Positions 1-64,000 of a DNA stretch of 64,000 nucleotides are shown in pieces. The DNA is taken from contig NZ_LQBO01000001.1 in NCBI RefSeq assembly GCF_001507555.1, positions 2,418,001-2,482,000 of the forward strand, written 5' to 3'. The stretch's first letter is position 1. Every line of letters starts with the position of its first letter. This DNA comes from Thiomicrospira sp. XS5 (GTDB lineage: Bacteria > Pseudomonadota > Gammaproteobacteria > Thiomicrospirales > Thiomicrospiraceae). The notes beneath the pieces were generated by a model. The model was not told where the DNA came from and did no database searches. It worked only from the letters and a program-made list of their open reading frames with translations. The position numbers were made by a program, and so were the translations under genes.

Positions 1-42
1 AACGCCTTCTGTACTGATTACTTCACCAATCGAAATTGCCAT
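1..42 (-). CDS. 5' end of a gene, possibly a retention-module surface adhesin (partial)
   Basis: Only the first 14 codons lie in the window, reading MAISIGEVISTEGV, and the gene runs off the left edge. The ATG at 40-42 is preceded by AGGAG at a normal distance, so a real start is likely. The opening resembles the N-terminal retention module of LapA/BapA-type type I-secreted adhesins, which begins with a short hydrophobic strand followed by a Gly-Val turn. Fourteen residues are too few to be sure and any other protein is possible. It would be transcribed away from htpX, whose terminator lies just upstream. Confidence 0.4.
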   Translation of the reverse strand, partial: MAISIGEVISTEGV

Positions 43-166
43 AACCGACTCCTGATTGTTTACCTTGTTAATTTTATGTACCCATAAGCTTAACGAATAA
101 AAAAATAATTCCTATTGTCCCTAGGGTCACTTTTACGTGTTTTTGATAAAAAATAATCGGAAATAA

Positions 167-191
167 AAAAGCCCTCGGAGCGAGGGCTTTT
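167..191 (-). terminator. Intrinsic terminator downstream of htpX
   Basis: An 11-bp stem (AAAAGCCCTCG with its complement) closes on a GAG loop. It is flanked by A-runs on the left and T-runs on the right, so it can work on both strands. It ends the minus-strand htpX transcript, whose stop lies 25 bases away. Confidence 0.85.
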
Positions 192-215
192 AGAAAAAAA
201 ATTTTTGATTGAAGA

Positions 216-1112
216 TCAGGCGATTTTCAATTGCTCTTGGCTGGTCGCACGCAAAGCGGCAATACGATCTTCCAAAGGCGGATGCGAACGGAACAGATCA
301 CCAAAGCTGGACGCTTTGGCAGAAATCCCGAAGGCCGCCATTTGATCCGGCAATTCACCCGGCTGCATGGTTTGCAAACGTTGCAGGGCTGCAATCATGT
401 TTTCTTTACCGGCCAAGTAAGCGCCGCCGTTGTCGGCATGGAATTCACGCTTACGCGAGAACCACATAGCGACAATACTGGCTAAAATGCCAAACAGAAT
501 CTGCGCCACAATATCCACCACAATAAACGCCAAGCTGTGGCCTTCACTTTCGTTTTTAAGCACCACTCGGTCCACAACGTACGCCACAATTTTGGCAAAG
601 AAAATGACAAAGGTGTTTAGCACGCCTTGCAACAACGCCATGGTGACCATGTCGCCGTTAGCGATGTGCGCGACTTCGTGCCCCAATACCGCTTCGACTT
701 CGTTTTGACGCATATTGCGCAACAAACCGGTCGATACCGCAACCAAAGCCGAATTTTTGGTCATCCCGGTGGCAAAAGCGTTTGGCTCCGGCGAGTCGTA
801 AATCGCGACTTCCGGCATGCCGATCCCGGCTTTTTCCGCTTGACGACGCACGGTTTCCATCAACCATTGCTCATCGGCGTTACGAGGCTGCTCGATGACT
901 TGCGCGCCCACCGACATTTTCGCCAGCCACTTGGACATGGCCAGGGAAACAAACGAACCTGCAAAACCGAAAATGGCCGCAAAGGCAAACAGGTTACCCA
1001 GGTCCAGATTCGTGCCCTGCATATAATTGCCGACACCTAACAAATTCATCGTAATCATGGCCACAGCCAAAACCGCGATGTTTGTTAATAAAAATAAACC
1101 GATTCGTTTCAT
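216..1112 (-). CDS. htpX: Membrane zinc metalloprotease HtpX
   Basis: 298 residues, normal for HtpX, an inner-membrane M48 peptidase that degrades misfolded membrane proteins together with FtsH. The zinc motif HEVAH is at residues 145-149 and the third ligand is probably the Glu of EFHAD near 223. Four hydrophobic stretches (about 4-24, 38-58, 155-180 and 195-217) fit the family topology. The ATG has GGAGG 6 bases upstream. It is monocistronic, with its own terminator downstream and a heat-shock-like promoter upstream. Confidence 0.96.
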
Positions 1113-1193
1113 TCAAAACCTCCAATGGTTACCAAATCGTCTGTTGTTGAGAGTCCAATCACTGTTTTAACACATTAACTGTAGATAATGACT

Positions 1194-1222
1194 AATATAA
1201 GGTTTTTTTATAGAGTTTCAAG
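1194..1222 (-). promoter_or_regulatory. Candidate sigma-32 (heat-shock) promoter of htpX
   Basis: On the minus strand CTTGAAA is followed, 13 bases on, by CCTTATAT, close to the sigma-32 pattern CTTGAAA-N13/15-CCCCATNT. Read as a sigma-70 site it is TTGAAA-N16-TATATT, also good. htpX is a heat-shock gene in E. coli, so the heat-shock reading is plausible. It would give a leader of about 75 bases. Confidence 0.5.
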
Positions 1223-1283
1223 CGAATTTTAGACAAGATTCAAACTGCCTTAATCTTTTCACATTTCCGCCCACCTAAAATAA

Positions 1284-1307
1284 AAAACCGCCAGGCCTGG
1301 CGGTTTT
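1284..1307 (-). terminator. Terminator of the gatCAB operon, built on CCAGGCCTGG
   Basis: A perfect 24-base palindrome centred on CCAGGCCTGG, extended by CCG/CGG and A/T runs. It lies 8 bases past the gatB stop, with a U-run on the minus strand. It is one of many copies of the CCAGGCCTGG palindrome in this window, here serving as a terminator stem. Confidence 0.85.
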
Positions 1308-1314
1308 GATGATT

Positions 1315-2745
1315 TTAAGACTGTAGCTTCTCTTTCAGTATCTGATTGACCTGAGCCGGATTGGCTTGACCTTGCGAAGCTTTCATCACCTGCCCGACAA
1401 AGAAACCGAACATCTTTTCCTGGCCGCCTTTATAGGCCTCCACTTGAGATGGGTTGTTCGCCAAGACGTCATCAACCATCGCCTCAATCGCTGAGGAATC
1501 GGTGATTTGTTTAAGGCCTTTCTGCTCGATAATCGCATCGGCGTCACCCTCGCCCGCCCAAATCGCATCGAATACCTGCTTAGCAATCTTACCGGAAATG
1601 GTCTGATCCTGAATACGTGCAATCAAACCGGCCAACTGCGCGGCGGAAACCGGCGAGTCGGCAATATCCATGTCGTTTTGGTTCAGCGCTTTCGACAGTT
1701 CGCCCATCACCCAGTTGGCAGACACTTTGGGTTCATTGGTTTCCGCCAACACAGCTTCAAAATATTCCGCCATGGCGCGTGAACCGGTTAAGAACGCCGC
1801 ATCGTAATCCGACAACCCGAAATCCGCGACGTACCGTTGACGCTTAGCCTCCGGTAATTCCGGCATCTCGGCGCGAATCGACTCAATGTCTTCGTCGCTA
1901 ATCACCACTGGCAATAAATCCGGGCATGGGAAGTAGCGGTAATCGTTGGCCTCTTCCTTTTCGCGCATGGAGCGGGTTTCGTTTTTATCGGCGTCATACA
2001 AGCGTGTTTCCTGCACGACTTGGCCGCCGGATTCCAAAATATCGATCTGGCGCTGAATTTCATACTCGATGGCTTGCTCAATGAACTTAAATGAGTTGAT
2101 GTTTTTCAACTCGGCGCGAGTTCCAAACGGTGTACCCGGCTTATGAATCGAGACATTGGAATCCACCCGGAAAGAGCCTTCCTGCATATTGCCGTCGCAA
2201 ATCCCCAAGTACTGCACCAATTCATGCATTTTCTTGGCATAAGCCACCGCTTCCTGAGCCGAACGCATGTCTGGTTCGGACACGATTTCCAACAGCGGTG
2301 TCCCGGCACGGTTCAAATCCACCCCAGTCTGCCCCGGAAAGGCATCGTGAATCGATTTACCGGCGTCTTCTTCCAAGTGAGCGCGCGTCACACCAATTCG
2401 CTTGGTTTCACCGTCCACTTCAATATCCAAAAAGCCGCCTTTATCGACGATGGGATACGAAAATTGCGACGTCTGATACCCTTTCGGCAAATCCGGATAA
2501 AAATAGTTTTTACGGTCAAAGACCGAACGTTTACCGATTTCGGCACTCAAGGCCAAGCCCAAGCGAATCGCTTTCGGAATCACCGCTTTATTCAATACCG
2601 GCAATTGCCCCGGCATCCCCAAGTCCAACAAATTGGCCTGGGTGTTCGGCTCTGCACCATAAGCAATGGATGAGCCGGAAAAAATCTTTGTTTTGGTGGT
2701 TAATTGAGCGTGAATCTCTAAACCAATCACAACTTCCCAAGTCAT
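1315..2745 (-). CDS. gatB: Asp-tRNA(Asn)/Glu-tRNA(Gln) amidotransferase subunit B
   Basis: 476 residues from the ATG that opens [15 protein letters not shown], a hallmark GatB start. The reading frame extends 16 codons further upstream, but AAGGAAGGA lies just before this ATG and the extra residues are not family-like. GatB binds the misacylated tRNA and activates it with ATP; the C-terminal third carries the helical GatB/YqeY tRNA-binding region. It is the last gene of gatC-gatA-gatB, 14 bases after gatA. Possession of GatCAB implies indirect formation of Gln-tRNA and/or Asn-tRNA. Confidence 0.96.
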
Positions 2746-2759
2746 TGTCCATTCCTTCC

Positions 2760-4214
2760 TTATTGATAATCCGCAGGCATTTGTTGATGCCAATCGGTAT
2801 TTTGTTGATATTGGTGTGCCACTTTCAAGAGCGTCGGTTCGCTGTGATACGGACCGACCAAGTGCAGACCAACCGGCAAACCATCGGCAAAACCGGCGGG
2901 AACGGACATGGCCGGCAAGCCGGCCAAGTTGACAGGAATGGTGTAAAGATCCGCCAGATACATACTGACTGGATCATCGGATTTTTCACCGATCTTAAAG
3001 GCCGGTGACGGTGCGACCGGCCCGACAATCACGTCACATTGCTCAAACGCTTTGACGAAATCGTCACGCACAATGCGGCGCAGTTTCTGGGCTTTCAAGT
3101 AATAGGCATCGTAATAACCGGCCGACAAGGCGTAAGCGCCTACCATGATACGGCGCTTCACTTCGGCACCGAAACCTTCGGAACGGGAACGCATATACAA
3201 GTCCTGCAAATCCTGCGGATTCTCGCAACGATAGCCATAACGCACACCGTCGAAACGCGACAAATTGGACGAGGCTTCCGCCGGGGCTAAAACATAATAA
3301 GACGGCACCGCCAAATCCTTGTTCGGCAAACTGACTTCGACGATTTCCGCCCCCTGCGCTTCCAGCTGAGCAATCGCGTCGCGAACCGTTTTTTCAACGC
3401 CCTCATCCAGGCCGTCACCAAAATATTCCGCCGGAACACCGACTTTCAGGCCTTTGATGTCTTGGCCTAGTTCGGCCTCAAAGTCAGGCCTGGTCATTTC
3501 GATGCTGGTGGAATCTTTCTCGTCAAACCCGGCCATGGCATTCAACAACCAAGCCGTTTCTTCGGCCGAACGCGCCATCGGACCGGCCTGGTCAAAACTG
3601 GATGCGTAAGCGATCATGCCGTAGCGCGAAACCGCACCATAGGTCGGCTTAATGCCGGTCACGCCGCAAAAAGACGCCGGTTGACGAATCGACCCGCCGG
3701 TATCGGAACCGGTCGCCAAAGGCGCCAGGCCTGCCGCGACCACCGCCGCGGAACCGCCCGATGATCCCCCCGGTACGGTTTGCAAATTCCAAGGGTTTTT
3801 CGTCGGCCCGAAGTAACTGCTTTCGGAAGACGAGCCCATGGCAAACTCGTCCATATTGGTTTTACCCAAAATCGGCATACCGGCTGCTTTGATTTTTTCC
3901 ACAATGGTGGCATCGTAAGGCGCAATAAAGTTATACAGCATTTTCGAGCCGCACGTCGTTTTGACGCCGTCGGTACAAAAAATATCTTTATGGGCCACCG
4001 GAATACCGGTCAAAGGCCCGCCTTTCCCTTCGTCCAGCATCGCGTCGGCCGCTTTGGCCATTTCCATCGCCAATTCCGGCGTCACCGTCACATAGGCATT
4101 CAACTCCGCATCGTAGCGTTCAATACGGTCCAAATAATGCTGCGTCAGCGCAACGCTGGTAATTTCACGTTTTTTGAGCTTGTCGCTCATTTCTTTAACA
4201 GATAAAGTGTGCAT
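2760..4214 (-). CDS. gatA: Asp-tRNA(Asn)/Glu-tRNA(Gln) amidotransferase subunit A
   Basis: 484 residues from ATG at 4214 (MHTLSVKEM). An upstream in-frame TTG would overlap gatC but lacks a family match. It is an amidase-signature hydrolase that releases ammonia from glutamine or asparagine and channels it to GatB. The Ser-cisSer-Lys triad is visible: Lys in PVAHKD (about residue 76), Ser in the [10 protein letters not shown] stretch and Ser in [12 protein letters not shown]. It begins 16 bases after gatC and is probably translated with it. Confidence 0.96.
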
Positions 4215-4230
4215 CTGAAGTCTGTCTCTT

Positions 4231-4518
4231 TTAGTCAATTACTTGCGGCACAAGGTACATGCCATTTTCCGCGGCCGGGGCCAGCTTTTGATACTTTTCA
4301 TGCTGATCCACCTCGGTGACCACATCGTCACGCAAACGCTGCACCTGATCCAACGGATGCGACATCGGCTCGACCCCCTCCGTATCCACGGCCTGCATTT
4401 GCGTGAAGATATCCAGAATACTGGACAATTTATCCGCCAAAGGCTCGACTTCGGACGCTTCCACCGAAATGGCTGCCAAGCGCGAAATTGACTCGACGTC
4501 AGTTTTATTCAAGGACAC
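4231..4518 (-). CDS. gatC: Asp-tRNA(Asn)/Glu-tRNA(Gln) amidotransferase subunit C
   Basis: 95 residues, the usual size of GatC, the small helical clamp that holds GatA to GatB. The start appears to be GTG at 4518 ([15 protein letters not shown]), with GGAGAG suitably upstream; no in-frame ATG is available. Typical family features are the early SRLAAI helix and the C-terminal Pro-rich segment ending in YLVPQVID. It is the first gene of the gat operon and diverges from mreB across a 375-base gap. Confidence 0.94.
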
Positions 4519-5940
<1,422 letters not shown>

Positions 5941-5982
5941 AAATGATTTTGACTCGCTTTAACCCCAGCCCATGTTTTTCCA

Positions 5983-6009
5983 ATAGCCTTCTTTCCGCAA
6001 GGAGGCTAT
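5983..6009 (+). promoter_or_regulatory. Hairpin masking the mreC Shine-Dalgarno
   Basis: An 11-bp stem (ATAGCCTTCTT with AAGGAGGCTAT, one G-U pair) closes on loop TCCGC. The 3' arm contains the whole AAGGAGG (5999-6005) that must serve mreC. The structure starts 43 bases after the mreB stop, so mreB ribosomes would not open it. No U-run follows, so it is not an intrinsic terminator. I infer a translational brake on mreC. Confidence 0.65.
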
Positions 6010-6010
6010 C

Positions 6011-6850
6011 ATCAACCTGAGTTCCACCTCCCCCCAAAAAGAAGGCACCCAATTCGTCGCCTTTTTCATTCTCTGCATCGCTTTGATGGTCATGGATCAT
6101 TACAGCCACCTGCTGTCAAATTTTCGCAATCTGCTCTTAACCACCATTGAGCCGATTGAGCGAACGGCCACCTTGCCGCTCGACATCTACAACTGGATGC
6201 AAAAAGATTACACCACCATTAACCAATTACGTTTGCAAAACCAACAACTGCAAACGGAAAACCTACTGCTCAAAGCCCAACAACAGCAAATGGCCAAGCT
6301 CAAACTGGAGATCGACCGCTTGAACCGTTTGCTCGGCACAGCCAGCCAACTGGACGCCTCAAAAATCCAAATCGCCACAGTCACGGCTTATAGCCAAACG
6401 CCTTATGCGCAGTTCTACACGCTGAATAAAGGGGCACTGGATGAGGTCGATATTAATCAGACCGTTATTGACGCCAAGGGGCTGATCGGTCTGATCACTC
6501 ACCTAACCCCCACTTCCAGCCGAGCGCAACTGATCACCGACCCGGACATTCAAGTGCCGGTGCGCATTCAACGCACCGGGCAACGCGGCATTCTCAGTGG
6601 CCTGGGGCACGACCGGCTGTCATTAATGTTTATCCCAAATTCCAGTTCGGTACAGAAAGGCGACCTGCTGGAAACCTCAGGCCTGGGCAATATCTTTCCA
6701 GAAGGCTACCCCGTTGCGAAAATTTCCAAAGTCAGTGATCTGAAAGACCAGCCTTATTACGAAATCGCCGCCGAGCCCATGGCCGACCTAAACCGATCTC
6801 AAAAGGTCCTGATCCTGTCGAACCAGATTGGAGAAATCGATGTCCGATAA
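6011..6850 (+). CDS. mreC: Rod-shape-determining protein MreC, apparent non-AUG start
   Basis: About 279 residues if translation begins at ATC 6011, five bases after AAGGAGG. Between the in-frame stop at 5984 and the TTG/ATG at 6083-6088 there is no ATG, GTG or TTG. Starting at 6083 would delete the single N-terminal membrane helix (QFVAFFILCIALMVMDHY), which MreC needs. ATC 6008 and CTG 6017 are alternatives. The rest is standard: a coiled coil at about residues 55-100, rich in Gln and Leu, then the beta-domain ending in LILSNQ. MreC bridges MreB to PBP2 in the periplasm. Its end overlaps mreD by 11 bases. Confidence 0.88.
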   Translation: MNLSSTSPQKEGTQFVAFFILCIALMVMDHYSHLLSNFRNLLLTTIEPIERTATLPLDIYNWMQKDYTTINQLRLQNQQLQTENLLLKAQQQQMAKLKLEIDRLNRLLGTASQLDASKIQIATVTAYSQTPYAQFYTLNKGALDEVDINQTVIDAKGLIGLITHLTPTSSRAQLITDPDIQVPVRIQRTGQRGILSGLGHDRLSLMFIPNSSSVQKGDLLETSGLGNIFPEGYPVAKISKVSDLKDQPYYEIAAEPMADLNRSQKVLILSNQIGEIDVR

Positions 6851-7343
6851 AGTTTTTTCGCTTCGGGTCTCCGACATCAAATGGCTTCTGTTATTCAGTT
6901 ACTTACTGAGCATGGTGTTGGATAACATGATGATTTTAAGTTTTAACATCAACTTCATCCCTTATCTGACCGTGTTAATGCTGTTATTCTGGACCACGCA
7001 GATCCTCGATAAAACGCATTTGCTGTCGGCTTTTTTGCTCGGCCTGATCTTTGATGCTTCACTCAACACCCCACTGGGGTCGCACAGCTTAATTTTCATC
7101 ACATTGACGTTTTTAATGCTGCGCTCCCGATTGCGATTCAAAGGCTATCCGCTCTGGCAACAATCCTTAATCATCGGCACCTATATCGGGTTATTCCAAG
7201 TCATGAACTGGTTCCTGTTTCACCCGGTTCTCGTTGGGCATGATCTCTTCTATTTCTGGGCCGAGCCGCTTATTGCCGCACTGGTTTGGCCGTTTTTCTC
7301 AACGGTTATGCAACGTTTGACGCAACGATTTGTATTCAGCTAA
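6840..7343 (+). CDS. mreD: Rod-shape-determining protein MreD
   Basis: 167 residues from ATG 6840 (MSDKVFSLRV). The frame opens slightly earlier, but this start fits the family and overlaps the end of mreC by 11 bases, suggesting coupling. MreD is a small polytopic inner-membrane protein of the elongasome. Five or six hydrophobic helices are visible, with little soluble sequence. It is followed after 5 bases by mrdA. Confidence 0.94.
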   Translation: MSDKVFSLRVSDIKWLLLFSYLLSMVLDNMMILSFNINFIPYLTVLMLLFWTTQILDKTHLLSAFLLGLIFDASLNTPLGSHSLIFITLTFLMLRSRLRFKGYPLWQQSLIIGTYIGLFQVMNWFLFHPVLVGHDLFYFWAEPLIAALVWPFFSTVMQRLTQRFVFS

Positions 7344-7348
7344 TCGCC

Positions 7349-9166
7349 ATGAGAAATCGCCACCACTACCAAACCGAAAACGAAATCAGTCAGCAAAAAC
7401 GCCTTTTCCGAGCGCGTATCTATTTTGCACTGGCCTTTGCGATCGTTTTCTTTTTGGTGTTACTGGGACGCATGACTTACCTACAATGGGTTGGTTATAA
7501 CCATTATCATTCCATGGCGGAAGGCAACCGCATATCCGTGGAACCGATTCCCGCGGTACGCGGCCGGATATATGACCGTAACCACATACTGCTGGCCGAC
7601 AATCAACCGGTTTTTGTTCTCCGTTTTTCCAAAGATAAAATTCAGAGCATCTCCGACACCATTCATCGACTGCATGACATTCTGCCAGACCTGCCCGAGC
7701 AAAAACTCAACAAGTTTGAAGAGCGTTTGAAGGTCTCCAGCAAATATCGGCCGATTTATTTGCCTTATACACTTTCGGAAAGCGAAGCCGCGCGTTTTGC
7801 CGGTAACAGCTACCAATTTCCAGGCATCACCCTAGTTGCAAAACTCAAACGCACCTACCCTTTCGGCTCTGCAGCCGTGCATGCATTGGGCTATGTCGGT
7901 AAAATCAACCAAAAGGAATACGCTGGACTGAATGAATCGCGCTACGCCGGTACCGACGTCATCGGCAAACTGGGCGTGGAAAAATTCTACGAGCCCATTT
8001 TGCATGGCTTTCCAGGCCTTCAGCAAGTGGAAACCAACGCTCGAGGCCGCGTCATTCGAAAACTGGAAACCATTCCGGCCAAACCGGGTAAGGACATCCA
8101 GCTCACCATCGACATCCGCTTACAGGAATACATCGAAAAATACCTGGATGGTAAAAAAGCCGCCGTCGTAGTCACCGACCCGAAAACCGGCGACATTCTC
8201 GCTTATGTCAGCTCACCGGGCTATGACCCCAACCTGTTCGTAGACGGCATCAGCCAAACCAACTACCAGAAACTGCTTACAAATCACAACCGGCCGCTGA
8301 TCAATCGGGTATTAAACGGACAATATCCGCCAGGTTCGACCATTAAACCCTTTGTCGCCTTGGCCGCCATTGAAAACAACATCATTTCACCCGAAAAACA
8401 AATCTACGACCCCGGTTTTTTCGAGTTTAAAGACCATCGTTATCGCGATTGGAAGCGACAAGGCCATGGATTGGTCAACATGAACACCGCCATTGCCCAG
8501 TCTTGCGACACCTATTTTTATGAACTGAGCCTAGACATGGGAATCGACCTGATTCACGACTCCCTTTACCCTTTTGGATTTGGGCATCACACCGGCATTG
8601 ACCTTTACAATGAATCCATCGGCATCCTGCCCTCCAAGGCCTGGAAGAAAAACACCAAAGGCGAATCCTGGTATAAGGGCGAAACCATTATTGCCGCCAT
8701 CGGCCAGGGATATTTTTTGGCCACCCCTTTACAGTTAGCCAAAGCCACGTCCATTATGGCCAACCGTGGCGAAGTGGTCGAACCCCATCTACTGAAAGGC
8801 ATGGCCGAACCGGAGAAAGAACAAATTCCAATTCAAAAAATTAAAAACTGGGAAGAAGTCATTCAGGCGATGGTCGATGTTATGCACGGCTCACGAGGAA
8901 CCGCCAGACGATACGCGCGCGACCTACCATTCAAAATAGCCGGAAAAACCGGTACCGCCCAAGTATTCAGCCTGAATGAAGCCGAATACGATGAAGAAAA
9001 TATTAAAAAAAGCCTGCGTGACCACTCTCTGTTTATCGGCTTTGCACCGGTGGAAAAACCCAAAATCGCCATCAGTGTTATCATAGAAAATTCCACACTC
9101 AAGGCCGCGCCGGTCGCTGTGGACATCATTAAATACTACCTGACCGAGTTGCACGATGAAAATTGA
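7349..9166 (+). CDS. mrdA: Penicillin-binding protein 2 (transpeptidase MrdA)
   Basis: 605 residues from ATG 7349. One membrane helix (about 24-44) anchors a periplasmic class B PBP that cross-links lateral peptidoglycan with RodA. The pedestal domain has PVRGRIYDRN-like sequence (PAVRGRIYDRN, 68-78). The transpeptidase motifs are all present: SxxK as STIK (330-333), SxN represented by SCD near 385, and KTG at 533-535. An open frame continues upstream into mreD but is not family sequence. It overlaps rodA by 11 bases. Confidence 0.96.
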   Translation: MRNRHHYQTENEISQQKRLFRARIYFALAFAIVFFLVLLGRMTYLQWVGYNHYHSMAEGNRISVEPIPAVRGRIYDRNHILLADNQPVFVLRFSKDKIQSISDTIHRLHDILPDLPEQKLNKFEERLKVSSKYRPIYLPYTLSESEAARFAGNSYQFPGITLVAKLKRTYPFGSAAVHALGYVGKINQKEYAGLNESRYAGTDVIGKLGVEKFYEPILHGFPGLQQVETNARGRVIRKLETIPAKPGKDIQLTIDIRLQEYIEKYLDGKKAAVVVTDPKTGDILAYVSSPGYDPNLFVDGISQTNYQKLLTNHNRPLINRVLNGQYPPGSTIKPFVALAAIENNIISPEKQIYDPGFFEFKDHRYRDWKRQGHGLVNMNTAIAQSCDTYFYELSLDMGIDLIHDSLYPFGFGHHTGIDLYNESIGILPSKAWKKNTKGESWYKGETIIAAIGQGYFLATPLQLAKATSIMANRGEVVEPHLLKGMAEPEKEQIPIQKIKNWEEVIQAMVDVMHGSRGTARRYARDLPFKIAGKTGTAQVFSLNEAEYDEENIKKSLRDHSLFIGFAPVEKPKIAISVIIENSTLKAAPVAVDIIKYYLTELHDEN

Positions 9167-10286
9167 TTTACCCGCCAAGGAAAAGGTCTATCGCCAGAAC
9201 AAAGGGCTTCTGGTGTCGCTGCATATTGATGCCTGGCTGTTACTCGGCATTCTCGGGTTGATTGTAATTGGTAGTCTGATCGTCTTCAGCGCCTCCGGTG
9301 CCGATACAGAAGTCTTATCACGCCACCTAGTACGGGTCGGCTTTGCCTTTGCGTTAATGATCTTATTCGCCCAAATTCCCCCTAACCTGTTAATGGTTTA
9401 CACCCCCTGGGTTTTCGCCATTGGCACCATTATGCTCGCCAGTGTTTTGCTGTTTGGTGACATTGGGAAAGGTGCCAAACGTTGGCTGGACCTGGGCTTT
9501 TTCCGCTTTCAGCCATCGGAAATCATGAAACTGGCGCTTCCCATGATGATTGCCTGGCTGTTCGCACACGACACCTTGCCGCCCTCCAACAAAAAAATGC
9601 TGGTTGGCATTGGACTCGTTGGCTTAATCTCAGGGCTGATTATCGTTCAACCGGATTTAGGCACCTCTATTCTGATCGCCATGAGCGGACTCTTTGTCCT
9701 GTTCTTTGCCGGCTTGTCCTGGAGATTTATTTTGTCAGCCATGGCTTTGGTCGCCGCCAGCTTGCCGATTATCTGGAACTTTTACATGTACGATTACCAG
9801 AAACAGCGGGTTTTAACCTTCCTCAACCCGGAATCGGATCCGCTCGGTACCGGCTACCATATCATCCAATCCAAAATCGCCATCGGCTCCGGAGGCATTG
9901 AAGGCAAAGGCTTTATGGGCAGTACACAAGCCCATTTAGAGTTTTTGCCGGAAAGCACCACCGACTTTATTTTCTCTGTACTGGCCGAGGAATTCGGTTT
10001 AATTGGCGTCGCCGTCCTGTTATTGCTTTATCTACTGGTGATCGCTCGCGGACTCTACATCGCTTACCAAGCTCAGGAGAATTTTGCACGTTTGGCTGCC
10101 GCCAGCTTAGTGATGACCCTCTTCGTTTACGTTTTCGTCAATGTCGGTATGGTCAGCGGTCTCCTCCCCGTTGTTGGTTTGCCTTTGCCCTTACTGAGTT
10201 ATGGCGGGAGCTCGCTGGTCACTCTCATGGTTAGCTTCGGTATCCTCATGTCGATTCACACTCATAAAAGATTGCTCACGTCATGA
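9156..10286 (+). CDS. rodA: Peptidoglycan glycosyltransferase RodA (MrdB)
   Basis: 376 residues, a ten-helix SEDS protein that polymerises lipid II for the elongasome and pairs with PBP2. Family signatures are visible: RWLDLGFFRFQPSE about 100 residues in, QPDLGTS, and the C-terminal GLPLPLLSYGGSS motif. It starts within the last codons of mrdA and ends the mre-mrd run; dacA follows after 137 bases. Confidence 0.97.
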   Translation: MKIDLPAKEKVYRQNKGLLVSLHIDAWLLLGILGLIVIGSLIVFSASGADTEVLSRHLVRVGFAFALMILFAQIPPNLLMVYTPWVFAIGTIMLASVLLFGDIGKGAKRWLDLGFFRFQPSEIMKLALPMMIAWLFAHDTLPPSNKKMLVGIGLVGLISGLIIVQPDLGTSILIAMSGLFVLFFAGLSWRFILSAMALVAASLPIIWNFYMYDYQKQRVLTFLNPESDPLGTGYHIIQSKIAIGSGGIEGKGFMGSTQAHLEFLPESTTDFIFSVLAEEFGLIGVAVLLLLYLLVIARGLYIAYQAQENFARLAAASLVMTLFVYVFVNVGMVSGLLPVVGLPLPLLSYGGSSLVTLMVSFGILMSIHTHKRLLTS

Positions 10287-10423
10287 CGGCCCTTAAAAGC
10301 CGTTTCACCTCCATCATTCTTCCATGCTTTTAAGCCGGATAACGCATGGACGTCTCTTTCGGTTTCCCCCGCTTTGTGTTAAATTACCGTGATTATTAAT
10401 TGCTAAAAAGATATTGATATCCC

Positions 10424-11617
10424 ATGGTTAAGACACTTGGTTTTATTTTCGCATGTTTCGCATTCCTCAACCCGGTTTGGGCTGACACGATTCAAACGCC
10501 TCCACCGGCCCAACCGGTTCCGCACGTCGTGCCTTCCCCGCCCAAAACAGCCGCTGAAGCCTACATTCTGATTGATTACAACAGTGGCAAAATCATTGCC
10601 AGTGACAATGCCAACATGCGTGTTGAACCCGCCAGCTTAACCAAAATCATGACCGGTTACGTCGTCATCAACGAGTTGAGCAACGGTAATATCAGCCTGG
10701 ACGATATGGTTACCATCTCTCCAAAAGCCTGGAAAATGCCTGGTTCCAAAATGTTTATCGAGGTCGGGAAAAAGGTTTCCGTTCGTGACCTCGTGAAAGG
10801 CATGGTCATCCAATCCGGCAATGATGCCAGTGTAGCTCTGGCCGAACACATTGCCGGTAGCGAGGAAGTGTTTGCCGAACTGATGAACAAATACGCCGAA
10901 TCTCTGGGAATGGCGCACACTCATTACATGAACGCCACCGGCCTTCCAAACCCAGACCATTACACCACAGCTGAAGACCTGTCCATTCTGGCACGCGCCC
11001 TCATCAACAAGTTCCCGGAAGAGTACGAATGGTACGCACAGAAAAAATTCACCTTCAACGGCATCACCCAGTACAACCGTAACAAGCTCCTCTGGCAAGA
11101 TCCATCCGTGGACGGTTTAAAAACCGGCCATACCGAATCCGCGGGCTATTGCCTGGTCACCTCTGCCAAGCGCGATGATATGCGTTTAATTTCCGTCGTA
11201 TTGGGCACCAACAGCGCCAAACAGCGTATTCAAGAAAGCCAAAAATTATTGAATTACGGTTTCCGTTTCTTCGAAACCCATAAACTGTATCAAGCCGGGC
11301 AGCGCTTAAATGACGCGCGCGTTTGGGAAGGCCAACAGGACACCGTCGGACTTGGCTTGGCGAATGACCTTTATGTCACGATTCCGCGCGGTCAATACAA
11401 AAATTTGAAAATTGAATCCACGATCGATTCGAAAATCACGGCGCCAGTTGGCAAAGAACAACCGCTTGGCGAGTTGAGCGTCTCATTAAATGACGAAGCG
11501 ATTACGCAGAAGCCATTAATCAGTTTATCGCCGGTCGAAGAAGGTTCTTTCTTCAAAAAAATCCTGGATCAAATTAAACTGATGTTTCAAAGTTTACTTG
11601 GATTCCTTGGCCTATAA
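10424..11617 (+). CDS. dacA: D-alanyl-D-alanine carboxypeptidase (PBP5/6 type)
   Basis: 397 residues. A signal peptide (1-20, cleaved after VWA) and a Pro-rich linker precede the S11 peptidase domain. Catalytic motifs are SLTK (71-74), SGN (131-133) and KTG (233-235). The C-terminal beta domain ends in an amphipathic helix (FFKKILDQIKLMFQSLLGFL) that should tether it to the outer face of the inner membrane. It trims stem pentapeptides to tetrapeptides. The D-amino-acid transaminase gene follows after 14 bases, so the two probably share a transcript. Confidence 0.97.
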   Translation: MVKTLGFIFACFAFLNPVWADTIQTPPPAQPVPHVVPSPPKTAAEAYILIDYNSGKIIASDNANMRVEPASLTKIMTGYVVINELSNGNISLDDMVTISPKAWKMPGSKMFIEVGKKVSVRDLVKGMVIQSGNDASVALAEHIAGSEEVFAELMNKYAESLGMAHTHYMNATGLPNPDHYTTAEDLSILARALINKFPEEYEWYAQKKFTFNGITQYNRNKLLWQDPSVDGLKTGHTESAGYCLVTSAKRDDMRLISVVLGTNSAKQRIQESQKLLNYGFRFFETHKLYQAGQRLNDARVWEGQQDTVGLGLANDLYVTIPRGQYKNLKIESTIDSKITAPVGKEQPLGELSVSLNDEAITQKPLISLSPVEEGSFFKKILDQIKLMFQSLLGFLGL

Positions 11618-11631
11618 TTGAAGGATACCCC

Positions 11632-12513
11632 ATGGGAAAATCACAACAAATCGCCTATTTAAACGGCGATTTTATTCCCATCGAAAAAGCCCAAATCTCC
11701 CCCCAAGACAGGGGGTTTTTATTTGGCGACGGCGTTTATGAAGTCATCCCCGTTTACAGCAAACGGCTGTTCACCTTTGAACCGCACCTGAAACGCCTCA
11801 AAAACAGCCTCGCGGCCACCGATATTATGAACCCACTGGACGACGACGGCTGGCGAAAATTGCTGCAAAAGCTGGTCGACATCCACCCGTGGCCAGACCA
11901 GTTTATCTACCTTCAAGTGACCCGCGGTGTTCAAATGCAGCGCGACCATTTGCCAGCCGAGGACTTGACCCCGACACTCTATGCCTATTCCAATGAACTG
12001 AAACCGGTTTCAGATGACATCAAAACCCATGGCATCAAAGCCGTCACACTGGACGACCTGCGCTGGCAGCACTGCGACATCAAAGCCATTACCCTCTTGC
12101 CCAATATTCTGATGAAAATGACCGCCAAACAACAAGGCGCAGACGATGCCATTCTCATCGATCGAGACGGTTTCGTGACCGAAGGCACTTCCAGTAATGT
12201 GTTCATTCTGCGAGACGGGAAACTACAGACCCCGCCACAAAGCGCGGCAATCCTGTCCGGCATTACCCGTCAAGTAATTCTGGAGCTGGCCAAAGAACAC
12301 AGCATACCGTTTAGCGAAGCGCCACTAACCCTTTCAGACTTGGAAGCCGCTGACGAAATTTGGTTAACCAGTTCCACCAAATACGCCCTACCCGTCACAT
12401 CGCTTAATGGCCGTCCTGTCGGCAATGGCCAACCCGGCCAGGCCTGGCAAAAAATGCAACAACACTTTGAAAAAGCCAAACAAGCCCATATAAACAGAAC
12501 ATTAAACGTTTAA
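11632..12513 (+). CDS. dat: D-alanine transaminase-like class IV aminotransferase
   Basis: 293 residues of the fold-type IV PLP family. It opens with YLNGDFIP and the DRGFLFGDGVYEV signature. The PLP lysine is Lys151 in CDIKAITLLPN, matching D-amino-acid rather than branched-chain enzymes, and EGTSSNVF forms the phosphate-binding turn. It likely interconverts D-alanine and D-glutamate with their keto acids, which fits its place behind dacA, since released D-alanine could be recycled. A branched-chain or aminodeoxychorismate lyase role is less likely. Confidence 0.88.
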   Translation: MGKSQQIAYLNGDFIPIEKAQISPQDRGFLFGDGVYEVIPVYSKRLFTFEPHLKRLKNSLAATDIMNPLDDDGWRKLLQKLVDIHPWPDQFIYLQVTRGVQMQRDHLPAEDLTPTLYAYSNELKPVSDDIKTHGIKAVTLDDLRWQHCDIKAITLLPNILMKMTAKQQGADDAILIDRDGFVTEGTSSNVFILRDGKLQTPPQSAAILSGITRQVILELAKEHSIPFSEAPLTLSDLEAADEIWLTSSTKYALPVTSLNGRPVGNGQPGQAWQKMQQHFEKAKQAHINRTLNV

Positions 12514-12546
12514 AGCCCAAAAACAAAGAACACGAGAACACAGATT

Positions 12547-12831
12547 ATGACGGTCGATTTACACACTCCCGACAACGAATCCCTGATTGACTTTCCTTGC
12601 GACTTCGAACTGAAAGCCATGGGACGAAACAACGGTACTCTGGTGGAAACCGTATATGAAATCACCCAAAAATACGCGCCGGATGCCTCCCGCGACAATA
12701 TTCGCATCAAGGACTCGAAGGGCAGCCGCTTCATTTCCGTCAATATCACCTTCCACGCCACCAGCCTGGAACAGTTGCACAGCATCTATGGTGAACTGAA
12801 GCAACACCCCGAAATCCTGATGACACTGTAA
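12547..12831 (+). CDS. ybeD: YbeD-family regulatory-fold protein (DUF493)
   Basis: 94 residues, the usual length of the YbeD/DUF493 family. It has the ferredoxin-like fold resembling ACT allosteric domains ([13 protein letters not shown] near the start, [14 protein letters not shown] in the middle). The molecular role is not established. In many gammaproteobacteria it lies between dacA and lipB, exactly as here, so a link to wall trimming or lipoate supply has been suggested by context only. lipB follows 11 bases on. Confidence 0.9.
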
Positions 12832-12842
12832 GCCAAACGATC

Positions 12843-13484
12843 ATGCCTGTTCACATTCGAACCCTCGGCCTGCAACCCTATGAGGACACCTGGCAGGCCA
12901 TGCAAAACTTCACCAGCGAACGCACCGACGAGACCGACGATCAAATTTGGCTGGTCACCCATCCTCCGGTCTTCACCCAGGGCTTGAACGGTGACGCCAA
13001 ACACCTGCTCGGCCCGGCTCACCAAAACAACATCCCCATTATCCAAACCGATCGGGGCGGCCAAGTCTCCTACCACGGCCCAGGACAAGCCGTTGTGTAT
13101 TTATTGCTGGACCTCAAACGGGCCAAGCTCGGGGTGCGCGACCTGGTCAGTCGAATGGAAAACACCATTATCGACTACCTAAGCACCCTCAACATTGATG
13201 CCAGTGCTCGCAAAGAGGCGCCGGGTGTGTACGTTAACGGCGACAAAATTGCCTCCCTGGGCTTAAAAATCCGCAAACAACGCACTTATCACGGCTTGGC
13301 ACTCAATCTCGAAATGGACATGAGTCCTTTCCACTGGATCACCCCCTGCGGCTTGGAAGGCATTCAAATGACTCAGGTCGCCGACCAGTTAGACGAGACG
13401 ACCGTCGCTCCCAGCATGGACACCTGCCTGGCCGAGTTGAGTCAAATTTTATTGACTCACCTGGAACCGGAAATCACCGACTAA
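12843..13484 (+). CDS. lipB: Lipoyl(octanoyl) transferase LipB
   Basis: 213 residues. LipB moves octanoate from acyl-ACP to lipoyl domains of 2-oxoacid dehydrogenases and GcvH. Key features are visible: THPPVFTQG, the [12 protein letters not shown] signature (71-82), the conserved lysine in NGDKIASLG (Lys135) and the acyl-thioester Cys169 in TPCGLEG. It forms the normal pair with lipA, which starts 72 bases downstream, so a shared transcript is likely though not proven. Confidence 0.97.
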
Positions 13485-13556
13485 CACACGGCATTTCTTG
13501 AATAAAATCGCTTTGGCTCTATAATAACGTCTTTGTTTTATTGGGTTTTCCAGCTT

Positions 13557-14570
13557 ATGACGTCACCACAAATGCACGAAATTTCTCTCGACGCCATCAC
13601 CGGCTTGCAAAAAGACAGCCTGAAAGCGCGTAACGAACAGATGTCAAAAGGCGAATACAAAACCAAATCGCTGAAACACCGCCCGGACCCAAGCCAGCCC
13701 AAACTGAAAAAACCCAGTTGGATTAAAGCCAAATTACCGTCGGCCAAACACATTGGTCGAGTCAAGGAACTCAAACAAATTTTGCGCGAGCAAGGGTTAA
13801 ACTCGGTGTGCGAAGAAGCTTCCTGCCCGAACCTGGGCGAATGCTTTGGGCACGGCACCGCCACCTTTATGATTATGGGCCATATCTGCACACGTAAATG
13901 CCCCTTCTGCGATGTGACCCACGGTCGTCCGAATGCATTGGACGACAATGAGCCACAACATCTGGCCGACACCATCGCCGCCATGCAGCTCAATTACGTG
14001 GTCATCACCTCCGTGGATCGAGACGACCTGCGGGACGGCGGTTCCGGTCACTTCCTGCAGTGTATTGATGCCATTCGCACCACCACGCCGGACGTCAAAA
14101 TCGAAACCCTCGTGCCCGATTTTCGCGGCCGATTGACTGTGGCCTTGGATACGCTCGCACAATCACCTCCGGATGTGCTAAACCACAACCTGGAAACCAT
14201 TCCCCGCTTGTATGACGAAGCACGCCCGGGAGCCGATTACCAAGCCTCTTTAGATTTGCTGAAACGCTTTAAAGCCATGCGCCCGGACACCACCACCAAA
14301 TCCGGATTGATGGTTGGATTAGGCGAGGAAATGGACGAAATTCTTGACGTTATGCGAGATTTACGCGCACACGATGTGGAAATGCTGACCGTCGGCCAGT
14401 ACCTGCAACCGTCGGACTTCCATTTGGGCGTCAAACGTTACTGGACGCCGGACGAGTTCAAACAATTGGAAGTGGCGGGCCTGGAAATGGGCTTCACACA
14501 CGTGGCTTCCGGCCCAATGGTTCGCTCGTCCTATCATGCCGACCTGCAAGCACAAGGCCAATTTGCTTAA
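13557..14570 (+). CDS. lipA: Lipoyl synthase (radical SAM)
   Basis: 337 residues from ATG 13557; a TTG 8 codons upstream is in frame but unnecessary. LipA inserts two sulfurs into octanoyl groups placed by LipB. Both iron-sulfur clusters can be traced: the auxiliary cluster in [12 protein letters not shown] and the radical SAM cluster in CTRKCPFC. The C-terminal RSSYHAD supplies the serine ligand of the auxiliary cluster. The ribosome site is weak, which may reduce expression relative to lipB. Confidence 0.96.
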
Positions 14571-14594
14571 CAGTCTTACACAGGACACCCGACC

Positions 14595-15458
14595 ATGAAC
14601 AACTCGATTCAACGTTTTTTATTCAAACACCTCAATATCCGTGGCCAGCATCTGCAAATTGACCAGGCCTGGCAGGAAATGATAAAAGACCGCCACTATA
14701 CCGCGCCGTTGACCAAGGTATTGGGCGAGTTAACCGCCATGGCTGTCATGCTTGCCAACGGCATGAAGCACACCGGCAAAGTGTCCATTCAAGTGCAAGG
14801 CAAAGGGCCGGTAAACTTATTAGTGGTCGAATCGACACACGACTTACAGATCCGCGGCGTCGCGAAAACCAATGCCACCCTGACCACCGAATCCACCCTG
14901 GAAGAGTTGCTCGGCGACGGCCAAATTTTAGTGACCATGGAAAACACCCAAACAAACGGTATTTTCCAATCCTACGTACCGCGTGAAGAAAACAGCATCG
15001 CCCAATCGTTTGAAGTATTTTTAAGCCAATCCGAACAGCAGCCATCCAAACTGTGGCTGGCCGCGAATGAAAACGGCATCGGCGGCGTGATGATCCAAAA
15101 AATGCCCACCACCGATGAGCACGACGAAGATGGTTGGGAACGCATCTACATGCTCACCGATACTTTAAAAGATGACGAACTGATCGGGCTGGATGCACAA
15201 ACATTGTTGCATCGTTTATTCCACGAAGAGACCATCGAACTGTTCGAACCCCAAGACATTGAATTCGAATGTCCGCAAGACCGTAAAAAAGTGGAAGACA
15301 TGCTGTTATCACTCGGCGAGGCCGAAGCGCGCAAAATTTTAGAAGAGCATGGCGAAATCGTGGTACACAATGAAATCTGCAACTACCACATCCGCTTCAC
15401 TGAAGAGGATGTGGACCGATTGTTTTCCGGTTCCACTCAAGACACCACATTGCAATAA
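14595..15458 (+). CDS. hslO: Hsp33 chaperone with degenerate redox switch
   Basis: 287 residues, normal length, with typical core segments such as GKVSIQVQGKGPV and the linker helix region. Classical Hsp33 has CxC and CxxC zinc ligands in its last 60 residues. Here the first pair reads FECPQD (only Cys226) and the second VHNEIC (only Cys262). Two of four zinc cysteines are therefore missing and tetrahedral zinc binding looks impossible. It may work as a redox-independent holdase or form a single disulfide. It ends at a shared terminator with yaaA. Confidence 0.9.
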   Translation: MNNSIQRFLFKHLNIRGQHLQIDQAWQEMIKDRHYTAPLTKVLGELTAMAVMLANGMKHTGKVSIQVQGKGPVNLLVVESTHDLQIRGVAKTNATLTTESTLEELLGDGQILVTMENTQTNGIFQSYVPREENSIAQSFEVFLSQSEQQPSKLWLAANENGIGGVMIQKMPTTDEHDEDGWERIYMLTDTLKDDELIGLDAQTLLHRLFHEETIELFEPQDIEFECPQDRKKVEDMLLSLGEAEARKILEEHGEIVVHNEICNYHIRFTEEDVDRLFSGSTQDTTLQ

Positions 15459-15483
15459 CACCGGAAAACAAAAAACCAAATAA

Positions 15484-15529
15484 AAAACCGCCAGCCGCTT
15501 GTTTTTAAGCAATGAGGCCTAGCGGTTTT
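15484..15529. terminator. Bidirectional terminator between hslO and yaaA
   Basis: AAAACCGC and GCGGTTTT form the base of a longer stem whose inner part contains GCTTG/TAAGC-type pairing. A and T runs flank both sides. It sits between two convergent genes and should stop both transcripts. Confidence 0.75.
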
Positions 15530-15553
15530 ATTATGCCGTTAATTCCGAAAATG

Positions 15554-16327
15554 CTAGTCAGCTTGCTTTCGCGTAAAGACCCAGTCTTTTTCGGACGATA
15601 AATCCGGCGCGAATCGATAGCCATCGTAATCGAAATACTTCAAATCTTCGACCTGTTCAACCTGGTTAACGGCGGCATAACGCGCCATTAAACCGCGGGC
15701 ACGTTTGGCGTAAAAGCTGATCATTTTATACTGACCGTTTTTCCAGTCTTTGAACTGCGGCGTGATGATGTCCGCGTTCAATTCTTTTTTCTTCACCGCT
15801 TTGAAATACTCATTGGAGGCCAGGTTCACCACCAAACGACTGTCCTGCTCGGCCAACTGCCGATTCAAGGCTTCGGTCAACTGATTTCCCCAGAAAGCAT
15901 ACAAATCTTTCCCTTCCGCATTAGCGAATTTGGTGCCCATTTCCAAACGATAAGGCAAAATCTTATCCAAAGGTTTCAATAAACCGTACAAACCGGACAG
16001 AATGCGCAAATGATTCTGTAGATACGTCGTTTGCGACTCATTAAGGGAAGAGGCTTCCAACCCTTGATACACATCGCCTTTAAACAACAACACCGCCTGC
16101 TTGGCTTGATCGCCAAACGGTTGCTCCCACGCTTGGAAACGCTCGTAATTCAATTCAGCCAGTTTGTCGCTTAAATGCATCAACCCGGCGATATCCACCG
16201 GCCCAAGTTGTTTCAAATCGTCAATCAAACGCTGCGATTGCGTCAAAAACTCGGCCTCGGAAGACGGTACGGATGCCGGGGCCGGCGTTTCATCCAGCGC
16301 TTTGGCCGGCGAGACTAAAAACAACAT
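15554..16327 (-). CDS. yaaA: YaaA-family peroxide-stress protein (DUF328/UPF0246)
   Basis: 257 residues, full length. The family opens with [13 protein letters not shown], with SPAK being the signature. Later come [12 protein letters not shown] and a C-terminal basic stretch [13 protein letters not shown]. In E. coli YaaA lowers free intracellular iron during hydrogen-peroxide stress and binds DNA through a helix-hairpin-helix-like fold. It is a single gene, convergent with hslO, and a terminator lies between it and the upstream small gene. Confidence 0.93.
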
Positions 16328-16388
16328 ATTCGCTCCTTGGAATGTTTGGAAGGAAATTCAAATGAAAGTTATTTTAGCGCCAAAACGC

Positions 16389-16415
16389 AAAAAGGGAAGC
16401 CACGCTTCCCTTTTT
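16389..16415 (-). terminator. Terminator of the HicA-like gene
   Basis: AAAAAGGGAAGC and its exact complement surround a CAC loop, giving a 12-bp stem with a U-run on the minus strand. It lies 27 bases past the HicA-like stop and upstream of yaaA, separating the two transcripts. Confidence 0.85.
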
Positions 16416-16441
16416 GGTTCCAGTGCTGGTGCGCAATCCGG

Positions 16442-16708
16442 TTAAAGGCTGTCCGGCGTCAGACCTTGCTCTTCCAGGAAGTGGCGCAACTTAGTGACTT
16501 CTTCCTTATTGGCTAACTCATGGCCGTGATGCGGTAAGCCCAGCGTTAACTCGGCGTCATTCAATTTGATGTGCGCACGGTTGGCGTTGGACACATCAAT
16601 CTCCGCACCGAAATGCTCCAAGGCCGAAGCCAATTTTTTCCAGTCAATATTCGTCGCAATCGGGTGTGCAAACACTTTTTCAATCGTCACTTTATGTTTG
16701 TGGCTCAT
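16442..16708 (-). CDS. HicA-like small RNA-binding-fold protein
   Basis: 88 residues. The pattern KVFAHPIATNIDWKKLASAL, a GAEID strand, HIKLNDAELTLGLPHHGHE and a C-terminal LRHFLEEQGLTP helix matches the HicA/YcfA mRNA-interferase-like double-stranded-RNA-binding fold. The PHHGHE histidine corresponds to the HicA active position. No HicB antitoxin gene lies beside it, so it is probably a solitary chromosomal relative rather than a toxin-antitoxin module. Function unknown. Confidence 0.65.
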   Translation of the reverse strand: MSHKHKVTIEKVFAHPIATNIDWKKLASALEHFGAEIDVSNANRAHIKLNDAELTLGLPHHGHELANKEEVTKLRHFLEEQGLTPDSL

Positions 16709-16834
16709 TTATTATCCTACTGATTTCAATCAATTCATTTGAGTTAATAACCGGGCGCTATCCATCGCCCTTCTCAATGTTTAATATACTCTTATTGACG
16801 TAAAAGCCAACTTAAAAAATTCTATGAACGGGCG

Positions 16835-18567
<1,733 letters not shown>

Positions 18568-18729
18568 CGAATCTATTTCGGCTCCTTTGCCCGACCGAAG
18601 AATGGTTGATTGTTTTGTAATCCTGACAACAAAGCCATCGCGTGACGTATTTTAACGCTTCAAGGTAACGTCGGCGTTGTCTTTGCGGTAGAATACCTAA
18701 ATTATTCATCATTTACGATTTAACGCTGG

Positions 18730-21093
18730 ATGTCAATTCGAAGCCGCTCCATTTTATCAGGTTTTTTACTGTTACCGCTGTGGTCGCCCTCCTTCTTGCA
18801 GGCTGCCGATACCAGTCCGTTAAAAGCCTCCCCGGTTTCCACTGATCCAGCCTGCTTGCCGGCCTGGATTGCTCCGCCGGTCACCTCACCCGGTGCCCAA
18901 GCGGATCATTCTGCCGAAGCCGATCACATTACACAGCCGGACGAACTCACCTACGACCTAAGCGGCAAGGTGGTGCTGAAACGGCCAGGCCTGGTGGTTT
19001 TTTCCGATCAGTTACTACTCAACCGCTTGAATGAAGAAGCCAAGGCGTTTGGGCAGGTGCAATTTCAACGAGACGGCTTGATTGTCACCAGCCAGAGCGC
19101 ACATCTAAACCATCAGAAGCAAACCGCACAACTCAAAGGCGCTCGTTACCAGTTTATCGACACCCGGGCCCACGGCACGGCCAAACAAGTGGACGTCTAC
19201 CAAAAAACGAACCTGGCCGAACTGGAAAAAGCCACCTTTACGACTTGCCCGCTGGTGCAATACAGTTGGCAGGCTCGCAACGGCGACATTCAAAGCTCGG
19301 AAAAATACGACTGGGAATTGGATTTCGGCCATTTACAAATCGACAATAACAAGCGCCGCATTTATGGTTACAACACTTGGCTGTATTTCCAGACCGTGCC
19401 GGTGTTTTATACACCCTACATTGACTTCCCGATGGACGATCGGGCCAGCGGCTTCCTGTTCCCCACCATCGGCAGCTATCGTCCGCTGACACGCGAAACG
19501 GCCGAAAACTATGTAGCCGTCCCCTATTATTTCAATCTGGCCCCTAATTACGACGACACCCTCACGGTGATGAAAATGCAGGATCGCGGCTGGGTGGTCG
19601 ACAACGAATTCCGTTACCTGCTCCCCAACAGCAGCGCCCAACTGAGCTTGACCGGCTTAAACGACCAGGTCACCTCCAAAGAAGGCTTGGGCTATATCGA
19701 CGAAAATGGCGACCCGGCTTATGGCGATAAAATCGACCAACGCTGGCGTGCCAAACTGGTGGCCCAGCAACAATGGACACCCGGCTTAAGCAGCAATATT
19801 CTCTGGCATGAATTGTCGGACAAATACTTCTACACCGATATTCCGGTGGAAAGCGCCCTGGACAGCGCCAGCTATACACAACGCTACATCAACCTCAATT
19901 ACAATAAAGACAACCTGCAAGCCGGCGTTCATATCTTAAATTATTTACGCTTACGCGACGATGCCGCCTACAACTACGAAAAGCGCCCGGAAGTCACGCT
20001 CAATTACTTCCACCCTTTCGAAGCGGAAGGCCTGCGCAACGTCAGCATCAATCTGCCGGTCACCGCCACCGAATTTCAAATCGCCCCACAAGCGCATAAA
20101 CCGGAAGCCCAACGAAACGCCCTCTCGCCGTCGATCCAATATCAATATTACAAGCCTTACGGCAGTTTCAAAGCTGAAGCCGTAGCCAATAAAGTCCATT
20201 ATTACATGGAAGACAATGGCTATAACACGTCCGGTCAGAACCAGCTCGACATCACCGTTCCGCAATATGCGCTCCACGGTAAACTGATTTTCGAACGGGA
20301 TTTTTCTTTGGCCGGATTCGACATGGTGCAAACCCTGGAACCGGAAGTGCAGTATTTGTATGTGCCTTACCAAAACCAATCGAACATCCCCTTGTTTGAC
20401 ACCACCGCGCGCAGTTTGGATTTCACCAACCTGTTCAGTTACAACCGCTTTTCCGGTTCCGACCGCATCGGTGACACCAACCAAGTCTCCGCCGCCCTCA
20501 CCACCCGCTTTCTGAAACGCGACGGCACGCCCTTGGCCGAAGCCGGTTTAGGGCAAATTTTCTACTTCGCCGACCGTCAAGTCACGCTCAACAGCACGGC
20601 CACGGAAGCGGAACTGGCGCAAAACACCCAAAACGTCTCAGACTATTACATCAAGCTGGGCTTTACCGCCGGGCCGGTTTACTTTGCTTCCACCAGCCAG
20701 TACGATAACCGTAACTATGAATTGACCAATAGCAACAGTCGCATGAAATTGGGCCTATCGTCGGATTTCAACCTATTGATGACGCATTTGATCACCAATC
20801 AGAATCAACCGGGTGAGCAGGAAGACCTCGCCGCGGGCTTGACTTGGCAACTGACTTCCAACTGGGGCATTGGTGGCTACATCAATTACGACTTCACCAA
20901 AGAACGTAAAACCGAAGTCCAAAGTGCCCTCCGTTACGATAGCTGTTGCTGGGCCTCCGAATTGTCACTTAAAGAAACACAACTGGACAATGGACTGTAT
21001 AATTACAGCATTCAATACGCCATCGAGTTCAAAGGACTCAGCACCGTCGGCACGCCGTTCAAAGAATACCTGAACGACAAACTGAATTTTTAA
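18730..21093 (+). CDS. lptD: LPS-assembly outer-membrane protein LptD
   Basis: 787 residues. A signal peptide (1-26) precedes an OstA/LptA-like jellyroll (about 60-230) and a large C-terminal beta-barrel of alternating strands ending in aromatic Phe. The four disulfide cysteines of the family are all there: Cys42, Cys173 and the adjacent pair at 739-740. With LptE it inserts LPS in the outer leaflet. It heads lptD-surA-pdxA-rsmA-apaH; SurA is one of the chaperones needed for LptD folding. Confidence 0.96.
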   Translation: MSIRSRSILSGFLLLPLWSPSFLQAADTSPLKASPVSTDPACLPAWIAPPVTSPGAQADHSAEADHITQPDELTYDLSGKVVLKRPGLVVFSDQLLLNRLNEEAKAFGQVQFQRDGLIVTSQSAHLNHQKQTAQLKGARYQFIDTRAHGTAKQVDVYQKTNLAELEKATFTTCPLVQYSWQARNGDIQSSEKYDWELDFGHLQIDNNKRRIYGYNTWLYFQTVPVFYTPYIDFPMDDRASGFLFPTIGSYRPLTRETAENYVAVPYYFNLAPNYDDTLTVMKMQDRGWVVDNEFRYLLPNSSAQLSLTGLNDQVTSKEGLGYIDENGDPAYGDKIDQRWRAKLVAQQQWTPGLSSNILWHELSDKYFYTDIPVESALDSASYTQRYINLNYNKDNLQAGVHILNYLRLRDDAAYNYEKRPEVTLNYFHPFEAEGLRNVSINLPVTATEFQIAPQAHKPEAQRNALSPSIQYQYYKPYGSFKAEAVANKVHYYMEDNGYNTSGQNQLDITVPQYALHGKLIFERDFSLAGFDMVQTLEPEVQYLYVPYQNQSNIPLFDTTARSLDFTNLFSYNRFSGSDRIGDTNQVSAALTTRFLKRDGTPLAEAGLGQIFYFADRQVTLNSTATEAELAQNTQNVSDYYIKLGFTAGPVYFASTSQYDNRNYELTNSNSRMKLGLSSDFNLLMTHLITNQNQPGEQEDLAAGLTWQLTSNWGIGGYINYDFTKERKTEVQSALRYDSCCWASELSLKETQLDNGLYNYSIQYAIEFKGLSTVGTPFKEYLNDKLNF

Positions 21094-21126
21094 ACTGAAA
21101 CCGAATCATCACGCTTAGAGACTTGC

Positions 21127-22482
21127 ATGAAATCAACAACATTCACCCGCTTTTTCACTTGGTTGGCCTTTCTCGTTATTTTCCATTCCAGCCAGGCCTG
21201 GTCGGAAGCTCAACCGCAGTTGCTCGATCGGGTGGTTGCCGTCGTCAACGATGACATCATTCTCAAAAGTCAGCTGGATCGCGAAGTCGCCATTGCACGC
21301 CAAGAATTACAGACCCGAAACATTACGGTCAGTAATATGGACGAGCTGAGCATGAAAGTGCTGGACCGTATGATTCTGGAAGAACTGCAATTACAGCAAA
21401 TCAAACGCATGGGCTTAAAGGTGCCGGATGAAGAGCTGCTCAATCAAATTCAACAAATTGCCCAGCAAAACAACTTATCGGTACTTGAACTGCGCGACCG
21501 CCTGAACTACGCACGTCCGAACGGATTTCAGGAATTCCGTGAGCGCATCCGCCGCCAAATGCTGTTTCAAAAACTGCGCGAAGCCGAAGTGCTTTCCAAA
21601 ACCCAAGTGACCGAAGATGAAATTAATAACTTCATCCAACGCCAAAACCTGATTGAAAACAGTGACGAATACCACCTGAAACACATTCTGATCGGGTTAC
21701 CGGAATCGGCAACCCCCGCCCAACGCGATGCCGCCCGTTCAAAAGCCGAAGACGTTTTGCAAAAGCTGCGTGAAGGCGAAGACTTCAGCCAAATGGCCGT
21801 CCGCTACTCGGACGGCAGTAAAGCCCTCCAAGGCGGCGATTTAGGGTGGCTGTCCAGCGACCAAATCCCTACATTTTTTGCCAAGGCGTTCAACCAACTG
21901 CAACCCGGGCAATTCAGCGATATCATCCGCAGCCCGGTCGGTTTTCATATCATCGAACTGGATGGCAAACGCAATAAAAACAGTCAACTGGTCAAGCAAT
22001 ATCATGTATACCGTTTCATCCTCTTGTCGGATGACGCCAAGCATCTGAAACAGCCAAGCAATACACTTATCAGCCTGGCCGACAGCATCGATAGCTTGGA
22101 AAAGTTCAAGCAGCTGAATGAACAATATTCCGATATTCCGGCGTCCGTCAACGCCAACGGCAACCTGGGCTGGCAAACGGCCCGTGACTTACCGGCTGAA
22201 TATTTCACCGCCATCGGCGGTCTGGAACCAGGGCAAGCGGCCCGTCCATTCGCCACCGATGAAGGCTGGGTAATTCTCTATTTGGACGGTATTCGAGAGC
22301 AGGACGTGACGTTGGATGACAAGCGCCAGCAAGCCATGCAAACCCTGCGCATGAAAAAAGCTAATGAAAGTTATGAAATCTGGCTCCGTCGTTTACGGGA
22401 CGAAGCCTTGGTTGATATCCGTTACCACGACCCGAAAATCATGAAGCCATTACCGAAACATGATGAAGGGTCTGAAAAATAA
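21127..22482 (+). CDS. surA: Periplasmic chaperone / peptidyl-prolyl isomerase SurA
   Basis: 451 residues. The signal peptide ends near SQAWS, followed by the N-terminal chaperone core (LLDRVVAVVNDDIILKS) and two parvulin domains, the first marked by YHLKHILIGL near 180 and the second by YHVYRFILLS near 295. A C-terminal helix returns to the core. It escorts outer-membrane proteins, including LptD, to the BAM complex. It is 33 bases after lptD; pdxA begins directly after its stop. Confidence 0.96.
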   Translation: MKSTTFTRFFTWLAFLVIFHSSQAWSEAQPQLLDRVVAVVNDDIILKSQLDREVAIARQELQTRNITVSNMDELSMKVLDRMILEELQLQQIKRMGLKVPDEELLNQIQQIAQQNNLSVLELRDRLNYARPNGFQEFRERIRRQMLFQKLREAEVLSKTQVTEDEINNFIQRQNLIENSDEYHLKHILIGLPESATPAQRDAARSKAEDVLQKLREGEDFSQMAVRYSDGSKALQGGDLGWLSSDQIPTFFAKAFNQLQPGQFSDIIRSPVGFHIIELDGKRNKNSQLVKQYHVYRFILLSDDAKHLKQPSNTLISLADSIDSLEKFKQLNEQYSDIPASVNANGNLGWQTARDLPAEYFTAIGGLEPGQAARPFATDEGWVILYLDGIREQDVTLDDKRQQAMQTLRMKKANESYEIWLRRLRDEALVDIRYHDPKIMKPLPKHDEGSEK

Positions 22483-23481
22483 ATGACTGCCGCACAACAC
22501 CGACTCGTCATCACCTCCGGCGAACCGGCCGGTATCGGTCCGGAACAAGTGGTTCAGCTGGCCCAACAAGATTGGCCGTTTGAATGGGTGGTCATCGCCG
22601 ATGCCGATTTGCTCCAAGAAAGAGCCAAATCCATCGGCTTGCCGATTCGAATCGAACCGTTTGATCCTACACAACCGGCCAGCCCTAACACCGCTGGAGT
22701 CATCAAGCTACATCAGATCGACCTGGCCGTGCCGTCCACGCCGGGGCAACTTGCAGTCGAAAATGCCGACTATGTGCTTAAAATGCTGCATGCCGCCATT
22801 GACGGTTGCCTGAACGGCACCTTTGATGCCATGGTCACCGGCCCAATTCACAAAGGCATTATCAATGAAGCCGGCTTGAAGTTCACCGGGCATACCGAAC
22901 TCTTAGCGGAAGCGTCCGGAACGGAACGCGTGGTGATGATGCTGGCGACCCCCGGTTTGCGGGTGCCTCTGGCGACCACTCACCTTCCACTTTCCGATGT
23001 ACCGAAGGCCATTACGCCAACGCTACTGGAAGAGGTCATTCGCATTTTGCACCGTTCCCTTCGCGTGCAATTTAAAATACCCGCGCCGAAAGTTTTCATC
23101 ATGGGACTCAATCCCCATGCCGGTGAAGACGGTCATTTGGGACGAGAAGAGCTCGACATCATTATCCCTACGTTGGACCGCCTGCGCGCTACCGGAATGG
23201 ACTTGGTCGGCCCCCTGCCCGCCGACACGATTTTCAGCCCCGGCAACCTGGAACAAGCCGATGCTTTCCTGGCGATGTACCACGACCAGGGCTTGCCGGT
23301 TCTGAAATACGTTGGTTTCGGGCAAGCGGTGAACGTCACCCTCGGCCTGCCTTTCGTGCGCACCTCGGTCGATCACGGCACGGCTCTGAATTTGGCTGGC
23401 CAAGGCAAAGCGGACATCAACAGCTTCCGCTATGCCATGGAAGTGGCAATCGACATGATCCCCGAAGAGGAGACCGTCTGA
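22483..23481 (+). CDS. pdxA: 4-hydroxythreonine-4-phosphate dehydrogenase
   Basis: 332 residues. PdxA oxidises 4-phospho-hydroxythreonine on the DXP-dependent route to pyridoxal phosphate. The N terminus shows [10 protein letters not shown], then GHTELLAE, the metal-site histidines in [12 protein letters not shown] and LNPHAGEDG, and [11 protein letters not shown] near the C terminus. It starts on the base after the surA stop, and its own TGA overlaps the rsmA ATG, so translation is tightly coupled through the cluster. Confidence 0.96.
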
Positions 23482-24290
23482 TGGCACAACGACAGAAATC
23501 TCATCAGCACAAAAAGCGGTTTGGACAAAACTTCCTCAATAACGACCGCGTCATTCAGCAAATTGTCATGGCCATTCAGCCGCAGCCCGATCAGCACCTG
23601 GTTGAAATCGGTCCCGGGGAAGCCGCTCTGACTCGCCCGCTATTGGAAGTGGTGGAGACGCTTGATATCATCGAAATCGACAATGATCTTATCGGCCCTT
23701 TAACACAGAAACTCGGTCACTATCCGGCTTTCAACCTGCACCACACCGATGCACTGAGTTTTGACTACCAACAACTGCAGAAAGACGAAAATGACCGCCT
23801 CCGAGTGGTTGGAAACCTGCCTTATAACATTTCCAGTCCACTGCTGTTTCATTTGATGCAGTATGGTGATGCTATTATCGACATGCACTTTATGTTGCAA
23901 AAAGAAGTCGTGGAACGCATTACGGCCGAACCGGGTAGTAAAACCTACGGTCGTTTAAGTGTGATGCTGCAATACGCCTGCGCCACCGAATACCTGTTTA
24001 CCGTCGGCCCGGAAAACTTCACACCACCGCCCAAAGTGGATTCCGCGATTATTCGTTTAACCCCTTACCCAACTAAGCCCCACTCGGCTCAATCCGATTC
24101 AGACCTCGCGAATCTCGTTCGCCAGTCCTTTTCGCAGAAGCGTAAAACTTTACGCAACAACCTCAAAGGCTGGTTAACCGATGAGGATATCGAAGCTTGC
24201 GACATACGCCCTTCTGATCGGGCGGAAACCCTTTCCGTTGCCGACTTTGTCGCCCTGTCGGATCGTTACTCGGCCAAAGGTGCTTCCTGA
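23481..24290 (+). CDS. rsmA: 16S rRNA dimethyladenosine transferase RsmA/KsgA
   Basis: 269 residues. It dimethylates two adjacent adenosines at the 3' end of 16S rRNA during small-subunit maturation. SAM-binding VEIGPGEAALT sits near residue 36, IEIDNDL follows, and the catalytic NLPYNISSPL motif is about residue 112. The C-terminal helical domain includes the conserved QKRKTLRNNL. The ATG overlaps the pdxA stop and its stop overlaps apaH. Confidence 0.97.
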   Translation: MAQRQKSHQHKKRFGQNFLNNDRVIQQIVMAIQPQPDQHLVEIGPGEAALTRPLLEVVETLDIIEIDNDLIGPLTQKLGHYPAFNLHHTDALSFDYQQLQKDENDRLRVVGNLPYNISSPLLFHLMQYGDAIIDMHFMLQKEVVERITAEPGSKTYGRLSVMLQYACATEYLFTVGPENFTPPPKVDSAIIRLTPYPTKPHSAQSDSDLANLVRQSFSQKRKTLRNNLKGWLTDEDIEACDIRPSDRAETLSVADFVALSDRYSAKGAS

Positions 24291-25144
24291 TGGCCACCTA
24301 TGTGATTGGCGACCTGCAAGGCTGCTTCGACGAACTGATGGAACTGCTGGCAGCGATTGAATATGACGAACAGCAGGACATGCTTTGGTTCGCCGGCGAC
24401 ATCGTCAATCGCGGCCCAAAATCCTTGGACTGCCTAACGTTTGTTAAAAGCGTTGAGGAAGCGGGCCGGGGTAAAATGGTGCTGGGCAACCACGACTTCC
24501 ATCTACTGGCCGCCTATTCCGGGCTGGAAAAATACGTCTCCAAATCCGATACCTTGGTGGACATTCTTCAAGCCGATAACGCACCGGAGCTGATTGATTG
24601 GTTGCGCCGTCAACCCTTGGTCGTTAAGCACGATTACCTTCCCGTGGCGATGGTGCATGCCGGCATTCCACCTCAATGGACCGTCACCGAGGCGCTAAGC
24701 CACAGCCAGGAGGTTGAACAGCATTTGCAATCCGAGCACTGGCAAACCTTTATTCGCGAACACCTGTTCGGTTCGGAGCCAAGGGAGTGGCAAGATACCC
24801 TCACTGGCTGGGAACGCATTCGCTACATCGTCAATGCCTTTGCCCGTATGCGTTACTGCAACGACCAAGGCAAACTCGAGTTCAAGCAAAAGATGTCACC
24901 CGCACAAGCTGAGACGATGAAAAAGAATTATCAGCCTTGGTTTGCGCACAGTAACCGCAAAAACAAAGATCATGAAATCTTTTTCGGGCATTGGTCAACG
25001 CTGGGCGCCGTGGATGCCTACAACATACACGCCACCGACACCGGCTGTTTATGGGGCGGCGAATTAACGGCCTATTGCCTTGAGACTCACACTCGACATA
25101 CAATAAAATGCAAAATGCAGTGCAAGCCGAAAAAGAAATCCTGA
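24290..25144 (+). CDS. apaH: Symmetrical diadenosine tetraphosphatase ApaH
   Basis: 284 residues of the calcineurin-like phosphoesterase fold. Metal-binding motifs are GDLQGC (7-12), GDIVNRGP and GNHDFH. ApaH splits Ap4A into two ADP and removes Np4N caps from RNA. The order rsmA-(apaG)-apaH is normal for gammaproteobacteria; apaG is absent here, and apaH overlaps rsmA directly. The C terminus is slightly extended and Lys/Cys-rich (KCKMQCKPKKK), which is unusual but not disruptive. Confidence 0.95.
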   Translation: MATYVIGDLQGCFDELMELLAAIEYDEQQDMLWFAGDIVNRGPKSLDCLTFVKSVEEAGRGKMVLGNHDFHLLAAYSGLEKYVSKSDTLVDILQADNAPELIDWLRRQPLVVKHDYLPVAMVHAGIPPQWTVTEALSHSQEVEQHLQSEHWQTFIREHLFGSEPREWQDTLTGWERIRYIVNAFARMRYCNDQGKLEFKQKMSPAQAETMKKNYQPWFAHSNRKNKDHEIFFGHWSTLGAVDAYNIHATDTGCLWGGELTAYCLETHTRHTIKCKMQCKPKKKS

Positions 25145-25185
25145 TTCCAGCTAAAATGGGATCACCAACAGAGTCATAAAACCCT

Positions 25186-25806
25186 ATGGAAACGACTGAA
25201 AACGACATGCCCGACACCCCTCAAGAGGACATGGAACTCGCTCCGCGCACCCCAACGGCGGAAGAAATGCTGGAACGCTTGCACGCCGTCAACCTAGAGG
25301 ACTTCAACCTTCAAGCCATCACCGATGAACTGAAAGGCAACAATGCTTGGTTATTTGTTTTAACCATGCCGATTACGGCCATTTTATTGGTGGTTTTTAC
25401 CTTGCTGGGCAGCTTTATAACCGGCTATTTCATCCTGAGCTTTATCGTCTCGGCCGGCATTTTATTCGTGATTGGGAAAATGATTGACCAATACGAACAA
25501 AAATTCCGCCATCAGGCGCGCCTAGAAGTCATGCGCCGCATCAAGGAAGCTGAAACGGAAGAAGGCCTGATACCACACTTCAAGGACTTCCTGCCCAAAA
25601 AGTACCGTCACCTTTGGCAAAGCCTCAAAAAACAGAATTACATCTACATCGAACAATACATCGCGGCCATCACACTCTTGCAACAGCGCTTGGACAGTGA
25701 TAAATTCATTCGTATATGGCGACTCAAACACCCTGACACAGCACTCGACGATGAGGATATGGAAGACAATTATTACGCCAGCGACGCAGAGCAACAACAC
25801 GCCTAA
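25186..25806 (+). CDS. Two-helix membrane protein of unknown function
   Basis: 206 residues, family not recognised. An acidic N-terminal tail (about 45 residues) leads into two adjoining membrane helices (about 56-76 and 80-98, LFVLTMPITAILLVVFTLLG then FILSFIVSAGILFVIG). A charged cytoplasmic domain follows, with helices rich in Lys, Arg and Glu and an acidic Tyr-Ala tail. It lies 41 bases after apaH and 26 before the next small gene, all on the plus strand, so it may be the tail of the lptD operon. ATG at 25186 is chosen; ATG 25207 is an alternative. Confidence 0.7.
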   Translation: METTENDMPDTPQEDMELAPRTPTAEEMLERLHAVNLEDFNLQAITDELKGNNAWLFVLTMPITAILLVVFTLLGSFITGYFILSFIVSAGILFVIGKMIDQYEQKFRHQARLEVMRRIKEAETEEGLIPHFKDFLPKKYRHLWQSLKKQNYIYIEQYIAAITLLQQRLDSDKFIRIWRLKHPDTALDDEDMEDNYYASDAEQQHA

Positions 25807-25832
25807 CCGCCCATAATAAATAAGAGGCCAAA

Positions 25833-26111
25833 ATGCACCTATCGACTCGCCCCATTCAACCGGATGACCACGTTCTCATTGCACTTGGGCCCAATGGACA
25901 CCCGACATTCAAAACCATTCACCCCAGCGAACATTATCTTAACCGCTTAGGCGACCACATGGTTGACTGCAAAAATTCTCAGTACGAAACCCACATGGTG
26001 GTGTCGTCGCATAATGTTTTTACCTTAACGAACCCGGATTACCGTTTCGACGAGGCACTGGATCAGATCATTCGTAATTTGATTTTGGATCGATACCCGA
26101 AAAGTATCTAA
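25833..26111 (+). CDS. Small conserved-looking protein of unknown function
   Basis: 92 residues, not recognised. It is soluble, with a beta-rich first half (DDHVLIALGPNGHPTFKTI) and an amphipathic C-terminal helix (DEALDQIIRNLILDRY). It has one cysteine and no signal peptide. AAGAGG precedes the ATG. Its position behind the two-helix membrane gene, and convergent with merR, suggests it closes that plus-strand unit. No function is proposed. Confidence 0.65.
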   Translation: MHLSTRPIQPDDHVLIALGPNGHPTFKTIHPSEHYLNRLGDHMVDCKNSQYETHMVVSSHNVFTLTNPDYRFDEALDQIIRNLILDRYPKSI

Positions 26112-26119
26112 AGACACGC

Positions 26120-26506
26120 TTAATAGCGTTGGCTGAGGTAACGTTGGAATTCTTTCAATTCCGAACGCATCTGCTGAAGCAAGCCCATCGCATTCTCCGC
26201 TTCCCCTTTCAAGTCAGCTTCCAACACATCGGATTTACTTAACCGAGCTTTAGCGCCCGGGATAGTGAACCCCTGTTCATGTAACAGGGATTTAATTTCG
26301 ATCACGACTTCGACATCGCGCTTTTGATAATAACGACGACCACGGCGTTTACTGGGTTGCAGCTGTGGAAACACCTGCTCCCAGTACCGTAAAACATGCG
26401 ATTTCAACTGGCAGAATTCGCTGACTTCCCCGATGGTGAAATATTTCTTATCGGGTAAATCGATTTCCAGTTGTTTCGGATTGTCCGTCGATTTAGGCTT
26501 TACCAT
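26120..26506 (-). CDS. MerR-family transcriptional regulator
   Basis: 128 residues. The winged-helix start [21 protein letters not shown] and the [12 protein letters not shown] wing are classic MerR. The C-terminal half is a coiled dimerisation helix without conserved effector cysteines. This short MerR protein is a standard partner of ihfA in gammaproteobacteria. It is the last gene of the thrS operon and overlaps the ihfA stop by 14 bases. Its target is unknown. Confidence 0.88.
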
Positions 26507-26786
26507 AGTTATCTATCTGAGCTCGTAATTTCTGACCGGGTTTGAAGGTGACCACACGGCGCGCGGAAATGGGTACATCTTCGCCCGTTCGAGGATTTCG
26601 ACCAGGCCTGGCGCTTTTGTCCTTCAACTCGAAGTTACCAAATCCGGAAAGCTTAATTTGCTCCCCTTTTACCAGGATATCCGACATTTCATCGTAAAAC
26701 TGTTCCACTAAATCTTTCGATTCACGCTTATTGAAACCGAACTTTTCCGATAAGGTTTCCGCAAGATCTGCTTTGGTCAATGCCAT
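26493..26786 (-). CDS. ihfA: Integration host factor alpha subunit
   Basis: 97 residues from ATG 26786 ([10 protein letters not shown]), with GAGAGGA upstream; five extra in-frame codons are not used by the family. IHF alpha pairs with beta to bend DNA sharply. The DNA-binding arm is recognisable: [20 protein letters not shown] with the intercalating Pro. It is placed after pheT as in E. coli, 78 bases downstream. Confidence 0.97.
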
Positions 26787-26864
26787 GTCTTTTCCTCTCA
26801 ATACAATACGTCAATTAAACCTTTTCAAGGCGGTTAATTCAACTTTTATTCGATTCTTCGTCCA

Positions 26865-29249
26865 TTATTGGCGTAATTCAGCCTGAACTTTTTCTTTTGC
26901 CATTTCAATTACTTGGGCGACCAGCGAATCGACCTCTTCATCCTGAAGGGTACGGTCTTGATGCTGGATTTTCAACGTCAATGCAACGCTCTTATGGCCC
27001 TCATCCACCCCTTGTCCACGGTAAATATCAAAGACTTCAACGCCCTTTAAGAGGTCCGATTCCACGAAATGGATGGCATCCAGTAACTCACGCATCGGCA
27101 AGTCTTCCGCCACAACAAACGCCAGATCACGCTGTACTTCCGGGAACTTGGAAATCGGCTTGGCCTGCGGTACCTGTGCCTGAGAAATCGCGTCCAAACG
27201 CAATTCGAACACATACACCTTGCCGGATACACCGGCCGGCTTCAACAAACTCGGGTGTAGCTGTCCCAGGACACCAACAGTACGGCCGTCTTTGACAATC
27301 GCGGCCGACTGCCCAGGGTGTAACATCGGGTATTCTCGCGCTTCAAAACGAACCTTGTCGAGAGCATGGCTCATTTCCAACAACGTTTCCACATCGCCTT
27401 TCAAATCGAAGAAATCGGCCGCACGGTTATCGCCCGCCCAGTTTTGCGGATTCACATCCCCAACAATGGCCCCGCCAATCATCGGGGTTTGCAGGGTTTT
27501 CCCATCCTCTCGATTAAACACCAAGCCAGATTCAAAAATGCGAATGCGATTTTGCTGGCGCTTCTGATTGTAAGAAATCGTCTGCAGTAGACCCGGGAAT
27601 AACGTGGTACGCATGGCTTTCATATCGTCTGAAATCGGGTTTTGCAAACAGATGGCCGGGCTGTCCGGTACCAACTTGGCCTGCAAGTCTTCTTCGACAA
27701 ACGAATAGGTGACCACTTCAAAATAACCGCGGTTCACCAATGCCTTACGGATGACATACAACTCCTGTTCCGCTTCCGGCAACGTCGGCAATCGCATCGG
27801 GGCTTCTACTTCAGTATCCGGCAAGTTGTTATAACCGTATACGCGGCCGACTTCTTCAATCAAATCGGCTTCGATTTCCATGTCGAAGCGATAAGTCGGT
27901 GCCGTCATTTCCCAGCCACCGTCAATCGCCTTCACATCAAAGTTCAAACGCTCGAAAATCGCTTCGATTTCCGCGTTCAACAAATCGACCCCCAGTAGTT
28001 TCGCCACACGCTCTGGACGCAATACAATCGGCTTAGGCGTCGGCAAATGTTCTGCGGAAACCGTTGAAGTCACTTCAGATACCTGACCACCGGCAATCTC
28101 GGTAATCAACTGCAAGGCTCTGTCCAAAGCACGTTCCGGCAAATACGCATCCACGCCACGTTCGAAACGATGTGACGAATCCGTATGCAAACCGTATTGA
28201 CGCGCTTTTCCGATAATGGTCAGCGGCGTGAAATGAGCGCACTCCAAGAAAATACGTTGGGTTGTATCGGACACGGCTGTCGCCAATCCGCCCATAATCC
28301 CCGCCAACGCAATGGCGCTGGAATCGTCGGCAATCACTAAGGTGTCGTCTTGCAACGTTAGTTCTTTTTCGTCCAGCGTGACCAGCGTTTCGCCCGATTG
28401 CGCATAACGGATTTGGATATCCCCTTGCAACTTATCCGCATCAAACGCATGCATCGGCTGCCCCAGTTCCAACAGCACGTAATTGGTTACGTCCACCAAA
28501 AAGGTTTTCGGCGAAATACCGCCACGCTCCAGGCGCTGCTTCATCCAAAGCGGAGTTTCAGCTTGCGGATTCAAACCGTCCACGACACACCCGAGGTATT
28601 TCGGACAGGCTTGGGCTTGTTCGACCACTACGCCTTGGGCGCAAGCGCCCTTCTTCGCGACGTCTTGGCTTTCAAACGGAACGGTAAATGGTACATTGCC
28701 GATGGCGGCGATATCGCGCGCCACGCCTTCCACACTCAAACAATCCGCGCGGTTTGGCGTCAGGTCAACATCAATGACTTGATCGTTCAAGTTTAAGTAC
28801 TCACGGATATCCTGGCCAATCGGGGCCTCATCCGGCAGGACATACAAACCATCGACACCGTCATCCGGCAAACCGATTTCGGTCGCACCGCACAACATAC
28901 CATGCGATGGCACACCTCGTAACTTGGCTTTCTTAATTTTAAAATCGCCCGGCAAGACCGCGCCCACTTTCGCACAGCAGGCTTTCATACCGGCCACCAC
29001 ATTCGGTGCTCCGCATACGATTTGCAGATTTTCTTCTTCACCGACGTCCACTTGGGTCACGTTCAGCTTATCAGCGTCCGGATGCTTTTCAACCGAGACC
29101 ACCTGGCCAACAACGACATTTGTAAAGGCCGGAGCCACCGGATCAACACCATCCACTTCCAGGCCGGCCAAACTCAATTCTTCCGCTAAGGTTTGAGAAT
29201 CCCATTCCGGATTCGTCCACTCTCTTAACCAACTTTCACTTACTTTCAT
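26865..29249 (-). CDS. pheT: Phenylalanyl-tRNA synthetase beta chain
   Basis: 794 residues, full length. From the N terminus: the EMAP/tRNA-binding OB domain ([17 protein letters not shown]), B3/B4 editing domain (residues 200-400), B5, the catalytic-like core and the C-terminal FDX-ACB anticodon domain ([13 protein letters not shown]). It forms the alpha2-beta2 enzyme that charges tRNA-Phe and edits Tyr-tRNA-Phe. It begins 29 bases after pheS. Confidence 0.97.
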
Positions 29250-29278
29250 AATGCTTATCTTCTCGTCAGGCCTGGTGA

Positions 29279-30280
<1,002 letters not shown>

Positions 30281-30324
30281 CTAAACGACCTTTAAAAATA
30301 AAAATGAGGAATGTCTGTTGTTCG

Positions 30325-30340
30325 CGCCGTTTTCACGGCG
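30325..30340 (-). other. GC-rich hairpin in the pheS leader
   Basis: CGCCGT and ACGGCG close on a four-base loop, 48 bases upstream of the pheS start. No U-run follows. Together with a CTTGTCT/AGACAAG stem at 30355-30377 it forms a structured leader. Confidence 0.55.
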
Positions 30341-30354
30341 GTTAATGCGTCACA

Positions 30355-30377
30355 CTTGTCTCAGGAATCAAGACAAG
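30355..30377 (-). other. Seven-bp hairpin in the pheS leader
   Basis: CTTGTCT and AGACAAG enclose a nine-base loop. It sits between the large attenuator-like hairpin and the GC hairpin next to pheS. It may be part of an alternative folding, but no competing pairing was worked out. Confidence 0.45.
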
Positions 30378-30448
30378 GCGATTGTGTTTATTTTTAAACT
30401 CACTCACCAACTCTCTAGATCGAAAGGGCAACTGAGCTTAAAAATAAA

Positions 30449-30516
30449 AAAGGAGCTTATTGAGAGCTTGAAATTCGATTATGAAAATCGTTTTTCAAGC
30501 TGACAAAAGCCCCTTT
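30449..30516 (-). terminator. Attenuator-like terminator between rplT and pheS
   Basis: On the minus strand an outer stem (AAAGGGGCTT with AAGCTCCTTT, one G-U) encloses a nine-bp AGCTTGAAA/TTTCAAGCT stem and a five-bp CGATT/AATCG tip. It is followed by a T-rich run. In E. coli an attenuator sits at this point, governed by the PheM leader peptide. No Phe-rich leader frame is visible here. Confidence 0.65.
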
Positions 30517-30534
30517 AAATTGCTTGCTTAATCG

Positions 30535-30891
30535 TTATGCCAAGGCCGCTTTTGCTTTTTCAACAATGGCGGAAAACGCTTCTGCGTCATGGATAGCGAT
30601 ATCGGATAGCACTTTACGGTCCACTTCGATTCCCGCTTTATTCAAACCGGAAATGAAACGGCTGTAAGTCATACCATTCATACGTGCTGCCGCATTGATA
30701 CGTGCAATCCACAAACGACGGAATTGACGTTTCTTTTGACGACGGTCACGGTAAGCATATTGACCCGCTTTGATTACTGCCTGCTTGGCCACACGGAAAA
30801 TCTTTTTACGAGCTCCGTAATAACCTTTTGCTTGCTTTAATACTTTATTGTGTCTCTTGCGTGCAATCACGCCTCTTTTAACTCTTGCCAT
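30535..30891 (-). CDS. rplT: Ribosomal protein L20
   Basis: 118 residues, typical. The basic N terminus ([20 protein letters not shown]) threads into 23S rRNA and the globular domain carries [16 protein letters not shown]20 is an assembly protein and, in gammaproteobacteria, represses its own operon by binding the rpmI leader. It begins 12 bases after rpmI. Confidence 0.98.
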
Positions 30892-30903
30892 GGGTCAACC
30901 TCC

Positions 30904-31101
30904 TTATGCGTACGGTAGCATGCGGCGAACCATTGCCACATCGTTATCATGAATCATGCTTGCAGCACGTAAATGACGTTTACGCTTAGTCGACTTCTTG
31001 GTCAAGATGTGACGAAGATGCGATTGTTTGCACTTAAAACGGCCGGAGCCGGTTTTCTTAAAGCGCTTTTGAGCACTTTTATTTGTTTTCATCTTAGGCA
31101 T
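30904..31101 (-). CDS. rpmI: Ribosomal protein L35
   Basis: 65 residues from ATG 31101 ([14 protein letters not shown]), the canonical start. The open frame runs 15 codons further but that part lies in the leader. The protein is very basic, with the LRHILTKKS and KRKRHLR segments of the family. It is co-transcribed with infC and rplT. The 244-base gap upstream from infC is the place of the known L20 operator in E. coli. Confidence 0.97.
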
Positions 31102-31345
31102 GGCTAAAACTCCAATTGCCGATATTCCAGCGAGCCGGAATACCATCAGTTTTTAGGATGTTCGGTACCATTCGGCACCCAACGCATAACAATAAACAGC
31201 ACTGAAGAGCTGCACCGGTAACCACGCTTTACACGCGGCCCCAGTTATTGTTTTAAGGTTCCCTTTTTACACTTGTGGGAGCAAGTTTCTATCGAAAAGT
31301 CTCCGGCTCAACGAGCCGAAGTTTTCCATAAACTGTTTGCCGACG
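31102..31345 (-). promoter_or_regulatory. Structured rpmI leader, probable L20 operator region
   Basis: This 244-base leader contains a clear CGGCTC-AAC-GAGCCG hairpin at 31304-31318 and further pairing potential downstream. E. coli L20 represses rpmI-rplT through a pseudoknot in the equivalent place. I did not resolve a pseudoknot here, so the role is by position. The first hairpin is followed by ACTTTTC and might also attenuate. Confidence 0.4.
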
Positions 31346-31903
31346 TTATTTTTTAACGGGCGCAACCATCATTTGCAGTTGACGGCCTTCCATTTTCGGC
31401 ATTTGCTCAACGGTGGCGATTTCTTGAATGTCATCGCGCACACGTTCCAGCATTCGCATGCCCAGCTCTTTATGGGTAATTTCGCGCCCGCGGAACCAGA
31501 TGGTGACCTTCACTCGGTCGCCTTTTTCCAGGAATTTCGTCAGGTTGCGCATTTTCACCTGATAATCCCCTTCTTCTGTTCCAGGGCGGAATTTTACTTC
31601 CTTGACCTGAACCTGCTTTTGTTTTTTCTTAGCTTCGTGCTTTTTCTTTTGCTGTTGATAGACGTATTTACCATAGTCCATGATACGGCAAACCGGCGGA
31701 TTCGATTTTGCGGAAATTTCCACCAAATCCATCTCCGAATCTCGTGCCGCTTCTAAAGCCTCTTCAATTGAGACGACACCTTTCTGCTCTCCATCCGCAT
31801 CAATTAAGCGAACTTCTTTTGCCGTAATTCTGTCGTTAATGTTGTCTTTAGGCGCTTCTGGTTGCTGCGGCCTACCACGACCTCTTCTAACTGCGATAGC
31901 AAT
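31346..31903 (-). CDS. infC: Translation initiation factor IF-3 with ATT start
   Basis: 185 residues when read from ATT at 31903, preceded by GAGGAG. No ATG, GTG or TTG in frame gives the conserved N-terminal domain ([18 protein letters not shown]); the first ATG at 31732 would lose 57 residues. An AUU start is the known autoregulatory device of infC in E. coli: IF3 discriminates against it. The C-terminal domain has the [11 protein letters not shown] and FRGRE segments that bind the 30S platform. It follows thrS by 29 bases. Confidence 0.95.
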
Positions 31904-31932
31904 ATCTCCTCAATAAACTATATTCTGTAAAA

Positions 31933-33861
31933 CTAGGATTCAACAACACGCCCGAGGTGTGAAATATCATCTACAAGCAGGTTGAGCAGTTCTTCAAACG
32001 AGAAACTCCCCAGGTTTTCACCGCCTCGAGCACGCACGTTTACGGTACCGTTTTCCATTTCCTGGTCCCCAACGACGAGGATATACGGCACACGTTGCAA
32101 AGTGTGTTCGCGAATTTTAAACCCAACCTTCTCATTTCTCAAGTCTGTTTCGACTCTAAACCCATGTTTTTTCAATTTTTTAGCAAAATCGCTCACATAA
32201 TCGTTGTGGACTTCGGCAATGGATGCCATCACCATTTGCACCGGCGCTAGCCACGTTGGGAACTTGCCTTCATAGTGTTCAACCAAAATACCGACAAAAC
32301 GTTCCAACGACCCAAGAATCGCTCGGTGAATCATGACCGGATGATGCTTCTCATTATCCGCACCGATGTAAACGGCATTCAAACGCTCGGCTTGCGTCAT
32401 GGAAAAGTCCAACTGAATGGTGCCACACTGCCAGACACGCCCGATACAATCCTTCAACTGAAACTCGATCTTCGGACCATAAAACGCACCTTCTCCCGGC
32501 TGCAAAGCGTATTCCAGATTGGCGTCTTTTAAGGTTTGCTCCAGCGCTTCTTCGGCGGCATCCCATACGTCATCGGAGCCCACGCGCTGTTCCGGGCGGG
32601 TCGAGAATTTCACTTGAATATTATCGAAACCAAAATCCGCATAAGTGGTAAAGACCAAATCGATACAGGCCTGTACTTCTTCTTTAATTTGTTCCGGTGT
32701 ACAGAAAATATGCGCATCATCTTGCGTGAAGGAGCGCACACGCATCAGGCCGTGCAAAGTTCCCGATGGCTCGTTACGGTGCACCAAACCAAATTCGGCC
32801 AAACGAATCGGCAAGTCACGGTAACTGCTCAAATTATGGTTATACACCTGAATGTGTCCCGGGCAGTTCATCGGCTTGACCGCGTAATCACGATTTTCCG
32901 TTTCGGTGGTGAACATGTTGTCTTTGAACTTGTCCCAGTGCCCGGATTTTTCCCACAGCACTCGATCCATAATCAACGGTGTACGAATTTCGTGATAGTC
33001 GTTTTCACGCAGCTGTTCACGCATATAATCTTCCACAATGCGGTACAGAGTTGAGCCTTTCGGGTGCCAGAATGCCATCCCCGGCGCCAGTTCATCAACG
33101 TGAAATAAATCCAATTGTTTCCCCAACTTACGATGGTCGCGTTTTTCAGCTTCTTCCATCATCGTCAGATAATCTTTCAATTCTTTCTTATCGGCAAACG
33201 CCACGCCGTAAATACGTTGCAGCATTTTATTATCGGAATCGCCACGCCAGTAAGCACCGGCCACATGCGTCAACTTAAACGCTTTCACAAAGCCCATATT
33301 CGGCACATGCGGCCCTCGGCACATGTCGATGTATTCCTGATGATAGTAAAAACCAAACTCCGTCTCAGCCGGCATATCTTCAATTAATTCGACCTTGTAG
33401 TCTTCACCACGTTCCTTGAAAATCGCTAACGCCTCATCACGCGGCGTCATTTTTTTGATGACTTCGTATTTGGTTTTCGCCAGTTCCGCCATACGCTTTT
33501 CAATTTTGGACAGATCTTCCGGCGTGATTTTTTCTTCCAGATCAATGTCGTAATAAAAGCCGTTTTCAATAACCGGGCCAATCGCCATCTTCGCCGACGG
33601 ATACAATTGCTTCAATGCATGCCCCAACAAATGGGCACAGGAATGACGCATGATGTGCAAACCATCTTCATCTTTCAGAGTGATAATCTGCAGGTCGGCA
33701 TCTTCCGTGATCAAATCACACGCATCTTTCAGCTGACCATTCACGCGACCGGCAATCGTCGCCTTGGCCAACCCCGTCCCGATATCGGACGCAACTTGCA
33801 TGACAGTAACGGCATCTTCAAACGCTCTTTTCGAGCCATCCGGCAAGGTAATGATAGGCAT
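31933..33861 (-). CDS. thrS: Threonyl-tRNA synthetase
   Basis: 642 residues. The domains in order are TGS (1-62), the SAD editing domain with [13 protein letters not shown] (HxxxH zinc/editing histidines), the class II catalytic core with [11 protein letters not shown] (zinc Cys) and [13 protein letters not shown], and the anticodon domain. It is the first gene of the thrS-infC-rpmI-rplT-pheS-pheT-ihfA-merR unit. In E. coli ThrRS represses its own mRNA through a tRNA-like leader; the roughly 100-base leader here is long enough, but I did not identify the mimic. Confidence 0.97.
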
Positions 33862-33970
33862 GATTTAATCTCTTTAAATTTTATTCAACTATTTCAATCT
33901 TAAAAAGCGCTGACGACAAAGACAGGGAGCAGGTTTCCCGAAGAAAAGTCAATCCGCAGCAAAGCGGACG

Positions 33971-33979
33971 ATTATAACA
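33971..33979 (-). promoter_or_regulatory. Extended -10 promoter of the thrS operon
   Basis: TGTTATAAT on the minus strand is a perfect extended -10. No good -35 lies 16-18 bases upstream, as is usual for this promoter class. It would give a leader of about 105 bases before thrS, with a small TCCGC/GCGGA hairpin near its start. Confidence 0.6.
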
Positions 33980-34079
33980 CGAAGGATTACGTTTTAGCAG
34001 ATTAAAATGAAAAATAACCGCTGGGATGCAATCGAGGCAAACAATGCGTTCACCCCGATAAATCAAGGCCTTAGAAGCA

Positions 34080-34760
34080 TTAAGGCGAAGTCGTCGTGGT
34101 GAGACCCAAAGCATTCCAGGCCTGCATACCACCGCGGTACCAGTAGATTTTATCCGCCGGGTAGCCCATATTCACCAGCGCTTTGATATTGGTGGGTGAC
34201 TGACCGCACCAAGGGCCGTTACAGAACATCACCAAGGTTTTCGCATTGGAAAAATCCCAGATACCGTCATCGACTTTGGCGCCAAACCGGCTGGTCAACA
34301 AATCTTCCACAACGAAGGGTTGATAAGAAGAAGATTCCGGATACAACTGCGTCCACGGGATATTAATGGCACTTGGAATCGAACCTTTTCGAACCCAGTC
34401 CGGGGTACGTGAATCAATAATCATAATGCTTTTATCGCCATCGGAGCGGGCTTTCAAGAACTTCAACATCTCTATTTCACCAATCGTATGCACGCCGGGC
34501 AACAATTGCATCGGTTGCACACAAAACGGCGGACAAGCCCGAGACGTTAACGCATAATCCTCATCAATCGTATTTTTGACGTTCTGGTTACGTTTGATGA
34601 CATACTTTTTGCCATTGTCCATCACCGTGATGGAGGCCAAATCTTTGGTGATGTTCACCTTCTGTTCGGCCGCATACACCAACGAAGTCCCGAACAGCGG
34701 CCCCAAAGGCCCGTTCAGCATCAGCACCAACACAAAGCTCAAAAATGATTTAATCGCCAT
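34080..34760 (-). CDS. Exported rhodanese-like sulfurtransferase
   Basis: 226 residues. A signal peptide (1-30, ending VYAA) is followed by a novel-looking segment and then a single rhodanese domain (about 90-220). The active loop is MFCNGPWCGQSP, with the catalytic Cys180 and a second cysteine at 185; an RACPPFC pair lies at 76-80. It would handle sulfane sulfur in the periplasm, consistent with a sulfur oxidiser but not proof. AGGAGGTG gives it one of the strongest ribosome sites in the window. It diverges from the pcm-like gene. Confidence 0.85.
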   Translation of the reverse strand: MAIKSFLSFVLVLMLNGPLGPLFGTSLVYAAEQKVNITKDLASITVMDNGKKYVIKRNQNVKNTIDEDYALTSRACPPFCVQPMQLLPGVHTIGEIEMLKFLKARSDGDKSIMIIDSRTPDWVRKGSIPSAINIPWTQLYPESSSYQPFVVEDLLTSRFGAKVDDGIWDFSNAKTLVMFCNGPWCGQSPTNIKALVNMGYPADKIYWYRGGMQAWNALGLTTTTSP

Positions 34761-34813
34761 GACACACCTCCTTTCGAAAAAAATCGAAAACCGACTAGCG
34801 GGTTACGACCTCA

Positions 34814-34842
34814 ACGATAGCAATCCATCGACCGACTGTCAA
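34814..34842 (-). promoter_or_regulatory. Sigma-70 promoter of the rhodanese gene
   Basis: A perfect -35 TTGACA, a 17-base spacer and TATCGT (four of six) face the rhodanese gene, giving a leader of about 45 bases. Confidence 0.6.
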
Positions 34843-34848
34843 AAAAAC

Positions 34849-34859
34849 CTAGTCACTAG
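34849..34859. promoter_or_regulatory. Palindrome CTAGTCACTAG upstream of the rhodanese -35
   Basis: An 11-base perfect inverted repeat with a single central base. It sits seven bases upstream of the rhodanese -35 box, where an activator would bind. The binding protein is unknown. Confidence 0.4.
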
Positions 34860-34977
34860 AAAGGTTATTCCACAATCTTTTCACAAAGAATCGCCAGGCC
34901 TGGGCATTTTGCGGATTTCATACAACCTGCCACAATCCACCTTAAATGGATTCGCTGTTTTTTCAAAAAAATTCCGC

Positions 34978-34983
34978 TATAAT
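34978..34983 (+). promoter_or_regulatory. -10 box of the pcm-like gene
   Basis: TATAAT, 109 bases upstream of the start. No convincing -35 was found at the right distance, so strength and exact use are uncertain. Confidence 0.45.
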
Positions 34984-35091
34984 TAAGCGCCCATTTTGAG
35001 ACGGCCGAATTACCCCAAAGCGAAAAAAGCGGGTAAAGACAATGCATAACAATCTCGTACTCAACGGAACCAGAACAAAAGGAACAACTCC

Positions 35092-35739
35092 ATGAACTTC
35101 GAACAAGCGCGCTTTAACATGGTCGAACAACAAATCCGCCCTTGGGATGTGCTCGACCCGAAAATACTGGATTTGTTCATGTCAACACCGCGTCACGAGT
35201 TCGTGGCCGAGTCGCAACAAGCGCTGGCTTATAGTGACATCGAATTGCCGATTGGCGAAGACCAATCCATGTTGCCACCACGCGTCGAAGCCCGTTTGCT
35301 ACAAGCGCTTGACCCGGCCGAAGACGAAACCGTACTGGAAATTGGAACCGGTTCCGGCTACACCACAGCCCTGCTGGCTAAAGCGGCAAAAAGCGTCACC
35401 ACCGTAGAGCTCTTCCCAAGCTTACAAGAAACGGCTCAGCAACGTTTGACCGAATTCGACAACATTACCTTCAAACAAGGCGACGCCAGCCAAGGTTGGG
35501 ATGATGGTCAAACCTACGACGTCATCTTCCTGACCGGCGCCTTGGCCGAGCTACCAGACAGCTACAAGCAGCAACTGAACTTGGGCGGCCGACTGGTTGC
35601 CATCCAGGGTGAAAAACCGACCATGACTGCAGAAGTCTTGACCCGCATCAGCGACACCGAATGGGAAACGGAAGTCTTGTTTGAAACCGTCTTGCCTTAC
35701 CTGGTCAATGCCGAACCGAAATCACATTTTTCCCTTTAA
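35092..35739 (+). CDS. Protein-L-isoaspartate O-methyltransferase-like protein
   Basis: 215 residues of the PCMT family. It opens with FNMVEQQIRPWDV and carries the SAM motif VLEIGTGSGYTTALLA near residue 80, with the post-motif acid in TVELF. The short atypical Pcm lineage that lies near tolC in gammaproteobacteria looks like this. Whether it repairs isoaspartate is unproven for that lineage. AAAAGGA precedes the ATG. It stands alone, convergent with the ligase gene. Confidence 0.88.
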   Translation: MNFEQARFNMVEQQIRPWDVLDPKILDLFMSTPRHEFVAESQQALAYSDIELPIGEDQSMLPPRVEARLLQALDPAEDETVLEIGTGSGYTTALLAKAAKSVTTVELFPSLQETAQQRLTEFDNITFKQGDASQGWDDGQTYDVIFLTGALAELPDSYKQQLNLGGRLVAIQGEKPTMTAEVLTRISDTEWETEVLFETVLPYLVNAEPKSHFSL

Positions 35740-35765
35740 TCAAACACGTTTAACCAAGCCACTTT

Positions 35766-36626
35766 TTACTGCAAATCCTGGTCGGTGCGGACACGCAAAA
35801 AGACCGGGAACCGAGGTTTCCCTTTCTGAGTCAAACCATAATACTTAAACGTCACCCAGGTATTGAGCGTTGGCGGATTTTTACGCTCCGCAGCACTTAA
35901 GCCCGAACCCAGTTTAATCCGCTGTCCTTGCCAATCACATACCAAAGAACCGACCAAACCGTCAAAACGGCCTTTGCCTGGCGTATAGCCAACCACTCGA
36001 CACTCATCATCCCAATAGGTTTTCACTTTCAAGGCCATTTGCGTTCGGCCAGTCACATAGGGTTGTGAAGCCTGTCGTAAAATTAGCCCTTCGGCGCCCT
36101 TTTCAACCAGCCGGTCAAGCGTTTCTTGAACCTGATCCGTAGTTTCAACCGGTATTTGCGGAATCAACTTCACCTGCGGTAAAGCATACTTCCTCAGATA
36201 GGCTTCCAATACCGCAAGCCGCTCCAACAAACCACCCGGCTGATTCGGTGCTTCAAATACTTGATAAGTGATTTTCCTCCATCGGCTATCCGGTTCCTGC
36301 TGACGCACAATGGAAACGATGTTTTCAAAATCTTGGCGCTTGGTCCAAAGCTCACCGTCCAATTCAAACTTCGGAAAGCCTTTCAAAAACCAAGCTGGGG
36401 CATGAATCACCTGACCACCACGCGACAATAACTGCTGACCGTTCCAGTAAGCTCGAACCCCATCCAGCTTTTCACTCATCAACCAACCTCGAACGTCGAC
36501 TTTACCCGTCTCATACACCTTAGGTAAAAAAAGGTCAGGACGGCCTTCGGAATTGGCCGTTGTAAAAACCAGCAAACCGCTGCACAAACAAAAAAGGAGG
36601 CCAAGCCTCCTGATTATTGGATTCAT
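35766..36626 (-). CDS. Exported ATP-dependent DNA ligase
   Basis: 286 residues: an N-terminal signal peptide (about 1-26) followed by a minimal ATP-type ligase. The nucleotidyl-transfer motif is SEKLDGVRAYW with catalytic Lys53; DGELW (motif III), EGLILRQ (IV) and LKVKTYWDDE (V) follow, then a small OB fold. Such Lig E-type enzymes act outside the cytoplasm and are linked to competence or extracellular DNA. It lies 12 bases upstream of nothing but directly follows comEA in the same direction, so the two are probably one unit, partly separated by a hairpin in its own first codons. Confidence 0.92.
   Translation of the reverse strand: MNPIIRRLGLLFCLCSGLLVFTTANSEGRPDLFLPKVYETGKVDVRGWLMSEKLDGVRAYWNGQQLLSRGGQVIHAPAWFLKGFPKFELDGELWTKRQDFENIVSIVRQQEPDSRWRKITYQVFEAPNQPGGLLERLAVLEAYLRKYALPQVKLIPQIPVETTDQVQETLDRLVEKGAEGLILRQASQPYVTGRTQMALKVKTYWDDECRVVGYTPGKGRFDGLVGSLVCDWQGQRIKLGSGLSAAERKNPPTLNTWVTFKYYGLTQKGKPRFPVFLRVRTDQDLQ
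36595..36611 (-). terminator. Terminator-like hairpin inside the ligase signal-peptide codons
   Basis: AGGAGGC-TTG-GCCTCCT followed by six T residues on the minus strand is a good intrinsic terminator for comEA. It lies within codons 6-11 of the downstream ligase, so read-through or an internal promoter is needed for ligase expression. Confidence 0.6.
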
Positions 36627-36638
36627 TTGCTGTCTCGA

Positions 36639-36911
36639 TTATTTCTTATCCGACAACAAAATATCGCTCTTGTTCTTCTCAAGCGTCTTGACGCCAATGC
36701 CTTTGACATTCGCCAGCTCATCAACGGACTTAAATCCGCCGTGCGCTTTACGGTATTCAACAATCGCTTGCGCTTTTACTTCACCCACACCACTCAAAGC
36801 ATCGGCAATTTCACTCGCCGAAGCGCTGTTGACATTCACCGGTGCCGCCATAACGTAGGAAGCAAAAAACAAACTGAAAACAAGTGCAACTAATCTAATC
36901 ATCGTTATCAT
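36639..36911 (-). CDS. comEA: ComEA-like helix-hairpin-helix DNA-binding protein
   Basis: 90 residues: signal peptide (1-22, cleaved after VMA) and one tandem helix-hairpin-helix unit (VNVNSASASEIADAL, GVGEVKAQAIVEYR, GGFKSVDELANVKGIG). This periplasmic form binds incoming DNA during transformation in gammaproteobacteria, acting as a ratchet. It is 12 bases upstream of the exported ligase, supporting a DNA-uptake or extracellular-DNA role for both. Confidence 0.92.
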   Translation of the reverse strand: MITMIRLVALVFSLFFASYVMAAPVNVNSASASEIADALSGVGEVKAQAIVEYRKAHGGFKSVDELANVKGIGVKTLEKNKSDILLSDKK

Positions 36912-36985
36912 CCTTTAACGTTTAATATTAAAAATTACGCACTAAAGCGTAACAAAGATCATAACGCAAAAACATCAGAAACACA

Positions 36986-37006
36986 AAACCCCGCAATGCG
37001 GGGCTT
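36986..37006 (-). terminator. Terminator downstream of the choice-of-anchor lipoprotein gene
   Basis: Six-base CCCCGC/GCGGGG stem with a three-base loop, extended by A/T pairs and a T-run on the minus strand. It lies 26 bases past the lipoprotein stop. Confidence 0.85.
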
Positions 37007-37031
37007 TGCAAACTTAAAAAACGTCAATCAA

Positions 37032-38816
37032 TCAGTCAGACAACCTCGTTAGTTTGACTTCATAAATCGCCGTCGTACCACTGACTTCGTTGCCAACAAT
37101 CAAGTACGGCTTTCCTGACCCGCTATCCGACGCTGAAACAAACTTAAAACCTTCTGGCCCTAAATCGCCCGCATCCACACTGTATGTCGAACCGGAATTA
37201 TCGTCCGGATCAATGGAAAGATCCCGATCATTGATATATTGAACATATTGTGGCGCGTAAGGGTTGGAGACGTCATAAACCATAATGCCCCCCATTCGCT
37301 CCAAACCGATGAATGCATAGGTATGACCATTAACCTGCCCTACCGTAATCGCCTCCGGCTCCGGACCTTTATTATCGGAACGATCATCCCCGGAATTTTC
37401 GGCATTATCGTTATTGAAATCATCGCCATAACGTAAAGCTGTCAAACGTTCAAAATCGCTACCGGAGTCAAACACCTGCTCGCCGGTTTCGGCATCCCAA
37501 ATCGTAAAGGATCTGGCGCCATAAGCGTATAGTTTCTCGAAATCCGTGCCACCGTTTTGAACAACACTGGTATGGTAAGAGAATTTCAAACGTCGTAACT
37601 CATCGTCATCGCCAAACCCGCCGTTATCCGAAGACGTCATATTCGAATCCAGGGTGACGTTATCGGAATCGTAATAATCCTTAGCCGAAAACGCATCAAC
37701 ACAGTTATCCGAGCTGTCGAAATAATAACCCGCCGCTTCGCAAGCCGCCTGATCCGTTACGTTTTCCAACCAATCCTGGCGATCATCACCTTCGTTGGCG
37801 GTCAATAAATAGGTTTTGCCATTGTAAGTCATGGACGTAATGGAATCCGGCATATACATTCCCATCACCGGCCAGTTCTGAATATGAACACCGTCCTTCT
37901 GACTGGCATCCAGCTCATTGCCGGGAATCGAATGATCCTTAAATCCTAAGCCGATAATTTTATCAACCGAGCTATCATTTAAATTAATCACCGCAACCGC
38001 GTTGGATTCCTGCAAGGTCACATACGCCTTCGAATTATCAGCCGCCACCGAAATGTACTCCGGCTCAAAACTCTGGGCCACCGTCGCTTTATTGTCCGAA
38101 GTTGTCGCGCTGAAACCATCCAATACCATTTTATCGGTCGGCAATTCACCATTTCGAGAGCCACCGACATTGAAATCGGTAAAACCAATATTGATCACGG
38201 AATAGTCACTCATGGAAACCACACTGACCGAACCGTCAGGGTCCACGGAATAATCACTGTTCGGTTCGCCTTCATTGGCCACCAGCACCTTCGAACCATC
38301 CGGTGCAAACGTCACCATATCCGGCAAAGCCCCCACTTGGACGGCACGGGCATAAGACAAGTCAGATGTATTTAAAAAAATGACCCACCCATTATCGGTT
38401 TTGGTATTCGCTTCGACGGCCACGGCCGCATAGTCTCCGTAAACCGAAATACTGTTAGCGGCTCCCACTTCGGAAGTAGCTGACACAATCGCGTTATCAA
38501 CCAACATCTGGGCCAGATCCAAACTGCCATATAAAGCCGGTTGCGCCGACGTCAAATCCGAAAATACGTCCACTCGGCCACTGTCGGCATTAACCACAAA
38601 AATACGGTTGTGCTGCTTATCATAATCGACAATCTCCGCCGCACTGACATCAAAGCCCTGAGAAGCCGTACGTCCAACACGCTCCAGCCCAACCACTTGG
38701 CTGGATGCATCTTTTCCATCCACTCCATCGGACCCGTCATGTCCATCGCCCCCGCAACCAGTCAAAAATAGAGACACCCCAAGTAAACCATAAACTGGAA
38801 AAAGTCGATATTTCAT
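37032..38816 (-). CDS. Large lipoprotein, choice-of-anchor I / beta-propeller family
   Basis: 594 residues from ATG 38816. The lipobox LFLTGC is at about residues 15-20, followed by a Gly-Asp collagen-like stretch (GDGHDGSDGVDGKD). The body is a beta-propeller-like surface protein of the choice-of-anchor I type related to some alkaline phosphatases, with many Asp-rich loops and VLVANEGEPNSDY and LLTANEGDDRQDW, the family's recurring NEG motifs. It is probably outer-membrane or surface exposed. A hairpin (38824-38852) lies right before the start. It begins 100 bases beyond the end of the rhamnose/T1SS unit. Confidence 0.82.
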   Translation of the reverse strand: MKYRLFPVYGLLGVSLFLTGCGGDGHDGSDGVDGKDASSQVVGLERVGRTASQGFDVSAAEIVDYDKQHNRIFVVNADSGRVDVFSDLTSAQPALYGSLDLAQMLVDNAIVSATSEVGAANSISVYGDYAAVAVEANTKTDNGWVIFLNTSDLSYARAVQVGALPDMVTFAPDGSKVLVANEGEPNSDYSVDPDGSVSVVSMSDYSVINIGFTDFNVGGSRNGELPTDKMVLDGFSATTSDNKATVAQSFEPEYISVAADNSKAYVTLQESNAVAVINLNDSSVDKIIGLGFKDHSIPGNELDASQKDGVHIQNWPVMGMYMPDSITSMTYNGKTYLLTANEGDDRQDWLENVTDQAACEAAGYYFDSSDNCVDAFSAKDYYDSDNVTLDSNMTSSDNGGFGDDDELRRLKFSYHTSVVQNGGTDFEKLYAYGARSFTIWDAETGEQVFDSGSDFERLTALRYGDDFNNDNAENSGDDRSDNKGPEPEAITVGQVNGHTYAFIGLERMGGIMVYDVSNPYAPQYVQYINDRDLSIDPDDNSGSTYSVDAGDLGPEGFKFVSASDSGSGKPYLIVGNEVSGTTAIYEVKLTRLSD

Positions 38817-38823
38817 CCTATAC

Positions 38824-38852
38824 AACCCTATTCATAAGTAAAAATAAGGGTT
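38824..38852 (-). other. Hairpin just upstream of the lipoprotein start
   Basis: AACCCT and AGGGTT with extra A/T pairing form a stem that ends seven bases before the ATG. It may be the weak end of the upstream operon or a translational control element; no U-run supports termination. Confidence 0.4.
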
Positions 38853-38926
38853 GATTTTATCGACTGAAAATAACAGAAGTGTGACAGGTTATTGACGTGG
38901 AAATGAAACCCACAACAAAAAAGGCA

Positions 38927-39859
38927 TCACTGAGCGAGATATTGACGCCACCATCTTGGATGCATACTAAATTTAATCACTAACTGGCTTGGTAGCCAAC
39001 GATAACGACGACCCAAATGGTAGCCAAGAAACTTTAAACCATTCCGTAAAAAAAACTCAAAAAATTGAGCATAACGTTTTTCTTTAAACAATAAACGCCA
39101 TTCCGATTTTACATACTTCCACCCTTCACTCCCCACTTGGGTAAAATCCGCCAAACTACCTGACTCCATGCGGTGAAAGGCTCCGACATCGAAATACCGT
39201 CTAAACTCCTGTAAAACCGAATAATTATGAGAATGAAAAACACAAGCTTCAGACACATAAGCTAATGAATACCCTGCCTTCAGCAGCTTCACGCCCGCAT
39301 AAAGATCCTCACTAATCAATAGGCCATCTGGAAACCAGCCAACATCATCCATAGCCGAACGACGGTAAGCGCAAAAGGCATTCGATAAAAAAGCCGCTTT
39401 AATCCCCTGCTCTTTAACATCTGACAACGAATATATATGACTTTTTCCTGGGTAATTAAACCCTCTTAAGTGCCTGGCAAAAAAGTGTGCATCTTCATGC
39501 GGAAGCTGTCGCCCGTATGCAGCTCCTACAGCCGGGTTCTCAAACGCCAAAGTCAACCTATAAAGGTCATCCTTAGACACAGGGAGCGCATCCTGGGTTA
39601 AAAAAACAACAACATCGGAATCACAAGTTTGTGCCGCCAACGTACGAGAACCACCATGATCAAAATCATCGGGCGAGATAACATGTACCTGATCGAATCC
39701 AATATCTTCGAGTTGTTGTTCCGTTCCATCTGTTGATGAAGAATCCCAAAACACACAGGTAATATTCTTGTCGGCTTTCAATGCACCAAGGAATGCCATA
39801 TAACGTGGTGTTAAAAAGTCAATCGCATTGTAAAAAGGAATCACAACACAAATGGCCAT
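38927..39859 (-). CDS. Family 2 glycosyltransferase, probable rhamnosyltransferase
   Basis: 310 residues from ATG 39859, just after the rfbB stop; an upstream frame exists but overlaps rfbB deeply. The GT-A fold is visible: VVIPFYN at the start, WDSSSTDGT, the rhamnosyltransferase-type DFDHGGSRTLAA, then FLTQDALP (DxD region) and ISEDLYAGVKLL. It should add rhamnose to a surface glycan, with the sugar donor made by the four rfb genes immediately upstream in the same transcript. Confidence 0.87.
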   Translation of the reverse strand: MAICVVIPFYNAIDFLTPRYMAFLGALKADKNITCVFWDSSSTDGTEQQLEDIGFDQVHVISPDDFDHGGSRTLAAQTCDSDVVVFLTQDALPVSKDDLYRLTLAFENPAVGAAYGRQLPHEDAHFFARHLRGFNYPGKSHIYSLSDVKEQGIKAAFLSNAFCAYRRSAMDDVGWFPDGLLISEDLYAGVKLLKAGYSLAYVSEACVFHSHNYSVLQEFRRYFDVGAFHRMESGSLADFTQVGSEGWKYVKSEWRLLFKEKRYAQFFEFFLRNGLKFLGYHLGRRYRWLPSQLVIKFSMHPRWWRQYLAQ

Positions 39860-39867
39860 ACCGGAAA

Positions 39868-40947
39868 TCACACTGTACGTCTTTGGTAAGAATGATTTTT
39901 TACCGACGTCCACCAAGTTTCATTTTCCAGATACCACATCACCGTTTTACGCAAACCCGACTCAAAGGTCTCCTTGGGTTTCCAGTCCAACTCCTTTTCA
40001 ATTTTGGAAGCATCGATGGCATAACGGCGATCATGACCCGGCCGATCTGAAACAAAGGTAATCTGTTCCGAATAAGCGCGTTCTTTTGGCCGAACATCAT
40101 CCAGAATCGAGCAAATGGTTTTGACCACCTCAATATTTTGTTTTTCGTTATGACCACCGATATTATAAGTTTCGCCCACGCGCCCCTCAGTCGCCACCAA
40201 CACTAACGCTCTTGCATGATCTTCCACATACAACCAATCACGAATTTGATCGCCTTTCCCATAAACAGGCAAAGGCTTGGCATCCAGTGCATTTAAGATC
40301 ACCAACGGGATCAACTTTTCTGGAAAATGATACGGCCCGTAATTATTTGAGCAATTGGTCACAAGCGTTGGCAAACCATAGGTTCTTTGCCAGGCACGTA
40401 CAAGGTGATCACTGCTGGCCTTGGAAGCTGAATAAGGTGAACTCGGCGCATAAGCCGTACACTCGGTAAACAAAGGCAAACTCGCACTTTCAACATCATT
40501 CAACTCATCTGGGTGAGGCAAATCACCATAAACCTCATCTGTTGAAATATGATGAAACCGGAAGTTCGCTTTTTTATCCCCTTCAAGCTCAGACCAATAG
40601 GTTCTAGCCTGTTCCAAAAGTGTATAAGTTCCCACAATATTCGTCTGAATAAAATCGCCCGGTCCATCAATTGACCTATCCACATGAGATTCTGCCGCCA
40701 AATGCATGACCAAATCCGGCTGATACTCTGAAAAGACGCGCTTTACCGACTCGACGTCACAAATATCGACTTGTTCAAAAAAATAACGCGAATCACCACT
40801 GACCGATGACAAAGAATCCAAGTTTCCGGCATAAGTTAATTTATCTAAATTAACAACAACATGAGCAGTCTCTTGAATCAAATACCTTATGACAGCCGAA
40901 CCAATAAAGCCCGCACCACCCGTTACCAAAATTGTTTTTGCAATCAT
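39868..40947 (-). CDS. rfbB: dTDP-glucose 4,6-dehydratase
   Basis: 359 residues from ATG 40947. It is an extended short-chain dehydrogenase with NAD motif TGGAGFIGS near the N terminus, the RmlB-specific [10 protein letters not shown], and the catalytic [10 protein letters not shown] (YxxxK). It forms dTDP-4-keto-6-deoxyglucose, second step to dTDP-L-rhamnose. It follows rfbD by 14 bases. The order A-C-D-B differs from the textbook rfbBDAC order. Confidence 0.96.
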
Positions 40948-40961
40948 AATATCTACTATTT

Positions 40962-41843
40962 TTAAACCGTTTTCTGCAACTGCCCCATACACTTTTCTAA
41001 CGATTTTCGCCAATGTGGAATCGACAAATCAAAGGACACTTTTATTTTTCGTTTGTTTAATACACTGAAAAAGGGCCGTTTAGCCACTGTCGGAAATTCC
41101 GAACTTTCGATTGGGACAACATGATTCTCTAGGCCAGTCAACTCAAAAATGGCGCATGCAAAATCATACCAGCTCGCAACCCCCTCGTTGCTAAAATGAT
41201 AAACCGTCATTTCAGGCTTCATCGAATGCTTTTCATAATGTGAAATCAACGTGATAATCGCATTCGCTAAATCCACCGCATAAGTCGGCGAACCAATTTG
41301 ATCGCCAACAACTTTCAACGTATCCTGCTGCTCAGACAAGCGCAACATCGTCTTGACAAAATTATTTCCAAATTGCGAAAACACCCAACTGGTTCGAATA
41401 ATACAGCCTAACGGCTTCACCAGCCGAATCGCTTGCTCTCCCTTCAGCTTTGTCTCACCATACACGCCCAACGGATTGGTTGCATCACTTTCAACGTAAG
41501 GACGACATTGTGTTCCATCGAATACATAATCCGTACTGATATGAATCAAAACCGTATCCGTTTTTTTCGCTATTTGAGCAATTTGTTTCACCGCACGATG
41601 ATTAATGGCTTCCGCCAAATCACTCGCCTCTTCAGCTTTATCAACCGCCGTAAAGGCCGCACAATTAATAATATAATCAAACTGGCGATTCTGAAAAAAA
41701 GCCTGTATCTGCTTTGGCTGCGTTAAATCCATATCCGAACGGCCAACAAATTCAAAAACCGGCTCCAATACGTTTTGTGTACACAACTTTAAAGATTGAC
41801 CCAGCTGACCGTCACGCCCAATGACCAAAACCTTCTTAGCCAT
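40962..41843 (-). CDS. rfbD: dTDP-4-dehydrorhamnose reductase
   Basis: 293 residues from ATG 41843 ([17 protein letters not shown]), overlapping rfbC by 8 bases; the frame continues 78 codons upstream inside rfbC without meaning. It is the last enzyme of dTDP-L-rhamnose synthesis, reducing the 4-keto group with NAD(P)[11 protein letters not shown] and the active-site Tyr in [11 protein letters not shown] are plain. Confidence 0.95.
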
Positions 41844-42411
41844 AATAATTAACACCGTATTCAAAGTGGCAAGGCAAATCCGCCAGGCCTGGTTGGTTTT
41901 TATCCTTCTCTGACAAGGACACCGAATCACTCGCAATTTGCCACTCAATTCCAAGACTCGGTTCATCATAAGCCAAACCAAAGTCATGATCCGGCGCATA
42001 ATAATTATCCACTTTATAAGCAAAAATTGCCGTTGGGCTAAGCACAACAAAACCATGTGCAAACCCTCTTGGCACAAATAATTGATGCTTATTTTCCGAG
42101 CTGAGCACCGCCGTTACAGCTTGACCAAATGTTGGACTTCCATACCGAATATCCACGGCCACATCCAGCACTTTCCCCTCAACCACACGAACCAACTTAC
42201 TCTGAGCAAATGGCGGACTTTGATAATGCAGTCCTCGCAACACACCATATGAAGACTTCGACTCATTATCCTGAACAAAATTCACTTGATACCCCAGCGC
42301 TTTTTCTAACGCATCCTGGCGGAAGGTTTCAACAAAATACCCTCGCTCATCCCCAAACACTTTCGGCTTCAGCAACAAGACCTCTGGAACCGCCTGTTTT
42401 ATAAATTCCAT
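41836..42411 (-). CDS. rfbC: dTDP-4-dehydrorhamnose 3,5-epimerase
   Basis: 191 residues, a cupin epimerase. The signature RGLHYQSPPFAQSKLVRV and the later FVPRGFAHGFVVLS contain the catalytic His. It begins on the base after the rfbA stop (TAGATG) and overlaps rfbD, so translation is tightly coupled. Confidence 0.96.
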   Translation of the reverse strand: MEFIKQAVPEVLLLKPKVFGDERGYFVETFRQDALEKALGYQVNFVQDNESKSSYGVLRGLHYQSPPFAQSKLVRVVEGKVLDVAVDIRYGSPTFGQAVTAVLSSENKHQLFVPRGFAHGFVVLSPTAIFAYKVDNYYAPDHDFGLAYDEPSLGIEWQIASDSVSLSEKDKNQPGLADLPCHFEYGVNYYG

Positions 42412-43296
42412 CTACACTCGCTTCTCTTCAGCACATTGTTGTAAATAAAGCCCATACTGATTTTTCATTAACGGTTGAGCCAAGGCCAGCAACTGTGCTT
42501 TGGAGATATAACCCATTTCAAATGCAATTTCTTCCAAGCAAGCCACCTTCAATCCCTGACGCTTTTCAATCGTTTCGATAAAAGCCGATGCTTCTAACAA
42601 ACTTTCATGCGTTCCCGTATCCAACCAAGCAAACCCTCGTCCCATCAGTTCAACCTTCAAACGATTTTCTGACAAATACATTTGATTAACGGACGTAATT
42701 TCAAGTTCACCGCGTTTTGAAGGCGTCACCTGTTTTGCTTTTTCAATGACATCATTCGGATAAAAATACAACCCCGTCACAGCATAATTTGAAAGTGGCT
42801 TGCTCGGTTTTTCTTCCAAGCTCATCACATTCCCTTCATCATCAAACTCCGCCACACCATAGCGTTCCGGGTCCTGAACATGATAACCAAACACCGTCGC
42901 TTTAGACTCCTGTTTCGCATTATCTACTGCACTCGCCATCATCCTTGTTAAATCATGACCATAATAAATATTATCCCCCAAAATCAAACAGACATCCGAA
43001 TCGCCAATGAAAGACTCACCCAGAACAAAAGCCTGCGCCAAACCATCCGGAGACGGCTGTACGGAGTATTCGAAATGCATCCCCAGCTCACTTCCATCGC
43101 CTAAAAGGCTCTGAAAACTCCCCTGATCCTCCGGGGTCGTGATAATCAATACTTCCCGAATACCGGATAACATCAAAACCGACAAAGGGTAATAAATCAT
43201 CGGCTTATCATAAATTGGCACCAGCTGCTTGGATACCCCTTTCGTTATCGGATATAAACGCGTCCCCGAACCACCCGCTAAAATAATTCCTTTCAT
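42412..43296 (-). CDS. rfbA: Glucose-1-phosphate thymidylyltransferase
   Basis: 294 residues. The nucleotidyltransferase start [16 protein letters not shown] and the metal site in ILGDNIYYG are typical, and GLAWLDTG-like [15 protein letters not shown] is near the C terminus. It makes dTDP-glucose, committing sugar to rhamnose. It begins 13 bases after the HlyD-family gene with AAGGA upstream, linking sugar synthesis to the type I secretion genes. Confidence 0.96.
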
Positions 43297-43309
43297 TCTG
43301 TATCCTTAA

Positions 43310-44740
43310 TCAATCTTCATTAAAGGCGCGTACAACCATATCTCTTATTGGCTTAATTAAATAACCAAAGAAGGTTCTTTCACCCGTCTGAATAATCGCC
43401 TCTGCCGGCATACCCGGTAGCATGAACAAACCGTCTTTTTCCATTTGTTCAACACCTTTTTCCGTAATCAATATTTTCGCTTCAAAATAACGAGTACCAT
43501 TTTTTTCATCTTCAAAACTATCGGGGGACAACTGAATCACTTTCCCTTCAATCACATGCGTCATCTGAGTATTAAAAGCCGAAAACCGAACATCCGCAAT
43601 TAAACCAATGCGAACTCGATCAATATCTGAAGTAGAGACTCGAACTTCCACCGCATAGTTTTTCGTGTCCGGAACAACCTCCATTAAGGGTTCACCCGCG
43701 CGGACAACACCACCAATCGTATGAACCTCTAAACCTTTCACTCGCCCATCCGTTGGAGAAGTAATGTCGATACGCTCCAGACGATCTTTCAAAGTTGTTT
43801 TGCGAGACATCATATCCAGCTTTTCGGTCTGAACATCTCGTAGCTGAGACGCCGCATCCTGCAAAAACTTCTGTTTTCGCAACACCAATTCCGCCTCCGT
43901 TTCACCAATCTGAACCTTCAAGCGAGCCATATCCGATTCATTCGATGCCTTTTCGCCTTCCAACTCTGAAAGGTCTCGCTTCATTTGTTCCAAACGCACT
44001 TTGTCCGTAAACTGCTCCTTATATAGGGCTTCCCAGTCTTTCAACTCCAAACGATACGATCGAATACGATCATCCAAGCTCTTTACTACACTTCCCAACC
44101 CCCCGATTTGCTCTTTAAGCGCACTGATTTTCTTTCGATAAATCGCCAACTCCTGATTAAGCGAATCCGTATTCGCTTTAAACAAATCCCGCTGCCCCGC
44201 CATCAGCTCGGCCACATCAGGGTTATTTTTTTGCGCCAACAAGGCTTCAGGAAATGCAATTTTATCAGCCATTTTCCTTTCCGCTTTCAAACGAGCTTCC
44301 ATCCCCAAAGCCTCGTTCAAACGAGCTTGAACCGATGCCAGTTCCGCCGACGCCTGGGTCGGCGACAAACGCAACAGCACCTCTCCTTTTGTGACATGCT
44401 GTCCCTCTTTGACATTAATTTCCGAAACAATTCCGCCTTCGTAATGTGCGATTGTCAGATTATTAGTTTCCACCGTTACCTGACCCGGCGCAACGGCCGC
44501 ACTGCTTAATGGTGCCAAGGCCGACCAAACCCCCATTCCACCGAAAACCACCAACAAAACAATTAACCCCAAGCGTCTGTAAGGCGCATCGGAGGTCGGT
44601 ATTTCAGGTAAATCATCTTTTTTTTGAACCGCCATAGAATCAAAATCCGAGGGTGCACGCTTTTTCTCTAGCACATCCCCTTCCAGCGGCTTTGCAACTT
44701 CTGCTTTTTGCGTTTCTTCTTTCATAGATTTTTCCGACAT
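43310..44740 (-). CDS. Type I secretion periplasmic adaptor (HlyD family)
   Basis: 476 residues: a short cytoplasmic tail (about 1-50, charged), one membrane helix (about 54-75), a biotinyl-lipoyl-like half motif, a long coiled coil (about 135-315), the second lipoyl half and a beta-barrel (AVEVRVSTSDIDRVRIG). It bridges the ABC exporter and TolC. It is nine bases after the ABC gene. The membrane-proximal family members (PrtE/RsaE) export RTX proteases and S-layer proteins. Confidence 0.93.
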   Translation of the reverse strand: MSEKSMKEETQKAEVAKPLEGDVLEKKRAPSDFDSMAVQKKDDLPEIPTSDAPYRRLGLIVLLVVFGGMGVWSALAPLSSAAVAPGQVTVETNNLTIAHYEGGIVSEINVKEGQHVTKGEVLLRLSPTQASAELASVQARLNEALGMEARLKAERKMADKIAFPEALLAQKNNPDVAELMAGQRDLFKANTDSLNQELAIYRKKISALKEQIGGLGSVVKSLDDRIRSYRLELKDWEALYKEQFTDKVRLEQMKRDLSELEGEKASNESDMARLKVQIGETEAELVLRKQKFLQDAASQLRDVQTEKLDMMSRKTTLKDRLERIDITSPTDGRVKGLEVHTIGGVVRAGEPLMEVVPDTKNYAVEVRVSTSDIDRVRIGLIADVRFSAFNTQMTHVIEGKVIQLSPDSFEDEKNGTRYFEAKILITEKGVEQMEKDGLFMLPGMPAEAIIQTGERTFFGYLIKPIRDMVVRAFNED

Positions 44741-44749
44741 AATTGCTTC

Positions 44750-46462
44750 CTAAGACTTAGACTGATTCGTTAACGAAATTTGGCCATTTTGCAGCGCCAG
44801 CAAAATCTCATCACGTTCTCCAAAGCCTTTCATTTCGCCCTGTGCCATTAACAACACTTTATCTGCTTGTTTTAGAATCTGTTTACGGTGCGATATCAAC
44901 ACCACTGTCACATTATTCTCTTTCAATTGAACCAATGCCTCAGAAAGCGCTTTCTCACCATGCTCATCCAAGTTTGAATTCGGTTCATCCAGAATCACTA
45001 AACGCGGTTCGCCATACAAAGCTCGAGCCAAACCAATACGCTGTCGTTGCCCGCCAGACAACCCTGAACTTCCACTGGCCAAAACCGTATCGTATCCCTG
45101 GGGTAAGCGCAAAATCATCTCATGCACACCCGCCATTTTCGCTGCTCGCACCACACGATCAGGGTCCAAAGCCCCGAAACGACAGATATTTTCCGAGATC
45201 GTACCCGAAAACAGTTCAATATCTTGAGGTAAATAGCCAACAAAGCGACCGAGATGATCTTTGTCCCAGGCATGGACGTCCGCCCCATCCAACCGAACCT
45301 TTCCCGCCATTAATGGCCAAACACCCAACATCGCACGAACCAAAGAAGACTTACCAGCCGCACTCGGGCCGACAACCGCCATGACCTCACCTTTATTTAG
45401 TGCAAAACTCACGCCTTTAACAGACGGTGTTTGAGCGCCAGGAGGCACCACCATCACCGCTTCACAGCTCAACTGACCTTCAGGATCCGGCAAAGCCATC
45501 GTATTGGGTTGAGGCGGATAAGCGGCAAACAAATCAAATAATCGCTTATAAGCCGAACGTGCCGATCCAAAACCTTTCCAAGAACCAATCAACAAATCCA
45601 ACGGCGCCAAAGCACGCCCTAGGATAATCGAACCGGCAATCATCATACCCGGTGTAATTTCATCATTAATCGCCAACCAAGCGCCAAGCCCTAAAATGAG
45701 CGACTGAAACATTAATCGCAAATTTTTCGACATATTCGTCAAAACACTGGCTCGATCACTCGCATCACTTTGCTTCTTCAAAAAACTTAAATGGCGTTCC
45801 AACCAACGCTCCCGCAAGCTAGACTCCATCCCCATTGCCGACACAACTTCCGCGTTTTTCAAGCACGACGCCGCGTAATTACTGGAAGCCAAGCTCTCAC
45901 TTCCGGACTCCTCCAACAGCTTCTTAGTCGATCGTTCATTTGCCACCGCCAGCAAAAACAGGATAATCGCCGCCACTATCCCGAAAATTCCGAAATAAGG
46001 GTCAAACATAAACAATATCGCAATGTAAATAGGCAACCAAGGGGCATCAAAAAACGCAAAAGGACCATTACCCGACATATATTGACGTAAGTTATTCATA
46101 TCATTAATCGGTTGCGCCGAATCATTCCCCGGCTCTTTAACCGTTCGATCAAACATAGATGCAAATAGATTCACATTCATATATTGATCCAATCGGTTTC
46201 CGACACGAATCAAAATGCGAGATCGAATAAACTCCAGTACCCCCATCGTCATAAACAGCCATACGACAATCAGGGTCAACATCACCAACGTTTCTTCACT
46301 CCGGCTAGTCACAACCCGGTCATACACCTGCAACATATACAAAGCCGGTACCAACATCAGGATATTAATAAAAAAGCTAAACACTCCAATACTGATAAAA
46401 GAATGTTTTACGCTTAAAAGCGCCTTTTGAATTTCGGTTTTTTCTTTATTCTGTTTACTCAT
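44750..46462 (-). CDS. Type I secretion ABC transporter (permease-ATPase)
   Basis: 570 residues with no N-terminal C39 peptidase, so it belongs to the PrtD/RsaD class that exports proteins with C-terminal signals. A six-helix membrane domain (about 20-290) is followed by the ATPase: Walker A GPSAAGKSS with Lys371, signature LSGGQRQRIGLARAL, and Walker B LVILDEPNSNLDE. GAGGAA lies before the ATG. It is the middle gene of a complete exporter; the likely substrate is the S-layer-like protein at 59.6-62.9 kb. Confidence 0.94.
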   Translation of the reverse strand: MSKQNKEKTEIQKALLSVKHSFISIGVFSFFINILMLVPALYMLQVYDRVVTSRSEETLVMLTLIVVWLFMTMGVLEFIRSRILIRVGNRLDQYMNVNLFASMFDRTVKEPGNDSAQPINDMNNLRQYMSGNGPFAFFDAPWLPIYIAILFMFDPYFGIFGIVAAIILFLLAVANERSTKKLLEESGSESLASSNYAASCLKNAEVVSAMGMESSLRERWLERHLSFLKKQSDASDRASVLTNMSKNLRLMFQSLILGLGAWLAINDEITPGMMIAGSIILGRALAPLDLLIGSWKGFGSARSAYKRLFDLFAAYPPQPNTMALPDPEGQLSCEAVMVVPPGAQTPSVKGVSFALNKGEVMAVVGPSAAGKSSLVRAMLGVWPLMAGKVRLDGADVHAWDKDHLGRFVGYLPQDIELFSGTISENICRFGALDPDRVVRAAKMAGVHEMILRLPQGYDTVLASGSSGLSGGQRQRIGLARALYGEPRLVILDEPNSNLDEHGEKALSEALVQLKENNVTVVLISHRKQILKQADKVLLMAQGEMKGFGERDEILLALQNGQISLTNQSKS

Positions 46463-46517
46463 TCGTTCCTCGCCATTCCCTTGTTTTATCTGGCATTTTC
46501 AATGTAAATGATCCCAT

Positions 46518-47846
46518 TCAGCCTAAAGACTCCAAAAAGGCTTCTGGTTGTTTCATATAACTGGCCACCTGGTCCGGTTCAAATCGCCCCACCAGATACA
46601 ATAATTCAAACTGAGATTTCAAATTTTTGTAAATTTCCGCATTCAATTTTCGCTGAGTGTTGTACAACCGTGTTTTCGCCTCCAACACATCAAACACCCC
46701 TCTTAAGCCATACATCAAACCCTTTTCAGCCGCCGCCAAATAAGCATCTGCCGACACCAACGACTTTTTAAATGCCTGAATGTTTTCGTAAGAGCCTGTT
46801 AAATTGGAAAAGGACTCCTCCATTTTCACTTCAACGAAATACAACTGATCCTCAACATTATGTTGCGCGCTTTGCACTCGGCTACGCGCCGCAGAAACTC
46901 TCGAATTCGTACGACCGCCCTGATAAATTGGCATCCGCATTTCAACCAATACCTTAGCGTTCTCTTTTATCGAGTTTTCGTAGGATTCCGCCCCATAATA
47001 CTCAGCCCTAGCGGTCACTTCCGGCCAATATTCACCCTTTTGGACCTCCACATCCGATTGTGCTTCTCGCAAAGCCTGTTTGGCTGCCAAAATCAAAATC
47101 GAATGTACCTGAGCATCATCCAGCCAGTTTGAACGTTTCAACCAAAGCTCAGTTCTTTGCCACATATCTTCCGGCACCGGCATCACCTGGTCAAACTTAA
47201 CGCCAACTAATTGCTCCAACCTTTTCCGTGTCACCTGAGCCTGCGTTTCTTCGGCCGACAAATTCGCTTTTAACTCATCATATTTAGACTGAGTTTCCAG
47301 CATATCCATTTTGGTCGCCATTCCACGCCCCAACATGGCCTCCAAGCGCTTCATCTTAATCTCGTGATCCGCCACCTCTTGCTTGGAGATTTCCACCATC
47401 GTATTACTCTCCAATACATCAATATAGGCTTCAATCGCTTGAAGGCCGGTCGTCAACTGAGCTTTTTTAAACTCAAGCTCTGCTGAAGCCACACTTTCAT
47501 TCGCCTTATTAATTCCCTGAAAACGCTGGTATGAAAAAACCGGTTGCGCCAAATTAACGCTACCACGTTTAAAGTTATCCGTTTCCCCCGAAACATAGTC
47601 TGTCGAATACTCACCGTACCCAACGTGCCCACTCACAGACAAATCCGGCAAAACTTGCGACCAGGCCTGGTCAATCGCCTCACGATCCGAATCCAAGCGA
47701 CTTTGTTTCGACAGCAAAGACTGGTTATACCCCAGAGCCACCTGATAAGCCTCAACCAATGACAAAGACTTAATATTTCCATCGACTTCTGCCCTGGCTG
47801 GGCTTGTCATCAAAAACCAAGCCACTAATATTACAGCGATTCGCAA
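46518..47846 (-). CDS. TolC-family outer-membrane channel
   Basis: 442 residues, starting from TTG 47846 with GAGAGG upstream; no in-frame ATG gives the signal peptide. The leader ends TSPARA before EVDG. The body shows two helical-barrel repeats rich in Gln, Ala and Asn (SLVEAYQVALGYNQSL; SAELEFKKAQL), as in TolC/PrtF. It is the first gene of tolC-ABC-hlyD-rfbA-C-D-B-GT2 (gaps 55, 9 and 13 bases, then contact or overlap). Confidence 0.93.
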   Translation of the reverse strand: MRIAVILVAWFLMTSPARAEVDGNIKSLSLVEAYQVALGYNQSLLSKQSRLDSDREAIDQAWSQVLPDLSVSGHVGYGEYSTDYVSGETDNFKRGSVNLAQPVFSYQRFQGINKANESVASAELEFKKAQLTTGLQAIEAYIDVLESNTMVEISKQEVADHEIKMKRLEAMLGRGMATKMDMLETQSKYDELKANLSAEETQAQVTRKRLEQLVGVKFDQVMPVPEDMWQRTELWLKRSNWLDDAQVHSILILAAKQALREAQSDVEVQKGEYWPEVTARAEYYGAESYENSIKENAKVLVEMRMPIYQGGRTNSRVSAARSRVQSAQHNVEDQLYFVEVKMEESFSNLTGSYENIQAFKKSLVSADAYLAAAEKGLMYGLRGVFDVLEAKTRLYNTQRKLNAEIYKNLKSQFELLYLVGRFEPDQVASYMKQPEAFLESLG

Positions 47847-47907
47847 AATGCACCTCTCATTGCTTATGTTGCTTAAGTGTTGTCACTGAAAACCGTTTCT
47901 TTCGTAC

Positions 47908-48696
47908 TCAATCGAATTTCAACACATCATCGTCCGACTCCTCAAACAACCTATCCAAATCCACTTTCGATGGCTCCATATTCTCAAGCACCTTATGGTA
48001 ATTTTCTGCCAACAACGTCATTTTCGGCATATGATCCATACTCGCCAAATGCGCAAACGCAAACGCCATTACGCCCGTCTTCACCCACTTCTGCAAAAGC
48101 GCCCCATCCAACTCCGCCAAGCGATCCTGATCCACCCAATAAATATCCTCTCTAAGTGGCGTCACGCTCCCATCATCTGGCGATTTGCTCTGGATTGGCA
48201 AAGGCACCAACACCCCCGCATCCGCTAAAGCGTCCGACAATTTCTCCGACAAACGCATTCCATTTTCCAATTGACTTAAAAACGTGACCAGTTTCTGTCC
48301 ATGCTCCGTCAACTCACCGGACTCATCCAAAACCGCCTGCCCCTTGCCTTGTTTGAAGTTTTTCTCTTCATCCCAAACGCAAAGCACCTGCTCATTTTTA
48401 TCATTATTCAACAACTGAAACGGATAACGCCGTAAAACCGCCGGCACGTACCCCATCAAAAACTGCCCCGTTTTCGGGTGCACCAACAAGTTACGATTCG
48501 GCGTCACCCCCGAAAGCAACCCAACTTGAAACCCATCGTCACGCTTTAAAAAACACACAACGCCATGCTTAATCGCATGGTTGATTTCCGTTGACGCCAA
48601 CGGAATAAAACCCAAATTCGAAGCATACTGATAAAACAGCTTATTTTCATATCCAAAACCTTGGTGCTTACTTTTCGAGACAGGGACAAAAGACAT
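47908..48696 (-). CDS. SapC-family protein, copy 1
   Basis: 262 residues of the SapC family, named for a gene in S-layer clusters of Campylobacter but of unknown mechanism. Shared family segments are LLSGVTPNRNLLVHPKTGQFLMGYVPAVLRR in sense (residues about 70-100, tract FLMGYVPAVLRRYPFQL) and VCFLKRDDG. No signal peptide is present, so it is probably cytoplasmic and may help export or folding of secreted proteins. It lies 61 bases upstream of tolC on the same strand. Confidence 0.85.
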   Translation of the reverse strand: MSFVPVSKSKHQGFGYENKLFYQYASNLGFIPLASTEINHAIKHGVVCFLKRDDGFQVGLLSGVTPNRNLLVHPKTGQFLMGYVPAVLRRYPFQLLNNDKNEQVLCVWDEEKNFKQGKGQAVLDESGELTEHGQKLVTFLSQLENGMRLSEKLSDALADAGVLVPLPIQSKSPDDGSVTPLREDIYWVDQDRLAELDGALLQKWVKTGVMAFAFAHLASMDHMPKMTLLAENYHKVLENMEPSKVDLDRLFEESDDDVLKFD

Positions 48697-48815
48697 AATT
48701 TAAAACCTTATTAAAATTAACTTCAAAACTAAAACTCAACGAATCGCACCCTTTATTTCAAAGGGCATTGTACAGATTCATACAGACAAAACCATGACCA
48801 AATTTTTAACGGATT

Positions 48816-50264
48816 CTAATACGCATTCTTATGCATAAAACCTTTATAAAACGTCATCGCAATAATTTTCATATCAAACCAGAAAGACCAATTTCGAATG
48901 TAATGCAAGTCAAACTCCACACGCTTACACATTTTTTCTACCGAATCGGTTTCACCACGCCAACCGTTCACCTGCGCCCACCCCGTAATCCCTGGTTTAA
49001 CTAAATAACGTTGCATATATTTAGGAACCAGTTTTCGATACATTTCGTTATGCGCAACGGCGTGTGGCCGGGGGCCAACAACAGACATTTTCCCCTGCAA
49101 CACATTAATGAACTGCGGCAACTCATCCAAGCTCGTCCGGCGCAACAAACGCCCCAAAGGCGTCACACGCTTATCATCCTTTCGTGTCTGAGCGACACTC
49201 TGACCATCAGATTCCGTCGACTCATCAAACATGGTCCGAAACTTATAAACCCGAATCTCCCGACCACTCAAACCATAACGTTTCTGCTTAAACAACACCG
49301 GTCCAGGCGACGTCCACTTCACCCCCAACGCCAACACCAACATCAACGGCGAAAACACCAACAAGGCTGCAGAAGCAATCACCACATCCTCAACCCGTTT
49401 AATAAAACGCTCAAACTCCCCCGTCAAAGCGGAATCAAACACCCCTATGACCGGAATCCCATCAATATCCGTTACTTTCGCATGAAGCAAATCGAACACA
49501 AACATATCCGGCACAAACTTAATCACAACCGGAATATCCGACAAAGTCTCAAGCACATGTTTCACGTCCCCGACTTGTTCAACCGGTAAACAGATATACA
49601 CCTCATTAATATCATGCTCTTCAACCTCAAGTTTAAGGGCATCGCTTCGTAACGGCTTCAAATCCACACAATCACCGCCGCTTAAGCGAAATGTCTGCTC
49701 AGAACCGACCAAATCGTAAAACCAAAGCAACCGATACCCTAAGCCAGCATTACACAAAATCGTCTCTGCCAACGACTTCGCCAACGCATTATGGCCCACA
49801 ATCACAATATTCTTACTGTTCCCACCCTGCGCTCGATAAAAAATCAGCGCCTTACGAATCATCAAACGATACGCAATCAAAGCAACAGGCGTCGAAAGCC
49901 CCCACAACACCGCTGATTGCTTAGGCCAAAAGGTCCATGAAGAAAACAAAAACACCAACGCCAGCCAAAGCAACCAAGTCCAAAGCCAAGCCTCTAAAAC
50001 CAGTTTAATGCTGGCGAAAAAAGGGCGTCCTCGCCAATGCTGATAAATGCCTAACAGCTGTGAAACCACCACAAACGTCAGCCCCGCCACAAGCCCAAAA
50101 GCCACCAAAGCCAAACCATGTAAAGACGTTTCTTGGAAAAAAATACCAACGAACAAACCGGCTGTCACAATGAAATCCAAGCTTCGATGCAACCAAACAA
50201 ACGAAGCCCGATCCGGATGCAATATCGCTTTTATATCAAACGTCCAGCCATCCACTTTTCGCAC
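48816..50264 (-). CDS. Undecaprenyl-phosphate glycosyl-1-phosphate transferase
   Basis: 482 residues from GTG 50264, which has GAGG five bases upstream; TTG 50297 (493 residues) is the other option. Four membrane helices, a CoA-binding-like Rossmann segment (NIVIVGHNALAKSLA) and a fifth helix precede the polyprenyl-phosphate hexose-1-phosphate transferase domain with KFRTM, SLDELPQFINVL and VVGPRPHA. It loads the first sugar on the lipid carrier for a surface glycan. A CRP-type promoter stands in front; it lies upstream of copy 1 of sapC. Confidence 0.92.
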   Translation of the reverse strand: MRKVDGWTFDIKAILHPDRASFVWLHRSLDFIVTAGLFVGIFFQETSLHGLALVAFGLVAGLTFVVVSQLLGIYQHWRGRPFFASIKLVLEAWLWTWLLWLALVFLFSSWTFWPKQSAVLWGLSTPVALIAYRLMIRKALIFYRAQGGNSKNIVIVGHNALAKSLAETILCNAGLGYRLLWFYDLVGSEQTFRLSGGDCVDLKPLRSDALKLEVEEHDINEVYICLPVEQVGDVKHVLETLSDIPVVIKFVPDMFVFDLLHAKVTDIDGIPVIGVFDSALTGEFERFIKRVEDVVIASAALLVFSPLMLVLALGVKWTSPGPVLFKQKRYGLSGREIRVYKFRTMFDESTESDGQSVAQTRKDDKRVTPLGRLLRRTSLDELPQFINVLQGKMSVVGPRPHAVAHNEMYRKLVPKYMQRYLVKPGITGWAQVNGWRGETDSVEKMCKRVEFDLHYIRNWSFWFDMKIIAMTFYKGFMHKNAY

Positions 50265-50317
50265 CCTTTCCTCACCTCTGTCTTTAAGCTCAAACAAGCC
50301 ACTTAATAATGCGCATT

Positions 50318-50323
50318 ATTATA
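50318..50323 (-). promoter_or_regulatory. -10 box of the sugar-transferase gene, CRP class II spacing
   Basis: TATAAT on the minus strand, 29.5 bases from the centre of the CRP-type operator, so the operator would be centred near -41.5. A second TATAAT at 50329-50334 is 11 bases nearer to the operator. Confidence 0.6.
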
Positions 50324-50344
50324 GGGGCATTATACGCACAAATT

Positions 50345-50360
50345 TGTGACATATGTCACA
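50345..50360. promoter_or_regulatory. CRP-type operator upstream of the sugar-transferase gene
   Basis: TGTGACATATGTCACA: a perfect TGTGA-N6-TCACA palindrome with an inner symmetric core. This is the CRP consensus half-site arrangement. It precedes the undecaprenyl-phosphate sugar transferase and resembles the site in front of the S-layer gene. Confidence 0.75.
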
Positions 50361-50378
50361 CTTTTTTCAAAAAACACA

Positions 50379-50930
50379 GTCATACCGAGCAAAATCGAAG
50401 CATCTCTTAAAGAATGGCACTGTCACCCTGAGCGGAGCCGAAGGGGCTCTTGAGGGCAAGCGTGTCGGTTTGAGATTCTTCACTTCGTTCAGAATGACAG
50501 AACACTGTCATGCTGAGCCTGCCGAAGCATCTCTTAAAGAATTGCACTGTCACCCTGAGCGTAGTCGAAGGGGTTCTTGAAGGCTTGCGTGTCGGTTTGA
50601 GATTCTTCACTTCGTTCAGAATGACAGAACACTGTCATGCTGAGCCTGCCGAAGCATCTCTTAAAGAATAACACTTGTCACCCTGAGCGAAGTCGAAGGG
50701 GCTCTTGAGGGCAAACGTGTCCTGCTTGAGATTCTTCACTTCGTTCAGAATGACAGTGGTGTTTGTTCAGGTTAACAGTGAGTTTTTACCAGGCCTGGCA
50801 GAAAAACGTTGTCATGCTGAGCCTGACGAAGCATCTCTTAAAGAATTGCACTGTCACCCTGAGCGAAGTCGAAGGGGCTCTTGAGGGCAAGCGTGTCGGT
50901 TTGAGGTTCTTCACTTCGTTCAGAATGACA
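50379..50930. repeat. Dispersed hairpin repeat, cluster A
   Basis: About 550 bases made of alternating TCATGCTGAGC...GAAGCATCTC, TCACCCTGAGC...GAAGGGG and GAGATTCTTCACTTCGTTCAGAATGACA-type units. Two full unit starts are 127 bases apart (50506 and 50633). One CCAGGCCTGG copy lies at 50789-50798 inside. Short open frames here translate to CHxEx-like peptides typical of the repeat and are not genes. With the flanks it fills the 50298-50994 gap. Confidence 0.9.
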
Positions 50931-50994
50931 ATGGGAGAATTCAGAGTGATAGCGTGTTTGTTCGGGATGAGCGTGGATTTACCTATTCCCTGAT

Positions 50995-51750
50995 TCAAAT
51001 GATAGAACCCTCTTGGTCATCTCCAAACCAGGCACTCACATCCAAATAATCCTCGTCACCAGCGCTTAATTGCGAATAACGTTCATGCATCCGCTGAAGG
51101 TTTGCCATATTTTGGCGACTTAACCGCTGATACATTAACAAATCCAACGCATTTGCCTCTTGAAGTTTTTTCAAGTCAAATGGTGTCAAACGCTCCCATT
51201 TAGATTCATCCACCCCCAATAAATCATCCCGCTGAATTGAGCCCACCGATAAAGGTGTAAAAACATTCACGCCCTGCAAAACCGACAAAGCCTTCTGATC
51301 CCAAGCAAAACCGCCATTTAGCAAACGAATAAAGTTTACCTGCTTGGCACCATATTCCGTCAGGCCCGTTGACGCCATCATTACCCTCTCTCCAGCGGGT
51401 CGAAAATCGGCTTCGTCCTCCCAAACCACCAGCTCTTCCTCGCCCAATTCGTTATGCGCCAAATCAAAAGGATAACGTCGTAAGAAAGCCGGTACATGCG
51501 GCCATAAAAACCGGCCATTTACCGGGTTAACCAACCAGTTTTCGCCCGTCTCGCCCGATGAAACCACTCCCAATTCCAAACCGCCCGGAGTGGAACGAAA
51601 AGCCAGAACGCACCAAGGAAGAAGCTTTAGAACCTCACCCCGGGTAATTGGAATAAACCCCCAATCACGTGCAAACGCAAATGGCTTCTCAGGCGCAAAC
51701 CCAAACCCAGCATGGTCGGCTTCAGTCACCTCAATAAATCCCATGTTCAC
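50995..51750 (-). CDS. SapC-family protein, copy 2
   Basis: 251 residues from GTG 51750; the ATG two codons later is possible. It is clearly related to copy 1: GFIPITRGEVLKLLPWCVLAF, VNGRFLWPHVPAFLRRYPFDL, then WEDEADF, all in the same order as in copy 1. Identity outside these segments is low, so this is an old paralogue. It follows the tandem-repeat protein gene after a terminator and is bounded by repeat cluster A downstream. Confidence 0.85.
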   Translation of the reverse strand: MNMGFIEVTEADHAGFGFAPEKPFAFARDWGFIPITRGEVLKLLPWCVLAFRSTPGGLELGVVSSGETGENWLVNPVNGRFLWPHVPAFLRRYPFDLAHNELGEEELVVWEDEADFRPAGERVMMASTGLTEYGAKQVNFIRLLNGGFAWDQKALSVLQGVNVFTPLSVGSIQRDDLLGVDESKWERLTPFDLKKLQEANALDLLMYQRLSRQNMANLQRMHERYSQLSAGDEDYLDVSAWFGDDQEGSII

Positions 51751-51767
51751 TCCAACTCACATAAAAA

Positions 51768-51785
51768 AAGCCCTAAAAAGGGCTT
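51768..51785 (-). terminator. Terminator of the tandem-repeat protein gene
   Basis: AAGCCCT and AGGGCTT enclose a four-base A loop, with a T-run on the minus strand. It lies 22 bases after the stop of the repeat-protein gene and before sapC copy 2. Confidence 0.8.
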
Positions 51786-51806
51786 AAAAATAACACAAAA
51801 AAGCGG

Positions 51807-52934
51807 TTATCCACCGGCTTGGCCATAAGCCTCAAGTATCGCGGCATAATATTCGGCCATGCCCTGTTCGATCTGCTCAAGTGCCTGTTGCAACTCTTCT
51901 TGGGAATACTCTCCTCCCTGAGCATAGGACGCCAGCACTTCAGAATAACTCTGCATAAACTGCTCATAGTATGAAGCATCGCCGTAAACATCATCATACT
52001 CACCAAACAGTTCACTCAACTCATCAATCAATTGAGCATAATTTGCCTGATACCAGCTCAGATAATCTTGCCAGTCATCTCCATAAACCGCTTGATAATC
52101 ATTCCAATCGACATTACTCCCCCAAAACTCCAGCAGCTCGTAATAACTGGCCCAGAACGCATCTTCATCAAAATCCGATGACGCATCATCTTCTTCAGGC
52201 CACACAACCCCGTGCATCAGCCCATCATAATTCACGCCATACTGTTGAAAATACTGCGCCACTTGCTGCACACTAAACCCAACCAGATCAGCGACCTGAT
52301 TCAAGTTCAATTGATATTTCGACGCCTCATTCACAATCAACTGCGGCGACTCAACATTCTCCATAATGAAGTTATAGAAAGCGCTTGGATTATAAACATC
52401 CGCCGGCGGCCAATCAACGCCATCCAGCAAAGCACTGTAATCCACACCGGCACTTTCAAAAAACTGAGCCACTTGCTGTAAAGCAAGCCCTGTCGTCTCC
52501 GCCAAATAATTCAAATTCAACTGATACTTGCTGGCCTCATTCACAATCGACTGCGGGCTCTCTAAATGATTCATCAAAAACGAATAAAACGCATCCGCAT
52601 CAAACTCATCACCTGCGTCATCATCCGACTCATCCACAATCCCGGCATAATTCACACCCGAGTTTGCAAAAAAACCATGAACCGTATCCAGAGTTGTGCC
52701 CACAATTCCGGCCAGCATTTTAGTATTTACGCCAAAATCCTCACAAACAGACACAATTGTCCGCGGCGACTCCAAATTTTGCAGCAAAAAATCATACGCC
52801 TGCTGAACACTCAAGCCATATTGGCTCAAATACTGCTGAGCCAATTCGCGATAACCCTGCGAACCCGTTTCACGTACGCCAACCCAACGCTCAGCATTCA
52901 CCGCCGTCGTTGACAACATCATGTAATCACTCAT
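51807..52934 (-). CDS. Acidic tandem-repeat protein, family not recognised
   Basis: 375 residues from ATG 52934, which has GGGAGG five bases upstream; four earlier codons are unlikely. Three repeats of exactly 70 residues carry ESP at 55, 125 and 195, then IVNEASKYQLNLN, QQVAQFF and GVNY/GVDY. The last two are much more alike than the first. The C-terminal third (250-375) is highly acidic and Tyr/Trp-rich (DWNDYQAVYGDDWQDYL) with a terminal Gly-Gly. There is no classical signal peptide. Its position with T1SS, SapC and S-layer genes suggests a second exported surface protein or an assembly factor. Confidence 0.8.
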   Translation of the reverse strand: MSDYMMLSTTAVNAERWVGVRETGSQGYRELAQQYLSQYGLSVQQAYDFLLQNLESPRTIVSVCEDFGVNTKMLAGIVGTTLDTVHGFFANSGVNYAGIVDESDDDAGDEFDADAFYSFLMNHLESPQSIVNEASKYQLNLNYLAETTGLALQQVAQFFESAGVDYSALLDGVDWPPADVYNPSAFYNFIMENVESPQLIVNEASKYQLNLNQVADLVGFSVQQVAQYFQQYGVNYDGLMHGVVWPEEDDASSDFDEDAFWASYYELLEFWGSNVDWNDYQAVYGDDWQDYLSWYQANYAQLIDELSELFGEYDDVYGDASYYEQFMQSYSEVLASYAQGGEYSQEELQQALEQIEQGMAEYYAAILEAYGQAGG

Positions 52935-53010
52935 AATTCCTCCCAAGAACCCTAATTAAAATGTCCTTTAATGTGACTCTGACACCTTTACAAGAGAAGA
53001 CACCTTCAAC

Positions 53011-53040
53011 ATCTTAAAACCTTAAAACAATAAGTGTCAA
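53011..53040 (-). promoter_or_regulatory. Promoter of the tandem-repeat protein gene
   Basis: A perfect -35 TTGACA, an 18-base spacer and TAAGAT (four of six), 77 bases before the start codon. Confidence 0.5.
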
Positions 53041-53062
53041 TACTTATCCATCAAAACAAAAA

Positions 53063-53080
53063 GCCCGGTCGAAACCGGGC
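53063..53080 (-). terminator. Terminator of the 5'-nucleotidase lipoprotein gene
   Basis: GCCCGGT and ACCGGGC with a CGAA-type loop, followed by a T-run on the minus strand. It separates the nucleotidase transcript from the promoter of the tandem-repeat gene. Confidence 0.85.
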
Positions 53081-53120
53081 CTGATTGCAAAAACCTCTCG
53101 AACTTGATTATTTCTGGTTT

Positions 53121-54998
53121 TTAAAGCGCTCTAGTGCCGTAAAAAACACCGTCGGCCGTCGTAAAATTCTGAGTACTGTACTCGGAATACGGCAACTTGG
53201 ACACCGTCTGATTCGGCTGCGCTTCAACGTAATCGACAAACGACTGAGCGTAATCCAGGAAAGTATCCACATAATCCGCCCCTGTTACCTCTTCAAACGT
53301 CGTATAACCATCCTTGCCGCCGGCAATATAATCATTGGTCACCACCGTGTAACGCTGCGCCATATTCAACGCCGTCCACTCGACATCCTGCTTACCTTTA
53401 AACTCAAGGTTCGACACACGTGAACCGAACGGCTGAGTCAAATCCACATCCCAGCGCAATCCCGCCGCATACGGATAAGCTCCGCTCGAACCGTTTTCAC
53501 GCGTTGCGTTTTCAATCGCATCCTCCAGCACGCGGCGAATTTGATCGCCCGTCATGGTCAATTCCACCAATGTATTCGAAAACGGCAGCAACGTATAAGC
53601 CGTATCAATCGTCAAATCACCCGCCGGAACATCCACCCGAACCCCACCGGCATTCTGAATCGCAATATCCGAAGCCAGTGCCATTTCGCGGAACGCATGT
53701 GCTACCAGCATCTGAATATCGCCGCCATGCGGCAAGGTTTCCTCAGCCGAACAAATCTGGCTACGTCCCTGTCCAGGAATACGTTCCAAACACAAATCAA
53801 CCGAAGAGGTGCCAATTTTCGTCTGCTTCAATACATCCACTTCCGCTGAATAGGTATCCAACACCGTTTTAGCCGCCGCATCTTCCGCTTGAACACGTAC
53901 ATTCGCGATATTCGCCAGGCCTGCTAAGACCGTATCCTGCTCAGCGCCTTCCAAAACCGTATCATTCACCTCAAATGGCGCATCCACCAGCAAATGCGGT
54001 GTGCCGGAACAAGACTCAACATCCCCGTTTTCATCAAACGACACCTTCAACTCGCCCACCACTTTGGCATATTCCCAAGCCTGGACCACACATACCGTCT
54101 TGCCATTCGCATCCTGGCTCACCGTCGGATAATCACCGCCACTGTTCAGGCCAACCGCTTCAAAATCGCCCAACAAGGTATGGGAATCGCCGCCCACAAT
54201 AACATCGACCCCACGCAACTGAGCCGCCATCGTCAAATCATTGGCATATTGATAATGCGTCATCAACACAATTTTATTCACACCCTGAGCGGTCAACTCA
54301 TCAATCACCGCCTGAGCCGTCGACACCTCATCCAAAAACTCCGTCGAATCCAGCGGGCTAGACGAATTTTGCGTCTTATCTTTAATATCGATACCGATCA
54401 GCCCGACCTTCTCGCCGCCCACTTCTTTTATCACATAAGGCTTAATATAATCATCCACCGCATTCGGAGCCAAAGGCGTCCCAACAGCCGGCTTCACATT
54501 CGCCGCCAAAACCGGGGTGGGGGTTGCACAAGCACCTGGCACCTGCAAAAAGTCCAAAAACGTTTTCAACCCCGCGTCACCGGAATCAAATTCATGATTC
54601 CCCAACGCAAACGCATCGAAACAGACTTCATTCATCATCGCCGCATCCGCTTCACCCTTGAACAACGTATAGTAAAGCGTCCCAGTCATCGCATCACCAG
54701 AATGCAGTTTCAATATATTTCCAGAAGAAACCGTCGATTCCAACTCATTAATGGCCGCCACCACACGCGGAAAGCCACCCAAAGCCATATCCACATCCTG
54801 ACCATTCACCGCCAAACCAATGGAATCTGCTTCCAAGTGCGAATGATGGTCATTGACATGTAAAATCGTCAAATCCATCGGCTGAGACGCCGACGGCGAA
54901 TCACTATCGTCTGAACTACTACTATCGTTACAGCCCGACAAAGTCAAAGACCCTGTCAGTAAAATCGCCCACAAAGCTCTCTGTTTAAATAAACGCAT
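53121..54998 (-). CDS. Surface 5'-nucleotidase / UDP-sugar hydrolase lipoprotein
   Basis: 625 residues from ATG 54998, GAGG upstream. The lipobox LSGC (about residue 22) is followed by a Ser/Asp linker. Then comes the metallophosphatase domain: ILHVNDHHSH, SGDAMTG, LGNHEFD, MTHYQ and GGDSHT. The substrate-binding C-terminal 5_nucleotid_C domain follows (GGVRVDVPAGDLTIDTAYTLLPF in sense, tract AYTLLPFSNTLVELT). It likely cleaves NAD or nucleotides outside the cell for scavenging. It has its own terminator. Confidence 0.92.
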   Translation of the reverse strand: MRLFKQRALWAILLTGSLTLSGCNDSSSSDDSDSPSASQPMDLTILHVNDHHSHLEADSIGLAVNGQDVDMALGGFPRVVAAINELESTVSSGNILKLHSGDAMTGTLYYTLFKGEADAAMMNEVCFDAFALGNHEFDSGDAGLKTFLDFLQVPGACATPTPVLAANVKPAVGTPLAPNAVDDYIKPYVIKEVGGEKVGLIGIDIKDKTQNSSSPLDSTEFLDEVSTAQAVIDELTAQGVNKIVLMTHYQYANDLTMAAQLRGVDVIVGGDSHTLLGDFEAVGLNSGGDYPTVSQDANGKTVCVVQAWEYAKVVGELKVSFDENGDVESCSGTPHLLVDAPFEVNDTVLEGAEQDTVLAGLANIANVRVQAEDAAAKTVLDTYSAEVDVLKQTKIGTSSVDLCLERIPGQGRSQICSAEETLPHGGDIQMLVAHAFREMALASDIAIQNAGGVRVDVPAGDLTIDTAYTLLPFSNTLVELTMTGDQIRRVLEDAIENATRENGSSGAYPYAAGLRWDVDLTQPFGSRVSNLEFKGKQDVEWTALNMAQRYTVVTNDYIAGGKDGYTTFEEVTGADYVDTFLDYAQSFVDYVEAQPNQTVSKLPYSEYSTQNFTTADGVFYGTRAL

Positions 54999-55130
54999 CG
55001 AAAAATCCTCAATCAAATCCAGGCCCAAAAGCCACTAAAATGAACTAAAGATTTTTACGAACTCAAATGACAACCAGATGAAAAAAAAATGTTGAATTCG
55101 TGACTAAAAAGTCACTGTCCCCTTTTTGTT

Positions 55131-56154
55131 TGTCATGCTGAGCCTGTCGAAGCATCTCTTAAAGAATAGCGCTGTCACCCTGAGCCTGCCGAAGGGTCTC
55201 TTGAGGGCAAACGAGGCCTGAAGGAGATTCTTCACTTCGTTCAGAATGACAGAGGGAGGGTTCAGAATGACACAACGCTGTCATGCTGAATTTGTCGAAG
55301 CGTCTCTTAAAGAATAGCGCTGTCACCCTGAGCCTGCCGAAGGGTCTCTTGAGGGCAAACGAGGCCTGAAGGAGATTCTTCACTTCGTTCAGAATGACAG
55401 AGGGAGGGTTCAGAATGACACAACGCTGTCATGCTGAATTTGTCGAAGCGTCTCTTAAAGAATAGCGCTGTCACCCTGAGCCTGCCGAAGGGTCTCTTGA
55501 GGGCAAACGAGGCCTGAAGGAGATTCTTCACTTCGTTCAGAATGACAGAGGGAGGGTTCAGAATGACACAACGCTGTCATGCTGAATTTGTCGAAGCGTC
55601 TCGTTCCGGCGAACGTGCCGGTTTGAGACCCTTGGGCTTCGCTCAGGGTGACAGGGAAGCGGTGTCATGCTGAGCGTAGTCGAAGCATCTTGTTCCGGCA
55701 ATCGTGCCGGTTTGAGGCCCTTCGGCTTCGCTCAGGGTGACAGGGAAGCGGTGTCATGCTGAGCGTAGTCGAAGCATCTTGTTCCGGCAATCGTGCCGGT
55801 TTGAGGCCCTTCGGCTTTGCTCAGGGTGACAGGGAAGCACTGTCATGCTGAGCTTGTCGAAGCATCTCTTGCAGAATGGCACTGTCACCCTGAGCGGAGT
55901 CGAAGGGTCTCTTGAAGGCAATCGTGCCGGTTTGAGGCCCTTCGGCTTCGCTCAGGGTGACAGGAAAGCGGTGTCATGCTAAGCTTGCCGAAGCATCTCT
56001 TGCAGAATGGCACTGTCACCCTGAGCCCGCCGAAGGGTCTCTTGAAGGCTTGCGTGTCGGTGTGAGATTCTTCACTTCGTTCAGAATGACAGGGGGGTTC
56101 GTTCAGAATGACTGTGGAAGGGTTCAGATAACAGTGGTGTTTGTTCAGGGTGAT
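55131..56154. repeat. Dispersed hairpin repeat, cluster B with tandem arrays
   Basis: Over 1 kb of the same repeat family. Three almost identical 148-bp units start at 55131, 55279 and 55427, and a fourth breaks off after 55575. A second array of 89-bp units starts at 55663, 55752 and 55841. Both flavours, TCATGCT...AGCAT and TCACCCT...AGGGT, face each other. Two identical 74-codon frames inside (55159-55383 and 55307-55531) are repeat translation, not genes. The cluster runs into the stop of the GIY-YIG gene. Confidence 0.92.
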
Positions 56155-56435
56155 AGGAGGTTTGCCAGCTCATTCCAATCTGGATTATAAGCGTTAATTA
56201 AAGCGTCCTTTTTGCTTCGCTTCCAACCTTTTAATTGTTTTTCGCGTGCGATAGCGCTGTTGATATCTGGCGTGGATTCAAAGTAAACCAGCTTATCTAC
56301 ATTATATTGCCTCGTAAAACCGGGAATACTTTTCGATTTATGTTCTATAATCCGGCGATTCAGATCATTAGTCACACCGATATACATGACTTTGTTATTT
56401 TGATTGGTCAGGATATACACAAAATATTCTTTCAT
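56145..56435 (-). CDS. Small GIY-YIG nuclease lodged in the repeats
   Basis: 96 residues from ATG 56435 (MKEYFVYIL); ATG 56447 is possible. The fold is plain: YFVYIL then VMYIGVTNDLNRRIIEHK, the usual Arg in NRRI, and the Glu in SAIAREKQLKGW for metal binding. It is the single-domain form that is common among repetitive DNA in other genomes. Its last codons, CTA TCA CCC TGA, come from the repeat consensus, and repeats lie on both sides (clusters B and C). Role in repeat spread is possible but unproven. Confidence 0.88.
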   Translation of the reverse strand: MKEYFVYILTNQNNKVMYIGVTNDLNRRIIEHKSKSIPGFTRQYNVDKLVYFESTPDINSAIAREKQLKGWKRSKKDALINAYNPDWNELANLLSP

Positions 56436-56501
56436 ATTCAACGCCATCAAAGTAAACAAATTCGTTAAACCCTATTTTATACACAATATTACTTAAAACA
56501 A

Positions 56502-56511
56502 CCAGGCCTGG
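56502..56511. repeat. CCAGGCCTGG copy heading repeat cluster C
   Basis: One of at least 15 exact copies of this palindrome (list in findings). Here, as at 50789, 59144, 59345 and 63916, it lies a few bases ahead of a TGTCATGCTGAG repeat start. Confidence 0.7.
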
Positions 56512-56525
56512 TGGAAAAGCACTAA

Positions 56526-56625
56526 TGTCATGCTGAGCTTGTCGAAGCATCTTTTAAAGAACGGCACTGTCACCCTGAGCCTGCCGAAGGGTCTCTTGAA
56601 GGCAAACGAGGCCTGAATGAGATTC
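56526..56625. repeat. Dispersed hairpin repeat, cluster C (truncated)
   Basis: One TGTCATGCTGAGC...GAAGCATC unit and one TCACCCTGAGC...GAAGGGTCTC unit, then GAGATTCT, where the normal right end is cut off. The TAG stop of the GT9 gene lies at that junction. Confidence 0.85.
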
Positions 56626-57926
56626 TACCTAGACGAAAAAAACTTATGCTCAAGCGCCTGAATAACACTCTCCGGTGACAATTCCGACCAGGCCTGGGCA
56701 TAAGACTCCGACATGGTTTGCCACTGTTCCTGTGTCACTTTAGAAGCACCATACCCTGGCAGTAAAGACATGCCGGGAATATCCATTCCCCTTACCGTCT
56801 CATAATAGCGAAAATAATTCGCTGGAACACTCGAACACAGAGCCACACACGGCTTATGCAAAGCGTCCGCCACATGTAGGCTGAAAGTATCCACTGTCAC
56901 CATGCCATGGCACGCCGCTTGCAAAGCAATATGATCGGCCACACCGTGCGGTTCGGCCTGCACAGACACCAAAACATCAGAACTTTCCGCCAACTTCTGG
57001 TCCGATAACCACAACCAATCCGGCCTCAACTCGGCCAAACTTTGCACAAAAGCCAAAGCCTGCTTTTCCGGAAAGCTGCGCAATGGCGTCGAGGCCTGAG
57101 GGTTAAAATAAATCGCTCGGCTTTGCTGCCGCTCGTGCAAGAGCGCCTTTAATTTTTCATGAAAATAAGTCACTTTAGCTTCATCACACACAAGCTGATT
57201 TCGTTTCCATTGCGGCGGCACCAATTCATAATCCAGCCCTAGCCACCACAAAAACCAGTCAACAGCCGGCAACTCCTTATAGCGAGCGTAATGAATTAAA
57301 TTGCTGAAATCAAAAAAACCATCGTATTCCGAAAACTCCGCCACCGTTCGATTTTGCCGAAACACTCGCCCCGGAAACCCAGCTTGACCAATCAAATCCA
57401 CCACATAATCGTTCGTCCCCACCCCAAGCAAAAAATCAAAACTCACAGCGGCTTGAAGCTCCATTTCCATCACACGATGCGCCACACGCAAAGCCGTCAG
57501 CCCAACCAATGTATCGCCCAAATTCATGCCCAACCCATTCACCAACGCAAAGCGAAAGCTGCGCACATCCCCGCGTTTTTTCCGCAATAAACGCAACTGG
57601 GCTGGCAACGCACTCTTAGCCAAAACCGAATGCAACGCATCGCCACCCAGCTTGGCACTTTCACGCCCAAATTTCGGCGGAAAGTTTTTTAACTCTAAGA
57701 TCAACCCCTCCGAAACCGGCAAACATTCCTTAAGCGGCTCCGCCTCTTTAACGGCTGAGTTAACCTCCGCGCAAAGCGATTTTTTTAATGCCCAATAATG
57801 CCCACCGGCATTCACATACAAACACGCAGGCGGCACCCGTTCACCATTCACGGGAACCGGTTCAAAAGCCTGACCACTTCCACCAAAAGCCAACCCCGCT
57901 TTAAAATTAACAAAATACGCTAGCAT
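56625..57926 (-). CDS. GT9-like glycosyltransferase (heptosyltransferase fold)
   Basis: 433 residues. The first ~120 residues have no recognisable family. From about 130 the GT-B fold of ADP-heptose:LPS heptosyltransferases appears: NLGDTLVGLTALRVAHR, then YFNPQASTPLRSFPEKQALAF (nucleotide-sugar loop, tract NPQASTPLRSFPEKQ) and MVTVDTFSLHVADALHKPCVAL near the C terminus. It may add a sugar to LPS core or to the surface protein. The N-terminal extension and the closeness to the oxygenase and S-layer gene hint at a protein-directed role. Confidence 0.78.
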   Translation of the reverse strand: MLAYFVNFKAGLAFGGSGQAFEPVPVNGERVPPACLYVNAGGHYWALKKSLCAEVNSAVKEAEPLKECLPVSEGLILELKNFPPKFGRESAKLGGDALHSVLAKSALPAQLRLLRKKRGDVRSFRFALVNGLGMNLGDTLVGLTALRVAHRVMEMELQAAVSFDFLLGVGTNDYVVDLIGQAGFPGRVFRQNRTVAEFSEYDGFFDFSNLIHYARYKELPAVDWFLWWLGLDYELVPPQWKRNQLVCDEAKVTYFHEKLKALLHERQQSRAIYFNPQASTPLRSFPEKQALAFVQSLAELRPDWLWLSDQKLAESSDVLVSVQAEPHGVADHIALQAACHGMVTVDTFSLHVADALHKPCVALCSSVPANYFRYYETVRGMDIPGMSLLPGYGASKVTQEQWQTMSESYAQAWSELSPESVIQALEHKFFSSR

Positions 57927-57985
57927 AAATCCCTAAAAAACACCCCAAAAAACCATCTCAAACCAAACGGCAAAGCATTAAACAC

Positions 57986-58597
57986 TCAGAGCGCCCCTGG
58001 TAAACGCATACTGGCAATATCCGCATTGATGGGAATTGAAATACGGGAAACATCCGAATCATTGGGTTGCACCGAATGCTCCAACCAACTCGGAAACAGC
58101 ACCAACTGCCCTTCCTGTGGGGTAAACAACACCTGCAAACTCCCAAAGACCTGATTCGATTTCAAAGGTGAGTAAACTGCCCCCGGACGCGGGTCATGGA
58201 ATGTAATGTCACCGGAGTTTTCCGGCACCCGAATATAATAACAACCGCTATAAAGCGCCCCCGCATGACCATGTTGCATATTAAACCCACCCGGGTCGGT
58301 TATGTTCACTGAACCATGCAATTTAAAAGGTTGTAAATTCACCACGCTTTCCTGCTGGAACACATGCTCAAAACAGCCTTTAGCCACCTGATTCAACGGA
58401 TCGAAAATAGGGTTTTCAAACACCTTAAAATTCGCTTTCCAACCATTGCGAACCGAACGGTTGGAAGGCGGTTCCGCGCTGTTTTTCCGAAGGTGTTCAA
58501 TATGCCGAATCCACGCGTCATGATGCGATTCCAACCCCAAATTAAAAGTGTAAACACGCGTCTGGAATAAATCCTTGGAAAACATTTCAACTTTCAT
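57986..58597 (-). CDS. Putative 2OG-Fe(II) oxygenase (TIGR02466-like)
   Basis: 203 residues from ATG 58597, with AAGGG upstream; an ATG 8 codons earlier has no ribosome site. The double-stranded beta-helix has MQHGHAGALYSGCYYI with metal His, FHDPRPG, and the distal His plus Arg in WLEHSVQPNDSDVSRISI. Family members hydroxylate small molecules or proteins using 2-oxoglutarate. It is 59 bases upstream of the GT9-like gene, same strand, so the two may act on one surface substrate. The hydroxyl so formed could be the sugar attachment point, which is speculation. Confidence 0.8.
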   Translation of the reverse strand: MKVEMFSKDLFQTRVYTFNLGLESHHDAWIRHIEHLRKNSAEPPSNRSVRNGWKANFKVFENPIFDPLNQVAKGCFEHVFQQESVVNLQPFKLHGSVNITDPGGFNMQHGHAGALYSGCYYIRVPENSGDITFHDPRPGAVYSPLKSNQVFGSLQVLFTPQEGQLVLFPSWLEHSVQPNDSDVSRISIPINADIASMRLPGAL

Positions 58598-58770
58598 TGG
58601 CGGCACCCTTTCTATTTTCATGCGTCATTATCGTCTTTCAGAAAAGACTCAAACGCCTACCCAAATGATGACTATTTTCTCTTTTTTAAGTGTTTTTTGT
58701 CGGCTTTTTTCAAAAAAATGATTTAAAACAACAAGCAGAAAAAGCAGCAAGCACCTGAACACAGAACGGC

Positions 58771-59446
58771 GTCATGCTAAGCACCCTACTGTCATGCTGA
58801 GCGGAGTCGAAGCATCTTGTTCCGGCGAACGTGTCGGCTTGAGACCCTTCGGCTTCGCTCAGGGTGACAGGGAAGCGGTGTCATGCTGAGCGTAGTCGAA
58901 GCATCTTGTTCCGGCAATCGTGCCGGTTTGAGATTCTTCACTTCGTTCAGAATGACTGAACGGTGTCATGCTGAGCGTAGTCGAAGCATCTTGTTCCGGC
59001 GAACGTGTCGGTTTGAGACCCTTCGGCTTCGCTCAGGGTGACAGGGAAACAGTGTCATGCTGAGCTTGCCGAAGGGTCTCTTGAGGGCTTGCGTGCCGGT
59101 TTGAGATTCTTCACTTCGTTCAGAATGACGGTGTCGGTTTTTGCCAGGCCTGGCAGGAAAACGGTGTCATGCTGAGCGTAGTCGAAGCATCTTGTTCCGG
59201 CGAACGTGTCGGTTTGAGACCCTTCGGCTTCGCTCAGGGTGACAGGGAAACAGTATCATGCTGAGCTTGTCGAAGCATATTTTGAAGGCAAACGCGTCGG
59301 TTTGAGATTCTTCACTTCGTTCAGAATGACGGTGTCGGTTTTTACCAGGCCTGGCAGAAAAACGTTGTCATGCTGAGCGGAGTCGAAGCATCTTGTTCCG
59401 GCGAACATGTCGGTTTGAGACCCTTCGGCTTCGCTCAGGGTGACAG
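58771..59446. repeat. Dispersed hairpin repeat, cluster D
   Basis: About 680 bases of the same family, mostly the ATGCT and ACCCT flavours, with GAGATTCTTCACTTC ends. Two CCAGGCCTGG copies (59144-59153 and 59345-59354) stand in front of units. It fills the space between the oxygenase gene start and the S-layer terminator. Nothing else is supported between 58598 and 59457. Confidence 0.9.
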
Positions 59447-59457
59447 GTATAAAAAAA

Positions 59458-59481
59458 CCCCGCTGGGCGTACCATGCGGGG
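59458..59481 (-). terminator. Terminator of the S-layer gene
   Basis: CCCCGC and GCGGGG with an inner TGG/CCA pairing, and a T-run on the minus strand. It lies 105 bases after the stop, beyond two more hairpins. Confidence 0.85.
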
Positions 59482-59504
59482 TTTTGTTTTTTTATTCCTT
59501 GCCC

Positions 59505-59523
59505 ACAACGGCGGGGCCGTTGT
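59505..59523 (-). other. 3'-UTR hairpin of the S-layer transcript (distal)
   Basis: ACAACGGC-CCC-type perfect eight-bp stem (ACAACGGC with GCCGTTGT). No U-run follows, so it is more likely a stabilising stem than a terminator. Confidence 0.6.
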
Positions 59524-59540
59524 TTTGAGGAATCAGGCCT

Positions 59541-59570
59541 GGTTGAAATCCGGTAAACCGGCTTTCAACC
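59541..59570 (-). other. 3'-UTR hairpin of the S-layer transcript (proximal)
   Basis: GGTTGAAA and TTTCAACC, a single mismatch, then CCGG/CCGG on a four-base loop: 12 pairs in all, 16 bases after the S-layer stop. No U-run follows. Confidence 0.65.
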
Positions 59571-59585
59571 GCGACCTGTCAGACA

Positions 59586-62500
59586 TTAAGCAATGTCTGG
59601 TGCAGTCAAGTCACCGATGTCTGTATCAGACATGTTGATGGTACCCATGTAAGTCACGCCGCTGAAGTCAGCATCGTCACCCACAGAAGTGGTTTCATAG
59701 ACTTTGAACTGGTTGTCACCGTCAAGCGCGATCAAGACCATGGCGTGATCGGTTTCAGTGTTTAGACCAGTATTGTCAGCATCAACGTCTGCGTTCAACA
59801 TCGCAACAACGTCCGCTTCCGTCATGTTGGCATAAGTAACGCCCACAATCGGAGTAAAGGAACCGAAGTCCATAATCGCAACATCACCTTGATCCAAGTT
59901 AGCGGCGGTAATCACACCACCTACATCGTTGGTGAAGGTTGCACCGGTTGCAACTGTATCCCAGTTTCCGTTAGTGAAGTCCATCAGGTCCGCACCGTTA
60001 GCCAAACCTTGGGTATCCACAATAGTTGTGAAGTTCACAACCACATCGGAACCGAAGTTGTAACCAAATTTAACGGTTTCGTTACTGCTGTCGTTGCTGT
60101 CGGTAGACAATACAATGATGTCGTTGCCTGTGTCACCGGTAATGGTGTTACCGTTAACCGCTGCGGAATCCGCACCGTCGATATCTGCAACAGTGTCGTT
60201 TGCAAAGGCTGTGTCATAGTCACCTTTCGCTGCAAAGGCACCTGTTTCAACACCCATTGCTGCGTTGATTGTCGCAGGAAGATCATCCGCCAGACCCCAT
60301 GCAGATTCAGCTTGGGCACGCTCAGAAGCATTCCAGTCAGTTGAATCAGAAGCCGCCAGAGTAATGGCCAGGTCGGTTAGAACGTCATCACCGTCAATCA
60401 AAGAAGTGATCACCAACGTGTTGGCTGGGCCGTCTTCAGCTTTCAACAAAGCGTTTAATGGCGCGTTGCTGTTGATGGCTTCTTTAATGGCTTGGTTAAC
60501 TTGCAAATCAGACGTGATGTACTGAGTGCTTGGAACTGTTACAGTGACATCCAAACCACGGAAGGAAACCGTCAAGTTGGCTTTGTACAACTCATAGGTA
60601 TCGTTCGCATCCGATTCCAAATCAGTGATATCACGTGCAGCCGCCAAAGCGCCCGCTTGGTCAGTGGTGTTGAACACATACTGGGCATTTTCAGCGCCAG
60701 AGTTGTCGGTATAAACCACGTCGTTTGCAGAACCGGTATTGATAATCCAGTTACCCGCACCGTTGGTGTGAACCATGTCTGCGCCGTTACCGGTTGTAAT
60801 GGTCAGGTTAGCGTTCAACGCGCTGTTGATGTACCAAGCGTCAGTATCAACACCTGCACCGTCACCGATTTGAGTGGTGATGGAGTCGTTACCGTCGTTA
60901 CCGTTGATGCCTAGAACGAAGTCTTCACGGTTAGTCGTACCGGCGGCTGCTAGGTTTTCTTTGGAGATAACCATTTCCAGGTTGTCGTTACCTTCACCGA
61001 AGTCATAGCTGAAGTAAGTGTCCACAACGTTCAAGTAGTCAACCGGATCAGAGTTATCACCTGCTGGATCGGCTTGCTCGTCTTGAAGGTCCATGTATTT
61101 CTGAACGACTTCTTCAGTCAATTCAGCGGTGATGGTGGCGTTACCAACCATTGCAGAAGCGTCGAATACACGAACGTCTGTCAAACCAGCGGTTGATTCG
61201 AAACCGTCGATGCGAAGATCACCAGTACCGTCAGAATTTTCAGCGATGTTAACAACGTTAACGACTTCCAAAGAAGTATCGACGTCTTGTACACCGTTTG
61301 AAGTGGACTTCAAGATACCGAAGTAGCTGTCACGGTCAACTTCAACGTTGAATTGCTCGATACCTTTAGAGTAAGCGTGGGTGTTGTCAGCGATGTTAGA
61401 GATGTTACCGATTTCAAGAACACCGGCTTTTTCACCACGACCAACGTGGTCAAGCACAACGTCAACTTGTGTTAGAGATGGTTTTTGAACAGCTTGCTCG
61501 TCCTGGATACGCGTCAAGTAAGCGGTGTCACCTGGTACGGAACCAGTTGTATCCCAAGTGGAAGCGGCTGCGTCGAAGTTACCTGGCGCAGAAGCGTCAA
61601 TCTTGGAGATAACGATTTGGTCAACGGTCAAGTTGTTACCCGTTACTGGGTGAATCACGTTAGTGGAACCGGAAACAGAAGCTTGCAAGTTAGCAAGACC
61701 CGCGTCGGCTAGCGCCACGTTGATTTCTGCTGCCAAGTCAGCCCAGTCAGAAACGTTGGTGTAATCAACGTTCAGGTCATAATCCACACCGTCGAAGTTG
61801 ATGTTCAGGATGTCGTATGGGAAACCAGCATCAAATGGGTCGCCGTTATTTGGGTTTGCCGCATCAACAGTGGTGTCCAACAAGTCCAAATCCGCTACGG
61901 TCAGTGTCAAAGTACCACCGATTGTTCCAGAATCAGGAGAGGTGATGTGGTCATGGTCGAAGTAAACAGAGTAATCAACTGCAGTTCCATCCGTACCGGC
62001 ATCAGTTTGTCTCCAACCAACAGTAGTTTCGTGAGAGTTGTGACGAACGTCTTCAACAATCAGGTCAGCACGGCTGTCAGTGTTCCAGAACTCACGCGTT
62101 CCGTTCATGTCTTGAGCGTCAATGGTGTTGGCACCAGAACCGCTATTAACTTCGTTATCACCGTTAGCGTCACCCAGGTTAGACTGAGAACGAACGTTCA
62201 AGATTTCAACGCTTTCAGTTTGTGGCGTAATGGCATAAGGCGTGAATGCAAGGGTTGCGTTCAAGGTATCGATACCCGCACCACCGTTAACATAGTCGCC
62301 AGACTGCAAAGTGTCTTGGTTTGCGCTTAGGTTAGCCGCGAAGATATCGTTCGCAGAAGTACCGAATACATTGTCTTGACCCGTTGTCAAGCTGGCCGTA
62401 ACCAAACCAGACATATCGGTGTTTTCGTTTACACCCGCAACAACTGTTTGAAGAACGCTTAGGTCTGTTACAGCGGCACCGTTACCGTTAGTAAAGGCAT

Positions 62501-62909
62501 TCGCTACCGCAACCTTGTTGTCCAAGATAGTCGCATAAGTTGAGAAGTTTGGATCTTCATAGATGTAAGGAATCGTTACAGCGATGATGTCTTGTACAGA
62601 TTCACCGTCGTTCAAAGAACCTAGGAAGAAGTCGTAAGCCGCTTGACCAACTGGTACGCCGCCTTCCATGTCTGACTGTTCGATGCCAAAGCGTGCCATC
62701 AACATGTCCGCTTTGTCTTCGTTTGTTCCTGTGAACATAGTTGAGAATGCAGGCTCGTTAGCGTAGGCGTTAGCCGTGGCTTGCAAGTCTGTACCGTTAG
62801 CAACGTAAACTTCTTGTAGGAAGTCTTTGAATGCGCCCGGTGCCGCACCAAACATTGTGACGGCTAGCTTCGTCACATCGTTGATTTGAGATTGGGTAAG
62901 TAATGCCAT
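59586..62909 (-). CDS. S-layer / RTX-like type I-secreted surface protein
   Basis: 1107 residues, very acidic, with no cysteine and no signal peptide. The N-terminal ~190 residues are helical (ALLTQSQINDVTKLAVTMFG; the GTDLQATANAY segment) and may anchor to LPS, as in RsaA of Caulobacter. The body is Asp/Asn/Gly/Thr-rich beta structure with degenerate RTX motifs (GTSANDIF, GNDGNDSIT, GNGADMVHTNGAGN, TGDTGNDIIVLS). The C terminus (DTDIGDLTAPDIA) may hold the export signal. Codon use (AAC, GGT, CGT, GTT) suggests very high expression. AAAGGAG precedes the ATG. The exporter is probably the T1SS at 43-48 kb. Confidence 0.88.
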   Translation of the reverse strand: MALLTQSQINDVTKLAVTMFGAAPGAFKDFLQEVYVANGTDLQATANAYANEPAFSTMFTGTNEDKADMLMARFGIEQSDMEGGVPVGQAAYDFFLGSLNDGESVQDIIAVTIPYIYEDPNFSTYATILDNKVAVANAFTNGNGAAVTDLSVLQTVVAGVNENTDMSGLVTASLTTGQDNVFGTSANDIFAANLSANQDTLQSGDYVNGGAGIDTLNATLAFTPYAITPQTESVEILNVRSQSNLGDANGDNEVNSGSGANTIDAQDMNGTREFWNTDSRADLIVEDVRHNSHETTVGWRQTDAGTDGTAVDYSVYFDHDHITSPDSGTIGGTLTLTVADLDLLDTTVDAANPNNGDPFDAGFPYDILNINFDGVDYDLNVDYTNVSDWADLAAEINVALADAGLANLQASVSGSTNVIHPVTGNNLTVDQIVISKIDASAPGNFDAAASTWDTTGSVPGDTAYLTRIQDEQAVQKPSLTQVDVVLDHVGRGEKAGVLEIGNISNIADNTHAYSKGIEQFNVEVDRDSYFGILKSTSNGVQDVDTSLEVVNVVNIAENSDGTGDLRIDGFESTAGLTDVRVFDASAMVGNATITAELTEEVVQKYMDLQDEQADPAGDNSDPVDYLNVVDTYFSYDFGEGNDNLEMVISKENLAAAGTTNREDFVLGINGNDGNDSITTQIGDGAGVDTDAWYINSALNANLTITTGNGADMVHTNGAGNWIINTGSANDVVYTDNSGAENAQYVFNTTDQAGALAAARDITDLESDANDTYELYKANLTVSFRGLDVTVTVPSTQYITSDLQVNQAIKEAINSNAPLNALLKAEDGPANTLVITSLIDGDDVLTDLAITLAASDSTDWNASERAQAESAWGLADDLPATINAAMGVETGAFAAKGDYDTAFANDTVADIDGADSAAVNGNTITGDTGNDIIVLSTDSNDSSNETVKFGYNFGSDVVVNFTTIVDTQGLANGADLMDFTNGNWDTVATGATFTNDVGGVITAANLDQGDVAIMDFGSFTPIVGVTYANMTEADVVAMLNADVDADNTGLNTETDHAMVLIALDGDNQFKVYETTSVGDDADFSGVTYMGTINMSDTDIGDLTAPDIA

Positions 62910-63063
62910 TTAAGGATACTCCTTTAAATATTTAAAGAAAAATCACATTAATGAAATGTGTTTTAAGTTTGGCTGTTCACCAACCGGAGAGAAGGTGTTC
63001 AACCGTGCCTAAAAACACTTAATACAACATTAGTGCAATTAAGTTCATTTAGACTCGCAAGCG

Positions 63064-63069
63064 ATTATA
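63064..63069 (-). promoter_or_regulatory. -10 box of the S-layer gene
   Basis: TATAAT on the minus strand, 30.5 bases from the centre of the CRP-type operator. No -35 is visible where it should be (AAAATT), as in activator-dependent class II promoters. Confidence 0.65.
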
Positions 63070-63091
63070 TACAATCTGGCGAGGTTAATTT

Positions 63092-63107
63092 TGTGACCCA
63101 GGTCACA
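63092..63107. promoter_or_regulatory. CRP-type operator of the S-layer gene
   Basis: TGTGACCCAGGTCACA: perfect TGTGA-N6-TCACA, flanked by T and A runs as in strong CRP sites. Centred about 42 bases upstream of the predicted start of transcription. Confidence 0.75.
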
Positions 63108-63303
63108 AAACAGCGTTTTTTTGCTTTTTTTTACTTATTTTTGTTGCCTGCTTCAAAAACCGGAACATTTTTAAGGAAAAATGGCGCAAAAACGCATGAG
63201 TCAATGCTTATACGATGATGTACCAAATGCTTTTTCGTCGGAAAAGCATAGTAACGTGCCGGTTCTTTTTTATCAAGAGATTAAGCGTGAATTTAAAGTG
63301 ATC

Positions 63304-63437
63304 GTCATGCTGAACGCCCTACTGTCATGCTGAGCTTGTCGAAGCATCTTTTGAAGAATAGCACTGTCACCCTGAGCCTGTCGAAGGGTCTCTTTCCGGC
63401 GAACGTGTTCTGAGTGAGATTCTTCACTTCGTTCAGA
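63304..63437. repeat. Dispersed hairpin repeat, cluster E
   Basis: One copy set with a prefix (GTCATGCTGAACGCCCTAC) that also heads cluster D in similar form. It contains the ATGCT and ACCCT flavours and a GAGATTCTTCACTTCGTTCAG end. It lies downstream of the two small membrane genes. Confidence 0.88.
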
Positions 63438-63474
63438 GCAAAGAGATATATTAGATGAAGCCGGAAGACTTTAT

Positions 63475-63561
63475 TCAGTCTTGAGATAACTTAATGGTTG
63501 CAAAAATCATTAGAGCCGAGAACAGTACGGCTACGATTATAAAAAGAATTGTTGCACTCAT
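63475..63561 (-). CDS. Tiny single-helix membrane protein (28 residues)
   Basis: 28 residues: MSATILFIIVAVLFSALMIF followed by ATIKLSQD. One membrane helix fills nearly the whole protein. AAGGAG lies five bases before the ATG, inside the end of the upstream gene, and the TAATG overlap couples it to that gene. No function is known to me. Pairs of this shape (a two-helix partner plus a one-helix peptide) recur in other genomes as hypothetical proteins. Confidence 0.7.
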   Translation of the reverse strand: MSATILFIIVAVLFSALMIFATIKLSQD

Positions 63562-63791
63562 TACAACTCCTTAATTTCTTTTGTTTTATTGGAAATATTA
63601 ATAACAATTAACAATACTACCAATAACAAGACAAACAGAGCTAAAAAGCCAGAATAGAAAAGCCCGTCAATTAAACCGCGATCATATCTGGAAATTAAGC
63701 CTCCTGTTACAATAACGATTAAACCCATCGTTAGACTTAACCATATTCGCAAAGTGTTTAAAATTTCTTTCACTTCGTCTAGCTTGGCCAT
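63561..63791 (-). CDS. Small two-helix membrane protein (76 residues)
   Basis: 76 residues. A short charged N-terminal helix (AKLDEVKEILNTL) leads to a first membrane helix (about 15-34, ending ISRYDRG), a turn, a second helix (about 42-64) and a Lys/Glu tail (SNKTKEIKEL). AGGAG lies six bases before the ATG. It is the first gene of a two-gene unit with the 28-residue protein. Not recognised beyond a general likeness to small hypothetical membrane proteins. Confidence 0.75.
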   Translation of the reverse strand: MAKLDEVKEILNTLRIWLSLTMGLIVIVTGGLISRYDRGLIDGLFYSGFLALFVLLLVVLLIVINISNKTKEIKEL

Positions 63792-63936
63792 ATCGACTCC
63801 TGATTAGGTTTCTTGAGTATACCAATGACCAATTGGCCTATCAAGATGTTATTTGAAGCTGGAATATGTAAGGTTTGTCGCAAACGGTGATGCTTAGGGT
63901 AACAGTGAGCTTTTACCAGGCCTGGTGGGAATGCAC

Positions 63937-64000
63937 TGTCATGCTGAGCCTGTCGAAGCATCTTGTTCAGGTTAACGCGCCGGCTTGAGACCCTTCGGCT
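63937..64000. repeat. Dispersed hairpin repeat, cluster F (cut by window edge)
   Basis: TGTCATGCTGAGCCTGTCG with GAAGCATCTT and the beginning of the GAGACCCTTCGG arm. A CCAGGCCTGG copy (63916-63925) stands in front. It continues beyond the window. The 63792-63936 stretch before it holds no supported gene. Confidence 0.85.

Follow-up and report, generated by a model that had tools for sequence, protein, structure and literature searches.

The mreB-mreC-mreD locus of Thiomicrospira sp. XS5 raises the question of where ribosomes begin to translate mreC and what keeps its output in step with that of its neighbours. Within the window, by which we mean the whole 64,000-nucleotide stretch of DNA that was analysed, the three genes share the forward strand. 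Both mreB (4894-5940; PF06723, E = 4e-142) and mreD (6840-7343; PF04093, E = 5e-13) have ordinary ATG starts, and the coding region between them, whose 3' end is overlapped by mreD, carries the PF04085 domain (E = 2e-40) that marks it as a member of the MreC family. The mreC frame is open from 5987, preceded by a TAG at 5984-5986, and the first canonical codons in it are TTG 6083, ATG 6086 and ATG 6092, all within the membrane helix. An initial annotation had stated that no ATG, GTG or TTG precedes the helix and that the Shine-Dalgarno sequence (SD) of mreC is buried in an 11-bp hairpin, and both statements are borne out: the earliest such codon is TTG 6083, and the SD (AAGGAGG, 5999-6005) lies in the 3' arm of a hairpin at 5983-6009 (arms 5983-5993 and 5999-6009). 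The same annotation let translation begin at ATC 6011, ATC 6008 or CTG 6017, and of these only the first is conserved; the closest relative (G014) has ACC at 6008, and the codon at 6017 varies widely between relatives. An Rfam search returned nothing beyond two sub-threshold snoRNA matches, and 3 promoter-like sites were found where 4.8 were expected.

Comparison within the family strongly supports ATC 6011-6013, located 5 nt downstream of the SD, as the start codon of mreC, with a predicted product of 279 amino acids plus stop (6011-6850). Relatives of mreC were matched in 60 of 62 family genomes (G033 and G036 gave no match) and, after exclusion of G034, in which the frame is broken by two stops, 59 mreB-mreC junctions were read, comprising 4 from the genus coded g2 and 55 from outside it (g1 is the code of the window's own genus, and g2 to g7 are the other genus codes in the family). 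All 55 loci outside g2 have ATT (26) or ATC (29) at the aligned start, 5-9 nt past an SD, six of them having been realigned by one codon by eye; ATG replaces this codon in none of the 55. The four g2 genomes encode an mreC with ATG and, by our scan, no SD. When the six realigned loci are omitted, the A and the T of the start codon each carry 2.0 bits in the remaining 49, and coding periodicity sets in at this codon: information at codon positions 1, 2 and 3 is 1.16, 1.37 and 0.35 downstream and 0.22, 0.30 and 0.24 upstream, where nothing but the SD and the CC at -2 and -1 is conspicuous. A loose third position behind two tight ones downstream of the codon, together with an SD in front of it, indicates a start rather than an inner isoleucine. 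No canonical codon occurs between 8 codons before and 6 codons after the start in 49 of the 55 loci, and if the interval is widened to run from the upstream stop as far as the helix, 31 of the 55 still have none. The other 24 have some canonical codon in this interval, in 18 cases 11-12 codons into mreC (15 ATG, 3 GTG), and in these loci a minor second start is possible.

The flanking genes served as controls. A canonical start was found for mreD in 55/55 family loci and for mreB in 57/58, the exception being an alignment one base off-register beside an ATG. As a positive control the window contains infC, encoding IF3 (31346-31897, minus strand; PF00707/PF05198), which begins with ATC at 31897-31895 preceded by GAGGAG. 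Of the 30 family infC loci that were read, 29 have this ATC where E. coli has ATT; the thirtieth was mis-anchored by the search pattern, and its translation also has IAVRRG. We had considered pcnB as a further AUU control and rejected it, since it has an N-terminal ATG in all 30 family loci. The method can thus recover an established AUC start, and it does not report such a start for every gene.

Automatic annotation would place the start of mreC at a canonical codon inside the helix (TTG 6083, ATG 6086 or ATG 6092) and treat the sequence upstream as an untranslated leader. These are the earliest canonical codons available, and a methionine directly before the conserved aspartate is common among relatives. 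However, such a start would cut the membrane helix, the stretch downstream of 6011 is under protein-type constraint, and an SD of at least four letters accompanies 54 of the 55 ATH starts in the family but just 5 of the 141 internal canonical codons there, and just 14 of 109 such codons in the class set described below. We therefore regard an in-helix start as highly improbable.

The use of AUU, AUC or AUA (AUH) as the mreC start extends well beyond the family. We assembled a class set of Gammaproteobacteria with one genome per family (one exception), in which 86 of 94 genomes were matched; removal of G000 and G053, which represent the window's own family, of a contig-end fragment (G093) and of a weak match (G090) left 82 mreC loci, and motif analyses were run on 80 after L178 (contig end) and L135 (N-terminal anchor missing) had been set aside. 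No canonical codon is found at least 3 residues ahead of the helix in 37 of the 82 loci, and in 35 of these an AUH codon stands before a Lys-x-Leu-Phe-like motif. The remaining two are L202, which has an ATG 2 residues ahead of the helix and was relabelled canonical, and L205, in which the start is ambiguous. A fixed form of the motif pattern matched 55 of the 80 loci, with ATT (14), ATC (14) or ATA (10) as its first codon in 38 of them, and otherwise ATG (5), GTG (1), TTG (1) or other codons (10); among the last, L140, L145 and L180 prove to be ATH once the register is corrected, and in several loci an ATG or GTG lies 1-2 codons upstream. The 10 ATA codons among 38 motif starts compare with 98 among 946 internal isoleucine codons of the motif genes (p = 0.006), and an SD accompanies 33 of the 38 ATH motif starts as against 61 of 444 internal isoleucine codons and none of the 7 canonical motif starts. 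For mreB, a canonical start is present in 58 of the 59 class loci that could be tested. In all, 41 of 80 sampled gammaproteobacterial families have an AUU, AUC or AUA start of mreC, with labels assigned partly by hand. A run across the phylum matched 86 of 100 genomes, and from it we read another 17 mreC loci of Gammaproteobacteria as well as 32 from other classes (20 family codes). A canonical start is missing from 4 of the 17, and visual inspection gave another 4 in which the motif begins with AUH but a chance canonical codon lies upstream of it, whereas an mreC without a canonical start was found in 0 of the 32 loci outside the class. Since the MreC tree is weak (20 start changes, of which only 4 are forced by supported branches), we do not claim AUH as the ancestral state. 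Cytosine is favoured just before the AUH codon in the class loci, occurring at -2 in 23/38 and at -1 in 25/38.

Gene finders miss AUH starts because they accept only ATG, GTG and TTG, and if our assignment is correct many MreC entries in databases are missing the cytoplasmic tail as well as a portion of the membrane helix. This apparently includes the protein of Pseudomonas aeruginosa. The mreC genes of two Pseudomonas loci (L212 and L213) begin AGGAGccggtcATC AAA CCG, and an alignment of the L213 product with the P. aeruginosa chain 6zlv shows 12 differences in 176 residues by our count. The DNA of L213 gave no match among E. coli genomes. In the structural report, the crystal construct is numbered 97-258, Pro114/Phe115, Arg175, Glu188 and Arg190 are named, and the first 14 residues are said to comprise cytoplasmic residues and the membrane region (PMC8137920). 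With an offset of 16 the residues named there correspond to P, F, R, E and R in L213 and, assuming N-termini of equal length, published residue 1 corresponds to residue 17 of L213, a GTG codon that lies in the membrane helix. Judged by this numbering, the published start of P. aeruginosa MreC is probably internal.

Within the class, the kind of start codon goes together with the strength of the SD. Taking the best SD among the candidate codons in both groups, with AUH labels assigned partly by hand and L135, L178, L201 and L205 excluded here as well as from the tree and the test for relatedness, we find an SD at 42 of 49 AUH starts and at 10 of 46 canonical starts (p = 2e-10, a value that ignores kinship). 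At mreB of the same loci there is no such excess (6/22 in the AUH group and 11/29 in the canonical group). When relatedness is taken into account, the 4 supported independent pairs, of which on average 2.4 behave as expected and 0.1 against expectation, give p about 0.5, a test that has no power. It may be that within the class initiation on mreC is kept down by combining either a weak start codon with a strong SD or a strong codon with a weak SD. Canonical mreC starts outside the class have an SD in 18 of 32 loci, so a low rate of MreC synthesis is not required everywhere.

In the window the SD is folded away. Positions 5983-5993 pair with 5999-6009 through 11 pairs, one of them U.G, around a loop at 5994-5998. 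The fold of a 151-nt region has z = -2.61, with no equally stable structure among 200 shuffles, and the piece from the mreB stop to the mreC start alone folds more weakly (z = -1.95; 9 of 200 shuffles). Opening the SD would cost 13.7 kcal/mol, compared with a mean of 8.4 when the leader upstream of the SD is shuffled and the rest is held fixed (p about 0.01). Inclusion of more coding sequence shifts the predicted minimum free energy fold, so that 6038-6046 becomes the partner of 5986-5994, and CCUCC at 6027-6031 that of the SD core (6001-6005); the SD is mostly paired in both folds (probability of being unpaired 0.29). These early mreC codons, as alternative partners of the hairpin 5' arm and of the SD, might form a switch. 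The median cost of opening the SD is 9.7 kcal/mol in g1, 6.5 in g4 (4 genomes), 3.5 in g5 and 2.4 in g6. Leaders long enough for the shuffling test were available in 10 of 11 g1 species, 21 of 29 g5, all 9 g6 and one g7 (those of g3, g4 and the g1 species G013 are too short), and by the upstream-leader shuffle the masking exceeds chance at the 0.05 level in 7 of the 10 g1 species (combined p = 2e-6) and in 0/21 g5, 0/9 g6 and 0/1 g7. The three g1 species that do not pass (G006, G009 and G011) nevertheless possess the small open reading frame described below.

A single hairpin common to g1 can be rejected, as the stems differ by species. G000, G014 and G005 share a short-loop hairpin in which 9 inner pairs are kept, with one double change across the three species, while G007, G008 and G012 have a 10-bp long-range stem with 2 double changes, a number reached in 43 of 500 shuffles. 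The initial annotation had spoken of two brakes on mreC, and each of them does exceed chance, although they prove to be layers of different reach, the AUH codon being class-wide and the mask found only in g1. Relatives with an ordinary ATG and without the hairpin had been named there as evidence against its reading, and the outcome is mixed: none of the 55 genomes outside g2 has the ATG, g2 does have it, and the hairpin is absent from most of the relatives that could be tested. The G+C-rich stem, lying between two genes of one operon, might alternatively attenuate transcription or be a site of RNA processing, instead of masking the SD from ribosomes. This we consider very unlikely: no run of T follows the stem, a scan for terminators did not report this hairpin and, although the stems of the various species differ, the SD forms one arm in each. 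A stem-loop between mreB and mreC has also been noted in Cupriavidus (PMC13192273).

The earlier account of the mreC leader overlooked a small open reading frame (ORF) that links mreB to mreC. In the window this ORF (5943-6020, 25 codons) has its ATG 2 nt past the mreB stop, passes through the hairpin and ends at a TGA (6018-6020) just within mreC, in a different frame. An ATG ORF of 13-25 codons bridging mreB to the mreC start is present in 10 of the 11 g1 species, which are related to one another, under a rule that was set post hoc after some cases had been seen and that requires at least 10 codons and an end that falls in the interval from 15 nt upstream to 10 nt downstream of the first mreC nucleotide. 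Shuffling of the leaders gives a chance expectation for g1 of 1.3 at this length and of 2.1 at a minimum of 4 codons. Outside g1, ORFs of at least 10 codons occur in 2 of 29 g5 loci (1.6 expected) and 0 of 9 g6 loci, and those of at least 4 codons in 4 of 29 (2.8 expected) and 3 of 9 (0.6 expected), respectively. In G000, G014, G005, G010 and G011 the ORF begins 1-2 nt past the mreB stop and its own stop overlaps the mreC start or falls immediately within it, with the overlap reading ATTAA in G005, G010 and G011; the peptides of these five species are for the most part dissimilar. In G007, G008 and G012 it begins 28-34 nt after mreB and ends 13-15 nt ahead of mreC. With one species taken from each of the G000, G005, G010, G006 and G007 groups, the product of the chance values is about 2e-5. 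The peptides are unlike between species groups, which excludes a conserved leader peptide and suggests that it is the act of translating the ORF that matters and not its product. G013 (locus L018) is the only g1 species with a very short gap between mreB and mreC (22 nt from the mreB stop to the ATC); it keeps the ATC, and the bridging ORF is absent.

From the sequence comparisons we think it probable that the AUH start keeps MreC low and that in g1 the stem is opened by ribosomes that pass from mreB through the bridging ORF. AUC 6011, read with formyl-methionine, would give a protein beginning MNLSSTSPQKEG... ahead of a complete membrane helix. Because AUU, AUC and AUA are poor starts that are disfavoured by IF3, initiation of MreC should be rare per mRNA, and the good SD would stop it from dropping to zero. 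In g1 the SD is folded away and a small ORF spans the distance from behind the mreB stop to the mreC start or its vicinity; most likely, ribosomes that have finished mreB translate this relay ORF, unfold the stem and pass to the AUC start, and such a relay would make MreC a small and fixed share of MreB. The initial annotation had likewise suggested that the MreB:MreC ratio might be set at translation, perhaps tuned by IF3 levels or growth rate. MreC is an activator of the PBP2-RodA wall synthase, and the likely purpose of the arrangement would be to match its amount to that of its partners. MreB is a far more plentiful protein than MreC. In E. coli, overproduction of MreC makes cells shorter and wider, which MreD partly relieves, and that study judges balanced expression to be important and puts MreC at about twice MreD (PMC7793260); "scarce" MreC need not, then, be scarcer than MreD.

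It is quite possible, if short of probable, that ribosomes bind the SD of the AUC start directly as the stem breathes, with the ORF unused and mreC uncoupled from mreB. Outside g1 the ORF is mostly absent and yet the SD and the AUH codon are present, and within g1 the ORF peptides share no sequence; against this, 10 of 11 g1 species have the ORF where 1.3-2.1 would be expected, and the SD is masked in 7 of 10. A different objection concerns the codon itself. If little MreC is needed, a poor start would cost little, and AUH could be tolerated drift in which IF3 is not sensed. Some lineages have a canonical start without an SD, which is consistent with a low rate alone being what matters, but ATH is retained in 55 of 55 family genomes without a switch to ATG, a single base away, and we find drift a rather doubtful explanation. 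A more far-reaching version of our own reading is equally tentative, namely that mreC belongs to a class-wide set of genes controlled by IF3, that AUG lineages gave up the SD and so held the rate down, and that the relay ORF of g1 locks MreC to MreB. Were mreC part of such a set, a fall in free IF3 relative to ribosomes would lead to more MreC, and wall elongation would read the state of translation.

The AUU and AUC starts known so far are those of infC and a handful of other genes. Certain bacterial genes reportedly prefer non-AUG starts, according to a preprint. A literature search on mreC and start codons gave no non-AUG mreC start among the matches listed, from a coverage with mostly no subscription journals, which agrees with the initial annotation in its view that the arrangement had not been described. 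IF3 is reported to repress non-canonical starts such as the AUU of infC and the GTC of Streptomyces sigR (PMC5472188), and another source gives infC and pcnB as the sole E. coli genes with an AUU start (PMC9410913). The start of infC (AUU or AUC, subject to autoregulation by IF3) resembles that of mreC in the kind of codon and in SD spacing, and is ATC in this window too, but infC regulates itself, whereas mreC is a cell-wall gene without a known link to IF3. The AUU of E. coli pcnB, as the start of mreC would, limits a protein other than a translation factor; pcnB differs in having ATG in the window's family, while the AUH of mreC is class-wide. Streptomyces sigR offers a parallel in which a non-canonical start sets the ratio between partners, GTC repression by IF3 keeping SigR below RsrA. 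The codon there is GTC and not ATH, however, the case is reported for Streptomyces, and the available text mentions neither a masked SD nor a bridging ORF.

The presence of AUH in a rod-shape gene of about half of the sampled families would make such starts a stable device, and would make two questions testable, whether wall elongation is tied to IF3 and whether MreC output is tied to the translation of MreB. Translational coupling is well known from polycistronic mRNAs, in which ribosomes on the upstream gene unfold a stem that covers the following SD. Compared with the usual coupling and SD-masking stems, mreC differs in having a bridging small ORF, an AUH codon as the target, and stems and ORFs that vary by species. 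In three species the long SD-masking stem encloses both the 14-codon ORF and an inner hairpin (TTAAATC/GATTTAA) (L016, 1403-1491; L017, 1398-1494; L015, 2311-2407 on the minus strand).
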